From Paraglaciecola sp. T6c (GTDB lineage: Bacteria; Pseudomonadota; Gammaproteobacteria; Enterobacterales; Alteromonadaceae), in contig NC_008228.1 of the NCBI RefSeq assembly GCF_000014225.1, positions 5,022,001-5,086,000 of the forward strand: 64,000 nucleotides of DNA. The letters are read 5' to 3'. The translations under genes were made by a program, and so were the position numbers. The notes under the pieces are model-generated. The model made no database searches. It was not told the origin of the DNA and was given only the letters and a program-made list of their open reading frames with translations. Position 1 is the first letter of the stretch. Every line of letters begins with the position of its first letter. Positions 1 to 64,000 of this stretch are shown here, in pieces.

Positions 1-743
1 TCAGGCACGTATTGAGTGAACACCTTGGCTCCGGTAATCACAACGAAATCGCTTTCATCTTTAAATTCAGCAACTTGCTGTTTAGTACCAAGGGCAAAAT
101 TTTCGACTCTTGTCCAAGCGAGGTAATTAAACCCTTGCACCAATGCCCACTGCTTATCTTTGCTGTAGGTTAGGATCGCAACTGCGTCCCCTGGAAACAA
201 AGCGCTTTCTTGAAAACGGTCAAGGTCCACATCCATCCCTGAGTTCAGCACTCTATCATCGGTTGGAAAGGTACGCAGTGCTGCGCGCTTTACCATTAAG
301 CCAAATCCCACTTTGTGACCATTCGGTGCTGAAGCAAAAGTCATATTGTCTTGATAAAGCTCATAATCTTGAGCACTTAACTGGCGTCCACCAACAAAAT
401 AGCGCGCACTTTTGGGCACTTTGCTGATGCTGTGAATTTTCGCTGTGAGTTGTTTGTCAGTAAGTGAATCTGGACTACTGAGGGGATCGCTAACAAAACG
501 GTTATGCTCAATTAACCCTTGGTTATGCGCATTGATCTGTTCTTGGGTCATGACTAGCTGTTCAGGACTTTTTAGCTTCTGCACCCAGTGATCAGGGTGC
601 AACTGAACTTGTGTTACATTCATCACATCAGTTCCCCAGTTCTTTTGCAGGTCTTTGGTAGGATGCTGTAGAGCACTGGCAGGCAATGCAGTCGCACTTA
701 AAGCGCATGCCAGTAACAGCCCGATTGATAAAATACGTTTCAT
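1..743 (-). CDS. Secreted SH3/NlpC-P60-type peptidoglycan endopeptidase (3' end outside window)
   Basis: Partial gene: 247 codons are visible and the C-terminus lies beyond the window edge. It begins at ATG 743 behind a GGAGAA ribosome site. Residues 1-24 form a signal peptide (KR, a hydrophobic run, then PASA). Residues about 145-215 look like the SH3b1 domain of YkfC-type NlpC/P60 enzymes: RTFPTDD at 157-163, then DRFQESALFPGD at 175-186. The stretch before it resembles the N-terminal stabilising domain of the same family. These enzymes cut the gamma-D-Glu/diamino-acid bond of wall peptides. The catalytic Cys-His domain itself is not in the window, so enzyme activity is inferred. Its start is 12 bases past the DUF819 stop, so the two are probably one operon. 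Confidence 0.75.
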   Translation of the reverse strand, partial: MKRILSIGLLLACALSATALPASALQHPTKDLQKNWGTDVMNVTQVQLHPDHWVQKLKSPEQLVMTQEQINAHNQGLIEHNRFVSDPLSSPDSLTDKQLTAKIHSISKVPKSARYFVGGRQLSAQDYELYQDNMTFASAPNGHKVGFGLMVKRAALRTFPTDDRVLNSGMDVDLDRFQESALFPGDAVAILTYSKDKQWALVQGFNYLAWTRVENFALGTKQQVAEFKDESDFVVITGAKVFTQYVP

Positions 744-755
744 ATTGTTCTCCGT

Positions 756-1922
756 TTACGCTGCGCTTAGCCATGCTAACGCTCGCCCTACCAATAAGCC
801 GCCGCCGGTGCCAACTATGTAACCCAACATGGCCATTAACACGCCCACAGGGATTAACGCTCGAGAATAAGCAGCAGCAAGTATAGGAGCAGATGCCACG
901 CCGCCAATATTGGCCAACGATGCGATACCGCAGGTGAATAAATCAAGTTTGAACAGCTTGGCCACCAGTAGCATAAGCCCACCATGTACAGCCAAAATAA
1001 ATAAGCCAAGCAAGATATATATAGGCGCTTGGGTTAATTCGTTGAAATTAGCACGCGAAGCAATCAAGCCGATAATGAGATACAGCATGAGGGATGATAA
1101 CTCTTTCCCCCCCCACATTTTGCTGATGGGAGTGATTGCACAAATAACACCCAAAACGGTGACCAACATCACAGTCCATGCGGTTTTAGTAAAAAATTCT
1201 GTCACAGGCAAAGCAGCAGCAAGATGTTGACATAGGATGGACACCAACATTGCCCCAGACAGCAAAACCAACATAGAGGTGGTTTTATTGCCTGTGTATT
1301 CCTGTTGTTTACTGGCTAAATTGGCACTGACTTCTGCTAAGGCTTTACCATCAGCTTTAGTCCAATGATTGAAGCGATTCGCGAAAGGAACTAACGCCAA
1401 CAGAAACATGACCCACATGGCGTAATCAATTGAGTCAATTAGCAAGGTGTAACCCATACTGGAATCAGGCACATTAAGCGCCGCTTGCACCGCAGCCATA
1501 TTACCTGTGCCGCCCATCCAACTGCCGCTTAGCGCCGCTAGCGTTTTCCACGCATCTGGGGCTAAAAAGCCTTTAAATAGCGCAAAACCAATGACAAATG
1601 CACAACCAATGCTGATCGCTGCGGCAAAAAATGCCAACAGCATCTTGCCGCCCAAGCGTTTAATTTGACGTAAATCAGCGTCCAGCAACATTAAGAAGAT
1701 CATAGCCGGAAGAATATTTGCCTTAAGGGAAGAATACGCCTGATTGATCTCTGCTGTTTTACTCCATAAACCCAGCGTAGACATCATCATGACTGTGAAA
1801 TACAGCAATACGATGGCGGGTAGATAATGGAATAACTTCCAACGGGTTTTCTCTTCTACTAGGGCTAGTCCCCCCGCGATAAAGAGTAAAACACTGATGT
1901 ATGCAAAGGCAGTCGTGATCAT
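756..1922 (-). CDS. DUF819 family integral membrane protein, possible muropeptide or dipeptide transporter
   Basis: Polytopic membrane protein of 388 residues with about ten hydrophobic segments, of the DUF819 (YjcL-like) family. Two related glycine-rich segments, GSWMGGTGNMAAVQ in the first half and ANIGGVASAPILAAA in the second, suggest an internally duplicated transporter fold like other carboxylate/anion transporters. The family has no firm function. It sits directly upstream of the NlpC/P60 protein and back-to-back with nagB-II-nagA-nagP, so import of cell-wall peptides or related dipeptides is a reasonable guess. No clear ribosome site precedes ATG 1922, so the start is less certain than the family call. 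Confidence 0.8.
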   Translation of the reverse strand: MITTAFAYISVLLFIAGGLALVEEKTRWKLFHYLPAIVLLYFTVMMMSTLGLWSKTAEINQAYSSLKANILPAMIFLMLLDADLRQIKRLGGKMLLAFFAAAISIGCAFVIGFALFKGFLAPDAWKTLAALSGSWMGGTGNMAAVQAALNVPDSSMGYTLLIDSIDYAMWVMFLLALVPFANRFNHWTKADGKALAEVSANLASKQQEYTGNKTTSMLVLLSGAMLVSILCQHLAAALPVTEFFTKTAWTVMLVTVLGVICAITPISKMWGGKELSSLMLYLIIGLIASRANFNELTQAPIYILLGLFILAVHGGLMLLVAKLFKLDLFTCGIASLANIGGVASAPILAAAYSRALIPVGVLMAMLGYIVGTGGGLLVGRALAWLSAA

Positions 1923-1930
1923 AAAAAAAG

Positions 1931-1950
1931 TGGTTAGTTTGCAGTAACCA
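1931..1950. promoter_or_regulatory. Inverted repeat TGGTTA-N8-TAACCA in the DUF819/nagB-II divergent region
   Basis: Perfect 6-base arms separated by 8 bases, just upstream of the DUF819 start. It could be an operator for the salvage block. No cognate regulator is encoded in the window. Confidence 0.35.
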
Positions 1951-2007
1951 AACAGTACCCAGTTGCAGACTATTTGTAAATAACTATTATAAAATATAGA
2001 AAAATAA

Positions 2008-2025
2008 AGAATAATTTATTATTCT
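2008..2025. promoter_or_regulatory. 18-bp AT-rich palindrome upstream of nagB-II, candidate operator
   Basis: AGAATAAT-TT-ATTATTCT: two perfect 8-base arms with a 2-base centre, lying 40 bases before the nagB-II start in the divergent intergenic region. Size and symmetry suit a dimeric repressor such as an RpiR/MurR- or LacI-type regulator. The regulator is not in the window. Confidence 0.45.
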
Positions 2026-2065
2026 AAATCCACTGTACACTTTATCAACATAAAAGGGGTTCCCA

Positions 2066-3061
2066 TTGAGTAGCTTCATGGCGCAAGAAACGGCGCAAAC
2101 ACCATCTGTTATACGTCAGCAACTCATTCGTAACGCCGAGCAGTGTGAAACACTCGTCAGCCAAATAAAAGCGAGAAAACCCAGTTATGTGTTAATGATT
2201 GGCCGTGGTTCATCTGATCACGCAGGTGTTTTCGCTAAATACTTATTAGAAACTGAGCTAGGCATACCCGTTATGGCGTCTGCCCCTTCGGTGTTCGGTA
2301 TTTACCATAAATCTGTCAATCACCAAAGCGCCTTAGTGATTGCCATTTCCCAGTCTGGCCGCAGCCCTGATATTGTGAATCAAGTGAAATCAGCCAAAGC
2401 CAGTGGCGCTATGTGTTTGGCCTTGGTAAACGACGAACAGTCTCCCCTAGCCCAAGCAGCTGATTATGTATTGCCCATGGGGGCGGGGTTAGAGCAATCG
2501 GTTGCCGCAACCAAAAGCTACTTAGCCAGTTTGAGTGCATTACTGCAATTATGCGCCTACTGGAATAACAACACCGCGCTACTCGATAGCCTTACTAATC
2601 TGCCGGACGCGTTAGAACAGGTACTCGCACAGCCTGCGCAGCTAACGCCTGATTTACTGCACGAGATTCGACATTGCGTCATGTTAGGACGCGGTTTTGG
2701 TTACGCTATCAGCCGTGAAATGGCGCTGAAATTAAAAGAAGTTCTGGCGATACACTGTGAAGCTTTCAGCAGCGCCGAGTTTATGCACGGCCCGTCAGCC
2801 ATGCTTGCCAATCAACTCCATGTCATTGATGTTCAAGTTGAAGATGAAACGACTGACGTGCATAGTAACCAGATACACACCTTCGCCCAACAAGGGGGTC
2901 GCGTTGTATCTCTGTCGCACCCTAAGCTTACGCTGCACCCTCGTTGCCTGCCGTTATTGGTGGTATTGCGTTTCTATGTAGACATTGAGCGTATCGCTCA
3001 AGCTTATGGTCGAGATCCAGACCGACCTCAGGGCCTTAAAAAAATAACAGAGACCCATTGA
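2066..3061 (+). CDS. nagB-II: Glucosamine-6-phosphate deaminase, SIS-domain type (NagB-II)
   Basis: 331-residue protein with two SIS sugar-isomerase domains and no glutaminase domain, the architecture of NagB-II, which replaces classical NagB in Shewanella-type GlcNAc pathways. It converts GlcN-6-P to fructose-6-P and ammonia in the cytoplasm. Visible motifs are MIGRGSSDHAG (44-54), ISQSGRSPDIV (about 94-104) and a C-terminal EFMHGPSAM loop. The TTG at 2066 is chosen because AAGGGG (2053-2058) sits 7 bases before it; the ATG at 2078 would be too far. It is first in a run with nagA (1-base gap) and nagP. Confidence 0.9.
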   Translation: MSSFMAQETAQTPSVIRQQLIRNAEQCETLVSQIKARKPSYVLMIGRGSSDHAGVFAKYLLETELGIPVMASAPSVFGIYHKSVNHQSALVIAISQSGRSPDIVNQVKSAKASGAMCLALVNDEQSPLAQAADYVLPMGAGLEQSVAATKSYLASLSALLQLCAYWNNNTALLDSLTNLPDALEQVLAQPAQLTPDLLHEIRHCVMLGRGFGYAISREMALKLKEVLAIHCEAFSSAEFMHGPSAMLANQLHVIDVQVEDETTDVHSNQIHTFAQQGGRVVSLSHPKLTLHPRCLPLLVVLRFYVDIERIAQAYGRDPDRPQGLKKITETH

Positions 3062-3062
3062 T

Positions 3063-4193
3063 ATGCAATTTAGATGTGAGCGCTTACTGACCTCAAACGG
3101 CTGGTTGAATAACCAAACTGTAATCGTTGAACAAGACACCATCCAAAATATAACAGCAACATCTTCTAATGACGCCCATTTGGCGTTTTACCCCGGTTCA
3201 GTGGTACCTGGTTTTATCGATGTACAAGTTAACGGTGGTGGTGGTGTACTGTTTAACCAGTCACCTACCACAGCAGCTTTAGCGCAAATGAGCCTAGCTC
3301 ATCGCAAATTTGGTACCACAGGGTTAATGCCAACATTGATCACGGATGAACTGCCTGTCATGCAACACGCAGCACAGATTATGGCTGAGGCCATTGACCA
3401 ACATGTGGCTGGGATCCTTGGGGTGCATTTTGAAGGACCACACTTAAGCAAACCGAAAAAAGGCGTGCATGATGAAGCCTTTATTCGCCCTATCACAGAT
3501 GATGAATTAGCCCTTTATTTACGCAAAGATTTGGGGAAAGTGATTGTGACACTTGCTCCTGAAAATGTTAGCCCAGACGTGATTACACAATTGTGCCAGC
3601 ATGGAGTGAAAGTATGCCTAGGCCACTCTAACGCTGATGCAGAAACCGTACTCAAGGCAATTGAGGCCGGCGCAGATGGGTTCACTCACTTATTCAACGC
3701 TATGTCAGCCATGCTGTCACGCGCACCTGGCATGGTAGGGGTGGCGCTAAATACACCAGATACCTATGCGGGCTTAATTCTAGATCATTACCACATTGAC
3801 CCAATTTGCAGTGAAATAGCGATTAAAATCAAAGGGAAAGAAAGAATGATGCTGGTTACCGATGCCATGGGATTAATCGGCACTGACGATGACAGCTTTA
3901 TGTTCGGTACACAGAAGGTCACGCGCGTTGGCAATAAACTAACCACAGATAACGGTACGCTAGCAGGCTCCCATTTAGACATGCTTAGCGCAATCAAAAA
4001 TGCGGTGCGCGATTTACATATTCCTCTTGAAGACGCCATCACAATGGCCAGTACCACACCTGCTCATTATCTTGGTTTACAAGACACCCATGGCGTTATT
4101 GCCAAAGGCAAAAAAGCGGACTTTGTTGTACTAGATGATGCGCTAAATATCACGGCATTATGCCAATCAGGTCAATTCATTCCACAATCATAA
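3063..4193 (+). CDS. nagA: N-acetylglucosamine-6-phosphate deacetylase
   Basis: 376-residue amidohydrolase of normal NagA length that removes acetate from GlcNAc-6-P and so feeds NagB-II. The metal and catalytic signatures are present: HFEGPHLS (metal Glu), LGHSNAD and THLFNAMS (metal His) and VTDAMG (catalytic Asp), after the N-terminal PGFIDVQVNGGGG strand. It begins one base after the nagB-II stop, so translational coupling is likely, and it is followed 16 bases later by the transporter gene. No GlcNAc kinase (nagK) lies in this run, so the phosphorylated substrate must come from a kinase encoded elsewhere or from wall recycling. Confidence 0.95.
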   Translation: MQFRCERLLTSNGWLNNQTVIVEQDTIQNITATSSNDAHLAFYPGSVVPGFIDVQVNGGGGVLFNQSPTTAALAQMSLAHRKFGTTGLMPTLITDELPVMQHAAQIMAEAIDQHVAGILGVHFEGPHLSKPKKGVHDEAFIRPITDDELALYLRKDLGKVIVTLAPENVSPDVITQLCQHGVKVCLGHSNADAETVLKAIEAGADGFTHLFNAMSAMLSRAPGMVGVALNTPDTYAGLILDHYHIDPICSEIAIKIKGKERMMLVTDAMGLIGTDDDSFMFGTQKVTRVGNKLTTDNGTLAGSHLDMLSAIKNAVRDLHIPLEDAITMASTTPAHYLGLQDTHGVIAKGKKADFVVLDDALNITALCQSGQFIPQS

Positions 4194-4209
4194 GAATAAG
4201 GGACAACCC

Positions 4210-5550
4210 ATGACACTCACTACTTCTGCGCCGCGCTCAAGCGTTATGCCCATGTGCATTATTGCACTGCTGTTTTTCATATTCGGCTTTGTAACTTGGT
4301 TAAACGGCGCACTGATCCCTTTTTTACAAGTGGTGTGTCAGCTCTCTGAAACTCAAGCTCTGATGATTGCATCCTGCTTTTACTTTGCTTACGTAGTGAT
4401 GGCGTTGCCCATGGCTATGATCTTGGAAAAGGTCGGGTATCAGTCATCCATGGTATTAGGGTTAAGCATTATTGCCCTTGGCTTGCTTGGTTTTATCCCT
4501 GCAGCGTTACTGCAAGAATTTTGGATCTTCCTGGTGGCGCAGTTCGTTATTGGCAGCGGCTTAACCATCTTACAAACTGCTGCTAACCCTTATGTGGTCA
4601 ATGTCGGGCCAACCAAAAGTGCTGCTGCGCGCATCGCGATTATGGGGTTACTCAATAAAGGCGCTGGTATATTAGCGCCTATTCTTTTCACCGCATGGGT
4701 ATTAGGCGGCTTTAGCGACATTAACCTAGCGACTGTCAATCAGCTGCCTGCAGAGCAACAGCAATTGCAAATCGAAAGCATGGCTCATCAATTGATTACG
4801 CCATACGTGGGTATGGCCATTGCCTTGCTAGCATTAGCCGGTGGTTTGTCGCGTATTTCGCTGCCCGATTTGGCTTTACTAGAGTCTCCTGTCAATGACG
4901 AGTCAGACGCGCTTGAAGATAGCGCTCGTCATCAAACTAAAAGCGTAATTTGGCAATTTCCCCAGCTAGTGCTTGGCGCCATCGCACTGTTCTTTTATGT
5001 GGGGGTGGAAGTTATCGCCGGCGACACGATTGGTTTATATGGTGCGAGCATAGGAGTCGCTAACGCCACCACGCTCACGTCATATACCATGGGCTTTATG
5101 GTGTTGGGTTACTTTCTTGGCTTGGTGTGTATCCCACGCTTTGTATCACAAGCAAATGCCCTGCGCATCAGTGCCATTGGCGGTTTGGTCATTACCGTTT
5201 TATTGCTGTTCTCGTCAAATGAGCAAACCATGCTAGCGCAATTACTTTGGGGATGGACCGGGATCGCCGTGATCCCAAACAGCGTCGCGTTAATTGCCCT
5301 ACTGGGCTTGGCCAATGCCATGGTGTGGCCAACGCTGTGGCCTTTAGCCCTGGCGGATTTGGGGCGTTTTACCCCAAAAGGCTCTGCGATTTTAATCATG
5401 GGTATTGCTGGGGGCGCGCTGATGCCAATTATCTATGGGCAATTGGCTCAAGCGAGTAATAGCCAACAAGCTTATTGGATATTATTGCCAGGGTATTTAA
5501 TGATAGGTTTTTACGCATTTTATGGTCACAAAATGCGTAGTTGGTCGTAA
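4210..5550 (+). CDS. nagP: MFS sugar permease, NagP-like N-acetylglucosamine transporter
   Basis: 446-residue, 12-segment major-facilitator permease of the fucose/glucose-galactose:H+ symporter family. The N-terminal FGFVTWLNGALIPFLQ segment and the QTAANPYVVNVGP motif in TM4-5 are typical of the FucP/GluP/NagP group. Its place directly behind nagB-II and nagA supports GlcNAc, or a related amino sugar such as MurNAc, as substrate. It is preceded by AAGGGACAACCC as ribosome site and ends convergently with the LD-carboxypeptidase gene. Confidence 0.85.
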   Translation: MTLTTSAPRSSVMPMCIIALLFFIFGFVTWLNGALIPFLQVVCQLSETQALMIASCFYFAYVVMALPMAMILEKVGYQSSMVLGLSIIALGLLGFIPAALLQEFWIFLVAQFVIGSGLTILQTAANPYVVNVGPTKSAAARIAIMGLLNKGAGILAPILFTAWVLGGFSDINLATVNQLPAEQQQLQIESMAHQLITPYVGMAIALLALAGGLSRISLPDLALLESPVNDESDALEDSARHQTKSVIWQFPQLVLGAIALFFYVGVEVIAGDTIGLYGASIGVANATTLTSYTMGFMVLGYFLGLVCIPRFVSQANALRISAIGGLVITVLLLFSSNEQTMLAQLLWGWTGIAVIPNSVALIALLGLANAMVWPTLWPLALADLGRFTPKGSAILIMGIAGGALMPIIYGQLAQASNSQQAYWILLPGYLMIGFYAFYGHKMRSWS

Positions 5551-5595
5551 GTAACGGCGTGTACTAGGAGTCATGCCGCAAAATAGATGGTTAAA

Positions 5596-5615
5596 CGCGG
5601 TGTTAAAGCACCGCG
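5596..5615. terminator. Hairpin between convergent nagP and LD-carboxypeptidase genes
   Basis: CGCGGTG-TTAAAG-CACCGCG, a 7-bp stem with 6-base loop, overlaps the last codons and stop of the minus-strand gene and lies 45 bases after nagP. There is no long T-run on either side, so it is a weak bidirectional terminator candidate. Confidence 0.5.
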
Positions 5616-6676
5616 CTTTCATCTAGCGTTAATTGTTGCTTGCTTGCATCAAGTGTTGCCATAGCGCCAACAGGTACGGTCGCCATATCTTTAATGTGAC
5701 CAATCATCACACCACTTAGGACGGGCACATTCAAGTCACCTAAACGGTCCTTTAGAACATGTTCAACGCTAAAGGACGGGCCGCTGCTCGGCTGACAATC
5801 GGTACATTTACCAAACACTATACCTACTACCTTGTCCAATCTACCTGCCAGTTTAAGGTGGGTTAGCATACCGTCGATCCGGTAGGGCGCTTCCTCTACG
5901 TCTTCTAAGAATAGGATTTTGCCTGCGTAATCTGGCTCATAAGGGCTACCCACTAACTTCACCATAAGCGACAGATTGCCACCAATTAATACGCCCGATG
6001 CCTGCCCCTCGGTAACGGTTGTAAGACGGTTGTCTTTCTCGGCTTGACCTTCGGCGGGTTCAAACACCGGCGGTGTGGCCAGTGGCATACTCTTCACAGG
6101 ATTGAACAACACGCTTTTGAATTCACCTAAGGTGTACTCAGTAAAGCTCTGTTTCGCAATAGGTCCGTGAAAGGTCATGATGCCGCTTCGAGTGTAAATC
6201 GCATTAAGCAGCGCAGTGACATCGCTATAACCGAGAAACACCTTGGGGTTTTGGCGGATGAGGTCATAATCTAAATAAGGCAAAATTCGTGGCGAGCCAT
6301 AGCCACCACGTAAGCAAAAAATAGCGTCTACGGTATTATCAGCAAACATGCTATTTACGTCGTTCGCTCTGTCTTTATCGGTACCCGCTAAATAAGCGGT
6401 GCGATCAAACAAATGAGTGGCCGTTTTCACCTTGAAACCAAAAGAGCGAATAATATCCATGGCGAAGTAGATTTCTTGGTCTTCCCAAGTATTGCTGCTT
6501 GGAGCAATGAGCCCAATGGTCTGGCCTGCCTTTAAGCGCTTGGGTTTACGAATTTTTACTGAGCGCTCACCAGCATCAGCCACAGATGCGGCACTTACTG
6601 ATGTAAGCGGAATCAACGCGCTCGCCATCGCAGAAGTAATAAAGGCTTTGAGTAACGTTCGTCGGACTATCATCAT
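5603..6676 (-). CDS. Tat-exported LD-carboxypeptidase (LdcA/MccF family, S66)
   Basis: 357 residues from ATG 6676. The start is chosen because the protein then opens with a twin-arginine signal (MIVRRTLLKAF), a hydrophobic stretch and a small-residue cleavage region. Upstream TTG extensions would bury the signal. The mature part is an S66 serine peptidase with IGLIAPSS near the start, nucleophile Ser in FLGYSDVTAL, Glu in ILFLEDVEEAPYRIDG and His in GVMIGHIKDM. Family members trim the terminal D-Ala from L,D-linked wall tetrapeptides; B. subtilis pairs YkfA (S66) with YkfC (NlpC/P60), and both types occur in this block. Export is unusual, as E. coli LdcA is cytoplasmic. Confidence 0.85.
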   Translation of the reverse strand: MMIVRRTLLKAFITSAMASALIPLTSVSAASVADAGERSVKIRKPKRLKAGQTIGLIAPSSNTWEDQEIYFAMDIIRSFGFKVKTATHLFDRTAYLAGTDKDRANDVNSMFADNTVDAIFCLRGGYGSPRILPYLDYDLIRQNPKVFLGYSDVTALLNAIYTRSGIMTFHGPIAKQSFTEYTLGEFKSVLFNPVKSMPLATPPVFEPAEGQAEKDNRLTTVTEGQASGVLIGGNLSLMVKLVGSPYEPDYAGKILFLEDVEEAPYRIDGMLTHLKLAGRLDKVVGIVFGKCTDCQPSSGPSFSVEHVLKDRLGDLNVPVLSGVMIGHIKDMATVPVGAMATLDASKQQLTLDESAVL

Positions 6677-6968
6677 ATTTCTCGCTTTTTTGTTTAACTT
6701 AGCAAATAAGTGACTGAGCAAAAAGAAGTAATTATTACAATTTAAAGAAAAATTAGGAATATTGTAGTCGCGAGTATTTGGTAGATCCCTCCTGTGCAGT
6801 ATGTAAAGACTACAATTTTCACTCGCTCAAGCGCGTATTTAACCATCAATACCCGCCTAAAAAGCAAAAAATATCAATATGTTATAGGTTATCATCTAAA
6901 GTGGCATCTAAGCTGCTTAAAGAGTCGTTTAAACGTCGAATTACAATCATAAGAATGGGGAAACCACC

Positions 6969-8012
6969 ATGAGCGTATCTGAATTACGCCCCAACCAGGA
7001 CATCGAACCTAGTGCAACCGCATTGACAGCCGGTACGTCCGTTGCCAATAGCGAATTGCGCAAGCAAACCCTAATGGTGGTGGACGATTATCATTCTAAT
7101 TTACAGGCGATGAATGCGCTGTTTGAATTTCAATACCAAGTTGTTATGTTCGATAACGCAACAGACGCATTAATACACGCCCAGCAAGAGTCAGTAGATT
7201 TAATTTTACTGGATTTAGACATGCCCGATATGCACGGCTATGACGCCTGCACTGAATTGAAATCGAACCCGTTAACCGCGCACATCCCGGTCATCTTCGT
7301 CACTGCCTCTGACAGCACTGACGATGAAGCCCACGGCCTACTGTTAGGCGCTGTAGATTATATTACCAAGCCGGTTAATTTGACCATTCTGCGTGCCCGG
7401 GTACGCAATCATATGGAGCTGGTGTACTACCGTAAGCAATTAGAAATATTATCCAGTGTTGATGGCTTAACGGGCGTGGCAAATCGTCGCCAGTTGGATA
7501 CAGTATTGTTGCAACACTTTGCATCAACCATCAGATTTGGTCGCTGTATGACCTTAATGATGATCGATATTGATGATTTTAAACCGTACAACGATTTGTA
7601 CGGCCATATGCAAGGTGATGATTGCTTGAAACGTGTAGCTCAGGCTATCCAATCAGTTCGTCGTAGAGAAACAGATTTCGTCGGTCGCTACGGCGGTGAA
7701 GAATTTGCCATGGTGTTGCCTGATACAGACTTAGATGGTGGGCTTGTGATGGCCAATAAGCTGTTACAAACCGTCAGGAGCTTAAATATTGAACATCAAG
7801 GGGCAAGTGCAGCCGACAGAGTGACCATCAGCATAGGGTTGACAGTGTTTGAAGCAAAACACGAACAACCGACACAAATGACAGTGGAAGAGCTGATTGA
7901 ACTAGCCGATAGGCAATTGTACGCGGCCAAACATGCTGGCAAAAATCGTGTGAGCCATTCTCAAATTCCTGAACTTCCAGCCCAATTAAAAAGCGAAAAC
8001 GATCATGAATAA
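6969..8012 (+). CDS. Response regulator with GGDEF diguanylate cyclase domain (PleD-like)
   Basis: 347 residues. A receiver domain covers about 33-150: acidic pair D39-D40, phospho-acceptor D82 in ILLDLDMPD, T112 and K134 in ITKPVN. A GGDEF domain covers about 160-330 with an intact GGEEF active site at 242-246. RETD at 233-236, five residues upstream, is a proper inhibitory I-site, so the enzyme should make c-di-GMP under product feedback. Phosphorylation presumably drives dimerisation. The last 8 bases overlap the next small gene, so the two are translationally coupled. No full histidine kinase is adjacent. Confidence 0.92.
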   Translation: MSVSELRPNQDIEPSATALTAGTSVANSELRKQTLMVVDDYHSNLQAMNALFEFQYQVVMFDNATDALIHAQQESVDLILLDLDMPDMHGYDACTELKSNPLTAHIPVIFVTASDSTDDEAHGLLLGAVDYITKPVNLTILRARVRNHMELVYYRKQLEILSSVDGLTGVANRRQLDTVLLQHFASTIRFGRCMTLMMIDIDDFKPYNDLYGHMQGDDCLKRVAQAIQSVRRRETDFVGRYGGEEFAMVLPDTDLDGGLVMANKLLQTVRSLNIEHQGASAADRVTISIGLTVFEAKHEQPTQMTVEELIELADRQLYAAKHAGKNRVSHSQIPELPAQLKSENDHE

Positions 8013-8226
8013 CGACGAAGCAAGCCAAATTCGTAAACACATCCACAATGTCAGGAACCCCCTAAACAGCATCGCTCTGCACGCTGAGTTAGGGAATATG
8101 CTACTTGAAGGGCAAGCCAGTAATCAGGAACTGCAAAATGCTTTTTCAGTCATTTTACAGCAATGCCGGGAATGTGACCGAGAGCTAGGAAAAATCCGCA
8201 GTTTAGCGGCGCCTGATCGCCCCTAG
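8005..8226 (+). CDS. Small histidine-kinase DHp-like protein without ATPase domain
   Basis: 73 residues starting inside the diguanylate cyclase gene (8-base overlap). The segment HNVRNPLNSI from residue 14 reads like a kinase H-box (compare H-E-L-R-T-P-L), followed by a second predicted helix at about 44-65; this is the shape of a dimerisation/phosphotransfer hairpin. There is no N, G1 or G2 ATP-binding box, so it cannot phosphorylate itself. It could be a phosphotransfer protein, a phosphatase or an adaptor for the upstream receiver domain. The family name is not recognised; the H-box reading is mine. Confidence 0.6.
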   Translation: MNNDEASQIRKHIHNVRNPLNSIALHAELGNMLLEGQASNQELQNAFSVILQQCRECDRELGKIRSLAAPDRP

Positions 8227-8239
8227 CGGTAGTGACTAA

Positions 8240-9346
8240 CTATGAACTCGATACACGGAACAACACTTCATCCATTTCCATCCACGCGTCGAATATTTCC
8301 TGACAATCATAAATAATGGTGTTAATAGGTTCTTTCACCCTATGCTCGTTCAAAATCCCGCATTCCAACAGTTCAGTGATCGCTGTACTGGCTTCGAGTA
8401 ATGTCCATCCAAATTGCCCTGAAAGATAAGCAGGAGTAACGATTGGTTGCTCTGAGATGTGCGACAGTAAAGTGGCTGCATGCTGGCTGAGTTGTCTTAG
8501 TGTTAGTTTTTTTTGAATGAATGAATTTGCCATTATAAGCCTTTTGCACAAGGTCTCAGTCGTGTTGATACTCCATTGAATAGCCTCATCCCAAAAATCA
8601 AAAACCTGCTGCCATTGCCCTTGCATAATAGCACTTGGCGCATCTAAGTAACCATTATGTTGGTGAGCCAAACGAAATAGAAATGGACTGATATATGCCT
8701 TTTCATCCCGCATAATTTGACTCAAAAGCGCATCAACTATTGCTCTGTTAAGGCGCCCATTACCATCATTGAATGGATGGATCAGAATAAATTGATTGGA
8801 TAACATAATGATATCTTCAATGCCTACTTGCTCGATATTGTTAACGTAGTTAATCCAGTCGGTCATTAAATCCGAGACGTTTTCAGGGGGCGGTGGAACG
8901 ATATGCGCCGTATCGGGTGAGCGCCCTCCTATCCAATTTTGCACATCTCTGAAACGCCCTCCATTGTGATGATGAGGATCAAGTGACTTATGCACTTCAC
9001 ACAAAGTGCCCAGTGTAAGTGGTCTTTTGCGTAATGATTGTAAAGCGCTTCGATACCGTTCGGATTGTAGTGTTACAGATTCAGCCAACTCATCCTTGCG
9101 CTTAAAGCCCAAACGCATCAGCGATAGACGCTTTCGAGAGACTAACCTGCCCTGCTTTAGGCTGAACCCCCCAGCTAAATAACGTGACGTAAAACGCTGC
9201 AAGTTGCCGACTTGACAATGCGTTTCTAAAAACGTCGATACTAGTGGTGTTGGTAACGCTAATGCACAAGTTTGATTGGCAAGACTTTCAGGCATTAAGC
9301 ATCGGTAGTTTGCATTATTGCTTGGCCATACTTTTTCGATATACAT
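8240..9346 (-). CDS. Fic family protein, probable AMP-transferase
   Basis: 368 residues from ATG 9346, which has GGAA six bases upstream; a TTG five codons earlier is the alternative. The complete Fic motif HPFNDGNGRLNR is at 190-201 with catalytic His190, so it should transfer AMP (or another nucleotide-derived group) to a protein hydroxyl. The N-terminal part (about 20-120) resembles the Fic_N region and the last 80 residues look like a winged-helix DNA-binding domain. No classical S/T-xxx-E-G/N inhibitory helix could be picked out, so how it is held inactive is unclear. No small antitoxin gene precedes it; it is downstream of a secreted-protein gene on the same strand with a hairpin between. 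Confidence 0.88.
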   Translation of the reverse strand: MYIEKVWPSNNANYRCLMPESLANQTCALALPTPLVSTFLETHCQVGNLQRFTSRYLAGGFSLKQGRLVSRKRLSLMRLGFKRKDELAESVTLQSERYRSALQSLRKRPLTLGTLCEVHKSLDPHHHNGGRFRDVQNWIGGRSPDTAHIVPPPPENVSDLMTDWINYVNNIEQVGIEDIIMLSNQFILIHPFNDGNGRLNRAIVDALLSQIMRDEKAYISPFLFRLAHQHNGYLDAPSAIMQGQWQQVFDFWDEAIQWSINTTETLCKRLIMANSFIQKKLTLRQLSQHAATLLSHISEQPIVTPAYLSGQFGWTLLEASTAITELLECGILNEHRVKEPINTIIYDCQEIFDAWMEMDEVLFRVSSS

Positions 9347-9365
9347 AATGTGTTCCAGCAAATGA

Positions 9366-9385
9366 GGGCTGTCGAGACAGCCCTT
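9366..9385. terminator. Perfect hairpin between the secreted-protein gene and fic
   Basis: AGGGCTGTC-GA-GACAGCCCT, 9-bp arms, immediately after the secreted-protein stop and 20 bases before the fic start. On the minus strand it is followed by CATTTGC, a poor T-run. It may terminate or attenuate read-through into fic. Confidence 0.55.
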
Positions 9386-9397
9386 AAAGGTTGCTCT

Positions 9398-11572
9398 TTA
9401 GAGTGAATAACCTAAAGTTTGGGTTTGAAATCCGAACATCTGATTGTTCGACTCATATCTTCCCCCAGCGCCAAATCCTCCTTTTCCGAAGACTTCAGCT
9501 TTTGCCTTTAAGCAGTAGTTTCCATTTACCTTAGTGATGCTATTACTAGCGCTACTGACATTCCACGAGCGGTCAACGGTGACAACTAAACCACTAACTG
9601 GAGAAGGCGAGTAGCTACTCGTGATCACTGCATTGCGACTGAAGTCAGGAATGATGTCGGTATTCGTGAAACATTGTTGTACTGACTTAGATTTATAGCA
9701 CCTAAACAAACAACCCCCTTTGGATAAATCTAAACGTACCTGTTCAAGTCTAAATCCTTTGAAACTTATGAGTTCAGGACGCTGCATACACAATCCGTTA
9801 TTAATAGAATCGATACAGTTCGAAGAATTGGGAAGAAAACACTTATTCCACTCACCCTGATTTGAACAATAGTTTACGAAGCGGTCGACCATATCTTTCG
9901 CAGAGTCACATAAATCTCTTTGGCTAACGTTTCCTTCGTAGAAACTTAACCCCATTGCCTCTTCAATTTGGCCTACTGCGTCTGGGTCAATTCCATTCAA
10001 ATCTAACATCCAACAACGTCGCTCCAGCTGACTGTCCAACCGTCCCCAAGTCTGTAATATGTCACGGTACTCAGTGTAGTCAGAAAACACGTCAAAATGG
10101 CTCGTGCCAGCTAAAGCACTCGGTATAGGGTAATCCCGTTCTGTCGACTCTATATTGACTAAATCTTCATCATTGCTATTGGCAAAACTGGTAAGCACAG
10201 TCATATATTCCGTGATGCTATTAAGCCGAAGGAGGTTACCGGAATCTGAACCACCGGTTTGTGTACCAATAATGTCGAATGTATAGCCGTCAAACTCTTG
10301 CTCTAAACTACTCGCTTCACTGGAGGTAAAATTGCCATCCGCGCTATAACTTTCCAGCGATGCTTTTAACTCAAGAGTTTTACTCTTTATTTCACTGTAA
10401 CTACTTTTTTCACTTACCACACGGATCGTAAATAGAATTTTTCTGCCTGTGGTAACTGTATCAATGAATTTGTCCCCACAGAATTTACGAAACTCTTTTG
10501 GCTGATTATTCACTAAGTAGTTAACATAAGGAGTAGACATACCTAAAGTGAGGGCTTGTTTTGCTTGATATCGATTTTGTTTATCGATAAACGACGAAAC
10601 GATAACTGAACTCTCAGTAACCTTGGATGTTTCGCTATATAACGAAGAGCTTCCTGACCCCCCGATAGAAAAACCACCAAACGATATCGAACCGCCTCCT
10701 GAACGCTTAACATCTAGTGTTGTCGCGAGAGATTCGTAAGTATCTACTTGGCTGAAGGAGTATTTTTGATCGTTAATATACTGAACGGAATCAAGTTGAG
10801 CGGCGCCTGAGAGATCCCAGCATGAATTCCCGTACACCTCACCCTTGAGTGCATCGTAGCCTTTGCTCAGCGCAGCGAGTGCAGTTTCTTGTTCTGTTTG
10901 GTTTGTGCTTAAGGCTGAATAGGTTCCTTTGCGAGCTAGTTGAGAATTTGTTCTCACACTTTCTAATGGTTTGGTTACCGCGCCCCCATTATCATAGTTC
11001 GCATTAATCGAATAATACTGCGATGTTTTGTACGGGCTACAACCAACGCTATTGCATGCCCTAACCGCATATTTGACGATTTTGTCGGCACCAGGATTTT
11101 GGATAGAGCTAAGGTTATTACCAACGGAAACGGTGCTTGACGGTGCCGTCTGGGTTTGGGTTTCACTATCTTGTGGTATCTCATCTTTATATTGTTGACG
11201 CAACTCGTAGTGAAAATTAGATCCTCGGCCTGCGTTGCCACCTTGCCACTTTACTTCTACGGAATTACTTCCTTTGGTTCGAAGTACCGCAATACTTTTT
11301 GGTACTGATGGCGCGACATCCGGTGGCGGGTCAATTGGTCCCCCACCTCCACAATCCGAATTGGTATCACACTGTATACTGGCTGACACCGATGTTTTTA
11401 ATTGCCAACCCCATCCTTCTTCAGATCCTGCAGCGGCTTGGTTAAACTCAGCGTCATCCTCATAAAAGCTAGATGTTTCTTGCACTTGGCTCTGGGGAGT
11501 TTCGACAGCATATGCATTTCCCACTAAACCTAGACCACTTAATAACAGCACTATTTTATTGTGTTTTAACAT
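9398..11572 (-). CDS. Large secreted cysteine-rich protein with fibronectin-III domain; possible MACPF-like core
   Basis: 724 residues with a signal peptide (1-22, ending NAYA). A proline/glycine linker precedes a fibronectin type III domain at about 88-190 (VPKSIAVL, VEVKWQGG, YAVRACNSVGCSPY). The middle, about 270-500, has a Ser/Gly-rich SGGGSISFGGFSIGG hairpin-like run and a FCGDKFIDTVTTG segment that recalls the Y-G-T-H-F/Y signature region of membrane-attack/perforin folds; this likeness is weak and by eye. The C-terminal third is rich in cysteines, probably disulfide-bonded, as expected for an extracellular protein. No sortase, TonB or type I signal is evident. Family not recognised; an adhesin or pore-forming toxin are the options. 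Confidence 0.55.
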   Translation of the reverse strand: MLKHNKIVLLLSGLGLVGNAYAVETPQSQVQETSSFYEDDAEFNQAAAGSEEGWGWQLKTSVSASIQCDTNSDCGGGGPIDPPPDVAPSVPKSIAVLRTKGSNSVEVKWQGGNAGRGSNFHYELRQQYKDEIPQDSETQTQTAPSSTVSVGNNLSSIQNPGADKIVKYAVRACNSVGCSPYKTSQYYSINANYDNGGAVTKPLESVRTNSQLARKGTYSALSTNQTEQETALAALSKGYDALKGEVYGNSCWDLSGAAQLDSVQYINDQKYSFSQVDTYESLATTLDVKRSGGGSISFGGFSIGGSGSSSLYSETSKVTESSVIVSSFIDKQNRYQAKQALTLGMSTPYVNYLVNNQPKEFRKFCGDKFIDTVTTGRKILFTIRVVSEKSSYSEIKSKTLELKASLESYSADGNFTSSEASSLEQEFDGYTFDIIGTQTGGSDSGNLLRLNSITEYMTVLTSFANSNDEDLVNIESTERDYPIPSALAGTSHFDVFSDYTEYRDILQTWGRLDSQLERRCWMLDLNGIDPDAVGQIEEAMGLSFYEGNVSQRDLCDSAKDMVDRFVNYCSNQGEWNKCFLPNSSNCIDSINNGLCMQRPELISFKGFRLEQVRLDLSKGGCLFRCYKSKSVQQCFTNTDIIPDFSRNAVITSSYSPSPVSGLVVTVDRSWNVSSASNSITKVNGNYCLKAKAEVFGKGGFGAGGRYESNNQMFGFQTQTLGYSL

Positions 11573-11924
11573 TGCGTAACCCTTTTGTTATGCGCGTTTA
11601 GGCGCATCAATCAGCTAGTTATTCCGTTAGTTATGCTCGAAAAACTGACACTACTTCGAGCATATTTAGTTACTTACCTCATATTAAGAAGTAAGTTACA
11701 CTACGTTAGCAAGGGTAAAAAAAAGTTACAATTAAAGGGTTGTTTTTTTACCTAAATTTAATGAAAACGTCATCTTTCAAAAGTCACTAATGAAGGAATC
11801 TTGGCTTTGAAGCACCGTCAGCATTTGTCACGATCGAAAATTTTATGGCAGAAAAAACAGAGGGATATGACTATTGATATTGGGGTGAGGGTTGGATAAA
11901 GAAGTGTTATGCAGTGTAGTGGCA
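11573..11924. other. Intergenic region upstream of the secreted-protein gene
   Basis: About 350 bases, AT-rich near the gene (runs of A and T around 11718-11752), presumably carrying the promoter of the minus-strand secreted-protein gene. No ORF, RNA gene or clear repeat was found. Confidence 0.5.
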
Positions 11925-11959
11925 TTATTAGCCTGCGAGAGAACCTCGCAGGCTAATAA
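11925..11959 (-). terminator. Strong terminator downstream of ybiT
   Basis: Perfect 15-bp stem (TTATTAGCCTGCGAG and its complement) with a 5-base loop, 10 bases beyond the ybiT stop. It could work in both directions. Confidence 0.85.
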
Positions 11960-11968
11960 ATTGAGTTG

Positions 11969-13573
11969 CTATGCAGCGGCGCTTGTCTCTTGACGGCTTG
12001 CGAAGTACTCATCATACGTACCTTGGAAGTTAATCACTTCTCTGTCCTTGATCTCAATAACGCGGGTAGCTAAAGAGGATACAAACTCCCGGTCGTGACT
12101 TACGAAAATTAAGGTCCCATCGAATTTTTTAAGCGCCGAATTAAGTGCTTCGATTGCTTCCATATCCATGTGATTCGTTGGCTCATCCATGATCAGTACG
12201 TTGATATCAGACATCATCAACTTGCCAAACAATAAGCGGTTTTTCTCACCACCTGAGCACACGTTCACTTTTTTGTTGAAATCATCTGCGCTAAACAATA
12301 AGCGACCTAACATTGCTCGAACCGCTAAGTCATCATGCTTAGGAGTGCGCCACTGAGACATCCAATCAAACAAAGTGATATCCATGGCAAAATCTGCCGA
12401 GCTGTCTTGTGGGCAATAACCAACAACAGCATTTTCTGACCACTTGATGGTGCCCTCATTCAATTTAAGCTCGTCTACCAAGCAGCGTAGAAAAGTCGTT
12501 TTGCCCACGCCGTTTTCACCGGTTATGGCTAATCGAGCGCCAGCTTCTAGGATCAACTCGCCACCACTAAACAATGACTCACCGTCAAAACCGTGACCAA
12601 AGTTCTCTAAAATCAAGGCTTGGCGATGTAACTTACGGTGCTGCTTCAACGTGATTGATGGCGTACGGCGACTGGAAGACTTCACCTCATCTAACTGAAT
12701 TTTTTCTAAACGTTTGGCACGAGAACTGGCCTGTTTGGCTTTTGATGCATTAGCCGAGAAACGCGCAACGAAGCCTTGTAAGTCTTCCATTTCAGCGGTT
12801 TTCTTGGCGTTACTGGTTAACAGTTGCTCTTGAATCAAAGATGACGCCTCGATAAAGGCTTCGTAATTTCCCGGGTAAATACGCAACTCACCATAATCGA
12901 TGTCAGCCATGTGTGTACAAACCGAGTTCAAAAAATGGCGATCGTGAGAAATAATGATCATGGTGCATTTACGCTGATTTAGCACATCAGCCAACCAAGA
13001 AATGGTGTAAATATCCAAGTTGTTGGTAGGCTCATCCAATAACAGAATATCTGGGTTTGAAAACAATGCTTGAGCAAGTAGTACTCGTAACTTCCAACCG
13101 GGTGCCACTTGGCTCATTAGGCCATAGTGGTAGTGCTCAGCGATACCTGCCTCTAACAGAATGTCACCAGCGCGGGCTTCTGCAGTGTAACCGTCCATCT
13201 CAGCGAAATCTGTTTCAAGCTGTGCGACTAACATGCCATCTTCTTCTGACATTTCAGGCTTGGCGTAAATTTCATCTCGTTGCTGTTTAACTTTCCACAA
13301 GGCTGAATCGCCCATAATCACAGCATCTACAACACTATATTCTTCAAAAGCGAACTGATTCTGGCTCAAAATACCTAGCTTATCACCAGGAGTAATGGAA
13401 ATATTGCCAGATGAAGGCACTAAATCCCCACTTAGGATCTTCATAAAAGTCGACTTGCCGCAGCCGTTTGCACCAATAAGGCCGTAACGATTACCGTGAC
13501 CAAATTTGGCCGAAATGTTTTCAAATAAAGGCTCAGCGCCAAATTGCATGGTGATGTTTGCGGTAGATATCAA
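11969..13573 (-). CDS. ybiT: ABC-F family ATPase YbiT
   Basis: 534 residues, collinear with E. coli YbiT. Two ABC domains: Walker [10 protein letters not shown] near residue 40 and GENGVGKTT near 350; Walker [13 protein letters not shown] and [12 protein letters not shown]; and the inter-domain helical linker with [23 protein letters not shown]-type sequence. ABC-F proteins bind the ribosomal E site and modulate translation elongation rather than transport; YbiT is thought to relieve particular stalls. The start is TTG 13573 with AGGA nine bases upstream, giving the same N-terminus as the E. coli protein (xVTMQFG). It is followed by a strong terminator. Confidence 0.93.
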
Positions 13574-13703
13574 AAGAAAATTCCTAGGGATGGTGTCTGT
13601 ATTTCAAATAAAGAGGGAGTAACATTATTGCCGTTAAGGCTTAGCGGGGCGCACTATAAAGAAACATGGGGAATATGTCGAGGTATGTTGCTTAATTAAT
13701 CAA

Positions 13704-13727
13704 CAAAAAAGGCGCTTTGTGCGCCTT
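13704..13727 (-). terminator. Terminator downstream of the first chemoreceptor gene
   Basis: AAGGCGC-ACAAA-GCGCCTT followed by TTTTTT on the minus strand, 60 bases past the chemoreceptor stop. It separates the chemotaxis block from ybiT. Confidence 0.85.
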
Positions 13728-13786
13728 CATGCATGGTTTGTTCTATCTTGCCCAAACGTCTATATCTGGTTGTTTTCCGCCGAGCG

Positions 13787-15283
13787 CTAGGTGGAAAACT
13801 GCGATAACTGTAAATTAAGATCTTTGGTTCTGCCTGAGAGCAAGCCTGCTTCGTGATCCATGGCAGCGATCTTTGTGAGCTCATCTTGGTTAATAGACTT
13901 CAATCTTGTGGCGGCACTTTGAATTGTCTCGCTATTGTGTATTTGTTGCTCACTGGATTCCGTCATCATATTGACCGCTTCCGTCATCTGCAAAATATTA
14001 TGCTGAACCTGGCTCATTAGGTCGCGAGCTTTTTGTGTTCTAGTGTTAGCAGTTCCACTTAGCGATAGGCAATCAGCCATAGAATCGCTGGACAATTTGG
14101 ATGAACTCAACAGGTTCTCAACAATGAGGTTTACCTCTTCCGTACTTTTTTTAGTGCGCGAAGCGAGCGTTCTCACTTCATCTGCGACCACAGCAAAACC
14201 ACGGCCATGCTCCCCAGCCCTTGCGGCTTCAATAGCGGCATTCAATGCCAATAAGTTAGTCTGATCTGCTATCGATTTAATGGTCTCAAGTACTTGTGAA
14301 ATACTCTGGCAATTATCAGCGAGGTTGCGCACATTCTCATTCGTTTCACTCAGCTTGGTCCCTAGGTTAGTCACGTCTTCTTTCGTTTCATCCACCGTTT
14401 GTTCTGCTTCGTGGACATGACTGTGCGCTTCTGTAGATTGCTGTTGCACGCGCTTTGTGTCTTCGTTCATGGTGCGTGAGGATTGAGCCAGTTCAATTGA
14501 AGCCGTATCGATATACTGCACTTCAGTCATACTTTTTTGCTTAATCCCATGTAACTCCGTGCTATTTTGGTTGGTGATCACGGAGGTACTATTAATTTGC
14601 TCTGCAGCCCCGCGCATACCGGTGATCAGATTGTCGAACATGCTAAGTAAATTATTGAACGCCACCACAGAATCGGCATTGAGTGTTTGATCCGCCCTGA
14701 CCTTCAAATCAATTGCTGCTCTGTCGCTCATGATTTTTTCGATGCTGCTGGTAAGGGCTGCAGCAGAAAGTGACTCAACTTGATTGTCTTTTGCCATTTT
14801 AGCCAGCATCAAGGCTTGCACCAGAGCATAAACAGCATGCACGATAATAAGATAAAACAGCAGACCACCATCCGCTAAAACGTACACCCCCATCCCTTTT
14901 GATTGCATCACAAAGAAACTAAGATGGTGCACAACCACCACTAAAATCGCGGTCACGTACAACCGCCAATTTCGGTAGTACGCTAAGAACGAGAGCAGCA
15001 CAAAGATCCCAAAGTGCATCTCTACTAGCCCATGCATCTGGTGAATATGAAGTGCCGTAAACAGCATTAAGCCAATGGCCACAACATGTTGAGTTAAACG
15101 TGACTGAGGCTTTAGGTGAATAAAGGTTAAACATATAACACTCGTCGAGCCGCCAACCAGAATGGCTTCTATCCAGGTTTGATTAAAATTGGCCAAGGCT
15201 AAGCTGATGATCGCTAACGCAATGAAGGTAATTTGCATATTTTTGTTTGCGCTAGTGACCCAAGCATAATGACGGTCTGACAT
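13787..15283 (-). CDS. Methyl-accepting chemotaxis protein with histidine-rich membrane sensor (copy 1)
   Basis: 498 residues from ATG 15283, chosen for GGAGAA six bases upstream and because it then matches the length and N-terminus of its paralogue at 16143-17639. The first 190 residues are a polytopic membrane domain with histidines shared by both copies (IHQMH, EMHF, VHH, VHA) and little periplasmic sequence. There is no obvious HAMP unit. The C-terminal half is a cytoplasmic signalling hairpin with the conserved [20 protein letters not shown] tip that contacts CheA/CheW. It lacks a C-terminal CheR-tethering pentapeptide. The sensor may detect a membrane-linked signal such as redox state; that is inference. 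Confidence 0.9.
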
Positions 15284-15509
15284 GATTGTTCTCCAAAGAC
15301 TTGTGCTGCTAACACTACTGACAATATTCACACTTTAACGGCAGCAAAAACAGTTCGTTTAAGGTGTAAATTAGTGATTGTGCGCTTCTTAGTTTCGTCG
15401 CGCACTATCGCTAACAGCGTTAAGCGCATCTTAGAAACGCCCCCATGAGTGTGCGTTGTAACCTACGTTGAATAAGCGACTTAGATCATAAAGTAAACTC
15501 ACTCAGTAC

Positions 15510-16070
15510 TTAAGACGTCGTACTTGCGTTCGCACAGTAGCAACCATAGCCATCGCTGACCACAGCGCTTCCCACATGTTTGTTTTCGATAACATTGGTT
15601 AAAAACCTATCAACGATGGCCGTGTCAGTTGAGCAAAAGTAACCAGAGGAATAAGGCCCGAAATAACCAAGCTGCCCTTGCTCGTCGAACACCATGATGG
15701 CAGGCAATGAGGGCAAAATAATTTCTTTAGGTATGTCATTTACCGATGCATGAACAGAATGATAGGCAGATTTGTTTAAAATGGTATCAATACGATTGAC
15801 GTGTATATCATTGGAAAAATTACAGCTGCAATCGGCTTGCTGAATATGCACCACCGTTTTAGCTAATGATGGATATTGTGCCTGCATACTTGTCGTTACT
15901 GTTGGTGCAAATTCTGCGGACATGGCGGCCAAAGCCAAGGTTTGTGCTGGGTCAAATTCCTTCTGCCTTTGCGCGCTTGAGTATGCCAATCCGCCAAGTG
16001 TCAATAAAACCCAAGCGATTAACGCCCCTACTACCACAAGACGTTTAAAGGAGTGTGTTAGCAATGGCAT
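15510..16070 (-). CDS. DUF6436-like membrane-anchored thioredoxin-fold protein
   Basis: 186 residues: an N-terminal membrane anchor (about 10-32) followed by a periplasmic domain. The domain has an ADCSCNF motif (CxC instead of CxxC) placed after a beta strand, and a SLPAIMVFDEQG segment that fits the cis-proline strand of thioredoxin-like folds. Three further cysteines lie near the end (GYFCST and GYGCYC). I take it for the DUF6436 family of Alteromonadales/Vibrionales, from memory. It lies on the same strand between two paralogous chemoreceptors (72 and 226 bases away), so a redox-related role in their signalling is possible. ATG 16070 has GGGGAA eight bases upstream. Confidence 0.65.
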   Translation of the reverse strand: MPLLTHSFKRLVVVGALIAWVLLTLGGLAYSSAQRQKEFDPAQTLALAAMSAEFAPTVTTSMQAQYPSLAKTVVHIQQADCSCNFSNDIHVNRIDTILNKSAYHSVHASVNDIPKEIILPSLPAIMVFDEQGQLGYFGPYSSGYFCSTDTAIVDRFLTNVIENKHVGSAVVSDGYGCYCANASTTS

Positions 16071-16142
16071 TTAGTTGGTTCCCCATATCACTAAACTAAA
16101 AACGTTACTAAGCGGGCTCACAAGCACATTTAAAGCGATGCA

Positions 16143-17639
16143 TTAAGAACGAAAAGCCGACATTTGACGATTTAATGCTTCACTCATGTCATTTAGGACT
16201 TGAGCATCTTTATTCATCGATGAAATCGTCTCCAATTCTTTCCTATTACTCTCTTTAAGAGTAAGTGCGGCATGTTGGATCACATCACTGTTGCACGCTT
16301 GTTGCTCACAAGACTCGCTCATCTTTGCAACCGAATCAGATACATCTTGGATATTATGCTGAATTTCACTCATGAGCTCGCTGACAGAACCCGTATGCGC
16401 AGTGGTGACCTGACTAAGCTCTACGCAATTTGTCATTGATGAACTCGAATCTCTTGATGAGCTTACCAGATTAACGATGATCTCGTTGATCTCTTCTGTG
16501 CTCGATTTCGTGCGAGAAGCCAAAGTGCGCACTTCATCAGCTACAACCGCGAAACCTCGACCGTGCTCGCCAGCTCTTGCTGCTTCAATCGCAGCATTCA
16601 AAGCAAGCAAGTTAGTTTGATCTGCAATAGATTGAATGGTTTCAAGAACCTTGGAAATGTCTTGGCAATCTGCCGCTAATCTTTGAATAGTTTCACTGGT
16701 CTGCTGTAGCTTTGTTCCTAACTGTGTAACGTCTCTATGCGTTATCGCCATGGTTTGTTGAGCTTCATCTGTGTTTGCTTTAGCTCTGTCCGATGCGGCC
16801 TTGACCTGCTCATTATTACCATTCATGGCATTCGTTGATTGCATCATGTTCTGTGACGACAATTCTATGTGTTCCACCTCTTGAATACTTTGCTCTTTCG
16901 CTTGGCGCAGCGAAGCATTGTATTGGCTATTAGAGGTAGAGTTATGGTCGATTTGGTGCGCCGCTGAACGCACATCATTAATCAACTTATTAAATAGGTT
17001 CAATAAATTGTTAAAAGCAGAAACTGAGCTCGCACCCATTTTCTCATCTGCTCTTTTGGTTAAATCAATCGCTTGTTTGTCTTGCATGATAGCTTCAACA
17101 CTGGAAACCAAAGACGCCGTCCCAAAAGATTCTTTACGATTATCGTTGGCCATCTTGCCAAGCATTGTAGCTTGCAAGATGGCATAAAGCGCATGAACAG
17201 CGATTAACCAAAATGCTAAGCCACCCTCAAGCAATATGTATACGGGCAAACCATTCTTTTGTAGAAAAAAGAATGACACATGATGTAAAGCCACGACTGC
17301 TATCGCAGTAATATACACGTGCCAGTTTCGGTAGTAGGCTAAAAAGGATAGCAACACGAACACACCAAAATGCATTTCAACTAGGCCATGCATTTGGTGG
17401 ATCTGCAACGCGCTGTAGAGCATCAAACCCGCCGCAACAATATGCTGTGTTAAGCGAGATTGTGGTTTAAGGCGAATGGCAGTAATCCCTATAAACGTAG
17501 TAGATACACCGACAAGTATGGCTTCCCACCAGGTTTGGTTTATCCCTGCAATGGCTAAACTAATGATAAGCAAAGCAACAAAGGTCACCTGGATTCCTTT
17601 ATTGGCACTGTTTACCCATGGGCGGTCAATGTTGTTCAA
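16143..17639 (-). CDS. Methyl-accepting chemotaxis protein with histidine-rich membrane sensor (copy 2)
   Basis: 498 residues and a clear paralogue of the receptor at 13787-15283, similar over the membrane sensor and near identical at the signalling tip; the block arose by duplication. The membrane region repeats the conserved histidines (IHQMH, EMHF, LHH, VHA), while the linker between sensor and signalling domain has diverged. The start must be TTG 17639: no in-frame ATG follows for a long way, and GAGGGGAA sits about seven bases before it. It is the first gene of the minus-strand triad with the DUF6436-like protein and copy 1. Confidence 0.9.
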
Positions 17640-17776
17640 TGCGCTTCCCCTCTATCAATACATAAATATAAGACGATTACATGTCTCGCGCTTCTTGATG
17701 AGAAGCAATAAAAAAAATCGCGACCAAGCAGACACTTAGCCACGATTCACTTCTACTTACTATCGGAAGATTGGAC

Positions 17777-18862
17777 CTAAAGTTTAATAATTAATCCTTG
17801 TTGAGGCGGGATATTACCTTCGCATACTTGTCCGTAAGTCTCAGCCAAGCGGCCTAAGCCATTCAGCTCTTTTACTTCAAGCCAGCTTCTACATTTCATC
17901 GCAGTTTCTGCCAGAAAACCCATTGTGCGCTGTTCAAAGCCTTGCGGCCCCCAGTCTTTAATGCGTTTTTGAATATGGCCTGGGGCAAAGAAGAATTCAC
18001 TTCGGTCAGACTCAGCAGCACTTTCTGCTGAGAACTCATCCCAATGGGTCAGGCCTACGTTGATGCAATAAGTAAGATTATCCCCAAGGTGCGCACCCAA
18101 TGTCGTCAAAATATCCGAACTTCCCGACATATCCACAATCACGGTGGGTTTATTCGCGTCAATGTCGCCTATTTGGTTATAGCTTACGACTTGGTCATAT
18201 ACCCCAACTTTTTGCACAAAAGTCATATTTCCATTCGAGGTTAAACCCACACTATGAGGCGCAGTAGCATCGGCACTCAGTGCATAACCTAGCCCCAAAC
18301 TGGTTTTACTCGACGCACTGATAACCACCACTTGCTCGGCGCCAAACCAGTTGTTGTCCTGCAAACGATCCCATAAACAAAATGAGGTGATATGCAGAGG
18401 AAACAACAACATACGTTCATTATCAAAGTCTGGATTATAGCTTTTTTCACCCCTTAAACGCTTGTAGCTATTGTATCCTGGCGGCAACATTGCGCGGTGC
18501 GCTGAGCCATCAACCAAGCGCAGCTGAGAAACGTTAACCGGTGTCATCACCACCTGCTGTGCTGGCGGAAAGTAACCAAATAAGCGCTCGCCCACGTCTA
18601 TGCCTTCGGCCTTAGATTGGGTAACCTGGGCAAATCCCCATACTGGAATGATGCCCCACTGTTTGTCGTTGTTGTCCGCAGGTGGGAAGAACTGCCAATA
18701 ACCGAGCCTGTCTCCCATCATGGCGTATGTAATATTGTTGGCGGTAAACGAAAAGCTTTCCACTTTAAGTAAAATTTGCCCTTCTTCGACGGTTTCAATG
18801 GCCGGGGTTTGCACCAATCGATGGCTCATTAACTGTTTTTGTTTTACCTGAAACTCACTCAT
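17777..18862 (-). CDS. DUF2855 family protein (medium-chain dehydrogenase-like)
   Basis: 361 residues matching the DUF2855 family, which has the overall shape of medium-chain dehydrogenase/reductases: an N-terminal GroES-like part (VEEGQILLKVESFSFTANNITY) and a later nucleotide-binding-like part (VVVISASSKTSLGLGYAL). The zinc and NADPH residues of true reductases cannot be confirmed. It starts one base after the flavin monooxygenase stop, its AAGGAG ribosome site lying inside that gene, so the two are made together. Family function is unknown; co-expression with the oxygenase suggests they act on the same substrate. Confidence 0.8.
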   Translation of the reverse strand: MSEFQVKQKQLMSHRLVQTPAIETVEEGQILLKVESFSFTANNITYAMMGDRLGYWQFFPPADNNDKQWGIIPVWGFAQVTQSKAEGIDVGERLFGYFPPAQQVVMTPVNVSQLRLVDGSAHRAMLPPGYNSYKRLRGEKSYNPDFDNERMLLFPLHITSFCLWDRLQDNNWFGAEQVVVISASSKTSLGLGYALSADATAPHSVGLTSNGNMTFVQKVGVYDQVVSYNQIGDIDANKPTVIVDMSGSSDILTTLGAHLGDNLTYCINVGLTHWDEFSAESAAESDRSEFFFAPGHIQKRIKDWGPQGFEQRTMGFLAETAMKCRSWLEVKELNGLGRLAETYGQVCEGNIPPQQGLIIKL

Positions 18863-18863
18863 T

Positions 18864-20282
18864 TTATGCTCCTTGAGCAGCCTCAGCTGCTAGATATTGT
18901 TGCAGTTTACCCATAGCAGGCATGGCATGTTCACGCAGTCGCCCAAGGATCATCATTTTTTCCGTGTCGGTTTTATCCACATTGCGCACCAGTTGACTAA
19001 AGCCATCTAGGCGATTTTTGAGCAACCACGCTTTTAGGTCGTCGTCTTGAGACCAAATATGCTGATTGCGCATAAAGGCCGCCGTCAATCGCACCCAATC
19101 CATCACCGTATTTGGCAAAGGCACTACGCCGCAGATATGGTTTTTAGTTTTTTCATCTGGGTACTTGGCGCTGGCTTCAATATGAGCAATAAACGCAGCA
19201 CTAAAGGCCGGTTGATAAGAGCGTACCGTTTGCGGCGTAATGGTGTTGCCATTAAAAATAGGCTTCACCTCTAAATTTGTAATGGCACTGGCGGAGCAAT
19301 CCACGTGAATATGTTGCGGGCTGGTTTTTATCTCGCCTTGTTCAAGTTGGATACTGTCTTGCCCTATGTGGGTCACTCTGCCCATACGCACCACATTTTT
19401 GATTCGCTTAAGCTCGGCTAATTCCAATTGACTCACTGTGGCGCCGTGAAACATTTTTGGCCAAACATTTTCATCTAATCGCATAAATACATCGCCCTTC
19501 TCAAGGCGCGAGAACATATCATCTACCGAAGTAGATTGGGCGATTGCTTCCATTTGAGCCGCTTGCGCGCCAATCGCGTCAGTAAAAAATTCAGGTGTAG
19601 GTTGGGTGTTTTTGCGGTCAATCAGCCAAGCGTCTCGTGGCATTATCCATTGAATATCATCTGGGCTAACTTTATTTTCTAGTAACCATAGGCAAGCATC
19701 GATACCGGTTTTGCCACCGCCTATGATCACAAACCCTGCTGGCTTATTGGTTATTTTCACCAAATCGTTTATCGGCATAAACTGGGCGCTATCATCCACA
19801 GAAAAATTTGGCGTATGGGTACTTGGCACTGACGTTTTCAAATAAGTCGCATCAACCATTTTTTTGTTAATGGTCACCTGGTGCTCATCCCCATTGATAA
19901 CAGAAACGAACTTGCCGTCGCCTTTGAAGTCAGTCATTGGGAAGTAACTCACCCGCCCTGAAGGCAAGAAGCGCTCGCGCATGATGTTATCGAAATAGGC
20001 GCTAACTTCAGCTCCAGTAGCCAGTTCATTTAAGCCTTTGTTTAAGCCTCCTTTATCGATACAACCTTTACTTAACTCCGTCGAGCTGACGCCATAAAAC
20101 GCGGATGGCTGATGCAAAGTAACGAAAGGATATGCCACGTTCCAGTGGCCGCCAGGCTTGTGATATTTGTCCACTATCATAATGTTGGCGTCAGTCTCGC
20201 TAAGTAAAACATCGGCAAAAGCCATGCCTACGGCGCCAGCGCCAACAATTAAATAATCTGTTTCATGGGTGAAGGTCGTCAT
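18864..20282 (-). CDS. FAD/NAD(P)-dependent flavin monooxygenase-like oxidoreductase
   Basis: 472 residues from ATG 20282, which has AGGA six bases upstream; the longer TTG-type extension is rejected. FAD-binding YLIVGAGAVGMAF near residue 10 and a second dinucleotide fold VIIGGGKTGIDACLW near 195 give the two-Rossmann layout of class B flavoproteins. The Baeyer-Villiger fingerprint FxGxxxHxxxW was not found, and GGHWNVAYPFVTLHQPS is the conserved active-site-side segment of this subgroup. Substrate unknown. It is transcribed as a pair with DUF2855 and divergently from a TetR regulator whose likely operator lies between them. Confidence 0.8.
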   Translation of the reverse strand: MTTFTHETDYLIVGAGAVGMAFADVLLSETDANIMIVDKYHKPGGHWNVAYPFVTLHQPSAFYGVSSTELSKGCIDKGGLNKGLNELATGAEVSAYFDNIMRERFLPSGRVSYFPMTDFKGDGKFVSVINGDEHQVTINKKMVDATYLKTSVPSTHTPNFSVDDSAQFMPINDLVKITNKPAGFVIIGGGKTGIDACLWLLENKVSPDDIQWIMPRDAWLIDRKNTQPTPEFFTDAIGAQAAQMEAIAQSTSVDDMFSRLEKGDVFMRLDENVWPKMFHGATVSQLELAELKRIKNVVRMGRVTHIGQDSIQLEQGEIKTSPQHIHVDCSASAITNLEVKPIFNGNTITPQTVRSYQPAFSAAFIAHIEASAKYPDEKTKNHICGVVPLPNTVMDWVRLTAAFMRNQHIWSQDDDLKAWLLKNRLDGFSQLVRNVDKTDTEKMMILGRLREHAMPAMGKLQQYLAAEAAQGA

Positions 20283-20383
20283 GCTTATTCCTGTGTTGCT
20301 TCGATTAAGGTGTTTGCACACGAGATTCAACACGGGTGCAGTCTTTTTACGTTTCTATCGTTGCCAAAAAATAACGATTGAAC

Positions 20384-20396
20384 ATAACAGCGTTAT
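20384..20396. promoter_or_regulatory. Palindromic operator 1 (ATAAC-AGC-GTTAT)
   Basis: 5-bp perfect inverted arms with a 3-base centre, in the divergent region between the flavin monooxygenase and tetR. Its partner is exactly 21 bases (two helical turns) away; a probable TetR dimer site. Confidence 0.65.
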
Positions 20397-20404
20397 ATTA
20401 AAGA

Positions 20405-20417
20405 ATAACACCGTTAT
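20405..20417. promoter_or_regulatory. Palindromic operator 2 (ATAAC-ACC-GTTAT)
   Basis: Second copy of the same 13-bp palindrome, followed by ATATT exactly as copy 1 is. It lies 20 bases before the tetR start, so binding should also block tetR itself (autoregulation). Confidence 0.65.
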
Positions 20418-20437
20418 ATTTGTCAAGAGAATGTTAA

Positions 20438-21025
20438 TTGAATATTGCGAAACGTAAAATACTTCAAGCCGCATCAGAATTGTTTTTAGAAGGTGGAATT
20501 GCGGCCTTAAGCGTACGCTCAATAGCCAAGCACGCTGGAGTGTCGACCATAGGCATTTACAGCCACTTTCAAGGCAAAGAAGGAATTTTGGATGAACTGT
20601 ACATCCAAGGTTTTGAGTTAGTGATGCAAGCTATGGATTTCGAGCAACATGACCTATCGCCAAAAGAAGTCATGCGTCGAGGTATTCGTGGTTACTTCGC
20701 CATGGCTGAGGCTCACGAAGGTCATTACCGATTGATTTTCGGCGAGAATGACAGCCGCTATACTCCCTCAGAAGAAGCAAAGGCTGTGGCTGAAAAGGCG
20801 TTTGGCCAATTGCTAAAAGTGACAGCTCTTTTACTGCCCGATGATGCCAACATGGCCCTTAAACACAAAAACGCCTTAGAAATTTGGGCTTTTGTGCATG
20901 GCTACGTCAGTTTAAAGCACCATGCTGTTGCCAGCATTTTCGAAACACCTGATTGGTATGTCATGGCCGAAGATGCTTTATGCATGCACATTGACGCGAT
21001 CCTAGCCACTCGCACTCATCTATGA
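20438..21025 (+). CDS. TetR/AcrR family transcriptional regulator
   Basis: 195 residues. The N-terminal helix-turn-helix (SIAKHAGVSTIGIYSHFQGKEGIL, first 20 typical of the family, residues about 26-50) is followed by an all-helical ligand domain with a C-terminal TetR_C-like region. The start is TTG 20438, with CAAGAGA upstream; the nearby ATG 20431 is out of frame. It is divergent from the monooxygenase/DUF2855 pair and probably represses that pair and itself through the two palindromes at 20384-20417. The inducer is unknown. Confidence 0.9.
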   Translation: MNIAKRKILQAASELFLEGGIAALSVRSIAKHAGVSTIGIYSHFQGKEGILDELYIQGFELVMQAMDFEQHDLSPKEVMRRGIRGYFAMAEAHEGHYRLIFGENDSRYTPSEEAKAVAEKAFGQLLKVTALLLPDDANMALKHKNALEIWAFVHGYVSLKHHAVASIFETPDWYVMAEDALCMHIDAILATRTHL

Positions 21026-21039
21026 GTAACTCGCTGATA

Positions 21040-21080
21040 AAAAAGCGCTAATTGTAGAGAAAATATGTCATTAGCGCTCT
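21040..21080. terminator. Bidirectional terminator between tetR and malic enzyme
   Basis: AGCGCTAAT (21044-21052) pairs with ATTAGCGCT (21070-21078). On the minus strand the hairpin is followed by TTTTTT, serving the malic enzyme gene. Confidence 0.8.
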
Positions 21081-21101
21081 TAAAGTCGATTAACCGGCAA
21101 G

Positions 21102-22349
21102 CTAATCTTGCATATAACCCGGTGGCAGCGCTTTCAATGTGGTGACACCTGAGTCAATCGCGGCCTGCGCGACTGCGGTAGCCACTCGTTGCAACAAACG
21201 CGGATCCATTGGCTTAGGAATAATATACTCACGACCAAAGGTTAAACTCGTTAAATTACTGGCGGCCAATACTTCTTGTGGCACCGGCTCGCGCGCAATA
21301 CTTCGGATCGCTTCAACAGCCGCTATTTTCATTTCATCGTTAATGACCGATGCACGTACATCCAAGGCACCACGAAAAATAAACGGAAAGCACAGCACGT
21401 TATTCACCTGATTCGGATAATCTGAGCGCCCTGTAGCCATGATCACATCATCACGCACAGCATGAGCCAACTCTGGTTTTATTTCTGGATCAGGATTTGA
21501 GCAAGCAAAAATAACTGGGTTAGGTGCCATCAATGCCAATGCTTCGGGCGGCAACACATCCGGCCCTGAAACACCCACAAATACGTCTGCGCCGTCTAGC
21601 GCATCTTCCAAGGTACGCTTGTCAGTATTATTAGCGAATAACTTTTTATGGTGAGTAAGGTTATCGCGTCTGGTATGAATAACGCCTTTGGTATCAAGCA
21701 TATAAATACGTTCTCGCTTGGCACCACATTTAATCAATAATTCCATGCAGGCAATAGCCGCTGCACCCGCTCCCATACAAACGATGGTAACGTCACAAAG
21801 TTCCTTACCTTGTACCTCCAGCGCATTGAGCATTCCTGCTGCGGTCACAATAGCGGTACCGTGTTGATCATCGTGAAATACCGGTACATTGCAGCGCTTA
21901 ATCAATTCTTGCTCTATTTCAAAACACTCGGGTGCTTTTATATCTTCTAAGTTGATGCCACCGAATGTGTCGGCAATATTCGCCACAGTGTTAATAAAGT
22001 CTTCAGTGGTGTTGTGCTTTACTTCTATATCGATGGAATCTAGCCCAGCAAAGCGTTTAAACAATAGCGCTTTACCTTCCATAACCGGTTTCGAAGCCAG
22101 TGGGCCTAAATTGCCAAGGCCAAGAATAGCGGTACCGTTTGAAATGACGGCGACCATGTTGCCTTTAGCAGTGTATTTGTATGCCGCATTTGGGTCTGCA
22201 GCAATCTCGCGAACAGGTTCAGCGACGCCAGGGCTATAAGCTAAGGCTAAGTCGGTCACAGTTTCCGCGGGCTTTGTTAGCGCAATCGCTATCTTTCCTG
22301 GTACTGGCTTAGCATGGTAGTCCAATGCTTGTTGACGAAAATCAGACAT
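21102..22349 (-). CDS. Malic enzyme, short form (MaeB catalytic part only)
   Basis: 415 residues, aligning with the malic domain of E. coli MaeB but without the C-terminal phosphotransacetylase-like domain (MaeB has about 760 residues). It decarboxylates malate to pyruvate with reduction of NAD(P)+. Visible are the N-terminal ALAYSPGVAEPVREIA segment, catalytic-domain GLGNLGPLASKPVMEGK, the acid/metal segment EDIKAPECFEIE and FHDDQHGTAIV, and the Rossmann VCMGAGAAAIACMELL. Cofactor preference cannot be decided by eye. Monocistronic, with its own terminator. Confidence 0.92.
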   Translation of the reverse strand: MSDFRQQALDYHAKPVPGKIAIALTKPAETVTDLALAYSPGVAEPVREIAADPNAAYKYTAKGNMVAVISNGTAILGLGNLGPLASKPVMEGKALLFKRFAGLDSIDIEVKHNTTEDFINTVANIADTFGGINLEDIKAPECFEIEQELIKRCNVPVFHDDQHGTAIVTAAGMLNALEVQGKELCDVTIVCMGAGAAAIACMELLIKCGAKRERIYMLDTKGVIHTRRDNLTHHKKLFANNTDKRTLEDALDGADVFVGVSGPDVLPPEALALMAPNPVIFACSNPDPEIKPELAHAVRDDVIMATGRSDYPNQVNNVLCFPFIFRGALDVRASVINDEMKIAAVEAIRSIAREPVPQEVLAASNLTSLTFGREYIIPKPMDPRLLQRVATAVAQAAIDSGVTTLKALPPGYMQD

Positions 22350-22589
22350 CGTGGTCTAGATCCTTAAAGTGTAGGGTTGAATCAGAGTACGTTAGCTTTC
22401 TTATGGTCTTATTCCCGACTTACGGTTCCACAATTCGCTTAAGTGAAATCACGTGTCCGAACGGCTTATTATTATTTTAGTGAAAGCCCGTTTAACGTTA
22501 ACTTATCAGGTATGTATCTACATAGCTGATATGCCTGACTACATCATAAATTAAGCAAGATAGCCAAGGCTAATAACCGTGGTGAATTA
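22350..22589. other. Intergenic region upstream of malic enzyme
   Basis: About 240 bases leading to the MITE-like element. They presumably hold the malic enzyme promoter. No ORF or RNA gene recognised. Confidence 0.45.
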
Positions 22590-22866
22590 TGAGTAATACC
22601 AATCCGCATTAACAAGTGCCCGCCTCAGAATGCGTCCAGCGGTTTTTGATTAAGGCGTCGCTATGCCGTAATGGTTGTTCCCTTTCAAATAGTGAGAACG
22701 CAGAGCAAAAGCCGCTGGGGCATTCCTTTCAGGCGAGTTTTAAAAGGGCTTACACTGCGTTGCATGACTTCGAAAGAGAATAACTATTCATTCAGTCATG
22801 CGCCTTGTTTAAGCCCTTTTACACTCTCGCTGAGTGAGCACTTATTAACGTGGAATGGTATACTAT
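22590..22866. mobile_element. MITE-like non-autonomous element
   Basis: About 275 bases bounded by imperfect inverted repeats: GTAATACCAATCCGCATTAA on the left and the complement of TTAACGTGGAATGGTATAC on the right. It has no coding capacity beyond spurious ORFs. Its right half folds into a long interrupted hairpin: AAAAGGGCTTA (22742-22752) pairs with 22810-22820, and GCATGAC (22762-22768) with GTCATGC (22795-22801). I recall similar sequence as a dispersed repeat in marine Alteromonadales, unverified. It lies between two housekeeping genes and disrupts neither. Confidence 0.65.
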
Positions 22867-22912
22867 TTGTCTCAAGGACTGAGAACGTTATAAGGTTGTC
22901 AAATTGCGGGCA

Positions 22913-22941
22913 CAAAAAAAGGCGCTAGAAGCGCCTTTTTC
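22913..22941 (-). terminator. rpmE terminator
   Basis: AAGGCGCT-TCT-AGCGCCTT followed by TTTTT on the minus strand, 20 bases beyond the rpmE stop; symmetric A-run on the other side. Confidence 0.85.
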
Positions 22942-22956
22942 GTCACGTTTTTACGC

Positions 22957-23172
22957 TTACTTCTTAGTGCTAAGTGCGCTGAAACGTTTGTTGAACTTGT
23001 CAACACGACCGCCAGTATCAACGTTACGTTGCTTACCAGTGTAGAAAGGGTGACACGCTGAACATACGTCCAGGTTAAGATCTTTCTTCAAAGTTGAACG
23101 AACAACGATAACATTGCCACATGAACAAGTTGCTTTCATGTCTTGGTAGTCTGGATGTATACCTGTTTTCAT
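22957..23172 (-). CDS. rpmE: 50S ribosomal protein L31 (zinc-binding, C+ form)
   Basis: 71 residues. Four cysteines at 16, 18, 37 and 40 (CSC and CSAC) mark the zinc-containing form, followed by the invariant HPFYTGKQ. It bridges the subunits in the large ribosomal subunit. The C+ form is normally swapped for a zinc-free paralogue during zinc starvation; no such paralogue is in the window. It is divergent from priA, as in many gammaproteobacteria. Confidence 0.97.
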
Positions 23173-23397
23173 GGATTACCCCTAAGTAAGGCCGTATCGC
23201 TATCCAACCCGAAGTTGAACACCATACGAAAATTAAATTCGATTTATGCGATCAATGCGGCTTGCCGCAAAGAGCCGGGCATATTAATGTAACGCCTTGC
23301 CCTGATCAAGCTCTATTGGCGAATATATGGTCAAATAAGCAAACTTCAACCGCCAATTCACTTTAACACCACCAACTTACAAGATGATTAGCCCGTT

Positions 23398-25575
23398 ATG
23401 CCCATTATCCGCGTTGCCGTTCCTGTTCCTAAGCGCCAGTTTTTTGAGTACCAACATAGTAGCGCGCTAGAACCAGGTATTCGGGTACGTGTGCCATTTG
23501 GGCCGCGCAAACTAATTGGTGTGGTGCTTGAAACCACCGAAGAATCACAATGGCAAAGCGACAAACTCAAAGCCATTCTTGATGTACTCGACGAAACATC
23601 CATATTCAGTTCAGTACAACTTAAGCTATGCCAATGGCTCAGCCAGTATTACCAACATCCTATTGGCGACGTATTGCATAGCGCTATGCCTGTTTCCTTA
23701 CGTAAAGGCGGTTCGAGTCAACCTAAGCCAGTGAGCTTTTTACGTACCACCGACGCAGGCCAACAAAGCGCCCCTGAAAATTTAGGCAAGGCCCGCAAGC
23801 AACAGCAACTACTTGCTCAGTTACAACAGGGCGAAGCTAGCTATTCCAGTATTCTTGCTCAATATGCTAGCACCACTGTCAAGGCCCTAGTGCAAAAGAC
23901 GTTAATTGAGCAGGTTGAGCGCATTCCTTCCCTTGATACCCAATGGCTGGCCCACTTAAATATTGGCGAAAAACCACTTCCGAATGTTGAGCAAGCCATA
24001 GCCATTAGCCAAATCACGGCAAAAATAGGTGAATATGCGAGCTTTTTAATTGAAGGGGTGACCGGCAGCGGCAAGACCGAGGTTTACCTGCAAGCAATAG
24101 AAAGCGTGCTCACCCAAGGTAAACAGGTACTTATTCTGGTACCAGAGATCGGCTTAACGCCGCAAACCGTTGAGCGCTTTGCCAAACGCTTTAATGTACT
24201 TGTGGGCATATTACATTCTAATTTAACCGACAATGAACGTTTACTGGTGTGGCAGCAGAGTCAGGCGGGGCAACTACCAATCATTATTGGCACCCGCTCC
24301 GCTATTTTCACGCCAATGAAAAACCCAGGCATGCTGATTGTTGATGAAGAGCATGACTCATCTTACAAACAGCAAGATGGTCTGCGTTACCACGCAAGAG
24401 ATTTAGCGGTGATGCGCGCCGCGCAAGAAAAAATTCCGCTTATTCTAGGCTCAGCCACGCCCGCGCTTGAATCGTTGAATAATGCGCTAAATGGCAAATA
24501 CCAACACCTGCTTTTAAATGAGCGCGCAGGCAATGCCTCTCATCCTAAGCAACAAGTGCTGGATATTCGAAATCAGCCATTAGAATTTGGATTAGCGAAA
24601 GGCATCATCGAGCGGATTGGCCAACATTTGGCCCAAGAAAGTCAGGTGATGTTGTTTATTAACCGCCGAGGATATGCTCCTGCCCTTGTCTGCCATACCT
24701 GCGGCCATGTAGAAGAATGCCCTGGTTGCAACAAGCCTTACACCCTGCACAAACAATTATATAAGTTGCAGTGCCACCATTGCGGCAGCGCCAAAGCAAT
24801 ACCTAAGCGTTGCCAAAGTTGCAACAGTACCGAGCTCAGCGCTATGGGTTTAGGCACAGAGCAACTCGAACAAGGCTTACAAACACTCTTCCCCCAATAC
24901 ACCAGTGTGCGTATCGACAGCGACAGTGCCAGAGGTAAAAATCGCCTAAACGATATGCTGGATAAAATTAACCGTAACGAGTATCAAATATTAATTGGTA
25001 CGCAGATATTGTCTAAGGGTCACCATTTTCCCAATGTGACCTTAGTGGTAATCCTCGAAGTCGATGGCGCTTTGTTTAGCGCCGATTATCGCGCAGCTGA
25101 GCATTTAGCCCAACTAGTGACTCAGCTGGCTGGCCGCGCAGGGCGTGCTGAAAAACCCGGGGAAATGTGGTTGCAAACACATGACCCAAGCCACCCCTTG
25201 TTGCAAGATTTGCTCAACAATGGCTATTCGCACTTCGCTCGCTATGCCTTACTTGAACGTGAGCAAGCCATGCTACCGCCACATACTTACCAAGCGTTAT
25301 TCAGAGCGCAATCAAGCGACCCGCGCTTGGCGAATCAATTGCTTATGGATATTTCCATGCAGTTTAGCTATTCCAAGCATGTACAGTGTATTGGCCCTTT
25401 GCCCGCATTAATGGAAAAGCGCCAAGGGAAGTTTCGTATGCAATTGGTGCTAAGCAGTGGTAATCGCGCCGCTTTGCAACATGCCTTAAGTCAAGCCATG
25501 CCCAATATTGAACAACTCCCTCTTGCCAGCAAAGTACGCTGGGCGCTGGATGTAGACCCGCAAGATTTTATGTAA
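23398..25575 (+). CDS. priA: Primosomal replication-restart helicase PriA
   Basis: 725 residues, normal for PriA. The N-terminal 3'-end-binding domain (about 1-100) precedes the helicase core with Walker A GVTGSGKTEVY near 220 and the DEEH box in MLIVDEEHDSSYKQQDG. Eight cysteines form the paired zinc sites (CHTC, CPGC, CHHC, CQSC) between about 438 and 480, and GRAGRAEKPG is motif VI. It reloads the replisome at collapsed forks. Divergent from rpmE, 225 bases apart. Confidence 0.97.
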   Translation: MPIIRVAVPVPKRQFFEYQHSSALEPGIRVRVPFGPRKLIGVVLETTEESQWQSDKLKAILDVLDETSIFSSVQLKLCQWLSQYYQHPIGDVLHSAMPVSLRKGGSSQPKPVSFLRTTDAGQQSAPENLGKARKQQQLLAQLQQGEASYSSILAQYASTTVKALVQKTLIEQVERIPSLDTQWLAHLNIGEKPLPNVEQAIAISQITAKIGEYASFLIEGVTGSGKTEVYLQAIESVLTQGKQVLILVPEIGLTPQTVERFAKRFNVLVGILHSNLTDNERLLVWQQSQAGQLPIIIGTRSAIFTPMKNPGMLIVDEEHDSSYKQQDGLRYHARDLAVMRAAQEKIPLILGSATPALESLNNALNGKYQHLLLNERAGNASHPKQQVLDIRNQPLEFGLAKGIIERIGQHLAQESQVMLFINRRGYAPALVCHTCGHVEECPGCNKPYTLHKQLYKLQCHHCGSAKAIPKRCQSCNSTELSAMGLGTEQLEQGLQTLFPQYTSVRIDSDSARGKNRLNDMLDKINRNEYQILIGTQILSKGHHFPNVTLVVILEVDGALFSADYRAAEHLAQLVTQLAGRAGRAEKPGEMWLQTHDPSHPLLQDLLNNGYSHFARYALLEREQAMLPPHTYQALFRAQSSDPRLANQLLMDISMQFSYSKHVQCIGPLPALMEKRQGKFRMQLVLSSGNRAALQHALSQAMPNIEQLPLASKVRWALDVDPQDFM

Positions 25576-25706
25576 ATAGCTCCTGGACAAGGTGACGCGG
25601 TTCATCTTGTTAATAATATTTCACAGATTAACCAAATTCTGATTGAGGATTAGGCTGAGCAAGGTAAAATCCGCGGTTCTTCTAGCCTTAGTATTCGGAT
25701 GTAAAG

Positions 25707-26237
25707 ATGGCTCACAAAGATTATGTTGCCCGCGGGCGCAACCCAAAAAAGGCCCCAGAGCCTGAAAAGCGCCCGTTACCATGGGCGCGTATCGTTATTA
25801 CTTTGGCCCTCGTTTTTGGTTTTGGTTATTTTTTATGGTCAATCAACGATAAGGCTGAAGATCCAGCCAACAAAAAAGACAATGCCCAAGCAAAACAAGT
25901 GGACCCACTGCCAGAAGTTCCTAAAGAAGAATGGGAGTTCATCAAAACATTACCCGAATACAGCGTTGAAGTTGAAGTTGAAGAGCAAGCCGCTTCAGAC
26001 AAGCGCTATTTGATGCAATGTGGCTCATTTAGAAAACAAGGCCAAGCAGAAGAGTTGAAAGCACGCATTGCCTTTCAAGGCTTTGAAGCTCAGGTTCGCC
26101 CTAGCGAAGGCAGCTCTGGTCGTTGGTATCGAGTGATTATTGGCCCTTACGAAAGCAAACGCCTAGCTGAAAAACAGCGTCACACCTTACAGCGCGCAAA
26201 AATCAATGGCTGTAAAATTTGGTTGTGGAATTTGTAA
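25707..26237 (+). CDS. SPOR-domain cell-division protein (FtsN-like)
   Basis: 176 residues: a short cytoplasmic N-terminus (ARGRNPKKAPEPEKR), one transmembrane segment (about 27-45), a charged linker, and a C-terminal SPOR domain (about 98-173, starting YLMQCGSFRKQGQAEEL). SPOR domains bind denuded glycan at the division septum. The layout and position between priA and hslV are those of FtsN in gammaproteobacteria, but it is much shorter than E. coli FtsN (319) and the essential FtsN E-segment cannot be assigned by eye, so I leave the symbol blank. Confidence 0.85.
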   Translation: MAHKDYVARGRNPKKAPEPEKRPLPWARIVITLALVFGFGYFLWSINDKAEDPANKKDNAQAKQVDPLPEVPKEEWEFIKTLPEYSVEVEVEEQAASDKRYLMQCGSFRKQGQAEELKARIAFQGFEAQVRPSEGSSGRWYRVIIGPYESKRLAEKQRHTLQRAKINGCKIWLWNL

Positions 26238-26347
26238 TACTCGCCGACTCACCTTTGCCCCCCTTTGTGAAAATAGCCGCAGTAATAATGCGGCGCTGTT
26301 CTGATTTACAGTGTTTACCTCGTTTACGTTTTGACACTTTCTTATTA

Positions 26348-26375
26348 CTTGAAAATTTATGAATCCTCCCCACAT
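26348..26375 (+). promoter_or_regulatory. Sigma32 (heat-shock) type promoter for hslVU
   Basis: CTTGAAA (26348-26354), a 13-base spacer and CCCCACAT (26368-26375), against the sigma32 consensus CTTGAAA / CCCCATNT: one mismatch. It lies about 70 bases before hslV. Confidence 0.75.
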
Positions 26376-26443
26376 CTAACTCAATTGTCGCAGTGCCCCG
26401 TCCTATTAAGGAAGCATTGCAGTTAAACCATTGAGGAATTCCT

Positions 26444-26968
26444 GTGACTACAATCGTATCTGTACGTCGTGGTAACCAAGTTGTTATCGCTGGCGATGGC
26501 CAAGTTTCACTTGGCAATACCGTAATGAAAGGCAACGCTAAAAAAGTGCGCCGCCTATATAACAACAAAGTCCTTGCTGGCTTTGCCGGTGGCACCGCTG
26601 ATGCCTTTACCTTATTTGAGCGCTTCGAATCAAAACTCGAAATACATCAAGGTAATTTAACCCGAGCTGCGGTCGAACTGGCCAAAGATTGGCGAACGGA
26701 CCGCATGTTACGCAAGCTAGAGGCCCTGCTCGCGGTAGCCGATGAAACCGCATCTTTTATCATCACCGGTAACGGTGACGTTGTTCAGCCTGAAAATGAC
26801 TTAATCGCCATTGGTTCAGGTGGCCCATTTGCCCAAGCTGCCGCGAGTGCATTGTTAGACAACACAGAACTGTCCGCCGAGGAGATCGCTGAAAAAGCCT
26901 TAACCATAGCCGGCAATATCTGTGTGTTTACTAACCATAATCACACCGTAGAAAAAATCGATTATTAA
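26444..26968 (+). CDS. hslV: HslV peptidase subunit of the HslVU protease
   Basis: 174 residues starting at GTG 26444, with GAGGA six bases upstream. Removal of the initiator Met exposes Thr (TTIVSVRRG), the catalytic N-terminal threonine of this proteasome-like peptidase; GDGQVSLG and the [17 protein letters not shown] region are typical. It forms a double hexamer capped by HslU and degrades misfolded and regulatory proteins. The gene is followed by hslU after 78 bases that contain a small palindrome (GCCGTT-T-AACGGC, 27001-27013). Confidence 0.97.
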
Positions 26969-27046
26969 CCCAGTGTTTGCGCAAAAAATGCTGCTATTAC
27001 GCCGTTTAACGGCTGTTTAAGACCAAATTAGATAAGGGTTGAAAGT

Positions 27047-28378
27047 ATGTCAGAAATGACCCCAAGAGAAATCGTCCACGAATTGGACCGCCACATCATT
27101 GGCCAGAAAAATGCTAAGCGCGCCGTATCAGTTGCACTGCGTAACCGCTGGCGCCGCATGCAGTTAAGTGGTGATCTTCGCCAAGAAGTCACCCCGAAAA
27201 ACATCTTGATGATCGGCCCTACCGGTGTGGGTAAAACTGAAATTGCTCGACGCCTAGCCAAGTTAGCTAACGCGCCTTTTATCAAGGTTGAAGCCACTAA
27301 ATTCACCGAAGTGGGTTACGTGGGCAAAGAAGTTGAAACGATCATTCGTGATTTAGCTGACATCGCCGTGAAAATGGCCAAAGAGCAAGAAACTAAAAAA
27401 GTAAAATACCGCGCTGAAGAAGCCGCTGAAGAGCGTATTTTAGACGTGTTATTACCGCCAGCTGAAAATCAGTGGGGCGAAAAAGAGCAGAACGAAGATA
27501 AAGGGACGCGCCAAACCTTCCGTAAAAAATTACGCGAGGGTCAACTTGACGACAAGGAAATCGAAATCGATGTTGCTTTGCCTCAAGTCGGCGTAGAGAT
27601 TATGGCGCCTCCGGGTATGGAAGAAATGACCAATCAACTTCAAGGCATGTTCCAAAACTTATCTGGCTCACAAAAGAAAAAGAAAAAGTTAAAGATCAAA
27701 GAAGCCTTCAAGTTATTGATCGAAGAAGAGGCAGCGCGCCTAGTCAACCAAGAAGACTTGAAAGCCAACGCCATTGAATCACTCGAGCAAAACGGCATAG
27801 TGTTTATCGATGAGATAGACAAAATCTGTAAGCGCGAAGGCTCTAACAGTGGCGGTGATGTATCACGTGAAGGCGTACAGCGTGACTTGTTACCATTAGT
27901 CGAAGGCTCAACCGTGTCGACTAAACACGGCATGGTTAAAACCGACCACATCTTGTTTATTGCTTCGGGTGCATTCCAAATGGCTAAGCCATCAGACTTG
28001 ATCCCTGAGCTACAAGGTCGCTTACCCATTCGCGTTGAATTAGAAGCCTTAACCGCTGGAGATTTCATTCGCATTTTGACCGAGCCAAATGCTTCGTTGA
28101 CTGAGCAGTACATCGCTTTGCTCAAGACAGAAGGCGTAGACGTTGATTTCACTCAAGATGGTATTGAGCGCATTGCTCAAGCTGCATGGCAAGTTAATGA
28201 ACGTACTGAGAATATTGGCGCACGTCGTTTACACACTGTGATGGAGCGTCTGATGGAAGAGATTTCATTTGATGCATCAGAAAAAAGCGGCGAGCAGCTA
28301 ACGGTTGATGCCAAGTACGTGAACGATCACCTAGAAATGCTGGTGGAAAACGAAGACTTGAGTCGCTTCATTTTATAA
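27047..28378 (+). CDS. hslU: HslU ATPase/unfoldase subunit of the HslVU protease
   Basis: 443 residues, as in E. coli. Walker [10 protein letters not shown] at about 57-65, Walker [10 protein letters not shown] near 255, the inserted I-domain between them (about 110-240, charged and lysine-rich) and the C-terminal DLSRFIL tail that docks into HslV. It unfolds substrates with ATP and feeds them to HslV. Co-transcribed with hslV from the heat-shock-like promoter and ended by a strong terminator. Confidence 0.97.
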
Positions 28379-28417
28379 GGCCAACTCCATTAAAAACGGA
28401 ATTTAACGACAGAAAAC

Positions 28418-28456
28418 CAAAAGGGCGAATTCAATGTGCTGTATTCGCCCTTTTTA
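28418..28456 (+). terminator. hslVU terminator
   Basis: AAAGGGCGAAT (28420-28430) pairs perfectly with ATTCGCCCTTT (28443-28453), with a 12-base loop and a T-run on both strands, so it serves the convergent serine hydrolase gene too. Confidence 0.88.
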
Positions 28457-28494
28457 TTTGCGTTGCCCTTAGGTCCAATTTCTGAGAGATAAAT

Positions 28495-29628
28495 TTAGCC
28501 TAAACACGCATAGGCTTGCTCAATCAAACTCTGACTGCGCGCATCACCCACTAAATCTGGGCTCATTTGACTGCACACGTAACCGATAGATAAACCGTTG
28601 GCTGGATCATGACAGCCAAACGACCCACCCCAACCACTGTGCCCAAAAGTACTCGGTTCTTTGCCATAGGTATTCGCTAACGCATTGACGACTAAGCCCA
28701 TGGCCCAGTGCACGGGCAAGCCAAGTAAGTCATCCGTTCTTGTGCTGTTTACCTCCGTGGTTTTGGCGAGCGTAGATGAACTAAGGAAACCATTTTCAGG
28801 GCGGTAAAGTTCGTACAACCTCGCAATTGACGCAGCGGTTCCATGACCATTAATGGCAGGCAACTCAGCTTGGCGCGCTTGTGAGGTAAGCATGAAATCG
28901 GCACGCAATAATGGGTTTGTCATCCCCTTCAATGCATGAGCAGGCATGTTCTTAGGCATATAAGGGGCACGCGTTGGTGGCAGCAAATCCGCAACTCTAG
29001 CGTGTTGGCTTTCAGGCAAGCCGATGTGAAAGTCGATATTATTTGGCTGACAGAGCTCTTTATTAAGATACTCCCCCAGCGTAACGCCTGACACTCTTCG
29101 AACAATTTCCCCCACTAAAAAACCAAAGGTGACAGCCTGATAACAGGTTCTTGACCCCGGCGGGAAAAATGGCGTTTGGGCGGCAAGTCGCTTGCAGCAA
29201 TCATCCCAGTCAAGTAAGCCCCCAACCGATATCGGCAGGTCAAAGGCGTTCAAACCACTTTGATGTGATAACACCTGAGCTACGGTCATATCTTGTTTAC
29301 CGTTTGCTGCAAATTCAGGCCAATATTCAGCTACACGGTCACTGTACTGAAGCTGCCCTTTTTCGACTAAATGCGCGACACATAACGCGGCAACACCCTT
29401 GGTCGTAGAGAAAACATTGACTAACGTGTCTTGCTGCCAAGGCGCTGAAGCACCTGATTGGATATAGCTGCCTGCATAGATATCAACCACCGGTGTACCT
29501 TGGTGAAACAAAGAAAATCCGGCACCTTGCTCAGGCGTAGCACTTTGCGGATCAAAATTCGCTTTAAAGGCTGCAACCACTGGCTCAAACTTTGGATCCC
29601 AACTACCTTGTACTTCAACAAACGACAT
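28495..29628 (-). CDS. Serine hydrolase, beta-lactamase class C/EstB-like esterase
   Basis: 377 residues of the class C beta-lactamase fold. The nucleophile motif is S74-T-T-K77 (FSTTKGVA) and the catalytic tyrosine is Y163 in CYQAVTFGFL, where EstB-type esterases carry YxAxTxG in place of YxN. A GHSGWGGSFG segment near the end takes the place of the KTG box. No signal peptide is visible, so it is probably cytoplasmic. This points to an ester hydrolase and not a drug-resistance beta-lactamase. Monocistronic. Confidence 0.88.
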   Translation of the reverse strand: MSFVEVQGSWDPKFEPVVAAFKANFDPQSATPEQGAGFSLFHQGTPVVDIYAGSYIQSGASAPWQQDTLVNVFSTTKGVAALCVAHLVEKGQLQYSDRVAEYWPEFAANGKQDMTVAQVLSHQSGLNAFDLPISVGGLLDWDDCCKRLAAQTPFFPPGSRTCYQAVTFGFLVGEIVRRVSGVTLGEYLNKELCQPNNIDFHIGLPESQHARVADLLPPTRAPYMPKNMPAHALKGMTNPLLRADFMLTSQARQAELPAINGHGTAASIARLYELYRPENGFLSSSTLAKTTEVNSTRTDDLLGLPVHWAMGLVVNALANTYGKEPSTFGHSGWGGSFGCHDPANGLSIGYVCSQMSPDLVGDARSQSLIEQAYACLG

Positions 29629-29772
29629 AATGTTCTCCCACTGATTCGGTCACTACCAGTGGGTAATAACCATACGAATGCTCTGTTTTATCACGGTTAA
29701 AAACACAAGTAACATCAGCTTTTTTTATGCCTAATTATTAGCCTCACCTGAATATCGCTGCGCCCATCAAAC

Positions 29773-29914
29773 CGACGACTATTTCGCTTACGCTCCCCCT
29801 TTTTTACATGGACACCCATGATAATAAATTTATGTTTTCTTCCTCATGCGCCTTTAAGATAAGGTGTAGAGCACATGAACTAGCACTTAGTTGTTATGGG
29901 TGTCTTGATAATTT
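29773..29914. repeat. REP-like repeat unit 1 (GACACCCAT ... ATGGGTGTC)
   Basis: First of two direct copies, offset 171-172 bases. Its 9-bp inverted arms GACACCCAT (29811-29819) and ATGGGTGTC (29896-29904) enclose 76 bases including TAATAAATTTATG and TCATGCGCCTTTAA. A third copy of the right-hand motif is at 29917-29934. Confidence 0.7.
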
Positions 29915-29943
29915 CTTAGTTGTTATGGGTGTCTCGTTAATTT

Positions 29944-30086
29944 CGACGAACATTTCGCTTACAACCCCCTCTTTTTATATGGACACCCATGATAATAAAT
30001 TTATGCTTTCTTCCTCATGCGCCTTTAAAAATAAAGAGAAGAGCACATGAACTAGCGCGTAGTTGTTATGGGTGTCTTGATAATTT
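29944..30086. repeat. REP-like repeat unit 2
   Basis: Second direct copy, nearly identical to unit 1 apart from a short variable stretch around 30027-30040. Arms at 29982-29990 and 30068-30076. Together with unit 1 it fills most of the roughly 630-base gap 29629-30255, which contains no credible gene. Confidence 0.7.
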
Positions 30087-30192
30087 TGTGTCTTAATAAT
30101 TTTCTTAATTTTGGCAGGGGAGCGTCTATATATATCTTGTTAATTTTCGACAGATGCTTTGATACGTATCGAGTTGCTAAGCTACAAACGAG

Positions 30193-30222
30193 AAAGGTCG
30201 ATTGCTTGGGCAATCGACCTTT
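30193..30222 (-). terminator. Hairpin downstream of the PA2778-like gene
   Basis: Perfect 12-bp stem (AAAGGTCGATTG and complement) with 6-base loop, 33 bases past the minus-strand stop. It ends in TTT only, so a modest terminator. Confidence 0.65.
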
Positions 30223-30255
30223 GGCTTCGCGCTCTACTGTTGTCGCCAGTTGCGG

Positions 30256-31299
30256 TCAGCGGATTAGCGGGCATTGAGTTGCCGCGCTTTCGTTATGATT
30301 TTGCCCTTTTTGGATTAACTCGGGGATCTGTTTTTGGGTATCAAGCAAGTTGGCGTTGTTTGGTTCATAGGCCAAAGCCCGACTAATTAATATGTTCGCT
30401 TGAGGGGCGCACCCTAACGAAGCCAGCGCGTACGCGTAGTTGTTTAGATAAGGAAGGTTTTCACTAATCTCGAAGTGGTTTTCGGCGTTATTTCCAACGT
30501 TAGCATTATCTCTCTTTGCATGGCTGTACTGGTAACCTTGCTGAAACCAATTCACCGCTTTTTTTGGGCTGTCAGCAAGGTAATCATTGGCGAGTAGAAA
30601 GTAGTTCAACCAATTCTCAGGCCAAGTCTTAATGGCAGTTTGCAGCGCCTCTCGCCCTGCTTTTTTCTGACCTGTAGCAAGCAAATCTTGCGCGGCTTGA
30701 GTGTAATTAAGTGAGCTAAATTGATAGCTCATTTTATCTGGCGGGACAGCGGCTAACAGCCAGTAATCAGCGCGCGCCCACGTGCGCTCAAATGTGGTGA
30801 AATTCAGTCGGTGATTTTCAGTTTCACCTGTATGTAAAATCACTTCTTTGGTGTTCAAGTCGTAACCAATCACTAATGCATAATGCCACATAGGCAACAG
30901 TGCTACAGAAACGTTTTGCAGCACCACTACAGGCACATCATCACGAATTAAACCCAATAGGGTCTGTAAATTACCTTTTTCAGCATAAGCAAGTAAGCCT
31001 TTTTGACGACTCGCCGAGACCATTTCAAGCTGCAAGCTGCCTTCTAATTCAGGAACAAATAGGTTCGGCGCTATCTCATCGGGAGTGCTTTCATCACCGT
31101 AATAATTGAACACCTCAGCCAATGTCGTTGGGCCGCAATAGAATGCTTGTTGAGGGTAAAAAGGTACATTTTCGATGAGATGCGTCGCTGCAAAGTCATT
31201 TTTCTCAGCAAACAGCTTTTCTGTTTGCGGTGCGTTTTGACAAGCACACAACATACATAAAAGGCTGACAATAATGCCAACCTTAACGTTATGAAACAT
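30256..31299 (-). CDS. PA2778-family lipoprotein: C39-like cysteine peptidase plus TPR
   Basis: 347 residues. The lipobox LCAC (Cys20) makes it a lipoprotein. A C39-like papain-fold domain covers about 40-185, with catalytic Cys55 in QAFYCGPTTLAEVFNYYG and His in MWHYALVIGYD. After it come helical repeats of TPR type (about 200-330: AAQDLLATGQKKAGREAL, LNNYAYALASLG, ANILISRALAYEP). This matches the PA2778 family, whose role is unknown. C39 domains elsewhere cut double-glycine leaders, but no ABC transporter accompanies it here. It forms an operon with the PA2779-like gene upstream (27-base gap), as in Pseudomonas. Confidence 0.85.
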   Translation of the reverse strand: MFHNVKVGIIVSLLCMLCACQNAPQTEKLFAEKNDFAATHLIENVPFYPQQAFYCGPTTLAEVFNYYGDESTPDEIAPNLFVPELEGSLQLEMVSASRQKGLLAYAEKGNLQTLLGLIRDDVPVVVLQNVSVALLPMWHYALVIGYDLNTKEVILHTGETENHRLNFTTFERTWARADYWLLAAVPPDKMSYQFSSLNYTQAAQDLLATGQKKAGREALQTAIKTWPENWLNYFLLANDYLADSPKKAVNWFQQGYQYSHAKRDNANVGNNAENHFEISENLPYLNNYAYALASLGCAPQANILISRALAYEPNNANLLDTQKQIPELIQKGQNHNESAATQCPLIR

Positions 31300-31326
31300 A
31301 TAGGTATATCTCGAGTTAAATAAGCT

Positions 31327-31701
31327 CTAGCTGTTGATGGGGCGAATAAACGGGTACACATCTGTTACGCCGAGTAAATCGAGTAAAGCAACCACGGCAA
31401 GAACGGTCACAATAGCCCCTACAATGCCACCAGCTGGCATATTGTTCATTTGCTCGTTCAATGCGTTTAATTCATTTTGTGTCATATGGTTGATACGACT
31501 CTTTGCGTCAGCTGTGCTTACACCTAGCGCCTCGAGTTGAGCTTGTACTTCGCTGCTATCAACCATGGATAACACTTGCTGCTTATTGAATTGATAATGG
31601 GCTTGATTAAGTACATCGCTTGAGCTGTAAACACCTGCTGAGGCGGTTCCTAACGATATGGTCAAAAATAGGGCGGTTACTAGTGTGATAATTTTAGTCA
31701 T
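31327..31701 (-). CDS. PA2779-family small exported protein
   Basis: 124 residues from ATG 31701 (AGAGAAC upstream). The longer reading frame would hide the signal peptide (about 1-23, ending SAGVYSS). A polar helical middle (SRINHMTQNELNALNEQMN) is followed by a glycine/hydrophobic C-terminal membrane segment (GGIVGAIVTVLAVVALLDLLG). This is the partner that always accompanies PA2778-type peptidases as I recall; it may be the peptidase's substrate or membrane anchor. Function unknown. Confidence 0.8.
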   Translation of the reverse strand: MTKIITLVTALFLTISLGTASAGVYSSSDVLNQAHYQFNKQQVLSMVDSSEVQAQLEALGVSTADAKSRINHMTQNELNALNEQMNNMPAGGIVGAIVTVLAVVALLDLLGVTDVYPFIRPINS

Positions 31702-31988
31702 TAAGTTCTCTTTGTAATTTTGCAGTGAGTTAAGCGTTACGTGGCACTTACCTCTCACTTTGTGAAACTGAACTAGCACATTACAAGTCTTATGCCATCG
31801 CTAAAAAATTTTAAAAATAGAGAATTAATTGTTACTTATCAAATGATTAGATTGAAGACAGGTAAAGATGAAAAAGTATCCTGTCGCAAATAACCAACGA
31901 AAAAGGGAAAAGCTGCAAACTGAATGTAATAAGTTCACAGCCCGCTAAACTCCCTCTACCCGCCGACCTATAAGCTTACAGCCAGCAA

Positions 31989-32498
31989 TTAACGTTGCTG
32001 GCAGGGATAGGTCGTTTTGATTGCTTGGTAAATCTCCTCAGCGACACTTTTCCTCGCATCGATTTTGTTGGGTAAGGCCCCCACTATAGCCATCACTACC
32101 TCAGGATCCACATCTGCGTTGGGCAAACAAAATTCAGCTAAATAGGTATCAGCATCAGTAGCCCGTGAGCTGCCCAGTCTCGTGCGAATCGCTCGCTTAG
32201 AAAAACTATTCATATCGTTTCCGCGCTCTAGGCCACGCATAATTTGGGCGTCTGTCAGTACAGCACCATGCAGAAACCCCTTAATGAATTGATAACAGGT
32301 TGAGTCAACGACTTGAGATAATTCAGACTCGCGCTGGTCTGACTGATGCTTCAGATTCTGGCAGTTTTGCCAGACGCCTAGCTTAGTATTATCGGTCGAA
32401 GCCAAAAGCGAATGAGGGATGAGCATACAAGCCAAAGTTAAGAATACGGCACTGTATACGCGTATGCTGAATATGTTAGATATCGCAAATTTACACAT
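31989..32498 (-). CDS. Exported Rap1a/Tai-like protein
   Basis: 169 residues with a long N-terminal signal segment (about 12-34, ending LLAS). The mature part has the spacing of the Rap1a/Tai family: Cys in STCYQFIKGFLHG, an EFCLPNADVDPEVV segment, then a terminal TTYPCQQR, giving conserved cysteines that could form the family's disulfide. Founding members are periplasmic immunity proteins against type VI peptidoglycan amidases. No type VI genes or toxin are near, so this is an orphan or a family member with a different job. ATG 32498 is preceded by AGGAGAAC. Confidence 0.6.
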   Translation of the reverse strand: MCKFAISNIFSIRVYSAVFLTLACMLIPHSLLASTDNTKLGVWQNCQNLKHQSDQRESELSQVVDSTCYQFIKGFLHGAVLTDAQIMRGLERGNDMNSFSKRAIRTRLGSSRATDADTYLAEFCLPNADVDPEVVMAIVGALPNKIDARKSVAEEIYQAIKTTYPCQQR

Positions 32499-32537
32499 AA
32501 CGTTCTCCTAATTATCGCACTGCCTAGGTACTGTATT

Positions 32538-32576
32538 GAGTGACCTTATTGAGCGACCTTATTAAATGACCTAATT
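32538..32576. repeat. Three tandem 13-bp repeats between the Rap1a-like gene and nhaA
   Basis: GAGTGACCTTATT, GAGCGACCTTATT and AAATGACCTAATT follow each other without gaps, 40 bases upstream of the minus-strand Rap1a-like gene. Could be an iterated regulator site or chance. Confidence 0.5.
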
Positions 32577-32611
32577 TGGCAATCTTTAAATAACCTTACC
32601 GGTCACTGTCA

Positions 32612-33817
32612 TTAAGCGTCTCTGGCAGCTTCTCGCTCAGCACGCTCTTTTGATTTCGCATTACTTCTGGCCAACAACACAGCGCCCAGCACAGCTGAGA
32701 CTAACGACCCTAGCAATACCCCTGCTTTCACACTCGTTTGATAAGCCAAACCTTGCTCTTCAAACGCTAAGCTGCCGATAAACAAACTCATGGTAAAACC
32801 AATACCGCACAGCAAACTCACGCCATATAACTGCACCCAAGTGGACCCATCAGGTAATTTGGCTAATCCTGTCTTAACCGTTATCCAGCACACACCAAAT
32901 ATCCCTAGTTGCTTACCGACAAATAGCCCCACCGCAATGCCTAAGGTAATGGGGTTTAGCAAATCAGATATGCTTGCACCAAATAGCGATACCCCAGCGT
33001 TTGCAAAGGCAAAAATAGGCAGCACCACAAAGCCTACCCACGGATGCAATTTATGCTCTAGGTGCGGCAGCATCGGGTGCCCATCTTCATTCTTAAGTTT
33101 AAGAGGGATAAACCACGCCAGCGCGAAACCGGCTAATGTTGCATGAACGCCAGATTTAAGCACTGCAGCCCACACCACTACGCCTATCAAGACATATGCA
33201 GCTTGGCGACGTACGTTAAATCTGTTGAGTAAAAATAGCGCTACAAAGCCTGCGCACGCCACGATTAACGATGTGGTTGAAAGATCTTGTGAGTAAAACA
33301 AAGCAATAATAACAATTGCCCCGATGTCATCGAATATCGCGACGCTAAGTAAAAACAGCTTTAAGCTCAAAGGCAGAAACTTGCCAAAGATGGTGAATAC
33401 ACCAACAGCAAACGCAATGTCAGTAGCAGATGGAATAGCCCAACCGTTTACAGCGACTGGATCGTCAATGTTGAACCAAACGTAAATGAGTGCAGGAAAT
33501 ACAATTCCCGCTATTGCGGCAACAGCAGGCAAAGTTATTTGTGAAACAGATGATAACTGCCCGCCGAGCACTTCGCGTTTTACTTCTAGGCCGACTAAAA
33601 AAAAGAATATCGCCATTAAACCGTCGTTAACCCATAGCAACAGCGGCTTGGCGATTTCGAAGGCTCCAAAACGAATACTGACCGGAATTTCCAGCAGCCC
33701 GTTGTAAAAATCATATGCAGGTGAGTTGGCAAGGACCATGGCAATGGCTGCAGCTATCACCAGTAATACGCCACCGGCTGCTTCATGTTGAATTAATTTG
33801 CCGAGATAAGACTGCAT
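32612..33817 (-). CDS. nhaA: Na+/H+ antiporter NhaA
   Basis: 401 residues from ATG 33817, which has GAGGGGTGGA upstream; a TTG five codons earlier is rejected. Typical NhaA with about 12 membrane segments, DGLMAIFFFLVGLEVKRE, the ion-binding pair in IPSATDIAFAVG and IFDDIGAI (adjacent aspartates of TM5), and SLLCGIGFTMSLFIG. It expels sodium in exchange for protons, useful in seawater and at alkaline pH. Divergent from nhaR, its usual activator. Confidence 0.97.
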   Translation of the reverse strand: MQSYLGKLIQHEAAGGVLLVIAAAIAMVLANSPAYDFYNGLLEIPVSIRFGAFEIAKPLLLWVNDGLMAIFFFLVGLEVKREVLGGQLSSVSQITLPAVAAIAGIVFPALIYVWFNIDDPVAVNGWAIPSATDIAFAVGVFTIFGKFLPLSLKLFLLSVAIFDDIGAIVIIALFYSQDLSTTSLIVACAGFVALFLLNRFNVRRQAAYVLIGVVVWAAVLKSGVHATLAGFALAWFIPLKLKNEDGHPMLPHLEHKLHPWVGFVVLPIFAFANAGVSLFGASISDLLNPITLGIAVGLFVGKQLGIFGVCWITVKTGLAKLPDGSTWVQLYGVSLLCGIGFTMSLFIGSLAFEEQGLAYQTSVKAGVLLGSLVSAVLGAVLLARSNAKSKERAEREAARDA

Positions 33818-33900
33818 AATTCCACCCCTCAAACGAAGATAATCTTAATTAATATACGCAGAGGCCTCTGTTAGTTATAGTCGTTTTCATCTTCGTTTCG

Positions 33901-33916
33901 ATCAGGTTTTTCCTGA
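33901..33916. promoter_or_regulatory. Small inverted repeat in the nhaA/nhaR divergent region
   Basis: ATCAGG-TTTT-CCTGAT, 6-bp arms, 24 bases before nhaR. Either an operator half-site pair or a leader hairpin of nhaR. Confidence 0.4.
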
Positions 33917-33939
33917 TAACAATTAAGTGAGTTCAGAAC

Positions 33940-34827
33940 GTGAATCAGTTAAATTACCAGCACTTATATTACTTTTACGTCACGGCGACCGAAGGCAGCA
34001 TCATAAAAGCAGCCAGCGTTCTGCACCTCACACCACAAACCATCAGCGAACAAATTCGTACCCTTGAGGCATACTTCGGTTTTGACTTGTTTGACAGAGT
34101 GGGTAAACGCTTACAGCTCAATAGCCAAGGTCAACTCACCTACAATTTTGCTAAAAACATTTTTAGTATGGGTAACGAGTTACTGCTTTCAGTGAGACAC
34201 CAACAGCAAAACCAACAACACGTGTTGTCCATAGGGGTGACCGATGTGTTGCCTAAAATTCTTGCATTCGAAATGTTTCAACGCAGCTTAACAGTCCATC
34301 CGAATGTGCGCCTGGTATGTAAAGAAGGGGATCTAAATAGCCTTACCGCAGAGCTGGCACTGAGTAAAATTGATGGTATTTTATCTGACCAACCATTACT
34401 CAATACCAGCAATGTTAAAGCTTATAATCACTTGCTTGCTCGCAGTGGATTAAGCTTTTTTGTTGCTCAGGACCTAGCAGAGAAGTTCGTTGACTTCCCA
34501 CAGTGTCTAGATAACCAACCCTTCTTATTACCCGGCGATAAATCAGCCCAAAAGCTATCGATACTTGCTTGGTTTGCCAAACACAATATCAATCCACAGA
34601 TTGCAGCTGAATTTGACGACTGCGCACTAATGAAACTATTTGCTCAACGCGGCTACGGGGTATTTTGTGCACCAACTTCCGTAGAGCATCATATAGAAAA
34701 ACAATACAAGGTACGGGTGATTGGTCGCACTGATATGATCACGGAACATTTGTATCTGATTTCCCCGGAGCGAAAAGTCACCAACCCTCTATTATCACCG
34801 TTAGTCATTAAAGGCGCGGCTCGTTAA
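33940..34827 (+). CDS. nhaR: LysR-type transcriptional activator NhaR
   Basis: 295 residues. N-terminal winged helix-turn-helix with LNYQHLYYFYVTATEGSIIKAA and LTPQTISEQIRTLE, then a LysR effector domain. In E. coli NhaR senses Na+ and activates nhaA, and the divergent arrangement with nhaA here supports the same. It starts at GTG 33940. Ends 190 bases before the lysis cassette, which is a separate transcription unit. Confidence 0.92.
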   Translation: MNQLNYQHLYYFYVTATEGSIIKAASVLHLTPQTISEQIRTLEAYFGFDLFDRVGKRLQLNSQGQLTYNFAKNIFSMGNELLLSVRHQQQNQQHVLSIGVTDVLPKILAFEMFQRSLTVHPNVRLVCKEGDLNSLTAELALSKIDGILSDQPLLNTSNVKAYNHLLARSGLSFFVAQDLAEKFVDFPQCLDNQPFLLPGDKSAQKLSILAWFAKHNINPQIAAEFDDCALMKLFAQRGYGVFCAPTSVEHHIEKQYKVRVIGRTDMITEHLYLISPERKVTNPLLSPLVIKGAAR

Positions 34828-34937
34828 AGGCATTGCTCAATGAGGGCACAGCTTAATAAAAGAGCAGCGTCTTAAAGGTATTGCCATTTAGTCATCGGGC
34901 GCACAGCGTAAAAATGCTACAGAAACACTCTGTATGT

Positions 34938-34951
34938 TTTTTGTACAAAAA
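34938..34951. promoter_or_regulatory. 14-bp palindrome TTTTTGTACAAAAA upstream of the lysis cassette
   Basis: Perfect palindrome 67 bases before the leader ORF, followed by a direct repeat ACTGGCTTA/ACTGGCTAA (34951-34968). Candidate operator for the cassette; it is not a LexA box. Confidence 0.4.
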
Positions 34952-35017
34952 CTGGCTTAACTGGCTAAACCTGCTATCAATTTAATTGAAGGTCATTGAT
35001 ATGCAGGAGGCACCGTC

Positions 35018-35104
35018 ATGTTCCCTTTTAAGCGCAGAATATTCACTTCACCATCCGACTTACCACATTCAACAATGCTGACATGGGAGAGCACCCTATG
35101 CTAG
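35018..35104 (+). CDS. 28-codon leader ORF overlapping the endolysin start
   Basis: ATG 35018 is preceded at 7 bases by a full consensus AGGAGG (35005-35010), the best ribosome site in this region. The peptide begins MFPFKRRIFTSP and ends with the stop TAG 35102-35104, overlapping the endolysin ATG at 35098 (ATGCTAG). It is too short for a holin and has no membrane segment. The likely role is translational coupling, holding endolysin synthesis to leader translation. Confidence 0.5.
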   Translation: MFPFKRRIFTSPSDLPHSTMLTWESTLC

Positions 35105-36477
35105 ATGCTGTCAGCGCCGACGTACTTAACGTGCGAAGTTTGCCGTCAACCACCAGCGCCATCGTCGGACAGCTTACGCGGGGTATGGTGATGGTAACCA
35201 CCCCGATGCAGCATGGTTGGGTGCAATTTCGTTTCGGTGGCACATTCGGCTTTGTATCAGGTCACTATCTGCAAGCCGTACGCGACTTAACCCGCCTAAC
35301 GGGCACAGTAAATACACAACTGCTAAACATTCGCCAAGAACCTCATGCAGGCGCAACCGTACTAGCTAGCGTTGCCCTTGGGGCTTCAATTAAAACCTTA
35401 GCGGTGGTGGGCGATTGGTTAGAAGTTGAGTTTAATGGGCACCAAGCCTACACGTTCGCAAAACACGTCGATTTGGTGTACGCCGATAACGGCTATTACG
35501 CGAGTGTCACTGCCAGTGCATTGAACGTGCGCAGTGCTCCGCATCATCAAGCTAGCATTTTTGGTCAACTCGCTGCTAATAGCCTCGTTTGGGTGGAAGG
35601 AGATCAGCAAACTTGGTCGCAAATACGCTTTAATGGCAATCGCGGGTATGTGGCCAGCACCTATTTGCAAGTCGCGCCGGTAGCTGATGATGGCACGCCT
35701 GCAAAACAGAATGATCACCAGGATCCACATGACGAATTACTCGATAATGAGCTTCCTACTGCTGCTACAGCCCTAGAGCCGGCAGAACAATTAACCCCAA
35801 ATCTTATTCTCACGGTGGCTGGTAGCAAAGAGCAACGTGCTGTGGCTGCTACCTGGAATCGCTGGGGTGCGCTGCTAACAACGCTCTGTGCTGAAAAGGA
35901 TATTGATGTGGCCTGCGCGGTCGCTGTTTTGTGCGTAGAAAGCCGAGGTAAAGGTTTTGAGCAAAACAACAGTGACCGTTTGATTATTCGGTTTGAGAAT
36001 CATAAATTTTGGAAATATTGGGGCAAGCACCACCCTCAGCAGTATCGTCAGCACTTTTCTTATGATCCGAAAAAAGTCTGGACTAAGCATCAATGGCGAG
36101 CAAATCCGAGTGATCCATGGCAGAACTTTCATGGTGTGCAATCAAAAGAGTGGCAGGTATTCGAGTTTGCACGCAGTTTAGATGAAAATGCCGCCATGTT
36201 ATCGATCAGTATGGGTGCACCGCAAATAATGGGCTTCCATTATGAACGCATAGGTTATCAATCTGTGGTCGAGATGTTCGACGCCTTTTGCCAAGGCATA
36301 CCCGCGCACATACACGGCTTATTTGAGTTTTTTGACCACATTATGCATCAGCATTTACGCGACCATGCTTTCGAGAACTTTGCAGCCTTATACAACGGGA
36401 GCGGTCAAAAAGCCTTATACGGCCGGCTGATAAAAAACCACAACTACGCATTTATAAAATTACACCCGAATGCATAA
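35098..36477 (+). CDS. Endolysin-like N-acetylmuramidase with three SH3 domains
   Basis: 459 residues from ATG 35098, with GGGAGA seven bases upstream. Three bacterial SH3 repeats (about 5-65, 70-130, 138-198; signatures VLNVRSLPSTTSA, LLNIRQEPHAGA, ALNVRSAPHHQAS) for wall binding, a linker, then an N-acetylmuramidase domain (PF11860/DUF3380) at about 255-455. Candidate catalytic E281 lies in CVESRGKGFEQNN, followed by the conserved RFENHKFWKYW. No signal peptide, so it needs a holin to reach the wall, and one follows 47 bases later. Phage endolysins have this architecture, yet no phage structural gene is in the window. Confidence 0.88.
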   Translation: MLDAVSADVLNVRSLPSTTSAIVGQLTRGMVMVTTPMQHGWVQFRFGGTFGFVSGHYLQAVRDLTRLTGTVNTQLLNIRQEPHAGATVLASVALGASIKTLAVVGDWLEVEFNGHQAYTFAKHVDLVYADNGYYASVTASALNVRSAPHHQASIFGQLAANSLVWVEGDQQTWSQIRFNGNRGYVASTYLQVAPVADDGTPAKQNDHQDPHDELLDNELPTAATALEPAEQLTPNLILTVAGSKEQRAVAATWNRWGALLTTLCAEKDIDVACAVAVLCVESRGKGFEQNNSDRLIIRFENHKFWKYWGKHHPQQYRQHFSYDPKKVWTKHQWRANPSDPWQNFHGVQSKEWQVFEFARSLDENAAMLSISMGAPQIMGFHYERIGYQSVVEMFDAFCQGIPAHIHGLFEFFDHIMHQHLRDHAFENFAALYNGSGQKALYGRLIKNHNYAFIKLHPNA

Positions 36478-36524
36478 CTCAAGCACCACAAATCACCCCA
36501 CGGACACACCCGAGGAGCAAGAAC

Positions 36525-36956
36525 ATGAACGTATTTTCATTTATCAGTAATTTGTTTGAACCTGCCGTAAAACTAGTTGACGATCTACATACCAGTGATG
36601 AAGAACGCTTGCAGTTACAAAGCCAAATTAAAGCCGTTGAAAACGAACTGTTAGCCAAGGTCATAGACTATGAAAATCAATTACTACAAAGCAAGACCGC
36701 AATCATCACTGCGGAGTCTACTGGGCAATCTTGGATCCAGCGCAACTGGCGTCCTATCACCATGCTCACGTTTTTAGCTCTAGTGGTACTAGACAGTTTC
36801 GGTTGGTTACCCAACCCCTTGGCTGATGAGGCTTGGACATTGTTACAAATAGGCTTAGGTGGTTATGTTGCGGGTCGTTCAGCTGAGAAAATCACCCAGC
36901 AATATTTACAAGCCAGACCTGCTGATGGCAAAGCAGCTTCATCGGCAAAGGGTTAG
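36525..36956 (+). CDS. GTA_holin_3TM family holin
   Basis: 143 residues. A charged, coiled-coil-like N-terminus (about 22-60), then GQSWIQRNWRPITMLTFLAL and PLADEAWTLLQIGLGGY, the signature of the holin family PF11351 named for gene-transfer-agent release. Two clear membrane segments (76-93, 103-119) are visible; the family's third may be the weak N-terminal hydrophobic stretch. Holins form lesions that let signal-less endolysins out. GAGGAG at 36512-36517 is a strong ribosome site. The endolysin gene just upstream is the obvious partner. Confidence 0.88.
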   Translation: MNVFSFISNLFEPAVKLVDDLHTSDEERLQLQSQIKAVENELLAKVIDYENQLLQSKTAIITAESTGQSWIQRNWRPITMLTFLALVVLDSFGWLPNPLADEAWTLLQIGLGGYVAGRSAEKITQQYLQARPADGKAASSAKG

Positions 36957-37098
36957 TGAATGCATTAACGAGAGCGACCCTGCTATATTCTGCGGGTCGA
37001 GCGTATAAGATATGTTCGCTCTTCACTTAGTGAGTGATGCATTGCGTCCCTTACTGTCACATTTCACATGTTCTGCTTTACCTCTTACTCTCTCTTTT
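36957..37098. other. Gap after the lysis cassette
   Basis: First part of the 460-base region before glnN; no gene, terminator or repeat stands out. The regulatory sites of glnN begin at 37099. Confidence 0.4.
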
Positions 37099-37115
37099 CG
37101 CACCACCATGAAGCA
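37099..37115 (+). promoter_or_regulatory. NtrC-like binding site 1 upstream of glnN
   Basis: CGCACCACCATGAAGCA matches TGCACCA-N3-TGGTGCA at 11 of 14 fixed positions. Confidence 0.5.
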
Positions 37116-37138
37116 AAGATTGATAAGCCCTCTTTTTT

Positions 37139-37155
37139 AGCACCAATTTAGTGCG
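37139..37155 (+). promoter_or_regulatory. NtrC-like binding site 2 upstream of glnN
   Basis: AGCACCAATTTAGTGCG matches the NtrC consensus at 11 of 14 fixed positions, 40 bases from site 1, in the enhancer position relative to the sigma54-like promoter at 37318. Confidence 0.55.
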
Positions 37156-37317
37156 AATTCCAAGATGATATGACACTTAGTTGCCCTTCGCCCTGCTCGC
37201 TAAGCCCTGCCTTCTGTGCGCTGGTAAAGGCTTTAGATAGGCTCAATTGCTTGCTAAACAGGCAGTTCCGTTAACATGTTGGATATTTTCAAATTTGCTC
37301 GTTAAAACAGCAGTTTT

Positions 37318-37333
37318 TGGCGCAGTTATTGTA
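37318..37333 (+). promoter_or_regulatory. Sigma54-type promoter of glnN
   Basis: TGGCGC-AGTTA-TTGTA, with correct spacing between the GG at -24 and the G at -12 (consensus TGGCAC..TTGCA). The -12 element has GT instead of GC, the one important mismatch. Confidence 0.5.
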
Positions 37334-37419
37334 TAGCACAAGTTATATCCAGAAGACGCATAATACTGGTCTCACCGCCGCTGCGCTCACAACCCATTAC
37401 TTATCAACAAGGAATACCT

Positions 37420-39594
37420 ATGTCGGGTCATGCTTCACGCCTTAACGCTATTACGCAAATCACTAACAGAGCACCAAAAGAGTGCACCGGTACTAAGCCG
37501 CTAACAGATATTTGGGCGACAGATGTATTTGGTCTAGCAAAAATGGAAGAAGCCCTGTCGAAAAATGCATTTAAAGCGATTAAAAATACCGTCACGACTG
37601 GCGCGCCGCTCGATCCAGCTACCGCGGATGTAGTTGCCTCAGCGATGAAAGTATGGGCTATCAGCAAAGGGGCAAAGTTCTTTTCGCATGTCTTCTACCC
37701 TATGACCAACATCACGGCCGAAAAGCATGATGGCTTCATCATTACTAATCCAGAAGGTGCTGCCATAACTGAGTTTACGGGCAGCCTGTTGATTAAGGGG
37801 GAGCCTGACGGTTCATCTTTCCCTAATGGTAGTTTACGTATGACCAACGCGGCACGTGGCTATACCGCGTGGGATCCCACCAGCCCCGCTTACATTATGC
37901 ATACTGCTAATGGCGCGACGTTGATGATCCCTAGCGTATTTATTTCGTGGACTGGGGAAGCACTGGATAAAAAGATCCCATTGTTGCGCTCAAATGCCGC
38001 CATGGATAAAGCAGCCCGCAAAGTACTTAGCCTTATGGGCGAAGAAACAATTGCGCCGTTGAACGCTAGCTGTGGTGCAGAGCAAGAATACTTTCTTGTG
38101 GATGAGCATTTTGCCAACTTGCGTCCAGATTTGTTACTTGCAGGTCGCAGTTTATTTGGTGCAGCTCCTGCGAAAGGCCAGCAGTTCGATGATCATTACT
38201 TTGGTGCTATTCCAGCCCGTGTTCAGGTGTTTATGCAAGCCTTTGAGGACAAGCTTTACCGTTTAGGTATACCGGCTAAAACTCACCATAACGAAGTGGC
38301 GCCCGGGCAATTTGAAATAGCGCCTTACTTTGAATCCTCGAACGTGGCCGCTGATCACCAACAATTAATGATGACATTGATGAAAAGCACGGCTAAAGAG
38401 CACGGTTTCTTGTGCCTGTTACATGAAAAGCCTTTCGCTGGCGTCAATGGCTCTGGTAAGCACGTAAACTGGTCAGTAGGCAACGCCACCCAAGGCAACT
38501 TGCTAGACCCAGGTAGCACACCACACGATAACCTAAACTTCTTGCTGTTCTGTGGCGCGGTTATTCGCGGTGTGCACAAACACGGCGGTTTATTGCGTGC
38601 GGTTATTGCTTCGGCATCAAATGACCATCGCTTAGGTGCAAACGAAGCACCACCAGCCATACTTTCTGTGTATTTAGGCGACCAATTAGAAAGCGTATTC
38701 AACGACATCAAAGCCGGTAAATTACTTGAAAAAGCCAAAGGCGGTTTGATGGACCTAGGCTTGTCGCAAATATTAAAGTTTGAACGTGACCCCGGGGACC
38801 GTAACCGTACCTCTCCTTTCGCCTTTACCGGAAACCGCTTTGAATTCCGCGCGGTAGGCTCGTCTCAGTCAGTTTCTGGGCCACTGGTCGCTATGAATAC
38901 CATGCTAGCCGATTCATTAGATTGGATAGCTGAAAGGCTTGAGGCTGCACTTGCCAACGGAACAGATAAAACTGCGGCGGTTATTGTGGTGCTAAAAGAA
39001 CTAATGGAAATGCACGGTAATGTGGTTTTCGGTGGTGACGGCTACAGTGAAGAATGGCATAAAGAAGCGGTAGAAGTTCGCTGCCTCAAAAACCTACCCA
39101 CCAGTGCCGATGCCCTACCTGAATTTAAAGCGCCAGAAGTGATCGATTTATTTGTTAACACAGGCGTGTTGTCACAGGACGAGTTATTTAGCCGCTTTGA
39201 AGTGTACGCTGAGCAATATATTTTATCTCTTGAGGTAGAAGCAAAACTCGTTATTGATATGGCCACCACGCAAATATACCCTGCAGTGACTCAGCACCTA
39301 ACCCACTTAGCGGATGTCAGCCAAACCTTATCAGGCCTAAGTTTAAGTCTAGAAAACACCGACTTAAACGAAGCGGTAGAACAGGCCAATGGCATGATGA
39401 GCGCGGTAAAAGAGCTGAAAGTAGCACTAGCAGAGCATAATTTTGCGAGCACGGAAGAACACATGTCGTTTAGCGCGAAAACCTTGTGCCCATTATTGCT
39501 AAAAGTACGTGAACACGCAGATACACTTGAAGGCATGGTAGCTGATGACTTATGGCCGCTGCCTAAGTATCAAGAGATGTTATTTATTAAGTAA
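37420..39594 (+). CDS. glnN: Type III glutamine synthetase
   Basis: 724 residues, the size of GSIII (GlnN), far longer than the usual GlnA (about 470). Family marks are the unique N-terminal region with WATDVFGLAKMEEAL, the HVFYPMTNITAEKHDGF segment, and the metal/substrate residues in CGAEQEYFLVDE, KTHHNEVAPGQFEIAP and NGSGKHVNWSVG. It makes glutamine from glutamate and ammonia. AAGGAATACCT precedes ATG 37420. Upstream NtrC-like and sigma54-like sites suggest induction by nitrogen limitation. GSIII is best known from Bacteroidetes and cyanobacteria, so transfer at some stage is possible. Confidence 0.93.
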   Translation: MSGHASRLNAITQITNRAPKECTGTKPLTDIWATDVFGLAKMEEALSKNAFKAIKNTVTTGAPLDPATADVVASAMKVWAISKGAKFFSHVFYPMTNITAEKHDGFIITNPEGAAITEFTGSLLIKGEPDGSSFPNGSLRMTNAARGYTAWDPTSPAYIMHTANGATLMIPSVFISWTGEALDKKIPLLRSNAAMDKAARKVLSLMGEETIAPLNASCGAEQEYFLVDEHFANLRPDLLLAGRSLFGAAPAKGQQFDDHYFGAIPARVQVFMQAFEDKLYRLGIPAKTHHNEVAPGQFEIAPYFESSNVAADHQQLMMTLMKSTAKEHGFLCLLHEKPFAGVNGSGKHVNWSVGNATQGNLLDPGSTPHDNLNFLLFCGAVIRGVHKHGGLLRAVIASASNDHRLGANEAPPAILSVYLGDQLESVFNDIKAGKLLEKAKGGLMDLGLSQILKFERDPGDRNRTSPFAFTGNRFEFRAVGSSQSVSGPLVAMNTMLADSLDWIAERLEAALANGTDKTAAVIVVLKELMEMHGNVVFGGDGYSEEWHKEAVEVRCLKNLPTSADALPEFKAPEVIDLFVNTGVLSQDELFSRFEVYAEQYILSLEVEAKLVIDMATTQIYPAVTQHLTHLADVSQTLSGLSLSLENTDLNEAVEQANGMMSAVKELKVALAEHNFASTEEHMSFSAKTLCPLLLKVREHADTLEGMVADDLWPLPKYQEMLFIK

Positions 39595-39665
39595 CCCTGA
39601 GCCAAGTTGCGTTCGATGAGACGACTTACATGCTAATGGCTAAGTAAGCTAACAAGTAGATAAGT

Positions 39666-39690
39666 AAAAAGGAGCCTAGGCTCCTTTTTT
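39666..39690 (+). terminator. glnN terminator
   Basis: AAAAAGGAGCC-TAG-GCTCCTTTTTT, a near-perfect palindrome with T-run, 70 bases past the glnN stop. Confidence 0.9.
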
Positions 39691-39793
39691 ATTGCTCGCG
39701 CAAGTTCGCCGCAGATCAACGTATTTTGTCACACTTTATTACTTGTCTTTATGCTACTCACCATTATCATGGCGTGACTTTTGTTTATGGAAA

Positions 39794-40375
39794 ATGTTTA
39801 ATTTTATGTTGGCTTGGCGCGCGTTTATATTCAGCATAGGTATTGCTCTTTTTGCAGCAATAGCAAGCCCTGCCTGCGCCACAGCAAATATCAGTTCTCC
39901 ACTAAATTTAGTAAGTGATGTTGTATATTCACAGGCAATGTCTGACAGTGACTCTGTGGTAAACGATAGTGCGCTACAGCACAGCTCAACCTTAGGTCAG
40001 GCACTATTAGCTGACGTATCGTTTTCCAAACGGTCAAAATCCCCCCAACGGCCTGACAATACCGATGAAGATCGTTTGTCAGGGAGCAAGAAACCGACAT
40101 TTCAAGTTAGATTTAATCACAATGTCAGCTTACCGCCTTTTGAGCGTCAAGCTGCGAGCGCATTTGGGTCGGTGTTTCAAAACGAGCCAAGTTTTGTATT
40201 GGTATACGAATTTTTACCTGAAATTTTAGGCCTAAAACACTTTTTAGCGCCATTAAGCACACACATTTCCGTTCCGTGGTATTTGCGCGCTGATATGTCA
40301 AATAGCCACAGTCGCCTTGCAGGCTGGAAAGACAGTAACGCTCAGTATACTGCCGCCATTACCTACCTTAGTTAA
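39794..40375 (+). CDS. Exported protein of unknown function
   Basis: 193 residues from ATG 39794; ATG 39806 is an equally good choice, and the longer frame would hide the signal peptide. The signal (about 5-30, ending SPACATA) is followed by a low-complexity acidic/serine stretch (SDSDSVVNDSALQHSS), a basic KRSKSPQRPDNTDEDR linker and a C-terminal domain with alternating hydrophobic residues (FVLVYEFLPEIL, HISVPWYLRAD, AAITYLS). I do not recognise the family. It lies alone between glnN and secD with terminators on both sides. Confidence 0.55.
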   Translation: MFNFMLAWRAFIFSIGIALFAAIASPACATANISSPLNLVSDVVYSQAMSDSDSVVNDSALQHSSTLGQALLADVSFSKRSKSPQRPDNTDEDRLSGSKKPTFQVRFNHNVSLPPFERQAASAFGSVFQNEPSFVLVYEFLPEILGLKHFLAPLSTHISVPWYLRADMSNSHSRLAGWKDSNAQYTAAITYLS

Positions 40376-40384
40376 ATCGTTCTC

Positions 40385-40402
40385 TCGCCCTTTTACGGGC
40401 GT
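40385..40402 (+). terminator. Weak hairpin before secD
   Basis: CTCGCCC-TTTTA-CGGGCG-TCA shortly after the exported-protein stop; short stem and imperfect T-run. Confidence 0.45.
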
Positions 40403-40543
40403 CACTTTCTTATGCTGTTTAAGTGCCGGTGAGTGCTTAAGCAATAGATTTTTGCGTTCGCGTGTCAAAACGCTAACGCCTCCTAGCGGGTTTGCGCTGC
40501 AACATCACACAGCCAAGCCTACTGGGTAATTAAGAGAACGAAC

Positions 40544-42370
40544 ATGCGAAAAACAACAGCAAAGCCCAAGTACACTTGGCAAATTTTGGTGATTATCGTC
40601 ACCGTTATCATTTTAGGCTTAAATGCCATTCCGACGTTTTATGGCAATCACAATGCCTTACTCGTCAGTGCAGTTAACCCAACACAGTCATTGCCCAATA
40701 CGCAAACGTTACGCAAGGCAGTACAACAGCAGAACATCAACGTAGAGCAAATCATCAATAGTGAATCGAGTAGTAAAATCGTTATTGACGGAGACGACGA
40801 AGCTTTACTCGTAGCGCAAAGCCAACTTAAAACGACCTTAGGCGACGACTTTCAAGTACGCTTAGGCAGCCAGTCAGCCGCACCAAAATGGTTACAAGGC
40901 ATGGGAATGTCCCCCATCAAGCTTGGCTTAGATTTAAGCGGCGGCGTGTTATTTGTGCTTGAGGTCGATACTCATAAAGCCGACCAAGAACGTTTAGGCA
41001 ACGCAAAGGACGAAGCGCTGCAGCTTATCCATGATAAAGGTTTGCGTGGTATGAGCGTGAAGCTAGCCGACTCACAAGAGAAGATTAACCTTCACTTTCT
41101 CACTCACCAAGCAAGCCAAGTCAAAAAGGTGGTCAATGAGTTACAACAGCAACTACCCGGCATAACCTATACCGCAAGCGGCGATCGCGATGCCGCGCTG
41201 GTATTTTCAGATCAAAGTGTCACTACCTTTCATCATGAAATTATGGCCCAAGCTCTGACCACCCTGCGCGGGCGTATTGAAGAGCTTGGCATCACAGAAG
41301 CCGTTACCCAGCGCCAAGGTCAAAACAGAATACGTATTGAGTTACCAGGGGTGAAAGATCCAGAGCAAGCCAAGCGTATTATCGGTGCCACCGCATCGCT
41401 GGATTTCTACGAAATGGCCCAAAGCGGCACAGTGGGAGCCAAAACCTTTACTGATGAAAATGGTCGTCGTCTGCGCTTGGCACCTAAACCCATTTTCACT
41501 GGCTCAAATATCGAAAATGCGACCTCAGGGCGTGATGAGATGGGTATTGCACTAGTAAACCTAGCGCTTGACGGCATCGGTGGTAAGAAGATGTCTGACT
41601 TCTCTAAAGACAATATTGGCAATCCTATGGTCACAATATTCTCTGAATACCATAAAAACAGCGCAGATGAGATGGTCAAAAGCAGCAAGGTCATTAGTGT
41701 AGCAACCATTCAAAGTCAGTTAGGCAACCGCTTTAGCATCACCAATTTAGATAGCCCACAAGCGGCTTCCGATCTCGCTTTATTATTGCGTGCAGGCTCA
41801 CTAGATGCACCTATCACCATAGTGCAGCAACGCACCATTCAAGCGTCGTTAGGACAAGAAAACGTCGGTAATGGCATCATGGCACTCGCTATAGGCTTGG
41901 GTTTTACGTTGGTCTTTATGGGCTTGTGGTACCGCAAATTAGGGCTTATCGCCAATACCAGCTTGATTCTTAACTTAGTATGTTTATTAGGCTTAATGGC
42001 GCTATTGCCCAATGTTGTACTGACCCTACCCGGCATCGCTGGTTTGGTGCTCACCGTGGGCATGGCGGTCGATACTAACGTGTTGATCTTTGAGCGTATA
42101 AAAGAAGAGCGAAAACGCGGGCGGAGTAACTTTTTGGCGATTGAAACGGGCTACAAAGAAGCCTTCGCCACTATTTTAGACGCCAACGTCACCACCATGA
42201 TCACCGCCCTCATACTGTTGAGTATCGGTTATGGGCCAGTCAAAGGATTTGCGATGACCTTAAGTTTGGGCATTTTAACCAGTATGTTTACCGGCGTATT
42301 CGTTGCTCATGTATTGACGTCATTGGTTAAACCGCAAATAGCCATCAAACAAAAGGAGCTAAGATCATGA
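40544..42370 (+). CDS. secD: Protein translocase subunit SecD (yajC-less copy)
   Basis: 608 residues, collinear with SecD: one N-terminal membrane segment (about 12-30), the large periplasmic P1/P4 domains with LGLDLSGGVLFVLEVD and TTLRGRIEELGITEAV, and five C-terminal segments including AGLVLTVGMAVDTNVLIFER (conserved TM4 Asp for proton or sodium coupling). It helps pull secreted proteins out of the translocon. It overlaps secF by ATGA. The usual tgt-yajC neighbours are absent, so this may be a second SecDF set, as known in Vibrio. The symbol is by family, not by proven orthology. Confidence 0.88.
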   Translation: MRKTTAKPKYTWQILVIIVTVIILGLNAIPTFYGNHNALLVSAVNPTQSLPNTQTLRKAVQQQNINVEQIINSESSSKIVIDGDDEALLVAQSQLKTTLGDDFQVRLGSQSAAPKWLQGMGMSPIKLGLDLSGGVLFVLEVDTHKADQERLGNAKDEALQLIHDKGLRGMSVKLADSQEKINLHFLTHQASQVKKVVNELQQQLPGITYTASGDRDAALVFSDQSVTTFHHEIMAQALTTLRGRIEELGITEAVTQRQGQNRIRIELPGVKDPEQAKRIIGATASLDFYEMAQSGTVGAKTFTDENGRRLRLAPKPIFTGSNIENATSGRDEMGIALVNLALDGIGGKKMSDFSKDNIGNPMVTIFSEYHKNSADEMVKSSKVISVATIQSQLGNRFSITNLDSPQAASDLALLLRAGSLDAPITIVQQRTIQASLGQENVGNGIMALAIGLGFTLVFMGLWYRKLGLIANTSLILNLVCLLGLMALLPNVVLTLPGIAGLVLTVGMAVDTNVLIFERIKEERKRGRSNFLAIETGYKEAFATILDANVTTMITALILLSIGYGPVKGFAMTLSLGILTSMFTGVFVAHVLTSLVKPQIAIKQKELRS

Positions 42371-43353
42371 GCGCAAACACATTGAAAAATGAAACCAGTA
42401 CGCAAGAAGCGACAAACACAATCAGCCAATCTACGGGAGTCCATTCACCCATGGCCATGTTCAGTAAGGTACGTTTGGCTGGTTTTTATCTCGCCATCTC
42501 ATTGATGCTGCTTTCGGCTATCGGCTTAGGCTTTAAAGGGCTGAACCTCGGGCTAGATTTCACGGGTGGCTACATGACTGAGTTCACTACCTCGCAAAGT
42601 ATCAATAAAAAGCAAATGCAAGACCAGCTTGCCACGCATCTAACTGGCGATTTTGAGTTAAACAGTAGTGGGGCAAACACCCAATGGACGATTCGCCAAG
42701 CTGATGGTGCCAACCATGTCATCGACAAAGACTGGCTTAACAACTTCGCGGCGCAATCGGGCTATGACATCAGCCCACAAGACTCGGTTTATATTGGCTC
42801 ACAAGTAGGCTCTGAGCTGATTGATAATGGCGGATTGGCTTTGATCGTCGCTGCAATTGCCATGATGATATATCTAACATGGCGCTTTGAATGGCGCTTA
42901 GCCTGTGGCTCGCTCATGGCGTTAGTGCATGATGTACTCGTGGTTTTAGGGTTATTCGCCTGGCTGGGATTACCGTTTGATTTGACGGTATTGGCGGCCG
43001 TGCTGGCCATCATTGGTTACTCGCTGAATGACTCTATTGTCATCGGTGATAAGTTACGTGAAGTGATGCGCGCGAAAACCAATATGAGCATGAGTGACAT
43101 AGTCGATACAGCCGTAAAATCGACCTTAACACGCTCACTAATTACCTCCGGTACTACACTCGCTACCATAGGCGCCATCTGGATATTCGGCGGTCAGCCG
43201 CTACAAGGTTTTGCTATTGGGCTGTTCGCTGGCGTGGTATTTGGTACCTTGTCGTCTATTGCTGTATCGGCAACGATCCCTCAGCTTATCGGCTTAAATC
43301 CTGAGTTTTATCAGCACAGAGCCCAAGAGTTGTTGCTTAACGATGAACCGTAA
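42367..43353 (+). CDS. secF: Protein translocase subunit SecF
   Basis: 328 residues, six membrane segments. FKGLNLGLDFTGGYMTEF near the N-terminus and AIIGYSLNDSIVIGDKLRE in TM4 are SecF signatures. It starts inside the secD stop (ATGA), so the two subunits are made in equal amounts. The N-terminal 30 residues before the first membrane segment are longer and more polar than in E. coli SecF. Confidence 0.9.
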   Translation: MSANTLKNETSTQEATNTISQSTGVHSPMAMFSKVRLAGFYLAISLMLLSAIGLGFKGLNLGLDFTGGYMTEFTTSQSINKKQMQDQLATHLTGDFELNSSGANTQWTIRQADGANHVIDKDWLNNFAAQSGYDISPQDSVYIGSQVGSELIDNGGLALIVAAIAMMIYLTWRFEWRLACGSLMALVHDVLVVLGLFAWLGLPFDLTVLAAVLAIIGYSLNDSIVIGDKLREVMRAKTNMSMSDIVDTAVKSTLTRSLITSGTTLATIGAIWIFGGQPLQGFAIGLFAGVVFGTLSSIAVSATIPQLIGLNPEFYQHRAQELLLNDEP

Positions 43354-43416
43354 ACCTAGCTCGTAGAAAAAAGGGTAAATCTAACCGTTAGCCCTTCTGG
43401 TTATTAGCGTATAAAA

Positions 43417-43438
43417 AAGCCCGCTCTTTAGCGGGCTT
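43417..43438 (-). terminator. Terminator between secF and the RMD1/YagE gene
   Basis: AAGCCCGCT-CTTT-AGCGGGCTT; the T-run (TTTTTT) is on the minus strand, so it mainly serves the RMD1/YagE gene and may also stop secDF transcription. Confidence 0.85.
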
Positions 43439-43466
43439 ACGTCACTAATATAAGTCACTTATTGGC

Positions 43467-44267
43467 TCATAGGCCTAAGAGTACCTGCATTTCCTTTGCG
43501 CCAAACATCACAATTTCCACTGCAATTAGAATGATAATGATCCATTCTAAGAACGATGAATGTTGGTGGTTCTGTTCACCCGCAAGCATGTCGAATAATT
43601 CATGTATGGTGGCTAACTTTTTGGACAGCAACTCAACCCGTTGATGAATTTCTAAATAGCGTGCGGCCAAATTGTAGGTGCTTTCATACTCTGGGTATTC
43701 CCAGAAAAATTCAGGGGTATCAAGCAAACCATAATGCAAAATAATATCGCTTTTGGTACTGAACAACGTACCGCGGATCTTCGCTATATTGCGTCGCGAT
43801 AATTTGATTTTACCGGTTTTAGCCAACGTTTGCGGAATATGCGCGTGGTCTTGGATTGTTTGTTGTGCCTGACTTTCATATTCGTTTAGCTTTAACGATT
43901 GTGCTAACGCATGGCTCACCGCCAAACGCGACAAATGATCATCTTGGGCCAAACTCACGGTATCCTGACTGATACGAGATTCAGGTGCATCTAACACAAA
44001 GCGAAAATGCTCTTGGCTAGCGGCAGTTAATAAACCTTCAGCCAAACTTAACCGATGCAATAACGCTAACCGTTCGTCTTCATCCACACCCCAAAATACG
44101 GCAATACCGTAGTCAAATAACCACACTTCACCACCAGGTAACGCAATATGCACCGCGTCGCGATAACGCGCGCCGCGCTCTGCATTTAACCAATCTTGTT
44201 CAGAACTTAAAATCGACTCTTCATTACCTAAGTAAATGGCTGAAATGCGATTATTACTAAATTTCAC
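43467..44267 (-). CDS. RMD1/YagE family protein (DUF155)
   Basis: 266 residues from GTG 44267 (GGA seven bases upstream). Family signatures are VWLFDYGIAVFWGVDEDE, a helical middle, TPEFFWEYPEYESTYNLAARYLEI and a C-terminal membrane anchor (about 240-262), the layout of RMD1/Sif3-like proteins. Mitochondrial relatives (RMND1) are needed for mitochondrial translation; the bacterial role is not known. It is flanked by unrelated genes and is probably transcribed alone. Confidence 0.85.
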   Translation of the reverse strand: MKFSNNRISAIYLGNEESILSSEQDWLNAERGARYRDAVHIALPGGEVWLFDYGIAVFWGVDEDERLALLHRLSLAEGLLTAASQEHFRFVLDAPESRISQDTVSLAQDDHLSRLAVSHALAQSLKLNEYESQAQQTIQDHAHIPQTLAKTGKIKLSRRNIAKIRGTLFSTKSDIILHYGLLDTPEFFWEYPEYESTYNLAARYLEIHQRVELLSKKLATIHELFDMLAGEQNHQHSSFLEWIIIILIAVEIVMFGAKEMQVLLGL

Positions 44268-44491
44268 AATGTATCCGGTAGGCCCATGGCCAGTAAGAGA
44301 AAATCGCGCTAATGTAAGGCCGAATTCAATCCGTGTACAGTGGAATTTTTGTGCAATTTGAAAATATTTTTAAGATGATTTTTTCGTCTGAAAGCCCGCT
44401 GTTAAATCGTAGATTTCACACTCATGGAACTCGCTCAACACGCCTTTATTAGAGCGACACAAGCTGCTTTATGCGCTATAAAGTCGGCTCA
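44268..44491. other. Intergenic region upstream of the RMD1/YagE gene
   Basis: AT-rich stretch that should carry that gene's promoter. No ORF or repeat seen; the gorA terminator follows. Confidence 0.45.
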
Positions 44492-44529
44492 TAAAAAACG
44501 CCCCTGTTAGCAAAAATAACAGAGGCGTT
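44492..44529 (-). terminator. gorA terminator
   Basis: Thirteen-base arms (AACGCCCCTGTTA and TAACAGAGGCGTT, one G-T wobble) with a T-run on the minus strand, 65 bases beyond the gorA stop. Confidence 0.88.
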
Positions 44530-44594
44530 GAGAGAGAATTTTCGTTTATCTTTTTAAAAGTGTTTAACGACACCTCAAGCGGATAAAATCGTGA

Positions 44595-45944
44595 CTAGTT
44601 AAGCGTAACAAACTCTTCAGCGCTAGTAGGATGAATGGCCACACAGGCATCAAAGTCCGCTTTAGTTGCGCCCATTTTCATCGCCACCCCAAAGCCTTGC
44701 AGTATTTCATCCATACCGTAGCCAATACCATGTAAGCCAACGACTTTTTGCTCTTCACCCACACAAATCAGCTTCATGCGCGTCATTTGTCTGTGGCTGG
44801 TCACCGCCGTGTACATGGCCGCAAAGCTCGAGTTATACACTTTGACATTATCTTTGCCAAACTCGGCTTCCGCTTCAAGTTCAGTTAAGCCCATTGTACC
44901 GATAGCTGGGTGACTGAAGACAACGGTTGGGATCAGAGTGTAATCCATGTGTGCGTCTTTCTGGCCATTAAACAAACGCTCCGAAAGTAAACGACCCGCT
45001 TTAACCGCCACAGGTGTAAGTTCTACTTTACCTATGTTATCGCCCACCGCATAAATACCATCAACACTGGTGTTCTGGTATTTATCCACTGCGATATAAC
45101 CACGTTGATTCACCGTCACTCCGGCTTTGTCTAACCCCATGTTATCGTTTGCTGGTGCACGACCAATAGCCCAAATGACGCTATCCGCTTCGATTTTCTC
45201 ACCGCACTCGAAAGTTAGCGTTAAGCTGCCATCTTCGTTCTTTTCAAGTTTCTCTGGTATACGATGAGTATGTAGCGTTGGGCCGTCTTGAGCCATTATC
45301 TCAACCAAGGTTTCACTTAACATGGTATCAAATGAACGAAGTGGCGCATGCTTGCGCACAACTAGGTGGGTTTCGCTACCAAGAGAATGTAATACACCTG
45401 CTAGCTCAACGGCGATATAACCGGCACCTACTACCACAACGCGTTTAGGTTGTTCCGTTAATTCAAAGAAACCATCTGAATCGATGCCTAGCTCTGCACC
45501 AGGAATGCTTGGTGTAACAGGGCGACCACCAGTGGCAATAAGGATGTGGTCAGCGGTGTAATGCTTGCCGTCAACTTCTACGGTATTTTTATCCACGAAA
45601 CGAGCAAAACCATTGATCACCGTGATGTCATTGTTGCCCAACACGCGATCGTAAGAGGCATGGATACGTTTGATATATGCTTCGCGACTGTCTACTAGTT
45701 TTTTCCAGTCGAATTTATTCACCGTCACGTCGAAACCGTAATCGGCGGCATAATGATTAATGGCTTCAGCGACCTGAGCACCAAACCACATGGCTTTTTT
45801 AGGCACACAACCTACGTTAACGCACGTGCCACCAATATGGCGTGCTTCAATTAACGCTACTTTTTTGCCGTGCTTGGATGCTCGGTTTGCTGAAGCAATA
45901 CCGCCACTGCCGCCGCCGATACATATATAATCAAAATCTGCCAT
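44595..45944 (-). CDS. gorA: Glutathione-disulfide reductase
   Basis: 449 residues. FAD-binding [13 protein letters not shown], redox-active C41-VNVG-C46, NADPH-binding [13 protein letters not shown], and the C-terminal [11 protein letters not shown] with the catalytic His of the partner subunit. It keeps glutathione reduced in the cytoplasm with NADPH. Length and motifs match E. coli Gor. AGGATGAGTAGAA precedes ATG 45944. Divergent from prlC. Confidence 0.96.
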
Positions 45945-46211
45945 TTCTACTCATCCTAAATTAACTAGCTGTGACTACACGATATAAGGTTCGTCTGATT
46001 AAAGACAAATGAATTTTTTAATCGGGTTAATCGAAAATAATAAACCTGAGCATTATAGACCTATCAAGCAGAGAATAACTTGCAACAAAACTACAGCTGC
46101 TCAAATCGCCTATAAACGCATTGATTTTAGCCTAGATCCATACAAACACTTGAATTCGCGTATGAACTGCCTTACTTACTAGTCATTATTCCCTCTACTT
46201 GAGAGTTCATT

Positions 46212-48254
46212 ATGTCCCTAAGCCCGTTGCAAGATTTGTCTGGATTACCACGTTTTTCAGAAATTAGTCCCGAGCAAATTCAGCCCGCTGTTAAGCAAGC
46301 GATTGAAGATGCTAAACAAACCATAGAAACCTTGCTTGCCCAGCCAACTTACACATGGGACAACTTCGCCGCTAAATTAGAAGACAAAGACGATGAACTT
46401 GGTCGCATGTGGTCACCGGTTTCACACATGAATTCAGTGGTCAGCAAGGACGAACTGCGTGAAGCGCACGACGCTTGCTTACCCTTGTTATCTGAATATG
46501 GCACTTGGGTTGGTCAGCATAAGGGCTTATACCAAGCCTACCTGCATATTCAAAATAGTGCGGAGTTCGCTGAACTGGATGAGGCAAAACGTAAAGTCAT
46601 TGAGAACACAGTGCGTGATTTCGAGTTATCGGGCGTCGGCTTAGATGACGAGAAAAAACAGCGTTACGGCGAGATAAAAAGCCGCTTGTCAGATTTATCC
46701 TCAACGTTTAGCAACAACGTGATGGACGCTACGCTAGGCTGGCAAAAACACATCACCGATGAAACTGAGTTGGCCGGTTTACCCGAGTCCGCCTTGTCCG
46801 CTGCCAAACAACTTGCTGAAAGCAAAGAGTTGGATGGCTGGTTGTTCACCCTTGATATCCCTAGCTATTTACCTGTGATGATGCATGCCGATAACCACCT
46901 ATTGCGCGAAGAAATGTACCGCGCATTTACGACACGCGCGTCTGACCAAGGGCCAAATGCAGGCCAATGGGATAACGGCCCACTCATCGATGAAACCATG
47001 GCATTGCGCCAAGAGCTCGCCAACTTATTAGATTTCTCCAATTACGCAGAACGCTCTTTGGCCACGAAAATGGCAGAATCGACCAGTCAGGTAAAAGGCT
47101 TTTTGCAAGACTTAGCGCAGCGCTCACGACCACAAGCCCAACAAGACTTAACCGAACTGGCAGAATTCGCCAAAACCCAATATGACAAGCCTGAGCTACA
47201 AGCGTGGGATTTGGCTTATTACAGCGAAAAACTCAAAGAGCAAAAATACGCCATTTCAGATGAAGCCCTGCGTCCGTATTTCCCTGCCCATAAAGCAGTG
47301 GATGGCTTATTTGAAGTGGTATCACGTTTATACGGTCTACAAATTAGCGAACGTGATGGTGTAGACACTTGGCACGAAGATGTGCGCTTCTTTGATATCA
47401 AAGACGCAAAAGGTGATTTACGCGGCAGCTTTTACTTAGACCTGTACGCTCGCGAACACAAACGTGGCGGAGCCTGGATGGACGAGTGCCAAACGCGTCG
47501 CGCCAAACCTGATGGCACAATGCAACTGCCGGTGGCTTATTTAACGTGTAACTTCAGTGGCCCAGTAGGCAACAAGCCTGCGTTATTCACTCACGATGAA
47601 GTGATTACCTTATTCCATGAGTTTGGCCACGGCATTCATCACATGTTGACCCAAATCGACGTTGCTGGCGTATCAGGCATCAACGGTGTGGCATGGGATG
47701 CGGTTGAGTTACCCAGCCAGTTTTTAGAAAACTGGTGCTGGCAGCCTGAAGCATTGGCGTTTATCTCAAGCCACTATGAAACGGGCGAGCCACTCCCCCA
47801 AGACTTGTTGGATAAAATGCTAGCGGCACGTAACTTCCAGTCAGCCATGCAGATGGTGCGTCAATTGGAATTTAGCTTATTTGATTTCAGCTTACACGAG
47901 CAATATAACAGTGAGCAGAAAACCTCAGTGCAAGGCTTGTTAGATGACGTACGTAGCAAAGTAGCTGTGGTTATTCCACCTGAGTTTAACCGCTTCCAGA
48001 ATAGTTTTGGGCATATTTTTGCTGGTGGTTATGCAGCAGGTTATTACAGCTATAAATGGGCTGAGGTGTTGTCATCAGACGCATTTAGTCGATTTGAAGA
48101 GGAAGGCATATTTAACCAGCAGGTAGGTCAAGATTTCTTGAACAACATTCTTGAAAAGGGTGGTAGTAAAGAGCCCATGGAATTGTTTGTTGCGTTTAGA
48201 GGCCGTGAGCCGAAAGTTGATGCATTATTGCGCCACAGCGGTATTGAAGGGTAA
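46212..48254 (+). CDS. prlC: Oligopeptidase A
   Basis: 680 residues, the usual size of this M3 zinc metallopeptidase. The HEFGHGIHH motif gives zinc ligands H469 and H473 and catalytic E470; the family's N-terminal FSEISPEQIQPAVKQAI start is recognisable. It degrades signal peptides and other peptides of modest length in the cytoplasm. The following DNA glycosylase gene starts 30 bases later. Confidence 0.96.
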   Translation: MSLSPLQDLSGLPRFSEISPEQIQPAVKQAIEDAKQTIETLLAQPTYTWDNFAAKLEDKDDELGRMWSPVSHMNSVVSKDELREAHDACLPLLSEYGTWVGQHKGLYQAYLHIQNSAEFAELDEAKRKVIENTVRDFELSGVGLDDEKKQRYGEIKSRLSDLSSTFSNNVMDATLGWQKHITDETELAGLPESALSAAKQLAESKELDGWLFTLDIPSYLPVMMHADNHLLREEMYRAFTTRASDQGPNAGQWDNGPLIDETMALRQELANLLDFSNYAERSLATKMAESTSQVKGFLQDLAQRSRPQAQQDLTELAEFAKTQYDKPELQAWDLAYYSEKLKEQKYAISDEALRPYFPAHKAVDGLFEVVSRLYGLQISERDGVDTWHEDVRFFDIKDAKGDLRGSFYLDLYAREHKRGGAWMDECQTRRAKPDGTMQLPVAYLTCNFSGPVGNKPALFTHDEVITLFHEFGHGIHHMLTQIDVAGVSGINGVAWDAVELPSQFLENWCWQPEALAFISSHYETGEPLPQDLLDKMLAARNFQSAMQMVRQLEFSLFDFSLHEQYNSEQKTSVQGLLDDVRSKVAVVIPPEFNRFQNSFGHIFAGGYAAGYYSYKWAEVLSSDAFSRFEEEGIFNQQVGQDFLNNILEKGGSKEPMELFVAFRGREPKVDALLRHSGIEG

Positions 48255-48284
48255 ACAAGTAGATTTTTAATGTTAGGAGTCAGG

Positions 48285-48992
48285 GTGAGCGACAACGTTT
48301 TAGCCAATTTGGAACATTATCAGGCCATTTACCAACGTGCCAGCGAACGAAAAGGCGGCCCTGGCGCCGTTGAAAGTTTACTTAGTGACCCCCTTGCCGA
48401 TAAAGACATCGCCCAATTGGGTGATGATCGTTTCTTAGCTGAATTTAGCAAAAAGGTCTTTCAATCAGGTTTTGTATGGCGAGTGGTACGCAATAAGTGG
48501 CCTGAGTTCGAACGTTTGTTTTTCGAATTTAATATCGACAAAGTACTGCTTATGCCGGATGAAATGCTTGAAAAGCGCGCTCAAGATCCAGCCATTATTC
48601 GCAACTATAAAAAAGTGCAAACCATTCGCGACAACGCCATCATGATCGACTCTGTTCGCCGTGATCACGACAGTTTTGCGCAGTTTGTCGCTAACTGGCC
48701 TGTGGCTGATATCACTGGTCTGTGGGTCTATTTGAAGAAGCATGGCGCTCGCTTAGGTGGCAACACAGGCCCTTACGCGCTGCGTGCATTAGGCAAGGAT
48801 ACTTTTTTGCTGACTCGCGATGTCACGAGTTACTTTAGCCAACGGGATATTATTTCAGGTGGAGTGACATCCAAGCGTAGCCTAAGTGCAATCCAAGCAG
48901 CGTTTAATCAGTTACAGGCGCAAAGTGGCCGCTCTATGCAGGCCCTCAGTACGCTTATTGCTATCAGCGTAGGAGACAATTTAGCAGCCTGA
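48285..48992 (+). CDS. DNA-3-methyladenine glycosylase I-like protein
   Basis: 235 residues from GTG 48285, chosen for AGGAG five bases upstream; ATG 48270 (five codons earlier) has no such site. It resembles Tag-type HhH glycosylases in the central KKVFQSGFVWRVVRNKWPEF and in NYKKVQTIRDNAIMI, but lacks the cysteine/histidine zinc ends of E. coli Tag, so it belongs to a divergent branch. Excision of alkylated bases is the presumed function. Probably co-transcribed with prlC. Confidence 0.78.
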   Translation: MSDNVLANLEHYQAIYQRASERKGGPGAVESLLSDPLADKDIAQLGDDRFLAEFSKKVFQSGFVWRVVRNKWPEFERLFFEFNIDKVLLMPDEMLEKRAQDPAIIRNYKKVQTIRDNAIMIDSVRRDHDSFAQFVANWPVADITGLWVYLKKHGARLGGNTGPYALRALGKDTFLLTRDVTSYFSQRDIISGGVTSKRSLSAIQAAFNQLQAQSGRSMQALSTLIAISVGDNLAA

Positions 48993-49137
48993 TCTGCTAG
49001 TGTATTAGCGCAAGGCAATAACGCATGTGCCGGTGAATAATCTTTTGCGCCAGTTTAGACGTATAACGCTGTAATTTTTTTAGATTGGCACTGTGAATTT
49101 CGATACACTAGCGTCATGAGTTTATTAAGGAATTGAC

Positions 49138-49938
49138 ATGAGCGTTAGCGAGCAACACGGGGCTTCAGATACCAGCCACGAGCAAGCCCCAGAATCATCA
49201 GAAAAAACCCACTTTGGTTTTCAACAAGTCGATAAGAATGCCAAAGCCTCTATGGTTGCTGAGGTTTTTCAATCGGTCGCCGCGAAATACGACATCATGA
49301 ACGACGTCATGTCTATGGGTATTCACCGCTTATGGAAACGCTTTACCATAGACTGCAGCGGTGCAAGAGCCGGCCACAAAGTACTCGATTTAGCCGGTGG
49401 CACAGGTGACTTAACCGCTAAGTTTTCACGTATTGTAGGCGACAGCGGTGAAGTGGTGTTAGCCGATATCAATGATGCCATGCTACGAGTAGGCCGTGAC
49501 AAGCTGCGCGACAAAGGCATTGTCAGTAATGTGAAATACGTACAGGCTAACGCCGAAGCCCTGCCCTTTCCTGATAACAGTTTCGATATCATTACTATTG
49601 CCTTTGGTCTGCGCAACGTGACCGACAAAGACAAGGCCTTAGCGTCTATGTACCGCGTTTTGAAACCCGGCGGGCGGTTATTGGTGTTGGAGTTTTCAAA
49701 ACCTACCAGCGAAGTATTGAATAAGGTTTATGATGCCTATTCATTCCATTTACTGCCTAAAATTGGCGAGCTGGTTGCCAAAGACGGTGACAGCTACAAA
49801 TACTTAGCAGAATCGATTCGCATGCATCCAGAGCAAGATGTGCTGAAAGACATGATGCAAGAAGCCGGTTTTGAGCAAGTGACCTATCACAACCTAACAG
49901 GCGGTATTGTTGCTCTGCACCGCGGGTTTAAGTTTTAA
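49138..49938 (+). CDS. ubiE: Ubiquinone/menaquinone biosynthesis C-methyltransferase UbiE
   Basis: 266 residues. SAM-binding [12 protein letters not shown] near 82-93, family signatures [19 protein letters not shown] and the C-terminal [15 protein letters not shown]. It C-methylates the demethylated quinone ring in the membrane-associated ubiquinone pathway. The polar N-terminal 28 residues are longer than usual. AAGGAATTGAC precedes ATG 49138. First of ubiE-ubiJ-ubiB; ubiJ starts on the next base. Confidence 0.97.
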
Positions 49939-50580
49939 ATGTTAGTCGGGCAGCTGATAAGCGCGGGCGTTGAGTTAACCCTTAACCAACTTTTGCAGCT
50001 CGATCCTGATTGTAAACCTCGCTTAAAAAAGTTAGCGGGCAAACAACTGCAGGTCACTATTAATGAGTTACCTTGGTCTTTACTGTTTACTTTTTCTGAG
50101 CAAATTGATGTCAGCGCCTTGCAGCAAGATCAACAGTCAGCACCCGCTGATGCCGCAGCAGATTGCCATATTACTCTTAGTTTAAGCACGCTTAGCGCAT
50201 TAAGTGACAGCAGTAAAATCAGTCAGCTGATTCAACAAGGAAAGCTAGATTTAGACGGTGATATCGATGTTGCCCAAGGATTTAGCAATCTAATGAAAGA
50301 GCTGGATATTGATTGGGAAGAACAGTTATCTAAATACACAGGTGACGTGGTTGCTCATCAAACCTTTAGTAGCGTGAAAGCGTTCTTCAATACGGCTCAA
50401 CAAGAAGTGGAGAAACTCGCTGACCAGCTCAGCGCGCATTTAACCCAACCTGAAGCCGTCGCGGTGACCGAAATCGAAGTTGCGGATTTTTGTGATCAGG
50501 TAAATCACCTACGTAGCGCCAGCGATAGGCTTGAAGCGCGAATCGATCACCTCATTGCCTCACAACAGGATGACCAATAA
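49939..50580 (+). CDS. ubiJ: Ubiquinone biosynthesis accessory factor UbiJ
   Basis: 213 residues with the SCP2 lipid-binding fold in the first 110 (LQVTINELPWSLLFTF, DLDGDIDVAQGFSNL) and a C-terminal coiled coil (about 165-205). UbiJ and UbiK organise the soluble Ubi complex around the lipophilic intermediates. It is identified mainly from its place between ubiE and ubiB, with which it is abutted at both ends; sequence conservation in this family is low. Confidence 0.9.
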   Translation: MLVGQLISAGVELTLNQLLQLDPDCKPRLKKLAGKQLQVTINELPWSLLFTFSEQIDVSALQQDQQSAPADAAADCHITLSLSTLSALSDSSKISQLIQQGKLDLDGDIDVAQGFSNLMKELDIDWEEQLSKYTGDVVAHQTFSSVKAFFNTAQQEVEKLADQLSAHLTQPEAVAVTEIEVADFCDQVNHLRSASDRLEARIDHLIASQQDDQ

Positions 50581-50583
50581 CTC

Positions 50584-52218
50584 GTGCGGATCCTTCGTTT
50601 ATACCAAATCAATAAAGTTTTTTTACAACACGGCTTAGATGAACTTATTCCTGACAAGTGGCTGCCTTGGTACGCTAAATTAGGACGCTTCGGCTTTTTC
50701 TGGTTGCGTAACAAGCATAAAGATAAATCCCCCGGTGCCCGTATTCGTTTAGCGTTGCAGTCTTTAGGGCCAGTATTTATTAAATTTGGCCAAATGTTGT
50801 CTACCCGTAAAGACTTGCTAAGCCAAGACATTGCTAACGAATTGGCCATCCTGCAAGACCAGGTCGAGCCTTTTGACAGCGAGGTAGCTCAGCGAATTAT
50901 TCGTCATGCGCTTGGCGTCAGCGACCTAAGCGAAGTCTTCAGTGAATTTGAAGAAACACCTTTAGCGTCAGCATCCATCGCCCAAGTGCATGCAGCCAAA
51001 CTGATTGGTCATAGCGAAGAAGTCGTCGTTAAAGTGATTCGCCCAAATATAGGCTCCGCGATCCATGCTGATATTCAGCTTATGCGCACTTTTGCTAATG
51101 CATTACAAAAATTACTGCCAGATGGTAAACGCTTACGCCCGGTTGAAGTTGTCGCAGAATACGAAAAAACGATCATTGGCGAGTTGGACTTACTTAACGA
51201 AGCCGCCAATGGCATTCAATTTAAACGTAATTTTGAAGATTCTACCGCGTTATACGTGCCACATATTTACAGTGATTACTGCCATGCAAATGTGATGGTA
51301 ATGGAACGTATTTATGGCACTCCCATTTCTGATGTTGCCACGTTAGAAGCCCGTGGCACCAATATGAAAAAGCTTGCCGAACGCGGGGTAGAGGTATTTT
51401 TCACCCAGGTGTTCAGAGACAGCTTTTTCCATGCTGACATGCACCCCGGCAATATATTTGTCGCCTTGGATAACCCTGACGACCCACAATATATCACCAT
51501 AGATTACGGTATTGTCGGCACGCTCAATAGCGAAGATAAACGCTACTTAGCGGAAAATTTTATCGCTTTCTTCAATCGCAATTACCGTAAAGTAGCTGAG
51601 CTACACGTTGATTCAGGTTGGGTGCCAAGCACCACCAGCATTGATGAATTTGAAGCGTCGATTCGCCGCGTATGCGAGCCCATTTTCCAAAAGCCTCTGG
51701 CTGAAATTGAATTCAGTAATGTGCTACTGCAGTTATTTAATACCGCTAGACGCTTCAATATGATTATTCAGCCGCAATTGGTGCTGCTGCAAAAAACCCT
51801 GTTGTATATAGAGGGTTTAGGCCGCCAGTTGTACCCGCAATTAGATTTATGGCAAACCGCCAAACCCTTCTTAGAAAATTGGATGCGTGAACAAATTGGC
51901 GTAAAAGCCATGTATAACAAGGTTTCAGCGAATTTACCGTTCTGGTCTGAAAAGTTGCCAGAAATTCCCGATTTAGTGTATGACTCTATGCGCCAAATCA
52001 AACGCTATCCCGAGCAACAAAAGTTGCAGTTCGAAAAGCAGCAGTGGCAGGTGAAACAGCAACAGCGTAGATTAGTATTTACTATTATTGGAGCAACGTT
52101 GTTGGTAGTGTCCAGTGTGATGCCTGTTTACATTCAGCATTGGTGGATACCGGCGAGTATCGCTACATTTGGCGTTTTTAGCTGGTTAATTGCGTGGCGC
52201 TGCAGAGTGCCAGAGTAG
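50584..52218 (+). CDS. ubiB: Ubiquinone biosynthesis protein UbiB (atypical kinase/ATPase)
   Basis: 544 residues, normal for UbiB. The ADCK/ABC1 marks are KxGQ ([11 protein letters not shown]), the Ala-rich [11 protein letters not shown] loop in place of the P-loop, the ExD/N kinase residues in [12 protein letters not shown] and ITIDYGIVG, and two C-terminal membrane segments (about 497-540). It needs ATP hydrolysis to extract precursors from the membrane. The start is GTG 50584, three bases after ubiJ. Confidence 0.96.
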
Positions 52219-52238
52219 GCCCTATGAAACTGATAATG

Positions 52239-52262
52239 AAAGGCACTTTTGGTGTCTTTTTT
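52239..52262 (+). terminator. ubiE-ubiJ-ubiB terminator
   Basis: AAAGGCAC-TTTTG-GTGTCTTT with one wobble pair, then TTTT, 20 bases after ubiB and convergent with the next gene. Confidence 0.75.
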
Positions 52263-52280
52263 GCTCTCTGATACGCTCCT

Positions 52281-53228
52281 TTACGAGTGCCCAAAAAAGC
52301 CTTCAACTCGTAGAGCCAAGCCATAAGAGGGCGAGAAATGTTCGTCCCTGCGCAACAAAATAAAAGGTTCGACTTCATAAAACAGCCATTCTCTTAACGT
52401 GTTTTGCCGCCAGCGCATGCTCACGTAATGCTCGTTTATCTGATAGTTTGGCTTGCTTAATCCTTCAATGTAGTAGCCGGTGATAATGGCAGTTTTACGA
52501 TTGAATTGATGCAAGCTTTGCCAGCTGTGGCGCCATAACCAGTCTTTGGTTCGATCCCGGTAATAAAAGTTATTGTCAAAGCGATACAGAGTGTCAGCGT
52601 TGGCGCTGTAGTCAAACTTGGTTGAGAAATGGCTGCCGAAACCGTCATCACTGTAATAATAAACAGAACCTTCAACACGCATTAGCGTATCTGTCGCCAG
52701 TGAATAATGGTTACGATAACGGCTCTTTACAAAGGTTTGCAGGCCGCGCCCGACGCCAATGCGATGTGAAAATCCACTGTTGGGTCGAGAGCGCCAACTA
52801 AGCGCTAGGTTGAGTCGATCTGTATCACCGAAACTATTGTCGCGACCTAAGCGTTCATTGCCCAAACCGGCTTCATCGTCGTAATCTGACAGGACTATAT
52901 CTAAGCGGTTTTTTAAATTAGGTAAACGTACTCGCACTCGAAAACGATTTTGAAATTGGTCTAACTCTCGCGTACGCGGCTCCCAACCTAAACGAATTCT
53001 CGCTTCTGCTTGAGCGACCTCTTGATGCATGACACCGTCGAGAAAAAAGAAATCATCAAACCATATTGCCGTATCTTGCACCGATTGCGCGATATTATTA
53101 TGCATATCATCGAGCCAAGGATAGACCGGTTCTGGCTCCTCTTTTTGCGCTGTACCTTGCTCATCTTGGGCACTTTGGCAATGAAATGCACTAAACGACA
53201 TCAGCAAAATCAGGTATTTAAAATTCAA
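52281..53228 (-). CDS. Probable outer-membrane beta-barrel protein, unknown function
   Basis: 315 residues starting at TTG 53228, supported by AGGGAG seven bases upstream. A short signal peptide (about 1-18), an acidic linker (DEQGTAQKEEPEPVYPW), then many alternating-residue strands with aromatic ends (RFRVRVRLPNL, LNLALSWRSRP, VEGSVYYYSDDGFGS, FDNNFYYRDRTKDW) typical of outer-membrane barrels. The C-terminus GLALRVEGFFGHS does not end in the usual aromatic residue. Not recognised by name; it lies between ubiB and tatA, convergent with the former and divergent from the latter. Confidence 0.6.
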   Translation of the reverse strand: MNFKYLILLMSFSAFHCQSAQDEQGTAQKEEPEPVYPWLDDMHNNIAQSVQDTAIWFDDFFFLDGVMHQEVAQAEARIRLGWEPRTRELDQFQNRFRVRVRLPNLKNRLDIVLSDYDDEAGLGNERLGRDNSFGDTDRLNLALSWRSRPNSGFSHRIGVGRGLQTFVKSRYRNHYSLATDTLMRVEGSVYYYSDDGFGSHFSTKFDYSANADTLYRFDNNFYYRDRTKDWLWRHSWQSLHQFNRKTAIITGYYIEGLSKPNYQINEHYVSMRWRQNTLREWLFYEVEPFILLRRDEHFSPSYGLALRVEGFFGHS

Positions 53229-53346
53229 TGCCGTACTCCCTGTATTCTAAGGTATTACTGTGCATTGAAATGTTTGCTTAATCAAATCCAGTGACCTTTT
53301 TAATTTGCTACGTATAATGGGCTCAAATATTTAAGAGGAGTTTGTT

Positions 53347-53601
53347 ATGTTCGGTATTAGCCCAATGCAGTTAATCATTATTTTAGTGATCGTCGTTTTA
53401 CTTTTTGGCACTAAAAAACTTCGTAATATGGGCGGAGACTTAGGCTCTGCGGTAAAAGGTTTTAAGAAAGCCGTATCAGATGATGACAAGGACGCAGACT
53501 TTAAAGCTGATGAGAAAGTCGAAGATAACAGCAAAGCAAATGACCAGACTGTACAACAGAATGTCAAAAGTGAATCAGACACTAAGGCTAAAAGTGAGTA
53601 A
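53347..53601 (+). CDS. tatA: Sec-independent translocase subunit TatA
   Basis: 84 residues: one membrane helix (about 5-20), the hinge [14 protein letters not shown], an amphipathic helix and a charged tail. TatA oligomers form the pore for folded proteins bearing twin-arginine signals, such as the LD-carboxypeptidase in this window. AGAGGAG lies upstream. First gene of the tatABC run. Confidence 0.96.
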
Positions 53602-53615
53602 CGCGAGCATTACCC

Positions 53616-53915
53616 ATGTTTGATATTGGCTTTCTCGAATTACTCGTTATTGGCGTGGTAGCTCTTTTGGTGCTGGGCCCTGAGCGTTTGCCTGGCGCAA
53701 TTCGCTCGACCATGCGCACTGTGCGCAGTGTTAAAAGCATGGCCACGGGATTTCGGCAAGAAGTGGAACAGCAGTTTAAAATTCACGAATTACACGAAAA
53801 CCTGAAAAAAGCTGAGCAACAAGGTTTAGAGAATCTATCACCTGAATTGCAAAAATCCGTAGATGAACTGCGAGACGCAGCGAAGTCTGTTCAGAAACCA
53901 TACGAAAAAAAGTAG
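53616..53915 (+). CDS. tatB: Sec-independent translocase subunit TatB
   Basis: 99 residues: membrane helix with the TatB-type [26 protein letters not shown] start, then the amphipathic helix and coiled tail. It receives signal peptides with TatC. Shorter at the C-terminus than E. coli TatB (171), which is common and tolerated. Confidence 0.93.
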
Positions 53916-53921
53916 TCACGG

Positions 53922-54731
53922 ATGTCAGATCCAAATAGCTTAATTGCCCACCTAATCGAATTACGTGGCAGAGTGTTAAAAGCAGTATTGAGTGTGTTTG
54001 TGGTGTTTTTGTGCTTGGTCTATTTCGCCCAAGACCTATACCACTGGCTCGCGACCCCTCTGCTTGACACCTTGCCAGATCAAGCAGAAATGATTGCCAC
54101 GGACGTTGCATCACCCTTTTTTGCACCGTTTAAACTGACCTTGGTGTTGTCGTTTTTTATCGCAATCCCTGTTGTGCTGTATCAAATTTGGGCCTTTATA
54201 GCCCCCGGTTTATACCGTAATGAAAAACGTTTAGTGGCGCCTCTGTTGTTTTCCAGCACCTTGTTGTTCTATTCGGGTATGGCGTTCGCCTATTATGTGG
54301 TGTTCCCTCTTGCTTTTGCTTTCTTCACTGGTGTCGCCCCTGAGGGCGTGACAATTAACACTGATATCAGCAGTTATTTAGATTTTGTGTTGAAGATCTT
54401 TTTTGCCTTCGGTTTATCGTTTGAAATCCCCGTGGCAATCGTCTTGATGTGCTGGACGGGTGTCAGCACTCCAGATTCATTGCGAGCAAAGCGGCCTTAC
54501 GTCATTGTCGGTGTGTTTACGTTAGGTATGCTGCTGACTCCGCCTGACATCATTTCGCAAACATTACTGGCGATACCCATGTGGATATTGTTTGAAGTCG
54601 GCATTTTAGTCGGCAGCATGTACGTCAAACGCAAAGAACACGCTGACGATGACGAGCACAGCGACGAGCCGACTGAAATGCGAAAAGAAGAACAGACAGA
54701 GCAAGAAAAGAAGGAACAGGAACAATCATGA
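53922..54731 (+). CDS. tatC: Sec-independent translocase subunit TatC
   Basis: 269 residues, six membrane segments; [17 protein letters not shown] at the N-terminus and the [15 protein letters not shown]-like loop ([19 protein letters not shown]) are TatC signatures. It recognises the twin-arginine signal. The C-terminal tail is long and highly charged. It overlaps the next gene by ATGA. Confidence 0.96.
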
Positions 54732-55312
54732 AGAATGTCATTATTGCCATTGGATTACTGCTAAGCAGCATCACCACAGTTCACGCGCAAGATATTGCGA
54801 GCCAGTTACAGGCTTGTCGCGCTCAAACAGACAATGCTGTTCGCCTTGCCTGCTACGACAAACTTGCTGTTAAATATGCGGAAAAAAACATCAAGAATGA
54901 CCTACATGTCACTAAGGTGAGCACACCAAACAGTAACGCCGCAACACCACCTGTCATAACGCCGACTAAGTCACCAGCTACATCTCCTGTAAGCGTTAGC
55001 GCAGAGAAACGCGCGCCAACAGATAACTATGCCAGCCGCGAAGATCAAGTCAAGCGCTTTGGTTTGTCGAAGGTGACGGAGCCACAAGAAAAAGTTGAAA
55101 AAATAACCTCAGTCATTACATCAGTACAAAAAAATCCTTACGGCAAACTGATCATCACTTTGGAAACAGGCCAAGTTTGGCGCCAGACCAACAGTACATC
55201 ACTGAGACTAAAACCGGGACAAGAGGTTTATGTTGAAGAAGGGGCGCTGGGTTCTTACTTCTTAGGCAAAGAGTCAAGCAACAAGCGTATTCGAGTGAAG
55301 CGGTCAAAGTAA
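54728..55312 (+). CDS. Exported protein of unknown function in the tat operon
   Basis: 194 residues: a signal peptide (about 1-20, ending TVHA), then [23 protein letters not shown], a short cysteine-pair motif also seen in some type VI secretion-associated proteins, a Pro/Thr/Ser-rich linker and a small C-terminal domain (about 125-190, [18 protein letters not shown]) that reads like an OB or SH3-type barrel. It starts within the tatC stop, so it is strictly coupled, and ends one base before tatD. Role unknown; location suggests expression with the Tat system but not necessarily function in it. Confidence 0.65.
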
Positions 55313-55313
55313 C

Positions 55314-56102
55314 ATGCAATGGTTTGACGTTGGCGTAAACGTACCTAGCGATGTCACTACCTTGCCCTCTATGCTTGAGCGCGCAGCTAACGCCAACGTC
55401 GCAAAAATAATGCTTACGGGCACCGATATAAGCATCAGCCAACAAGCCTCAGCGCTTGCTAAAGCGCATCCTGGGCAAGTATTTAGCACTGCGGGTATTC
55501 ACCCTCATTATGCACAGCACGCCGCTATTGATTACCGACAGCAGATCAAAGCCCTTGCTGAGCAACCTCAAGTGTTAGCGATTGGAGAATGCGGCCTTGA
55601 TTTCAATCGTGATTTCTCACCACGAGATATCCAACTCGCGGTATTTGAAGCGCAGCTTGTTATCGCTTGCGAAACCGGCCTTCCGGTTTTTTTACACGAG
55701 CGTGATGCGTTTGACGCCCAGTATAAATTACTACACCAATACCGTAAGCAATTAAGCGGCGCGCTAGTGCATTGTTTTACGGGTAATACTGAGCAAATGC
55801 AGGCGTACCTTGAGCTAGGTTGCTATATTGGTATCACGGGTTGGGTGACCGATGAAAAACGTGGCGGTGATTTAAGAGAAGCCGTCAAGCATCTGCCAAT
55901 AGAGCGCCTCATATTGGAAACTGACGCTCCCTATCTGAAACCTAAAAAACTGGGTAGCGACAAGATCACTGGTGTTAAACAGAATGAACCTTGCTATTTA
56001 CCCGCTATTGCCAAAGCGCTAACGGCGTTAATGAATACACCGTTAACTGCACTGGCTGACGCTAGTTTGCGCAACAGCCACGACTTACTGGCTATAGGTT
56101 AA
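55314..56102 (+). CDS. tatD: TatD family metal-dependent DNase
   Basis: 262 residues. Metal-binding TAGIHPH, GECGLDF, PVFLHERDAF, HCFTG and the final ETDAPYL are all present. TatD has 3'-5' exonuclease activity implicated in DNA repair and quality control and is not needed for Tat export. The first residues lack the usual DxHxH motif: FDVGVNVPS is read where most members have D-T-H-C-H-L, so one metal ligand may differ. Confidence 0.9.
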   Translation: MQWFDVGVNVPSDVTTLPSMLERAANANVAKIMLTGTDISISQQASALAKAHPGQVFSTAGIHPHYAQHAAIDYRQQIKALAEQPQVLAIGECGLDFNRDFSPRDIQLAVFEAQLVIACETGLPVFLHERDAFDAQYKLLHQYRKQLSGALVHCFTGNTEQMQAYLELGCYIGITGWVTDEKRGGDLREAVKHLPIERLILETDAPYLKPKKLGSDKITGVKQNEPCYLPAIAKALTALMNTPLTALADASLRNSHDLLAIG

Positions 56103-56105
56103 GCG

Positions 56106-58001
56106 GTGGCAATAAACACATTATTTCACAGCGTGCTGACTCAACGTGCTGCCATTCAGCTGATGTCAGTTACCTGTATTTTACTTTTTTTGGTCACGGT
56201 TTTTTCAATTAAGCTGCAAACACCAGAGTCACTGACGAATAGCCAATTAACTGTTCTCACCGATACTCAACAGCAATACAAAATCAATACACTGCCAGAT
56301 GCAAACAGCCATCAATGGAAGGCAGTTGATGGTTTTGAGCTTGGCCTGCCCATGTCAGACACGCCCCATTGGCTGAGTTTTACGATTCCCAATTTACGCT
56401 CCAATGAACATTGGTTACTTGAGTTGAACAATGGACTTATTGATCACATCTCTGTGTGGTTTATTGAAGAAGGCGAACTTCTCGATCATTATCAAACGGG
56501 CGACACTCTGCCATTTGCATCTCGCAGTATGCCCTACGAAACGTTCATGTTTTCCATCCCTAAATTTGATGAAAACTTACGTGTTGTTATGCGACTTAGC
56601 AGTGATGGTACGTTACAGGTGCCAATCCATCTTTGGGCCGAGTCTGCGTTTTTAGTATTCAATGGTGAGCACAGCATCCTGATAGGGCTTTTCTTTGGCA
56701 TCTTGTTCGCCATGGGGATCAGTAACTTGTTTTTCTTCGTGATCAGCCGCCAGCCTGTGTTTTTACTTTATGCAGGTTATGTATTCAGCTTTGCGCTGCT
56801 ACTCGCTGCGATGCAAGGCATTGGGTACAAGTATATTTGGTCCGACAGCCCATGGATGCAAAAACACAGTGTGTCTATCTGGGCCAATGCCACGGTCTTT
56901 TACGCGATCGTATTTACCAATATTCTGTTAGATATCAAAAGTATCAGCCTGCGCTTGCACAAAATTTTAAATGGGTTGGCCATTTTATTTGCTCTGAGCT
57001 TAATCGCGGGCTTGTTTATTCCCAAATCATGGTTTTTGGAACCCTTCTTATTTGCACTTTGCGGGATAAGTTTGTTCATATACGCAGTCGGTATTTGGTG
57101 TTGGTATAAGCAAGTCCATTTAGCGCGCTTTTACACACTAGCTTGGACATCACTGTTGGTCAGCTCCTTGATTGCCTGTCTTGACCACCTCAATGTGCTG
57201 ACCCTGTCTATTTCATCTAACTACTTGCTGATGCTAGGTGTCATCATTGAAACTTTCTTATTGGCTCTCATGCTAGCTTTGAGCGTTAATCACCAGCGCC
57301 GTCAGTTGTTTAGAGCTCAGCGGGAAGCATTGCGTAAAGAACGAGATATGCGTGCAGTGCAAGACGAAGTGCTCGAGCAGCAAAACAACGCCCAAGAAGA
57401 ATTGGAGTATAGCGTGCAAGAGCGCACGTTAGAGTTAGAGATAGCCCTTAGGGAGTTATCAGAAATTAACCGCGAACTAGAAGAAAAGAACACGTTAGAC
57501 GCGTTAACGGGTATTCGTAACCGGCGCTATTTTGATAAGAAATATTTAGCGGAAGTGCGCCGAAGCCGCCGTGAGCGCACCGAACTAGTTGTGGCTATGA
57601 TTGATATTGATCACTTTAAGCGCGTGAACGATGAGCATGGCCATCTAGTAGGAGATGAATGTATTAAGTTTGTCGCCGAGCGCTTGAAAAAAGCCCTTAA
57701 GCGCCCCAGTGATGATGTATGTCGCTATGGGGGAGAAGAGTTCTCTGTCATCTTGCCAAGCACCGATATTAAAGGCGCTCAGGACTTACTCGAGCAGTTA
57801 AGGCTAGATATTCAAGACACCCCCGTTTATAGCGCGGGTGTGGTTGTTAATTTAACTGTGAGTATTGGCTTAGCCAGCGCCATCATGGACCCCCAGCAGA
57901 GTGAAGATGTGTTAATCGGCTTTGCGGATCAATTACTTTACCAAGCTAAAAATAACGGACGAAATTGCATCGTGGCGCAGCAGCTGCCGACCTCTGAATA
58001 G
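56106..58001 (+). CDS. 7TMR-DISM membrane diguanylate cyclase
   Basis: 631 residues from GTG 56106. A membrane anchor, then a periplasmic 7TMR-DISMED2-type sensor domain (about 45-180), seven membrane segments (about 190-400), a coiled coil (about 405-470) and a C-terminal GGDEF domain with intact GGEEF. RPSD five residues before it is an inhibitory I-site. It should make c-di-GMP in response to a periplasmic ligand, possibly a carbohydrate. Four bases after tatD, so probably the tail of that operon. It is the second diguanylate cyclase in the window. Confidence 0.92.
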   Translation: MAINTLFHSVLTQRAAIQLMSVTCILLFLVTVFSIKLQTPESLTNSQLTVLTDTQQQYKINTLPDANSHQWKAVDGFELGLPMSDTPHWLSFTIPNLRSNEHWLLELNNGLIDHISVWFIEEGELLDHYQTGDTLPFASRSMPYETFMFSIPKFDENLRVVMRLSSDGTLQVPIHLWAESAFLVFNGEHSILIGLFFGILFAMGISNLFFFVISRQPVFLLYAGYVFSFALLLAAMQGIGYKYIWSDSPWMQKHSVSIWANATVFYAIVFTNILLDIKSISLRLHKILNGLAILFALSLIAGLFIPKSWFLEPFLFALCGISLFIYAVGIWCWYKQVHLARFYTLAWTSLLVSSLIACLDHLNVLTLSISSNYLLMLGVIIETFLLALMLALSVNHQRRQLFRAQREALRKERDMRAVQDEVLEQQNNAQEELEYSVQERTLELEIALRELSEINRELEEKNTLDALTGIRNRRYFDKKYLAEVRRSRRERTELVVAMIDIDHFKRVNDEHGHLVGDECIKFVAERLKKALKRPSDDVCRYGGEEFSVILPSTDIKGAQDLLEQLRLDIQDTPVYSAGVVVNLTVSIGLASAIMDPQQSEDVLIGFADQLLYQAKNNGRNCIVAQQLPTSE

Positions 58002-58032
58002 ATGTAATTCTCTCGAATTTATTAAGACCTAA

Positions 58033-59052
<1,020 letters not shown>

Positions 59053-59081
59053 AAATTAGATTTGTGAGGTTTTGATACAAG

Positions 59082-59107
59082 CGCTGGCAGATTTGCTGGC
59101 GTTTTTG
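59082..59107 (+). terminator. hemB terminator
   Basis: CGCTGGCA-GATT-TGCTGGCG (two wobble pairs) followed by TTTTTG, 30 bases after the stop. Confidence 0.7.
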
Positions 59108-59248
59108 TTTGTATAAACAAGTAAAGATGTACGCACATGAGCTTTGCGAGAAACACTGTCAAGAGGAATACTTTCTGATGCGCTGTTGGGAACGTGAGTT
59201 AAAAAAATTGGTCAGAAAACTAAGGTAGATCGCGCGTTGAAAATAGCA

Positions 59249-60760
59249 TTACTCGCAGGTGAGGTGCCAACCCATTTTGTGTTGCTGCCACTTCTCATTA
59301 GCCAATTCTGCATCGATTAAAGGATGCGCTTTCAACCAGCCTTCGGGGAACACTAAGCGCCAGTCATTTTCTTCTACCTCTAAGCAAAATTGCGGTAGAA
59401 GGTTATCTTTACGGCGTATCGACAAAATACAAGCTAGACGCAGCACCCTTACTAGGCTGCGCATAATGCCCCGGGTTTCACTGTGGTTTTGATCGAATAC
59501 TTCAGGTGATATTTGCTGACGATGATTCAATACCAGCGTTTTTATGCCATCACGTTGTAAATTGGTATACCCCACCATAGGCACGTGACCTAAAATGTAA
59601 GCACCGTGCTTGTGATGCAATTTGTATTCAATGTGTAAACCAGTTTCATGCAACATAGCGGCCGCAACCAGCATGGCCTCACCATCGATACCGTCAACGT
59701 CAGTTTGCTCACTAAGTTGCTTAAACAACGTCAGGGCGACCTCAGTGACCCGTTCCGCTTGCTCCGAATCAATGTGAAAGTGCTGCATATGCTGATGGAT
59801 CGTTTGCATACGGCGGTCATTCTGCTGCATGTTTTCCAGCATGCCATAGATAAGACCTTCTCGTAGTGCGCCCCCTGATATCTGCATATCGCGGATAGAC
59901 AACGATTCGAATAAAGCGATGAGAATGGCTAAGCCACTGGGGAAAATAATCCGCCTGGATTCATCCAAACCATCAATTATTAAGTTGTCGAGCGTCGAGC
60001 AATCAATACATTGCTGGCGCAAGTTGTAAAGATAGTCGAGCCTAATGGCATCACTGATCCCTTGGGCAACTAAGATTTCTGTAATCGCTTGAGGTGTACC
60101 TGATGCGCCTAAGCACTGCTGCCAGTCAAAGCATACGAACTTATCTGCAACAGCATCGACCATCGCTTTGGCTGCATCAATCGCTGCTGCAAAGTTTTCC
60201 TCGCTGAGGACATCACCTGCAAAGTGACGCTCTTTAAACGTCACGCAGCCCATGTTGAGACTAACCAGATGAATGGGGGTCATATCGTTGCCGATAATGA
60301 TCTCGGTACTCGCGCCACCAATATCAATAACCAAAGAATTACCTTGATTGGCAGAGGTGTATGCCACGCCCAAATAAATTTGCCGTGCTTCTTCTTCACC
60401 ACTGATAACGCTTAGTGTGTGATCGAGGATTTGTTGGGCTTTTACGGTAAATACGTCAGCATTTTTAGCTAAACGTAACGTGGCGGTTGCCACCACACGA
60501 ATGTTGTCTCGGGGAATGTCCTGCAGACGCTCTGCGAACGTTTCGAGGCAGCGCCAGCCGCGCTCTAAACTTTCATTGTCAAGCATCATGTTATCGTCTA
60601 GCCCTGCGGCTAAACGCACTTTTTGCTTCACTTTACCAATAATTTGTACACTACCCGCTACCACGCGAACTATCACTAAGTGAAAACTATTTGAACCTAA
60701 ATCAACGGCTGCATATAGCTCTTCGGGGTGATTTTGCGGTAATCGGGTAGATGTAATCAT
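59249..60760 (-). CDS. gppA: Ppx/GppA family phosphatase (pppGpp/polyphosphate)
   Basis: 503 residues of the actin-like ASKHA family. [16 protein letters not shown] phosphate-binding start, [17 protein letters not shown] and the C-terminal HD-like helical part ([20 protein letters not shown]). Members either degrade polyphosphate or turn pppGpp into ppGpp; the two cannot be told apart reliably by eye, and the gppA call follows the rhlB-gppA gene pair of E. coli. ATG 60760 overlaps the rhlB stop (ATGA). Confidence 0.88.
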
Positions 60761-62022
60761 GGCTTCCTGCGGTTACGCGAGCCTGATGATTGGCGCTTCT
60801 GAGGGTTGCGACCATTCTGCATTCGCTTTTTATGGCGAGGCTTAGGTGGTGTCACATCTCGAAGTAGTGCATCAGCTTGATATTCTGTTACCGGAATAGC
60901 ATGCTCAATGTAGGTTTCAATCGCTGGCAAGTTTAACGCGTAACGTTCACAAGCAAAGCTGATTGAGCTACCGCTTTGACCAGCACGACCGGTGCGGCCG
61001 ATACGATGTACGTAATCTTCAGCATCATCTGGTAAGTCATAGTTAAACACGTGACTAACCATAGGAATGTGCAAGCCTCGAGCGGCCACATCGGTAGCAA
61101 CCAGTATATCTAGCTTGCCAGACGTGAAATCTTCAAGGATTTTTAAGCGCTTGTTCTGAGGAACATCACCGCTTAATAGACCCACTCGATGACCATCTGC
61201 TTGTAGCCAGTCGGCAACTTTCTCACAGCTGTGCTTAGTATTCGCAAAAACAATGGCTTTATCCGGCCATTCTTCTTCCATCAAACTAAGTAGCAAGGCC
61301 ATTTTATCTTCATCAGAAGGATAAAAGAGCTCTTCTTTGATGCGCGTGCCGGTTTTGCGTTCGGGCTCAACTTGCACGTGAGTGGGGTTATCCATGTGCT
61401 CATAAGCTAGCTCTTGTACTCGGTACGACAACGTCGCCGAGAACAACATGCTTAAACGCTCTGTCGGTTTAGGCATGCGATTGAAAAGATAACGAATATC
61501 TTTAATAAAGCCTAAATCGAACATACGGTCCGCTTCATCAAGTACAGCGACTTGAATACCGGCTAACGAAAAAATGTTCTGCTTGTAGTAGTCAATGATC
61601 CTGCCGGTAGTGCCGATAATAATATCTACACCTTCTTCCAGCTTTTCCCGTTGACTTTGATAACCCTCGCCCCCATAAATCAAACCGAGAGACAAACCAG
61701 TGTGTTGACTTAGCAGTTCAGCATCGTTAAAGATCTGAACCGCCAACTCTCTGGTTGGCGCCATAATAATGGCTCTTGGTTGTTTTTTAGTGGGCTGCGG
61801 ATTACTTAGCAAGTAATGAAAAGTTGCCACCAAGAACGCGATAGTTTTACCGGTTCCGGTTTGCGCTTGACCTGCTATGTCATTCCCTTCTAATAGAGGG
61901 GGCAAGCTTAACGCTTGAATGGGCGTGCAGTGACTAAAGTTTGCGGCGGATAACGCCTTAACGACTTGCTCATTGATTGGCAAGTCCGCGAAATGTGTTT
62001 CGGTTAAATGAGTTGTTTGCAT
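60757..62022 (-). CDS. rhlB: ATP-dependent RNA helicase RhlB
   Basis: 421 residues. DEAD-box core: Q-motif [16 protein letters not shown], Walker [13 protein letters not shown] in [16 protein letters not shown] in FSATLS and the [10 protein letters not shown] motif VI, then a basic arginine/lysine tail. In E. coli it is the helicase of the RNA degradosome. Its ATGA overlap with gppA and its position back-to-back with trxA-rho match the E. coli arrangement. Confidence 0.96.
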
Positions 62023-62123
62023 AGCTTATAGCTTATCAGTGCTTGCATTAAAAAACAGTTTCTATATAACAATCACGATCACGCTGAATTATATCGGCGC
62101 TAGAATTAATGACGGAGAAAAGA

Positions 62124-62450
62124 ATGAGCGACAAAATTATCCAGTTATCGGACGATAGTTTCGAGGCAGATGTTATCAATGCTACTGGTCCTGTACTAGT
62201 TGACTTCTGGGCGGAATGGTGCGGTCCGTGTAAGATGATTGCGCCAATTTTGCATGAAATTGCTGACGAATTCGACGGCAAGTTAACAGTTGGCAAGCTG
62301 AATGTCGATGAAAATAACGAAACACCACCTAAGTATGGTATCCGTGGCATCCCTACTTTGCTTTTATTTAAAGGCGGAAATGTAGCTGCAACTAAAGTCG
62401 GCGCACTATCTAAAAGCCAATTAGAAGAGTTTTTGAACGAAAACATCTAA
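62124..62450 (+). CDS. trxA: Thioredoxin 1
   Basis: 108 residues from ATG 62124 (GGAGA five bases upstream); ATG 62109 is rejected. WCGPC at 32-36, [11 protein letters not shown] with the cis-proline. It reduces protein disulfides in the cytoplasm. Confidence 0.97.
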
Positions 62451-62467
62451 TTAAGTGCTGAAAAATT

Positions 62468-62492
62468 AAGCCCGACCAAATCGGGCTTTTTT
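62468..62492 (+). terminator. trxA terminator
   Basis: AAGCCCGA-CCAAA-TCGGGCTT followed by TTTTT, 18 bases after trxA. The stretch 62493-62717 before rho holds no ORF or hairpin that I can see. Confidence 0.9.
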
Positions 62493-62717
62493 ATTTCTTG
62501 TATACTCTTTGTGCAAAGCTTTGTTCAATGTAATACCTTTTAAACCACTATTTTCACTAGACGTACCGTGATTTTGGTGCTAACTTTTCATTGTTCACAC
62601 CTGAACAGACCTGTACTTTCGCACCAATCAGAGATTTTTATAAGTAAATACCTTTGAACCATTCAATCAATTTTTGCTGATATGGCAAAACTTTCAAGCA
62701 TGAAAAGACCCACCAAT

Positions 62718-63983
62718 ATGAACCTAACGGAACTCAAGAACAAACCCATCAGTGAGCTGGTTGGACTGGCCGAAAAAATGGGCCTAGAAAACATGGCTCG
62801 CGCTCGTAAGCAAGACATTATATTTTCAATTTTGAAAACCCACGCCAAAAGTGGTGAAGATATTTTCGGCGACGGCGTCCTAGAAATACTTCAAGACGGC
62901 TTTGGTTTCTTGCGTTCTAACGACGCATCATACTTGGCGGGACCAGATGATATCTACGTATCACCTAGTCAGATACGTCGCTTTAACTTGCGCACCGGCG
63001 ATACCATTTCAGGTAAAATTCGCCCCCCCAAAGACAGCGAGCGATACTTTGCCCTGTTGAAGATCAGCGAAGTTAACTTTGACCGCCCTGAAAACGCCCG
63101 TAACAAAATCTTATTCGAAAACTTAACGCCACTGCATGCCAATGAGCGTTTAGTCATGGAGCGAGGCAACGGCAGTACCGAAGATATTACTGCTCGCGTA
63201 CTTGATTTAGCCTCTCCAATCGGCCGTGGTCAACGTGGTCTTATCGTTGCACCGCCTAAAGCCGGTAAAACGCTTTTACTACAGAACATCGCCCAATCAA
63301 TTGCAGCAAATCATCCAGAATGTTTGCTCATGGTATTGTTGATTGATGAGCGCCCAGAAGAAGTGACTGAGATGCAACGCCTTGTACAAGGTGAAGTGGT
63401 TGCTTCTACCTTTGATGAGCCTGCGAGTCGTCACGTACAAGTGGCTGAAATGGTAATTGAAAAAGCCAAACGTCTAGTCGAACACAAGAAAGATGTGGTT
63501 ATCTTACTTGATTCAATCACACGTTTAGCCCGAGCGTACAACACCGTAATCCCATCATCCGGTAAAGTACTTACTGGTGGTGTTGATGCTAACGCATTAC
63601 ACAAGCCTAAGCGTTTCTTTGGTGCTGCGCGTAACATCGAAGAAGGCGGCAGCTTAACCATTATTGCTACTGCGCTTATCGATACTGGCTCTAAAATGGA
63701 TGAAGTTATCTACGAAGAGTTTAAAGGTACGGGTAACATGGAATTACACCTGAACCGCAAAATTGCGGAAAAGCGTGTTTTCCCAGCGATTGACTACAAT
63801 CGCTCTGGTACTCGCCGCGAAGAATTACTGACCACCCCAGACGAATTACAAAAGATGTGGATCTTACGTAAAATCGTGCATGAAATGTCAGAAATTGACG
63901 CAATTGAATTTTTAATTGGTAAGTTGTCTATGACCAAAACCAATAATGAATTCTTCACTGCGATGCGCAAGCAAAAAAGCTAG
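62718..63983 (+). CDS. rho: Transcription termination factor Rho
   Basis: 421 residues from ATG 62718, giving the same N-terminus as E. coli Rho (MNLTELKN); in-frame upstream ATGs at 62682 and 62700 are rejected on that ground, though the ribosome site is weak at each. The N-terminal helical domain is followed by the RNA-binding cold-shock-like domain (GFGFLRS), Walker [11 protein letters not shown], Walker [17 protein letters not shown] and the Q/R-loop region. The complete gene fits just inside the window. Confidence 0.97.
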
Positions 63984-64000
63984 CATCACAGCATAATACG

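Follow-up and report, generated by a model that had tools for sequence, protein, structure and literature searches.

A gene for a phage-type endolysin and a gene for a holin lie side by side in the genome of Paraglaciecola sp. T6c (a single contig of 5.19 Mb, close to Paraglaciecola mesophila KMM 241), which raises the question of what such a pair does in a bacterial chromosome. In this study, we analysed a window of 64,000 nucleotides around the pair (NC_008228.1, positions 5,022,001 to 5,086,000). The pair is probably the bacterium's own tool for opening its cell wall and not the leftover of a virus, because it is well preserved, has long been kept by relatives and stands away from recognisable virus structural genes. 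In the literature consulted, accounts of domesticated lysis cassettes centre on enterobacteria and on the toxins or chitinases linked to the cassettes, and no paper joining Paraglaciecola and holin was found among open-licence publications. A pair that is under strong selection, lacks an evident linked cargo and belongs to environmental marine bacteria thus provides a clean test case for holin and endolysin as a general wall gate.

The lysin and holin genes and their surroundings

A first-pass annotation of the window described an SH3-muramidase endolysin followed 47 bases later by a holin of the GTA_holin_3TM type, and both genes proved to be real and correctly placed (Table 1). The lysin matches the Pfam family Muramidase (PF11860, 126.5 bits, cut-off 22.3, E 1.7e-36), three stretches of SH3_3 and a PHROG family named endolysin (E 8.7e-36). 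The holin lies above the gathering cut-off of PF11351 (37.5 bits against 24.8) and matches the holin family phrog_3427 (E 2.5e-37). The longest ORF of the lysin (464 aa) opens at 35083; the true start is probably at 35098, since most relatives begin with MLGAVS or MLDAVS. In agreement with the annotation, a signal peptide is not evident: hydropathy revealed no hydrophobic stretch in the first 60 residues, and a holin-dependent export of the lysin is putative.

Table 1. Features of the cassette, in window coordinates.
Feature	Position	Strand	Basis and remarks
AGGAGG ribosome-binding site of leader ORF	35005..35010	+	Read from sequence; GCAGGAGGCA in L015-L017 too
Leader ORF, 28 codons	35018..35104	+	TAG stop on lysin start codon (ATGCTAG, 35098-35104)
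Endolysin, 459 aa	35098..36477	+	Three SH3 domains, then PF11860 N-acetylmuramidase; Pfam/PHROG matches, start placed by relatives
SH3 region, first to last SH3 stretch with a printed position	35119..35670	+	SH3_3 (3 stretches) and SH3_4; residues 13-59 and 145-196 of the 464-aa ORF
Muramidase domain PF11860	35905..36414	+	Residues 275-444 of the 464-aa ORF
Presumed catalytic Glu281 (CVESRGKGF)	35938..35940	+	Invariant in 17/17 aligned lysins
GAGGAG ribosome-binding site of holin	36512..36517	+	Read from sequence
Holin PF11351 (GTA_holin_3TM), 143 aa	36525..36956	+	Pfam/PHROG matches
Main hydrophobic segment of holin, residues 77-95	36753..36809	+	Hydropathy
C-terminal tail of holin, ending A-K-G	36894..36953	+	A-[KRV]-G end in all 22 cassette holins

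The muramidase is the best-kept part of the lysin, with a mean identity to the window protein of 0.66; the SH3 region reaches 0.50 and the linker 0.25. Its Glu281, which we take to be the catalytic residue, aligns with the VESRG/VESKG motif of the solved PF11860 phage endolysins 7rum, 7q4s and 5nm7. Cassette and phage enzymes thus have this motif in common, but the layout of three SH3 domains and a muramidase was not found in the phage records searched: none of the 373 records matching the lysin (50,697 searched) covers 80% of the query. Among solved structures, the lysin profile retrieved domain relatives only and the holin profile matched none at E 1.

Most cassette holins show one clear transmembrane segment (around residues 77-95) by simple hydropathy, whereas the name GTA_holin_3TM implies three. 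Their C-terminal ends are highly uniform (20 AKG, one ARG and one AVG in 22 cassette holins), and the decayed holin of P. polaris also terminates with AKG. An A-x-G end is absent from the best 80 of 208 viral holin loci as printed (L067 and L110 are printed past a stop, and their true ends also differ; L093 is read into a longer frame), from 16 other genome loci and from two plasmid holins, both near terminase genes. The PF11351 family includes holins of gene-transfer agents such as RcGTA. The family is common to the cassette holin, gene-transfer agents and marine phages, but the cassette holins form a separate clade with the conserved A-K-G tail, are unlinked to particle genes and are partnered by an SH3-muramidase. 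For a characterised member of PF11351, TeaA of phage ICP1, collapse of the proton motive force and holin-like behaviour have been described (PMC7182436); by analogy, permeabilisation of the membrane by the cassette holin is putative.

The cassette sits between nhaA-nhaR and glnN, with secD and secF as further neighbours (named by eye from translations). A second copy was not detected in the genome, where the best other holin match had E 0.84 and no other lysin match reached E 0.01. The annotation's remark that nothing phage-like lies nearby stood up to inspection: the 48 listed window ORFs of at least 150 aa, read by eye, included no recognisable phage gene, and nine of ten uncharacterised window proteins were without match in a PHROG scan. 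The tenth, a Fic-like protein at 8.2-9.4 kb, matches families of unknown function. This protein (8240-9361, named by eye) adjoins a 724-aa protein without PHROG match.

A leader ORF and probable control of the lysin

Strong ribosome-binding sites were attributed to both genes in the annotation. This is correct for the holin (GAGGAG), but the strong AGGAGG upstream of the lysin serves a short leader ORF, which the annotation had missed, and the lysin's own site is GGAG only. Translation of the lysin is probably coupled to that of the leader, since the leader ORF ends on the lysin start codon. A leader was scored where an ATG, GTG or TTG start was preceded by at least 5 bases of AAGGAGGT. Short leader ORFs with such a site, and with a TAG overlapping the lysin start as ATGYTAG, were found at 14 of the 18 Paraglaciecola-type loci, against 0.14 loci expected from dinucleotide shuffles of the upstream sequence; the 14 loci are related and hence not 14 independent events. 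L019, L020, L021 and L029 are without leader at this threshold, L020 having a 26-codon leader with a 4-base site. L028, L030, L031 and L034 lie outside the 18 and were scored separately. The leader is absent in Neiella, L031, L034, G181 and G500, and there the lysin's own site comprises at least 5 bases (Neiella, L031, G500) or 4 bases (L034, G181). In a natural control, 215 gene starts were examined, each set at the ORF's first start codon; nine had such a leader, of which eight were the lysin and one was secF behind secD.

The leader ORFs comprise 16, 22, 28, 38 or 44 codons. Their phase is constant although their lengths vary, and the leader peptides differ between groups, which fits coupling and not a functional peptide. 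A comparable arrangement is iraD of E. coli, which is also translated by coupling to a short upstream ORF (PMC5574718); the gene itself differs from the lysin. An RNA attenuator was rejected, because the folding of eight leader regions did not surpass that of shuffled sequences (z 0.3 to 2.5). SOS control was likewise rejected, as the LexA box CTGT-N8-ACAG is absent within 300 bases upstream at 18 of 18 loci. A sigma-70-like box (TTGNAA-17-TATATT or near) was present at -106 to -109 in L022, L024, L026, L027, L029 and L032, and no convincing promoter was found in the window.

Selection, distribution and origin

Both genes are under purifying selection. In the six of eight chosen pairs with unsaturated synonymous sites, dN/dS (Nei-Gojobori) ranged from 0.047 to 0.096 in the lysin and from 0 to 0.042 in the holin; the other two pairs were saturated, as are synonymous sites between most groups. 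In each of the 190 pairs compared, the holin is less diverged than the lysin, and the divergences of both are correlated (Mantel r 0.82, n=20, permutation p 0.0001), a value inflated by shared ancestry. The frameshifted L017 and the decayed L033 were left out of the lysin comparisons, and L015, whose holin protein is identical to that of the window, was also left out of the Mantel test.

At E 1e-5, the holin is present in 18 of 22 genus genomes, one of them decayed (P. polaris, G054), and missing from four. In P. polaris (L252, L033), the lysin is cut to a 37-residue match and the holin is shortened. This decaying cassette lies between nhaR and glnN, both of which, like nhaA, are matched along most or the whole of the gene. 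In P. chathamensis S18K6 (L017, 4573-5951), the lysin is frameshifted in the second SH3 region, by mutation or assembly error. The cassette is dispensable, as follows from the decay in P. polaris, the frameshifted lysin of P. chathamensis and the four holin-less genomes of the genus. Judged by its sequence, it is nevertheless not a decaying remnant, since dN/dS is low, 18 of 22 genus genomes have the holin and the pair recurs at unrelated sites.

Holin relatives were found at 30 genome loci. In the family sample, 11 of 147 genomes have one and six of these belong to the genus; no lysin relative was found in the short loci of the other five. At E 1e-25, the lysin profile gave long matches in six of 394 genomes from the order, the match in G181 being split in two; of 369 genomes from the class, only that of Paraglaciecola sp. 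T6c itself had one. The pair occurs in Paraglaciecola, strain Aestuariibacter A3R04, two Neiella, a metagenome-assembled genome titled Methylococcaceae, Pseudomaricurvus and two further genera (G181 and G500). Outside the genus, in Neiella and four other lineages, the sites are unrelated and no phage structural gene was recognised there.

A Pfam scan of 19 neighbours at six pair-bearing loci (L020, L023, L027, L028, L031, L034) matched 17 and left two without family. The matches comprised hut-type genes, penicillin amidase, ABC-F ATPase, nitroreductase, an antiporter subunit, SapC, sulfotransferase, NERD, aldehyde dehydrogenase, ParA-like, LeuA-like and BrkB proteins; the NERD domain belongs to one Neiella neighbour of the cassette. 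Of 20 neighbours scanned against PHROGs at seven loci (L229 of G181, L230 of G500, L031, L034, L028, L023, L030), eight matched, none of them a structural family; the remaining neighbours were grouped by similarity only. The matches included a ParB-like protein upstream of the Pseudomaricurvus copy, where ParA-like and ParB-like genes lie directly upstream of the cassette (L034, 1949-4239), and helicase- and nuclease-like proteins of DNA-metabolism families beside the G500 copy. Because of these neighbours, some copies may lie in mobile DNA, and the element around the Pseudomaricurvus copy may be plasmid-like or integrated. The genera have no recurrent neighbour in common, and neither a linked cargo nor a regulator shared by the lineages is evident. 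At six Paraglaciecola loci, however, the opposite strand near the holin carries a gene of the penicillin-amidase family, so that a lineage-specific cargo would be compatible with the data.

A functional tie to Na+/H+ antiport was considered and judged incidental, not disproved. The nhaA gene is near the cassette at nine of 30 loci, one being the decayed P. polaris copy, and is absent (E 1e-60) from five of 20 cassette genomes (G147, G155, G162, G500, G181). An antiporter-subunit-like operon lies upstream of the lysin at L021, L027 and L029 (Proton_antipo_M read in L027 only), where nhaA stands elsewhere. G158 is without holin, yet nhaA and an nhaR relative are present. Against the incidental verdict counts that three of the four holin-less genus genomes (G154, G157, G160) are also without nhaA. 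The synteny comparison suggested in the annotation thus speaks mostly against a tie, and nhaA is probably an incidental neighbour. In Paraglaciecola sp. 20A4 (L016, 3453-4327), the nhaR-like gene is in pieces, whereas nhaA and the cassette look intact.

In a holin tree of 91 rows (20 cassette, 59 viral and 12 other), the 20 cassette holins fall on one side of a branch with support 90/89 (89% of bootstrap trees); the tree has few columns, several long branches and an unsettled bootstrap. Duplicates and rows of less than 85 residues were removed, and L015, L017, L008, L010, L014, L033, L039 and L042 are not included. A lysin relative was found beside none of the best 80 of 208 viral holin loci, and a holin relative beside one of the best 80 of 93 viral muramidase loci (flanks of at most 8 kb on each side). 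The cassette does not look like a slice of presently sampled phage, since its holins form their own clade and carry the A-x-G tail, and the linkage of lysin and holin is near-absent in viral loci. The domesticated cassette proposed in the annotation is supported by purifying selection, retention in the genus, a single holin clade and the lack of phage structural genes in the relatives examined, with the parAB-like genes of Pseudomaricurvus as a caveat. The annotation had also named two observations that would speak to the contrary, a complete prophage at this site in relatives and a random scatter of the pair; no such prophage was found among the relatives examined, and inside the genus the pair is not scattered randomly.

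Possible functions of the cassette

On balance, we favour the reading that the cassette is a domesticated, host-owned wall-opening module of phage type, similar to a type 10 secretion system (T10SS) and without linked spanin or evident cargo. In type 10 secretion, a hydrolase without signal peptide gains access to the wall by means of a holin (PMC9527704, PMC13284979), and whether this process is lytic is disputed (PMC13284979). As in Serratia ChiWXYZ, Salmonella ChiH/ChiP and the typhoid-toxin hydrolase TtsA, a phage-derived holin and a peptidoglycan hydrolase without evident signal peptide appear to be used by the host, and both stand outside any recognisable prophage. However, the cassette has no recognised adjoining chitinase or toxin gene and no linked spanin, and a translational leader precedes its lysin. 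Moreover, TtsA and ChiP are placed in the N4 Gp61 muramidase family in PMC13284979, whereas the cassette muramidase belongs to PF11860 and carries N-terminal SH3 domains. The pair would thus work like a T10SS, but it is not filed as one.

The proposed module may operate as follows. One transcript would carry leader, lysin and holin. Ribosomes would load at the strong site of the leader, terminate at ATGYTAG and restart on the lysin, so that leader translation would throttle lysin output. The lysin would build up folded in the cytoplasm until the holin, loaded at its own strong site, opens a membrane lesion; the conserved A-K-G tail might be a handle for control. The lysin would then cross the membrane, bind peptidoglycan via its SH3 domains and cut glycan strands. 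As no spanin is linked, the outer membrane need not burst. Probably, products of the periplasm or cytoplasm would pass the wall in the manner of type 10 secretion, or a few cells would lyse. Leader and C-terminal tag offer two concrete control points. It is tempting to speculate further, though only tentatively, that the pair is a stand-alone, spanin-free holin-muramidase system without linked cargo, of single origin, which became resident in a marine genus, spread to other genera as a unit of two genes and is metered by a sequence-independent coupling leader on the lysin and an A-K-G recognition tag on the holin. If this is true, these bacteria would possess a general non-lytic gate through the cell wall.

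A rather unlikely alternative is altruistic or stress-triggered lysis, in which a minority of cells would burst to release enzymes, DNA or vesicles, or in which trimming of the wall would tune vesicle formation. The parts are the same as in a lytic cassette, and the greater conservation of the holin in all pairs looks as if timing were guarded. A precedent is the DLP12 lysis module of E. coli K-12, likewise domesticated phage lysis genes kept for envelope purposes, whose deletion changes the output of outer-membrane vesicles (PMC7918800). However, the DLP12 operon includes two spanins and is part of a cryptic prophage, whereas at the cassette no other phage gene was recognised and no spanin was found in 36401-37420, where only short ORFs lie beside the holin, none flagged for a lipobox. 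The missing LexA box likewise does not favour such a triggered lysis.

The annotation also considered service to a particle encoded elsewhere, and the supply of lysis functions in trans to a phage, a tailocin or a gene-transfer agent now appears very unlikely. A P2-like prophage does exist in the genome (about 774-815 kb), recognised by its genes for terminase, P2 capsid, DUF2586 and baseplate J, but this prophage appears to have its own lysis pair: an endolysin-family gene of 199 aa (phrog_33083, 9.7e-19) is followed by a 161-aa protein with holin-like layout, without match in Pfam, PHROG or NCBIfam, which may be its holin. The sole Terminase_6N match of the genome belongs to this prophage, as does the one, sub-threshold match of the portal profile, so that no capsid, portal and terminase set of a gene-transfer agent was found elsewhere. 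HK97 capsid and Phage_sheath_1 had no match in the genome, although the Terminase_6N, portal and capsid searches gave matches in a Caulobacter control genome. Thus, no particle carrying Terminase_6N, HK97 capsid or Phage_sheath_1 profiles evidently needs the cassette. In the prophage (C1, about 774500-815500, L059-L061), terminase and portal genes are on the strand opposite the capsid gene.

An abortive-infection defence, with holin and lysin firing upon infection or membrane damage, is similarly improbable: the sporadic occurrence at unrelated sites outside the genus resembles that of defence genes and an energy poison can trigger holins (TeaA, PMC7182436), but neither of the two cassette proteins matches any PADLOC model at E 0.01 and the pair is long-resident in the genus. 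Least probable is a drifting remnant of a prophage or other mobile element, for which the phage families of both genes, the decay in P. polaris, the parAB-like genes of Pseudomaricurvus and the terminase genes near two plasmid holins could be quoted, but against which stand a dN/dS well under 1 (between most groups, synonymous sites are saturated), a leader phase maintained through length changes, the absence of recognised phage structural genes beside the cassette in the relatives examined (part of the neighbours scanned) and the near-absent linkage in the best viral loci.

Carriage of the host module by plasmids was rejected as well, since none of the four plasmid records with a lysin match covers 80% of the lysin, and the holin relatives in 15 plasmid records are less than 60% identical and, in the two examined, lack the A-x-G end. 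In the 113-kb Aeromonas plasmid NZ_CP077222.1 (L255, 733-6429), a PF11351-type holin of 32.7% identity lies between ParB-like and terminase genes, as in a phage-plasmid. In Aliiglaciecola (L038-L040, about 5241-6474), where BLAST found no lysin relative alongside, an orphan PF11351 holin (67.4 bits in L039) lies behind a small PqiA-domain protein (PqiA read in L039).
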